A stretch of DNA of 6,556 nt from Bacteroidales bacterium. Lineage in GTDB: Bacteria > Bacteroidota > Bacteroidia > Bacteroidales > P3. Below are positions 1 to 6,556 of this stretch, piece by piece. The stretch's first letter is position 1, and each line of letters begins with the position of its first letter. The translations under genes were made by a program, and so were the position numbers. The stretch is from NCBI GenBank assembly GCA_017647065.1, contig JAGCLI010000257.1, forward strand, positions 1 through 6,556. The letters run 5' to 3'. Under the pieces are notes generated by a model. The model saw only the letters and a program-made list of their open reading frames with translations. It had not been told where the DNA came from and did no database searches.

Positions 1-13
1 CCTTACTCTAGGT

Positions 14-35
14 ACAAATACTTTCTAGTATTTGT
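14..35 (-). repeat. 9-bp hairpin in the putative rRNA leader
   Basis: ACAAATACT (14-22) and AGTATTTGT (27-35) are perfect inverted repeats around a four-base loop. No U-tract follows on the minus strand, so it is not a typical terminator. In an rRNA leader it could be a processing or folding element. Confidence 0.5.
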
Positions 36-55
36 CCGCTACCTTGGTTCCTATT

Positions 56-68
56 GTTTCAAAGATCA
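56..68 (-). promoter_or_regulatory. boxA-like antitermination element
   Basis: The minus strand reads TGATCTTTGAAAC, which resembles the bacterial rRNA boxA core (GCTCTTTAACA in E. coli), where NusB/NusE bind nascent RNA. It lies about 75 bases downstream of the probable start site of the promoter at 138-168, as expected in an rRNA leader. The match is by eye and imperfect. Confidence 0.45.
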
Positions 69-137
69 TTTCTTTTTCCCTCAACGACTCTCTATTCTTC
101 TCTACTCACTCGCCTCGTTCCGTCCGTTTTGGGATTG

Positions 138-168
138 CAAAAGTACTACCTTTTTCTTTATTACCAAA
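138..168 (-). promoter_or_regulatory. Consensus Bacteroidetes promoter, probably rRNA
   Basis: On the minus strand TTTG (165-168) is separated by exactly 19 bases from TACTTTTG (138-145). This is a full match to the Bacteroidetes primary sigma consensus TTTG-N19-TAnnTTTG. The following CAATCCC start region and the gene-free leader point to a strong stable-RNA promoter. It lies downstream of the six-gene AAA operon and directs transcription out of the left edge of the window. Confidence 0.75.
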
Positions 169-253
169 TATTTTTTACTATTTTTTTTACCTAATTCTCA
201 TAACTGCCTGATTATAAATGAAATTATTTTTTGAGAATTTTTAAAGAAATGAA

Positions 254-295
254 AGTAAAAATAGAAGATTTTTAGCAAAAGTCTCTATTTTTACT
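254..295 (-). terminator. Probable terminator of the AAA operon
   Basis: AGTAAAAATAGA (254-265) and TCTATTTTTACT (284-295) form a perfect 12-bp stem with an 18-base loop. It starts about nine bases after the stop codon of the last operon gene. On the minus strand the stem is followed by T-rich sequence. It is AT-rich, like the terminator at 4279-4332, and separates the operon from the rRNA-type promoter downstream. Confidence 0.6.
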
Positions 296-303
296 CGTTT
301 TTC

Positions 304-705
304 TTATTTTACTTCTGCAAAAACTTCAATTATTTCATCATTTATTACAATATCTGATAGCGAGAGGAATTTTAGAACTTTTTTTGCTTGTTCTATTTCT
401 TCTAAATCAACTTTTATCGTTTTATTCTCTATTTCAATAACTCCTTTTGGTAGGTTGGAAATTAGTTTTGGCAATAGTTTTTCCACAGCAATTTCCATAA
501 GAGGTTTACAACTATAAGTAAGTTCTATTTTATTAGAATATATCGCTGTTATTATCAAAGATATTTCTATGTTTGGTAAAAACATCATTCCCGAAGAGTA
601 CTTTACGTTTAAAGTATTTTCATTTACCTTGCTCAAAGACAAACTTACCTTTGTCAAATCTTTTACTTTATTTTCTATTTCCTTATATGTAATTGATAAC
701 TTCAT
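304..705 (-). CDS. Small alpha/beta protein of unknown function, last gene of AAA operon
   Basis: This 133-residue protein is not recognised. It has no signal peptide, transmembrane segment or cysteine motif. The pattern suggests a short N-terminal helix (about 5-20), then alternating beta strands (about 20-65), a helix near 68-85 (PLMEIAVEKLLPKLI), two strands around 90-100, a helix near 101-114, and a terminal strand pair ending in EVFAEVK. This order loosely recalls small TULIP-like lipid-binding folds such as DUF1439/DUF2993, but that is only a pattern impression. The ATG at 703-705 lies 19 bases after the stop of the AAA+ ATPase gene and no promoter is seen in between, so co-transcription is likely. 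A role as a cytosolic partner of the ATPase would fit, but nothing in the sequence proves it. Confidence 0.8.
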   Translation of the reverse strand: MKLSITYKEIENKVKDLTKVSLSLSKVNENTLNVKYSSGMMFLPNIEISLIITAIYSNKIELTYSCKPLMEIAVEKLLPKLISNLPKGVIEIENKTIKVDLEEIEQAKKVLKFLSLSDIVINDEIIEVFAEVK

Positions 706-724
706 AGATTAAAAACGATAAGTT

Positions 725-2014
725 CTACTTTTTATTTCTTTTTCTTGATTTTTGATTTCCTTTTTGCTTTGACATTTCGCTTTCTTCCATTGCCTTTTCT
801 TTCAGTTTTGTAGAAATTTTTAGCTTTAAGCGTTCATTTTCCTCTGCTTTAAGTTTTTCTATTTCTTCTTTCTTTGCAGTCATTGCATCTTTTAGGTCAT
901 CGATAACAAAAATTGCATCTTTTCCATATTCTCCTGCTTTTTTTAACAACATTGAAAGTATTGCATTTTTAATCTCTCTACCAGAAAAGCCATCTATTAT
1001 TTCGCTTATCTCTAAGATTTCTTCATCTGTGAAAGGTTTTTCTATTGGTAAAAATGGAGGAAGGGAGACTTTTATTATTTCTGCCCTTGCTTCTTTATTT
1101 GGTAAGTCGAGTTTTATATTTGCTAATATACGAGAATTAAACGCTTTATCGAAATTAGTTACCAAATTCGTAGCAAACAAAACCACTCCTTCAAAATCTT
1201 CAAGCAAAATCAGCATTTGACTACGCAAAGAGTTCAATGCTTGTTCTGCACCTTGACTAACATTTTCTATTCTCTTGCCAAGAAAAGAATCTGCTTCATC
1301 AAAAAACATCACAGCGTCTAATTCCTTTGCTGTTTCAAAAGCTTTTTTCAAATTTTTCGGTGCATCGCCAACATATTTTGATTCTATTTCGGAATAATTC
1401 AATGCCAATAATGGTTTTGATAAATGTTTTGCTATTGCGTGAGCACACATTGTTTTTCCCGTACCAGGAGGGCCGAAGAAATTCAACACACTTCTTGGCT
1501 TGCTATCTACTTTCTCAAATCCCCATACCTTATATATCAACTCCTTGTTTTCAATTACATTTAAGGCATCAAAGATTGTTTTCTTAATCTCTTTATCCAT
1601 TATTATTTGCTCAAAATCATATCGAGGATTTATAGGCAAAAATGTAGGCAAACCATCGTTTGAATTAGAATTTTCAGCCTTTGTCTCGGAGTTTTCTTGA
1701 ACTTTGTTTTCTTTTTTATTGAAAGTCAAATTCAGAAATAAAGAACAATCGGAAAGTTCTATGCTCGCCTTGCTATCTAAATAACTTTCCGCAGAATTTA
1801 ATAAAGCAAAACTACCATCTAAATCAAAACTTGCATTATGATCTATGTTAATAAACTCTCCGTTACGCTCTTTTACTTCCCATTTTGGAAGAATTGTAAG
1901 ATTAGGATAATTGTTTATTTTTCCTTGAAGGAAAGTTATCAACCCTCCCTCTAAGTTTTCAATATACAAAACTTGTTGTTCCGATAGTGTTTCTTTATTT
2001 ATAAGATATTTCAT
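725..2014 (-). CDS. Classical AAA+ ATPase with novel N-terminal domain
   Basis: This 429-residue protein is an ATP-driven remodelling or unfolding enzyme of the classical AAA clade (FtsH/Cdc48/Vps4-like). Residues 1-105 form an N-terminal domain I do not recognise. Residues 106-121 are a polar Asn/Glu/Ser linker. The AAA module follows, with Walker A GPPGTGKT at 181-188, a substrate-threading pore-loop motif KYVG at 213-216, Walker B MFFDEAD at 236-242, sensor 1 in ATN at 281-283, and the sensor-2-like helix SGREIKN at 344-350. The second-region-of-homology segment DKAFNSRILANI keeps one arginine (Arg295). The first arginine-finger position of p97/Vps4 appears to be Asn293. Residues 380-429 are a highly charged coiled-coil-like tail ending in a basic cluster. 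No protease domain or transmembrane helix is present, so it should act in the cytosol as a hexamer. Four small genes with a shared C-terminal module precede it with 10-15 base gaps and are the obvious candidate substrates or adaptors. Confidence 0.93.
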   Translation of the reverse strand: MKYLINKETLSEQQVLYIENLEGGLITFLQGKINNYPNLTILPKWEVKERNGEFINIDHNASFDLDGSFALLNSAESYLDSKASIELSDCSLFLNLTFNKKENKVQENSETKAENSNSNDGLPTFLPINPRYDFEQIIMDKEIKKTIFDALNVIENKELIYKVWGFEKVDSKPRSVLNFFGPPGTGKTMCAHAIAKHLSKPLLALNYSEIESKYVGDAPKNLKKAFETAKELDAVMFFDEADSFLGKRIENVSQGAEQALNSLRSQMLILLEDFEGVVLFATNLVTNFDKAFNSRILANIKLDLPNKEARAEIIKVSLPPFLPIEKPFTDEEILEISEIIDGFSGREIKNAILSMLLKKAGEYGKDAIFVIDDLKDAMTAKKEEIEKLKAEENERLKLKISTKLKEKAMEESEMSKQKGNQKSRKRNKK

Positions 2015-2024
2015 AATGAATTGT

Positions 2025-2312
2025 TTAATAATTTATAGGAATTATTTGTCCTACTCTTAAAGAAGAATCTACTCCCTCGTCAGATTCAATGGGCATTTCT
2101 GCTATTTCATTTTCATTTACATCATATATACCAACTTTAACAGCATCTCGTTTTTTTTCTTTTATTTTTGCATAGAATGCTTCTTTGGATTTTCTTGCGA
2201 CTTCTTCTGCAATTTGTTTTGCTGTTATCTTTTTATATATTTTTACACCAGCATAAACCGTTAAACCTATTGCTGCGGCTCCTAAAAGGAGTTTAAAAAT
2301 TGATCCCCACAT
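2025..2312 (-). CDS. Small single-pass membrane protein, divergent member of the operon's paralogue family
   Basis: The 95-residue protein has one hydrophobic helix at about 5-23 followed by KIYKK. By the positive-inside rule this places the rest in the cytosol. A charged helix (about 30-55) leads to a short module, VKVGIYD at 58-64, then NENEIAE and IESDEG, and the protein ends IIPINY. This matches the spacing of GVYD, EEIV and IEADELD in the two neighbouring proteins upstream, so I consider it a shortened, diverged relative. It lies ten bases before the AAA+ ATPase gene and ten bases after the previous gene. A role as a membrane anchor or substrate that the ATPase recognises by its C terminus is inferred only. 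The protein is not a named family that I recognise. Confidence 0.8.
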   Translation of the reverse strand: MWGSIFKLLLGAAAIGLTVYAGVKIYKKITAKQIAEEVARKSKEAFYAKIKEKKRDAVKVGIYDVNENEIAEMPIESDEGVDSSLRVGQIIPINY

Positions 2313-2322
2313 AATTTTATTT

Positions 2323-2733
2323 TTAATTTAATACTATTAAATCTTCATTTCCTAAAACTTCGCGTGTCTTTGCGTCTAATTCATCGGCTTCTATAAGTTT
2401 TGCATGAACGATTTCCTCTTTTTCTTCATCGTAAACGCCGATAAATAAAGATTCTTTTTTTGTTGGCTGAATTGACAACACATCTTTCATTGCTGATGCT
2501 TTTGCTACAAATGGCACGTGTTTGTTTTTGTCTAATTTTAAGGTTTTAAACCAATTTACAACTTCTAAAAAATTTAAGCAACCTTCAATTGAAACAGTTT
2601 CAAATTCTATTTTCCACTCTTTCTTAAAGGCTTTTTTAATTGATTCTAAAAGTGTCGGTTTTTTCTTAAAGACTAATAAGGCTATTACTGCAACTACAAC
2701 AACTGCAATTCCTATTATTAAATATGTATTCAT
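2323..2733 (-). CDS. Membrane-anchored paralogue with transmembrane helix and GVYDE module
   Basis: The protein has 136 residues. A strongly hydrophobic helix at about 4-22 (rich in Val/Ile) is followed by FKKK, predicting a single-pass protein with a cytosolic C-terminal part. Residues 27-60 are charged and probably helical. Residues 63-136 align without gaps to residues 41-114 of the neighbouring 114-aa protein, with roughly 60% identity by eye. Shared segments include LKLDKN, HVPFVA, GVYDE, IEAD and KTREVLG, and the protein ends EDLIVLN. The DNA is also similar over this stretch, indicating a tandem duplication with an exchanged N terminus. It lies third in the operon with gaps of 10-13 bases on either side. 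Its function is unknown. Confidence 0.85.
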   Translation of the reverse strand: MNTYLIIGIAVVVVAVIALLVFKKKPTLLESIKKAFKKEWKIEFETVSIEGCLNFLEVVNWFKTLKLDKNKHVPFVAKASAMKDVLSIQPTKKESLFIGVYDEEKEEIVHAKLIEADELDAKTREVLGNEDLIVLN

Positions 2734-2746
2734 TTCTTTTCTTTTT

Positions 2747-3091
2747 TTAACTTAATACCACTAAATCCTCATCACCTAAAACTTCACGTGTTTTTGGATC
2801 TAAGGCATCTGCTTCAATGAATCTGTTTTCTACAATTTCGTCTGTTGCTTCATCATAAACACCTTCAAAAATTCCTACGTTCTTTGTAGGTGCTTTTTGT
2901 AACATTTCTTTAAATTGATTGCCGTTTGCAACAAATGGTACGTGTCTATTTTTATCTAATTTTAAACTTTTAAACCAATTTACACAATGTGCAAGAAAGT
3001 TAAATATACCATTGATAACGTATTGAAATACTTTTTTTATCCAACTTATAGCTTGCTTAATTAATTCTACTATTCCTGAAATTAGTCCCAT
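2747..3091 (-). CDS. Paralogue with amphipathic N terminus and GVYDE module
   Basis: The protein has 114 residues. The first 40 are hydrophobic but interrupted by lysines (LIKQAISWIKKVFQYVINGIF). This looks more like a membrane-binding amphipathic helix or hairpin than a clean transmembrane segment. Residues 41-114 form the module shared with the 136-aa neighbour: LKLDKN, HVPFVA, then GVYDE at 77-81, IEAD at 92-95, KTREVLG at 100-106 and a terminal EDLVVLS. No catalytic motif is apparent. The start follows an A/T-rich leader typical of the phylum. It begins 14 bases after the stop of the first operon gene. It is possibly a peripheral membrane partner of the AAA+ ATPase encoded downstream, which is inference from context. 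Confidence 0.85.
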   Translation of the reverse strand: MGLISGIVELIKQAISWIKKVFQYVINGIFNFLAHCVNWFKSLKLDKNRHVPFVANGNQFKEMLQKAPTKNVGIFEGVYDEATDEIVENRFIEADALDPKTREVLGDEDLVVLS

Positions 3092-3105
3092 AATTTTATT
3101 GTTTT

Positions 3106-3600
3106 TTAGGTTAATATTACTAAATCTGATTCAACAAATAAATTCAATACATCTTGTTCTAATTGTTTGGCTTTAATGATTACATAATGATTGTTTTCAT
3201 CTGCTAACAATTCTCTTCCTTTTCCATAAGAAAGATAAACAAAGGCTACTTCTTTTTCATTGATTACACCTTGTTGTTTAAAGGCTGCAACCATATTTGC
3301 TCCTTTTACAATATGATTTTTTGCATATTGAAGCATTTCTCTTGAAGTCAAGGTATCTACTTCATAAACTGTCATATTATCTTTTGAAGTTACGCTGATT
3401 TTCTTTAAGAAATCTGCCTTCGCTTGTTGATAACACTCCATCATTTCTTGCTTTGCCTTATCCCATTCCGGCATTACTTCATCTTTGATTCTTTGTTTCA
3501 ATTCTTCTGTATCAACATTAATTTTTTCTTTTGCTACGTCCCACCAATCTTTTAATTGATATAGCAAATCATCTAATTGTTCGCTGTTAAACTTTGCCAT
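3106..3600 (-). CDS. Soluble helical protein with related C-terminal module, first gene of AAA operon
   Basis: The protein has 164 residues and no hydrophobic segment. Residues 5-67 are long charged, probably coiled-coil or amphipathic helices, rich in Lys/Glu and containing several Trp (DWWDVAKEK, PEWDKAKQEMM). Residues 77-164 form a mixed module: VYEVDTL, a helix REMLQYAKNHIV, strand AFVYLSYG, strand VIIKAKQL, and a terminal ESDLVILT. The end matches EDLVVLS and EDLIVLN of the next two proteins, and the preceding strand-strand-helix order is also similar. I therefore treat it as the most distant member of the same family. It lies just downstream of the promoter at 3646-3676 and begins the operon. 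The N-terminal helices faintly recall ESCRT-III/PspA-type membrane scaffolds, but the helix is too short to claim this. Confidence 0.85.
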   Translation of the reverse strand: MAKFNSEQLDDLLYQLKDWWDVAKEKINVDTEELKQRIKDEVMPEWDKAKQEMMECYQQAKADFLKKISVTSKDNMTVYEVDTLTSREMLQYAKNHIVKGANMVAAFKQQGVINEKEVAFVYLSYGKGRELLADENNHYVIIKAKQLEQDVLNLFVESDLVILT

Positions 3601-3645
3601 GATTTTTTTAATTTTTATGTTAAAACTATTTCTTATTTCTCAATT

Positions 3646-3676
3646 CAAAAGTACTATCTTTGCTTATAATCTCAAT
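3646..3676 (-). promoter_or_regulatory. Promoter of the six-gene AAA operon
   Basis: On the minus strand ATTG (3673-3676) lies 19 bases upstream of TACTTTTG (3646-3653). The -7 element is a full consensus match and the -33 element matches three of four bases. Transcription would start near 3639, giving an untranslated leader of about 40 bases before the ATG at 3598-3600. The other genes of the operon have no comparable element in their short gaps. Confidence 0.7.
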
Positions 3677-3685
3677 GAGGCGAAG

Positions 3686-3702
3686 TAATTTGTTGCAAAA
3701 AT
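3686..3702. repeat. 17-bp sequence repeated at 5340-5356
   Basis: TAATTTGTTGCAAAAAT occurs here in noncoding DNA and again at 5340-5356, where on the minus strand it encodes the last residues and stop of the 341-aa gene. Here it is followed by a partial second copy (TGTTGCAAAA). The sequence is AT-rich, so chance is possible; it could be a trace of duplication or recombination. Confidence 0.4.
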
Positions 3703-3767
3703 GTTGCAAAACGGCGATTTTTATCTGACAATAGGGTACAAAAAAATCGTGAACTTTTTCTTATTCT

Positions 3768-3885
3768 AAGTGTGAGGTCTTGGAACTACCTAATCCGTCA
3801 AATAAGTAAAGCTCACGATATTACACGTGAGCGTTTACTGCCTTACTTTTAACGGATTGCATGAAATGTTCCAAGTTTCACACCT
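3768..3885 (-). ncRNA. Candidate 6S-like regulatory RNA (long interrupted hairpin)
   Basis: About 118 bases fold into one rod. The outer stem pairs 3770-3775 with 3878-3883 and 3779-3786 with 3868-3875. It opens into an asymmetric bubble of 5 and 9 bases (3787-3791 / 3859-3867). A 7-bp stem follows (3792-3798 / 3852-3858), then a second internal loop, then an apical stem 3805-3817 / 3826-3839 with an 8-base loop. This shape and length resemble 6S RNA, including the Bacteroidetes 6S-Flavo class, which mimics an open promoter and binds RNA polymerase. The minus strand is chosen because an exact consensus promoter lies upstream at 3976-4006 and a run of seven U follows at 3746-3740. No ORF covers it. 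The structure alone does not fix the strand or prove the family. Confidence 0.5.
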
Positions 3886-3975
3886 ATAAAGTACAAGCAA
3901 AAACGCCTTTTATCTATCTTTAATTTCTATTTTCTTTGTTCTATATTTTTATCTCTTTGTTTTATTTTCCAAAAG

Positions 3976-4006
3976 CAAAGGTATAATAAATTTTTAAAAG
4001 CACAAA
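3976..4006 (-). promoter_or_regulatory. Consensus promoter upstream of the candidate small RNA
   Basis: On the minus strand TTTG (4003-4006), 19 bases, then TACCTTTG (3976-3983) is an exact match to the Bacteroidetes promoter consensus. No protein gene begins within 350 bases downstream, which supports a noncoding transcript covering the hairpin at 3768-3885. Start would be near 3969, leaving about 80 A-rich bases before the hairpin. Confidence 0.65.
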
Positions 4007-4070
4007 AAAATCTTACACAAACTATTAATATTTTAACTTAAAGTTAGCAGATAAAAATCTTTATTTTAAG

Positions 4071-4102
4071 AAAATTTCATTTTGAGATTTTTGTGAAATT
4101 TT
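4071..4102. repeat. 9-bp inverted repeat in AT-rich spacer
   Basis: AAAATTTCA (4071-4079) and TGAAATTTT (4094-4102) pair around a 14-base loop. The stem has almost no G/C and lies in very AT-rich DNA, so it may be a weak secondary terminator or chance. Confidence 0.3.
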
Positions 4103-4278
4103 TTGCGAAAAATTGACGAAAATTAGGGTAATTTTTTGGTGAATTATGACTTTGGTGAGAGAAATCTTTGAAAAGATGAAAAAAAGCAAAGAAAAAAATA
4201 TTTTTTTCAAAGAAATAATTTAATAAAATCAAGAAATATTTTTCTGAAATCAAGAAAAAAATCGGCTAAAACAAAGAA

Positions 4279-4332
4279 AAAAATCACAAAATCAAGGCTT
4301 TTAAAAGTTAAGTCGTTGATTTTGTGATTTTT
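4279..4332 (-). terminator. Strong 17-bp stem terminator of the UDG-like/zinc-ribbon unit
   Basis: AAAAATCACAAAATCAA (4279-4295) and its exact complement (4316-4332) form a 17-bp perfect stem with a 20-base loop. On the minus strand the stem runs directly into TTTTTTTCTTTG, giving a U-tract. It lies about 125 bases downstream of the zinc-ribbon gene stop and is the only strong terminator for that transcript. The plus-strand side also has a short T-run, so it could work in both directions. Confidence 0.75.
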
Positions 4333-4457
4333 AATTAAGGGCAAATAAATCGAAAATTTCGGATTAAGATTTTGTTTGCCGAAAATATCGCAAGCATTTG
4401 GCATTAAGTGATGGAAAAAGTTCTTTATTTTTTGTTTAAAACAACTTTTTAAAATTT

Positions 4458-4640
4458 TTAAAGCATAGGATGTTTTATAATAAACCACCATTCTTTTAGT
4501 GTTAATGGAAGTCTTATTGCTTTTTTACTACTACATTTTGGGCATTTTTTATCGTTTTCCCAAAAGGGAACTCTGCGAAAATAAATTTCTCCGCAGTCTC
4601 TGCAACGATATTTCTTTGTTTCTGTTGGAAATATTGGCAT
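4458..4640 (-). CDS. Small zinc-ribbon protein
   Basis: This 60-residue protein carries two CxxC knuckles, Cys13/Cys16 (CRDC) and Cys33/Cys36 (CPKC), 17 residues apart. The arrangement is that of a structural zinc ribbon. The region between is aromatic and basic (EIYFRRVPFW), and the C terminus (LKEWWFIIKHPML) is hydrophobic. Zinc ribbons of this size often bind nucleic acid or serve as protein-interaction modules, and no more specific role can be read. It begins four bases after the stop codon of the 207-aa UDG-like gene, implying translational coupling and a shared transcript. The ATG at 4638-4640 is the only sensible start. No family name is recognised. Confidence 0.85.
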   Translation of the reverse strand: MPIFPTETKKYRCRDCGEIYFRRVPFWENDKKCPKCSSKKAIRLPLTLKEWWFIIKHPML

Positions 4641-4644
4641 ATCT

Positions 4645-5268
4645 TTAATATTTTTCTATGAATTGATGAATCAAGTCTTTGTGATATTGTAGCTCATACA
4701 TTGATGCAGAGGGGTGAGTGATAGGAAGAAGGGCTATTGTCTTGTTTCCAATTGTATAACTCCACACTTCGCTACTTTCTCCTAAGTATTTTCCTTGCGA
4801 AATTTGTAAGTCAGCAAGTTGTTTGCCTTGTTGAGGAAGGTGATTGTATAATCGCTTGCCCCAAACGATGATAAGGTCGGGTTGATATTGTGAAAGGACT
4901 TCAAAAAATGCTTGTTCAGAGTTTTTAAATTGCTCGGCAGTCGGTGCAATTCTTGCTCCGCTGATTGCAGTTTGCACATAGTTGTAGAAAATCACGTGTT
5001 GCCAAAAGTCTTTCTTTGTTTCTTCATTGAATTGCTCTTCTCCTACAACTGATTTTGCAAATTTTGTGTAGGTATTCTTATATCCTTCGTGTTCACTTAA
5101 AGGATTGAGCAAATCTTCTATAACTTTGATTGTTATATCCTCTGTTGCTTCTGTTTCAGGGTTAGCACAATAGTGGCTTTCTCCTAATATCATTAGCTTT
5201 TTGCCTTGAAGAATTCCTTTTTCGTAGTTTTCTCCTACCCAAGGCTTGAATTTCACATTGCTATTCAT
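4645..5268 (-). CDS. Uracil-DNA glycosylase superfamily-like protein
   Basis: This 207-residue cytosolic protein has the layout of the uracil-DNA glycosylase fold. A first strand and active-site-type loop reads LMILGESHY at 25-33. An aromatic segment FYNYVQ lies at 94-99. A central strand PDLIIVWG runs 130-137. The late motif ITHPSAS at 183-189 sits where UDG families place their HPS/NPS loop. Known members excise uracil or related bases from DNA, but the catalytic Asp/Asn of classical families is not obvious in the first motif (Glu30-Ser-His here). Substrate and even activity are therefore uncertain. The gene lies 70 bases after a divergent relative of the same fold and four bases before a zinc-ribbon gene. 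It may have its own promoter at 5289-5296. Confidence 0.8.
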   Translation of the reverse strand: MNSNVKFKPWVGENYEKGILQGKKLMILGESHYCANPETEATEDITIKVIEDLLNPLSEHEGYKNTYTKFAKSVVGEEQFNEETKKDFWQHVIFYNYVQTAISGARIAPTAEQFKNSEQAFFEVLSQYQPDLIIVWGKRLYNHLPQQGKQLADLQISQGKYLGESSEVWSYTIGNKTIALLPITHPSASMYELQYHKDLIHQFIEKY

Positions 5269-5288
5269 ACTCTTGATTATTTTTTTGT

Positions 5289-5296
5289 CAAAAGTA
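5289..5296 (-). promoter_or_regulatory. Possible -7 element upstream of the 207-aa UDG-like gene
   Basis: TACTTTTG on the minus strand matches the -7 consensus and lies about 20 bases before the ATG, in the 70-base gap between the two UDG-like genes. No good TTTG is present 19-21 bases upstream, so activity is uncertain. If used, the untranslated leader would be only around 13-15 bases. Confidence 0.45.
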
Positions 5297-5338
5297 CAAC
5301 TATTTTTCTAAGAAAAAATAAAAGAAAAGTGTTTGTTG

Positions 5339-6364
5339 CTAATTTGTTGCAAAAATATCTTTATCTAATTCGGCTATTTTACCTTGGTTTTCTTCTGTGT
5401 TGTTGTATTTATGCATTGTTCGCAAGGTCTTAACCTTTGTGCCGTCTTGTTTGTATTTTGAAATAATTTCATCTAATTGTTTCCAATCGTTGAAATCGTA
5501 TAGTTGTTTTATTTGATTTATTATATAGCCTATTTCTTTTCCTAAGATGTTAGAGCTAATCACTAATTCTCCATTGTCAAATTGCAGATAGCCTCTTTTC
5601 ACTGCGTTGAAAAGTACTTGACTAAGCGATGCTACTTTCTTTTTTCTTCCGTATGCAGAGGGGATTATTTGCTTTTGTGGAAATTTTATTTGTAGATAAT
5701 TATCTATATCTTTAAGTTCTACGTTATTTATGGAGTAATTGTAGGAGTAGAGATAGATTCTTAATGAAGGGTTATTGTTAGGAAAATTCTCTTTTTTTAA
5801 TCCTGGAAATTTTTGCAGATTTTTGTCTATTACTTCTCCTATGTGCTTTGTCCAAACATAGATTAATTGAGGTTTTAATTCTTCTAAGATTTCTAAAAAG
5901 GCTTTTGTTGCATTTTTATTAGTCTTTTCAATGTCTATTTCTTCGGGAAACAAATCGGAAGGGCAATAACATTGAAAGAAATTAGTAAAAGCAACGCTTT
6001 CCCAAAAGTCATATTTTTGTTGAGATGTGATTCCATCTTGTAGCTTTGTCATATCGTGAGTAAATACGCTATATGCAGGATAGCGAGCTTCGTCTTCGCA
6101 ATAGGAGTTTATTTCTATTATATTGCTATTGTGCAAACAAAGTTGGTCTTCTGCTTTTTCGTAAAATGGAGCGTCTTTATATTTTGGGCATTTATAGTCC
6201 ATTTCTTTTACTGTATCGACATCGCAACACAGGTCTTTGAATGGACAATTTTCATAGCAGATATGATAGGCTCCTACTACAAGTGTGCGTATTCCGTTAA
6301 AGCCTTTGTGATATTTTTCACCAATGCGGGGTACAAAAAAATAATTTCTTATTTGTTTTTTCAC
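5339..6364 (-). CDS. Divergent UDG-fold protein with cysteine-rich insert and extra C-terminal domain
   Basis: The 341-residue protein aligns over its first half with the 207-aa neighbour. PRIGEKYHKG matches PWVGENYEKG, LVVGAYHIC (28-36) matches MILGESHYC, YDFWESVAFTNFFQ (118-131) matches KDFWQHVIFYNYVQ, and AFLEILEELKPQLIYVW (155-171) matches AFFEVLSQYQPDLIIVW. It differs in three ways. It has a cysteine-rich insert (Cys36, 40, 46, 47, 59, 76, 89) that could hold zinc or an Fe-S cluster. It has no recognisable HPS loop. It carries about 110 extra C-terminal residues, with basic GRKKK at 239-243 and probable helices. Catalysis is therefore doubtful and a binding role is possible. The start is GTG at 6362-6364, chosen because the homology begins within the first ten residues and the next Met is at 55. 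No promoter is seen in the few bases before the terminator upstream. Confidence 0.82.
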   Translation of the reverse strand: MKKQIRNYFFVPRIGEKYHKGFNGIRTLVVGAYHICYENCPFKDLCCDVDTVKEMDYKCPKYKDAPFYEKAEDQLCLHNSNIIEINSYCEDEARYPAYSVFTHDMTKLQDGITSQQKYDFWESVAFTNFFQCYCPSDLFPEEIDIEKTNKNATKAFLEILEELKPQLIYVWTKHIGEVIDKNLQKFPGLKKENFPNNNPSLRIYLYSYNYSINNVELKDIDNYLQIKFPQKQIIPSAYGRKKKVASLSQVLFNAVKRGYLQFDNGELVISSNILGKEIGYIINQIKQLYDFNDWKQLDEIISKYKQDGTKVKTLRTMHKYNNTEENQGKIAELDKDIFATN

Positions 6365-6378
6365 TTCTTAAAAAATGT

Positions 6379-6410
6379 AAAGCCCGAAACGATAGTGTAT
6401 TTCGGGCTTT
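6379..6410 (-). terminator. Hairpin terminator after the T9SS cargo gene
   Basis: AAAGCCCGAAA (6379-6389) and TTTCGGGCTTT (6400-6410) form an 11-bp GC-cored stem with a 10-base loop, nine bases after the stop codon at 6420-6422. The minus strand continues with ACATTTTTTAAG and the plus strand with TTCTTTTTTT, so it may act in both directions. It ends only 14 bases before the GTG start of the next gene. Confidence 0.8.
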
Positions 6411-6419
6411 TTCTTTTTT

Positions 6420-6556
6420 TTATTGTACAACATTTATAGTTCCTGTTGTATCATAAACTCTTGTATTACCAAGTCGCTTGTATGTTAGGCGATAAATGTA
6501 TGTTCCTGTTGGGACTTTATTTCCATTATAAGTACCATCCCAAGCAAAAGTTTTGA
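6420..6556 (-). CDS. C-terminal end of a secreted protein with gliding-motility / T9SS type B sorting domain (5' part outside window)
   Basis: Only the last 44 codons and the TAA stop (6420-6422) are present; the gene continues beyond 6556. The translated end contains WDGTYNGNKVPTGTYIY, followed by RLTYKRLG, and closes with GTINVVQ. This is the pattern of the gliding-motility-associated C-terminal domain (CHU_C / TIGR04131 type: WDG-x-nGk-vPtGtYyY ... G-x-hxhh). In Bacteroidetes this domain directs large surface or secreted proteins through the type IX secretion system. The nature of the passenger protein cannot be known from this fragment. The hairpin at 6379-6410 terminates the gene. Confidence 0.85.
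   Translation of the reverse strand, partial: KTFAWDGTYNGNKVPTGTYIYRLTYKRLGNTRVYDTTGTINVVQ

Follow-up and report, generated by a model that had tools for sequence, protein, structure and literature searches.

What work does a classical AAA+ ATPase do when it is encoded with a series of small proteins that seem to differ in how they sit at the membrane? The question is raised by an AAA+ operon of six minus-strand genes (304–3600) in the window, i.e. the whole stretch of 6,556 nucleotides from a Bacteroidales bacterium that was analysed. From 5' to 3', the genes encode proteins of 164, 114, 136 and 95 aa, the ATPase and a protein of 133 aa (Table 1), with intergenic gaps of 14, 13, 10, 10 and 19 bases as calculated from the ORF coordinates. 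All six closely spaced genes of the original prediction were found as ORFs, at gaps of 10–19 bases and in the order it described, with four small proteins, then a classical AAA+ ATPase, then one more protein. Its hydropathy classes for the small proteins (soluble, amphipathic and two single-pass) agree with the KD/muH calculation: the 164-aa protein has a KD of -0.51 and no hydrophobic anchor, the 114-aa protein has a muH of 0.65, and the 136- and 95-aa proteins carry N-terminal hydrophobic segments with KD of 3.22 (at residue 4) and 1.87, respectively. As to the single promoter that it proposed, by eye we spotted a candidate Bacteroidetes-type element at 3675–3646 on the minus strand; a scan with an E. 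coli-type consensus returned 8 sites, fewer than the chance mean of 18.4, and no minus-strand site within 500 bases upstream of 3600. An Rfam search gave no match.

Table 1. Features of the AAA+ operon, in window coordinates
Feature	Position	Strand	Basis or detail
Promoter-like TTG-N19-TACTTTTG	3646–3675	minus	spotted by eye; candidate
Gene 1, 164-aa soluble helical partner	3106–3600	minus	C-terminal domain at about 3109–3324
Gene 2, 114-aa amphipathic partner	2747–3091	minus	C-terminal domain at about 2750–3028
Gene 3, 136-aa partner, hydrophobic anchor at N-terminus	2323–2733	minus	C-terminal domain at about 2326–2601
Gene 4, 95-aa partner, hydrophobic anchor at N-terminus	2025–2312	minus	related hairpin at about 2028–2171
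Gene 5, AAA+ ATPase, 429 aa	725–2014	minus	PF00004, E 1.3e-27
Walker A GPPGTGKT, residues 181–188	1451–1474	minus	sequence
Pore-loop KYVG, residues 213–216	1367–1378	minus	sequence
Gene 6, 133-aa protein, accessory	304–705	minus	ORF

The ATPase belongs to the classical AAA family, scoring 97.3 bits against the PF00004 cut-off of 21.2. It retains the Walker A and B motifs, the asparagine of sensor 1 and a single candidate arginine finger, and its catalytic positions are invariant in alignments of 13 and 52 sequences. Residues G181, P183, G184, T185, G186 and K187 of Walker A are invariant in the 52-row alignment, where the GPPGTGKT, FFDEAD and ATN motifs are invariant or found in at least 90% of rows. 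The pore-loop motif KYVG claimed earlier is present, with G216 invariant and K213, Y214 and V215 conserved in 90% or more of these rows; the Planktothrix AAA, which lies outside that alignment, has PLLG at this place and so is without the pore aromatic. No peptidase family appears among the Pfam matches of the ATPase. Its most hydrophobic 19-residue stretch (KD 1.59, residue 267) sits inside the AAA module, thus it has no evident membrane anchor, and its C-terminus is a charged segment ending in KSRKRNKK.

The types and order of the small proteins stand as first read, but the relatedness of their C-terminal domains had been overlooked. A C-terminal domain that reaches the C-terminus is common to the 114- and 136-aa proteins and, at profile level, to the 164-aa protein, with a related hairpin in the 95-aa protein. 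None of 2000 shuffles aligned as well as the 114- and 136-aa proteins do, while for the 95- and 136-aa proteins one shuffle in 2000 equalled the full-length alignment and none in 2000 that of the last 50 residues; hhalign gave P 0.0037 between the families of this second pair, at a low probability of 9%. Full-length shuffling does not show relatedness for the 164-aa protein (0.21 against the 136-aa and 0.27 against the 114-aa protein), and its membership therefore rests on hhalign, which aligned its C-terminal part with the 136 family at P 4.2e-4 and, in a second result, gave P 1.3e-3 (probabilities of 34% and 18%, both low). Shuffling of its last 50 residues gave 0.0115 and 0.0255, respectively, against the 136- and 114-aa proteins.

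In an AlphaFold2 model of the 136-aa protein (mean pLDDT 79.7 and pTM 0.72 for the whole), residues 45–136 form a predicted alpha/beta domain in the order strand-helix-strand-strand-strand-helix-strand, with mean pLDDT of 81–94 per ten-residue block from residue 41. As the model shows a folded C-terminal strand, a simple pull on a floppy tail is unsupported. The anchor is the more variable part of the small proteins and the C-terminal domain the more conserved, with conservation of 0.39–0.47 and 0.57–0.65, respectively, in the 18-row 136/114 family. A hydrophobic triplet no more than two residues from the C-terminus occurs in 134 of 138 partner homologues, whereas it is absent from all 120 AAA homologues and present in 105 of 2255 ORFs, a pattern picked after the tails had been inspected and a count that leaves out one of 139 homologues (P0259, alike in its first 28 residues only). 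Pfam has no family that matches the partner domain (E 0.0027 for the best among 68 members), PADLOC returned nothing on the small proteins, and PDB fold searches with the C-terminal domain gave nothing firm, which does not show that the fold is new.

Kinship of the 133-aa protein with the partner domain, and of the ATPase N-terminal region with either, was rejected (hhalign P 0.11–0.55 across four pairs). The 133-aa protein has a relative in genome G004 (39.5% over 129 aa); at nine other cassette loci tblastn found nothing except two short pieces at L109 (E 0.19 and 0.98), and in G833 a 130-aa ORF occupies its place (E 0.14). A phage tail or tape-measure identity was also rejected, as PHROG matches were weak (E 0.12 or worse) and confined to the 114-aa protein. 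Where displayed, source names for the small-protein homologues are hypothetical or uncharacterised, bar one; a 164-type homologue is labelled insulinase-like peptidase by its source.

Homologues of the ATPase and of the small proteins do occur together elsewhere, as the original prediction anticipated. The order soluble/amphipathic/TM/TM/AAA (164/114/136/95/AAA) is found in four Bacteroidales genomes from three families, with AAA identities of 47–51% to the window, and two Clostridia and a Planktothrix plasmid also carry related cassettes. The 164 type, whose homologues are P0241–P0258, heads the order in G833, G716 and G548, and because these three repeat the gene types of the window in identical order, the operon is beyond chance. 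We searched the ORFs of 154 AAA-bearing loci with profiles built solely from the window's proteins and close homologues (beforehand we excluded 17 loci: duplicates of the window, duplicates of loci for which longer stretches had been substituted, and hairpin-repeat loci). Matches at E ≤ 1 came to 21 rows, four from the window, and every one lies on the strand of the AAA gene and within 1.7 kb of it. They fall in 8 of the 11 loci with an AAA of at least 360 bits (the window, L003, L109, L195, L196, L189, L190 and L102, but not L023, L024 or L191) and so adjoin seven of the ten other closest AAA relatives, and none lies beside the AAA at the 143 weaker loci (138 distinct AAA sequences, with at least 1.7 kb upstream in 117 and less in 26). 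With gene order conserved and these window-only profiles specific, a chance operon can be rejected.

G833, which was added after the 154-locus search, matches all four profiles in order (164 type 1.2e-26, 114 type 1.7e-33, 136 type 2.8e-20, 95 type 1.6e-15). Wider profiles place partners at 10 of the 11 strong AAA loci, a count that is partly circular as they include sequences from many of those loci; L191 (genome G008) has a 365-bit AAA yet no profile match. The 95-type label in Clostridia and in G789 depends on an alignment that contains their sequences, and the G789 locus (L197) is matched solely by profiles containing its own proteins. At G017 the window-only profiles match a 92-aa protein alone, the other small proteins being assigned by their tails, by eye. 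At L221 (G852) there are two small proteins bearing hydrophobic segments, with a single weak match (3.8e-4), and L103, on a Synechococcus plasmid, has three small genes with no profile match. AAA relatives in other classes of the phylum (E ≤ 1e-35; 13 found besides the window) had no partner match at any of the 10 loci covered, so the association is limited to one AAA clade, and a phylum-wide search with a small-protein profile found the window only (1 of 395). Among viral contigs a single query gave no match, while an alignment query kept 80 loci of which the sole close relative was L109 (49%). We found no description of the cassette in the open-access journal papers searched.

Earlier reading of the context captured the operon, but overlooked the conflict- or stress-type neighbours of related cassettes; none of these lies in the window, where neither TerB nor a nuclease nor any known defence gene appeared among the ORFs scanned. 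The neighbours differ among cassettes (GHH nuclease-TM, SIR2, TerB, WYL, HSP70-TPR) and therefore hint at a stress or conflict role. TerB adjoins the G037 cassette (5e-9, 36.9 bits, above the Pfam cut-off) and has a borderline match at the C-terminus of the G789 AAA (23.8 bits against a cut-off of 24.4); these were its only occurrences among the neighbours scanned, and the G716 AAA has no TerB match at E ≤ 0.01. WYL adjoins L023 and L196. The GHH nuclease domain precedes a hydrophobic part that is also found in a neighbour with a different N-terminus. The Planktothrix HSP70-TPR protein ends in the partner domain, sharing 53% identity over 98 aa with the adjoining 125-aa partner (E 2.4e-32), with E of 3.7e-5 to 0.03 against the other four partners; a 10-sequence seed profile matched this protein (2.6e-8) and a 73-row profile missed it. 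PADLOC, run on ten neighbour proteins, returned nothing for seven.

We propose, with about even confidence for and against, that in this conserved operon the ATPase docks on and pulls the related C-terminal domains, rearranging assemblies at the membrane face. Small proteins, soluble or (by hydropathy) membrane-anchored, would present these domains, which probably face the cytoplasm as positive residues come after the hydrophobic segments. The ATPase, presumably a hexamer, would contact the C-terminal domain and pull, and this pulling would dismantle or rearrange assemblies that the small proteins are likely to build at the membrane's inner face. Assembly would be the part of the small proteins, as adaptors or substrates at the inner membrane, and disassembly that of the ATPase. 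The varied neighbours may serve as cargo or as effectors, with the small proteins as an unchanging platform, in a cassette with a possible role in stress or phage conflict.

The nearest named defence family of the ATPase is the IetAS anti-phage system (PADLOC IetA E 1.9e-31), which includes an adjacent subtilisin-like protease. The window ATPase reaches 96 bits on NCBIfam IteA, far under its 510-bit cut-off, and the window has four small partners in the operon instead of a subtilisin-like one, with no S8 peptidase in nine ORFs scanned (all six operon genes included). TerB at G037 and, just below cut-off, at G789 resembles the TerB-linked stress and defence systems Shango and Bunzi (PMC10250203 and PMC10952713); the helicase partner of Shango was not seen here, and the window ORFs scanned with Pfam are without TerB. 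A different role in conflict, which we think unlikely, would have the amphipathic and TM proteins damage the membrane, with the ATPase keeping them dispersed until it is halted by a phage or stress signal, whereupon the cell would die or cease growth. The patchy distribution of the AAA (at E ≤ 1e-35 in 2 of 6 listed genus members, 6 of 190 family genomes and 6 of 393 order genomes) would suit such an arrangement, as would the TerB, WYL, SIR2 and GHH nuclease genes adjoining related cassettes and a weak likeness of residues 1–20 of the 114-aa protein to phenol-soluble modulin models (E 0.0013, below cut-off). However, the 136/114 family conserves its C-terminal domain over its anchor part, and at L023 the small proteins persist despite a candidate effector, the GHH nuclease protein, which fits the expectation for a platform.

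It is less likely still that the small proteins deliver membrane or soluble clients to the ATPase for feeding to a separate host protease. The ATPase itself lacks a peptidase domain, which suits this reading, as do two genes for M48 peptidases in the vicinity of the G017 cassette, but that is the sole M48 locus among the Pfam-scanned neighbours. FtsH and other membrane AAA+ proteases have the AAA module in common with the window ATPase, for which an inner-membrane setting is likewise probable; it is without their C-terminal zinc metalloprotease and any evident anchor of its own, and scores 59 bits against 600 for FtsH_fam. We consider improbable an ESCRT-like system in which the small proteins form a polymer on the membrane that the ATPase recycles, in the manner of Vps4 acting on ESCRT-III. 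Several related partners with differing membrane anchors, a single ATPase and conserved C-termini would be expected of such a system, and a classical AAA+ ATPase encoded with membrane-acting partners is likewise seen in Cdv/ESCRT-III with Vps4 or CdvC and in PspA/Snf7 with AAA+; according to PMC11237479, VPS4-like ATPases moved to bacteria and snf7 was displaced by a TPR and 6TM protein gene. However, a Pfam scan of the six proteins at E ≤ 1 was negative for MIT, ESCRT-III/Snf7 and PspA, the ATPase scores 81 bits against the CdvC cut-off of 650, and the partners are small, with a C-terminal domain that is alpha/beta in the 136-aa model rather than of the helical ESCRT-III fold, which reduces the Vps4 parallel drawn originally to an analogy.

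Docking and pulling by the ATPase may be part of something broader, which we put forward tentatively and think somewhat doubtful: a modular AAA+ platform in which one docking domain, borne on soluble, amphipathic, TM or HSP70-TPR carriers, connects each of them to the same ATPase beside exchangeable effector neighbours, as a membrane-surface immune or stress machine of Bacteroidota, Clostridia and cyanobacteria. The fixed core would keep the ATPase under the inner membrane, and GHH nuclease-transmembrane, SIR2 or HSP70-TPR neighbours would act as effectors. If this is true, the specificity of an AAA+ ATPase would be set by interchangeable partners with a common C-terminal domain and different membrane seating, a bacterial parallel to p97 or Vps4 adaptor logic via an apparently unrelated domain, and the genes adjoining the cassette could lead to the discovery of further effectors of stress responses or phage defence.

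The window (6556 bases) makes up an entire contig, G000:C277, of a draft genome. The six minus-strand genes that the original prediction placed in this operon are present as stated in the ORF list. The ATPase matches Pfam PF00004 well above the cut-off, and its sequence relatives among solved structures are VCP-like/CDC48, AFG2, Rix7 and Vps4. It fits poorly to IteA (96 bits against a cut-off of 510), CdvC (81 against 650) and FtsH (59 against 600); Pfam showed no visible peptidase domain and no family matching residues 1–120, while the top PHROG, phrog_3757 (E 9.8e-49), is of function not known. Of 7998 proteins scored in a database search, 2897 matched the ATPase, and all 120 of the matches listed have an identity of at least 58%; the close homologues P0050 and P0054 are Bacteroidales MAG proteins according to their source names.

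Within the order, the ATPase was found at E <= 1e-35 in 6 of 393 genomes, and small partners adjoin it in all six, in G789 solely via profiles containing its own proteins. The 164/114/136/95/AAA order is complete in the window's genome (G000), G833, G716 and G548, the last three carrying AAA proteins with 47%, 47% and 51% identity to that of the window (G548 over 337 aa). The 136/95/AAA portion is visible in G004 and locus L109, both cut by contig or locus ends; the 95-type protein of G004 has 250 aa, its domain apparently repeated as judged by eye. In the family the ATPase occurs in 6 of 190 genomes, with clear partners in G000, G004, G833 and G017, a weak match in G852 and none in G008. Outside the order, two Clostridia loci (L023, L024) and a Planktothrix plasmid (L102) have the same kind of set, comprising soluble and anchored members, with 95-type ones in Clostridia.

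Across the phylum, the ATPase was found in 14 of 395 genomes, 13 of them besides that of the window; ten of these 13 were fetched, and no partner-profile match was present in any of the ten. The ATPases of these ten have a different N-terminus, with a short cysteine-histidine segment in nine (by eye; least certain in loci L224 and L226, where the called ORF start lies further upstream); the partners thus accompany a single ATPase clade. Relatives with the Cys/His N-terminus and no partner-profile match are at L222–L228, L230 and L231, and also at L022 and L025; one family, f54, holds nine of the 13 other genomes.

Profiles built only from the window proteins and their close homologues were run against the ORFs of 154 ATPase loci. 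Of the 21 rows returned, four are the window's own and the other 17 belong to L003, L195, L196, L109, L102, L190 and L189; all are on the same strand as the ATPase and no more than 1.7 kb away. The two weakest (E 0.0048 and 0.026) are both from Planktothrix, next to a stronger row (4.3e-4). None adjoined the ATPase in the 143 loci where it scored below 360 bits (138 distinct ATPases, with at least 1.7 kb upstream in 117). L023 and L024 were matched by the wider profiles only, and L191, the G008 locus, had no partner-profile match.

The partners have related C-terminal ends. The 114-aa and 136-aa proteins are clear relatives, the 95-aa protein shows likeness to the 136-aa protein (the matching part of its family being a hairpin, P 0.0037, probability 9%), and the 164-aa protein is joined at its C-terminal end via homologue families (hhalign P 4.2e-4, probability 34%). 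When the ATPase N-terminal region, the 133-aa protein and the partner domain were set against one another in four pairings, P lay between 0.11 and 0.55. Fold searches with the domain returned nothing firm. A hydrophobic triplet, defined as a pattern after the tails had been seen, lies within two residues of the C-terminus in 134 of 138 partner homologues (120 of 126 matches listed plus 18 of 19). The same pattern was seen in none of 120 ATPase homologues and in 105 of 2255 ORFs (at least 150 aa, called mechanically, many not genes). Separately, the 129-aa record P0259 is identical to the window's 164-aa protein over residues 1–28 and then diverges, a chimera of assembly or recombination.

Because one end domain is found on soluble as well as anchored proteins next to a single ATPase clade, the domain is suggested to be a common handle by which the ATPase would engage its partners. 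The anchors would bring the ATPase to the membrane, and the energy of ATP would serve to rearrange whatever the handles hold together. The ATPase might instead capture a floppy tail; however, the 136-aa protein is modelled as folded from residue 45 to its end (strand-helix-strand-strand-strand-helix-strand, the preceding anchor being of low confidence), and since the last strand of the domain is thus part of the predicted fold, docking via a folded domain fits better than tail capture.

Features of the window and of related AAA loci
Feature	Location	Strand	Remark
Imperfect palindrome, ~120 bases	window 3765-3895		upstream of operon; folding z -6.55
Neighbouring protein	window 4645-5268	minus	N-terminus similar-looking to next (by eye)
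Neighbouring protein	window 5339-6364	minus	N-terminus similar-looking to previous (by eye)
384-aa nuclease protein	L023:1726-2880		
Protein sharing its C-terminal part	L024:1619-3022		
HSP70 + TPR protein	L102:822-2921		
73-aa protein	L195:5996-6217		downstream of AAA
73-aa protein	L196:7616-7837		downstream of AAA; DUF6140 (3.3e-17)
142-154 aa protein	L104:4478-5801		directly before related AAA; Lactobacillus paragasseri plasmid
142-154 aa protein	L026:5390-6816		directly before related AAA; Fusibacter

The palindrome has six further matches in the draft genome (75–85% identity, one just 64 bases long) and so belongs to a hairpin repeat family, perhaps a MITE-like element. Of the two neighbouring window proteins, the shorter has a weak uracil-DNA glycosylase match in Pfam (E 2.1e-4, below cut-off) and the longer none. 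The 73-aa proteins look similar to each other, and the L104 protein is annotated as a TipAS domain. A different cassette surrounds related AAA genes at L027, L029, L105, L110 and L229: as judged by eye, it has a protein of ~410–480 aa whose start looks amphipathic and one of 530–715 aa with an N-terminal hydrophobic segment and a long coiled-coil look. This cassette may be a separate defence element; a TerB-like ORF lies nearby at L229 (by eye).

No small protein matched a Pfam or NCBIfam model at its cut-off; in PADLOC nothing came up at E <= 1, and no PHROG match was stronger than E 0.081. The literature searched contained no description of the cassette. We class it as a putative AAA+ machine with cognate partners; machines of this class are already known, but no earlier account of the partner domain or of this layout turned up.

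The neighbours of related cassettes are varied. The L023 protein carries a GHH nuclease domain (PF15636, 3.3e-14) and a hydrophobic C-terminal part, which recurs in the L024 protein (38%, 182 aa) behind a different N-terminus, so that the pair looks like a polymorphic effector. The last 98 residues of the Planktothrix HSP70-TPR protein share 53% identity with a 125-aa AAA partner encoded two genes on. G017 has two M48 peptidases, SIR2 (2.7e-9), a second AAA protein and DUF1232 (below cut-off); DUF1232 also occurs in G716 and in G789, together in the latter with a GTPase (MMR_HSR1 1.7e-10; Dynamin_N just below cut-off) and an ATPase with a TerB-like end, just below cut-off. TerB was found in G037 (5e-9); the passages cited (PMC10250203, PMC10952713) describe it as part of the Shango and Bunzi systems. 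WYL occurs at L196 and L023. Three of ten neighbour proteins matched in PADLOC: HerA-like (L102), WYL (L196) and, weakly, the HSP70-TPR protein. The patchy distribution of the cassette and its changing neighbours suggest a role in stress or conflict.
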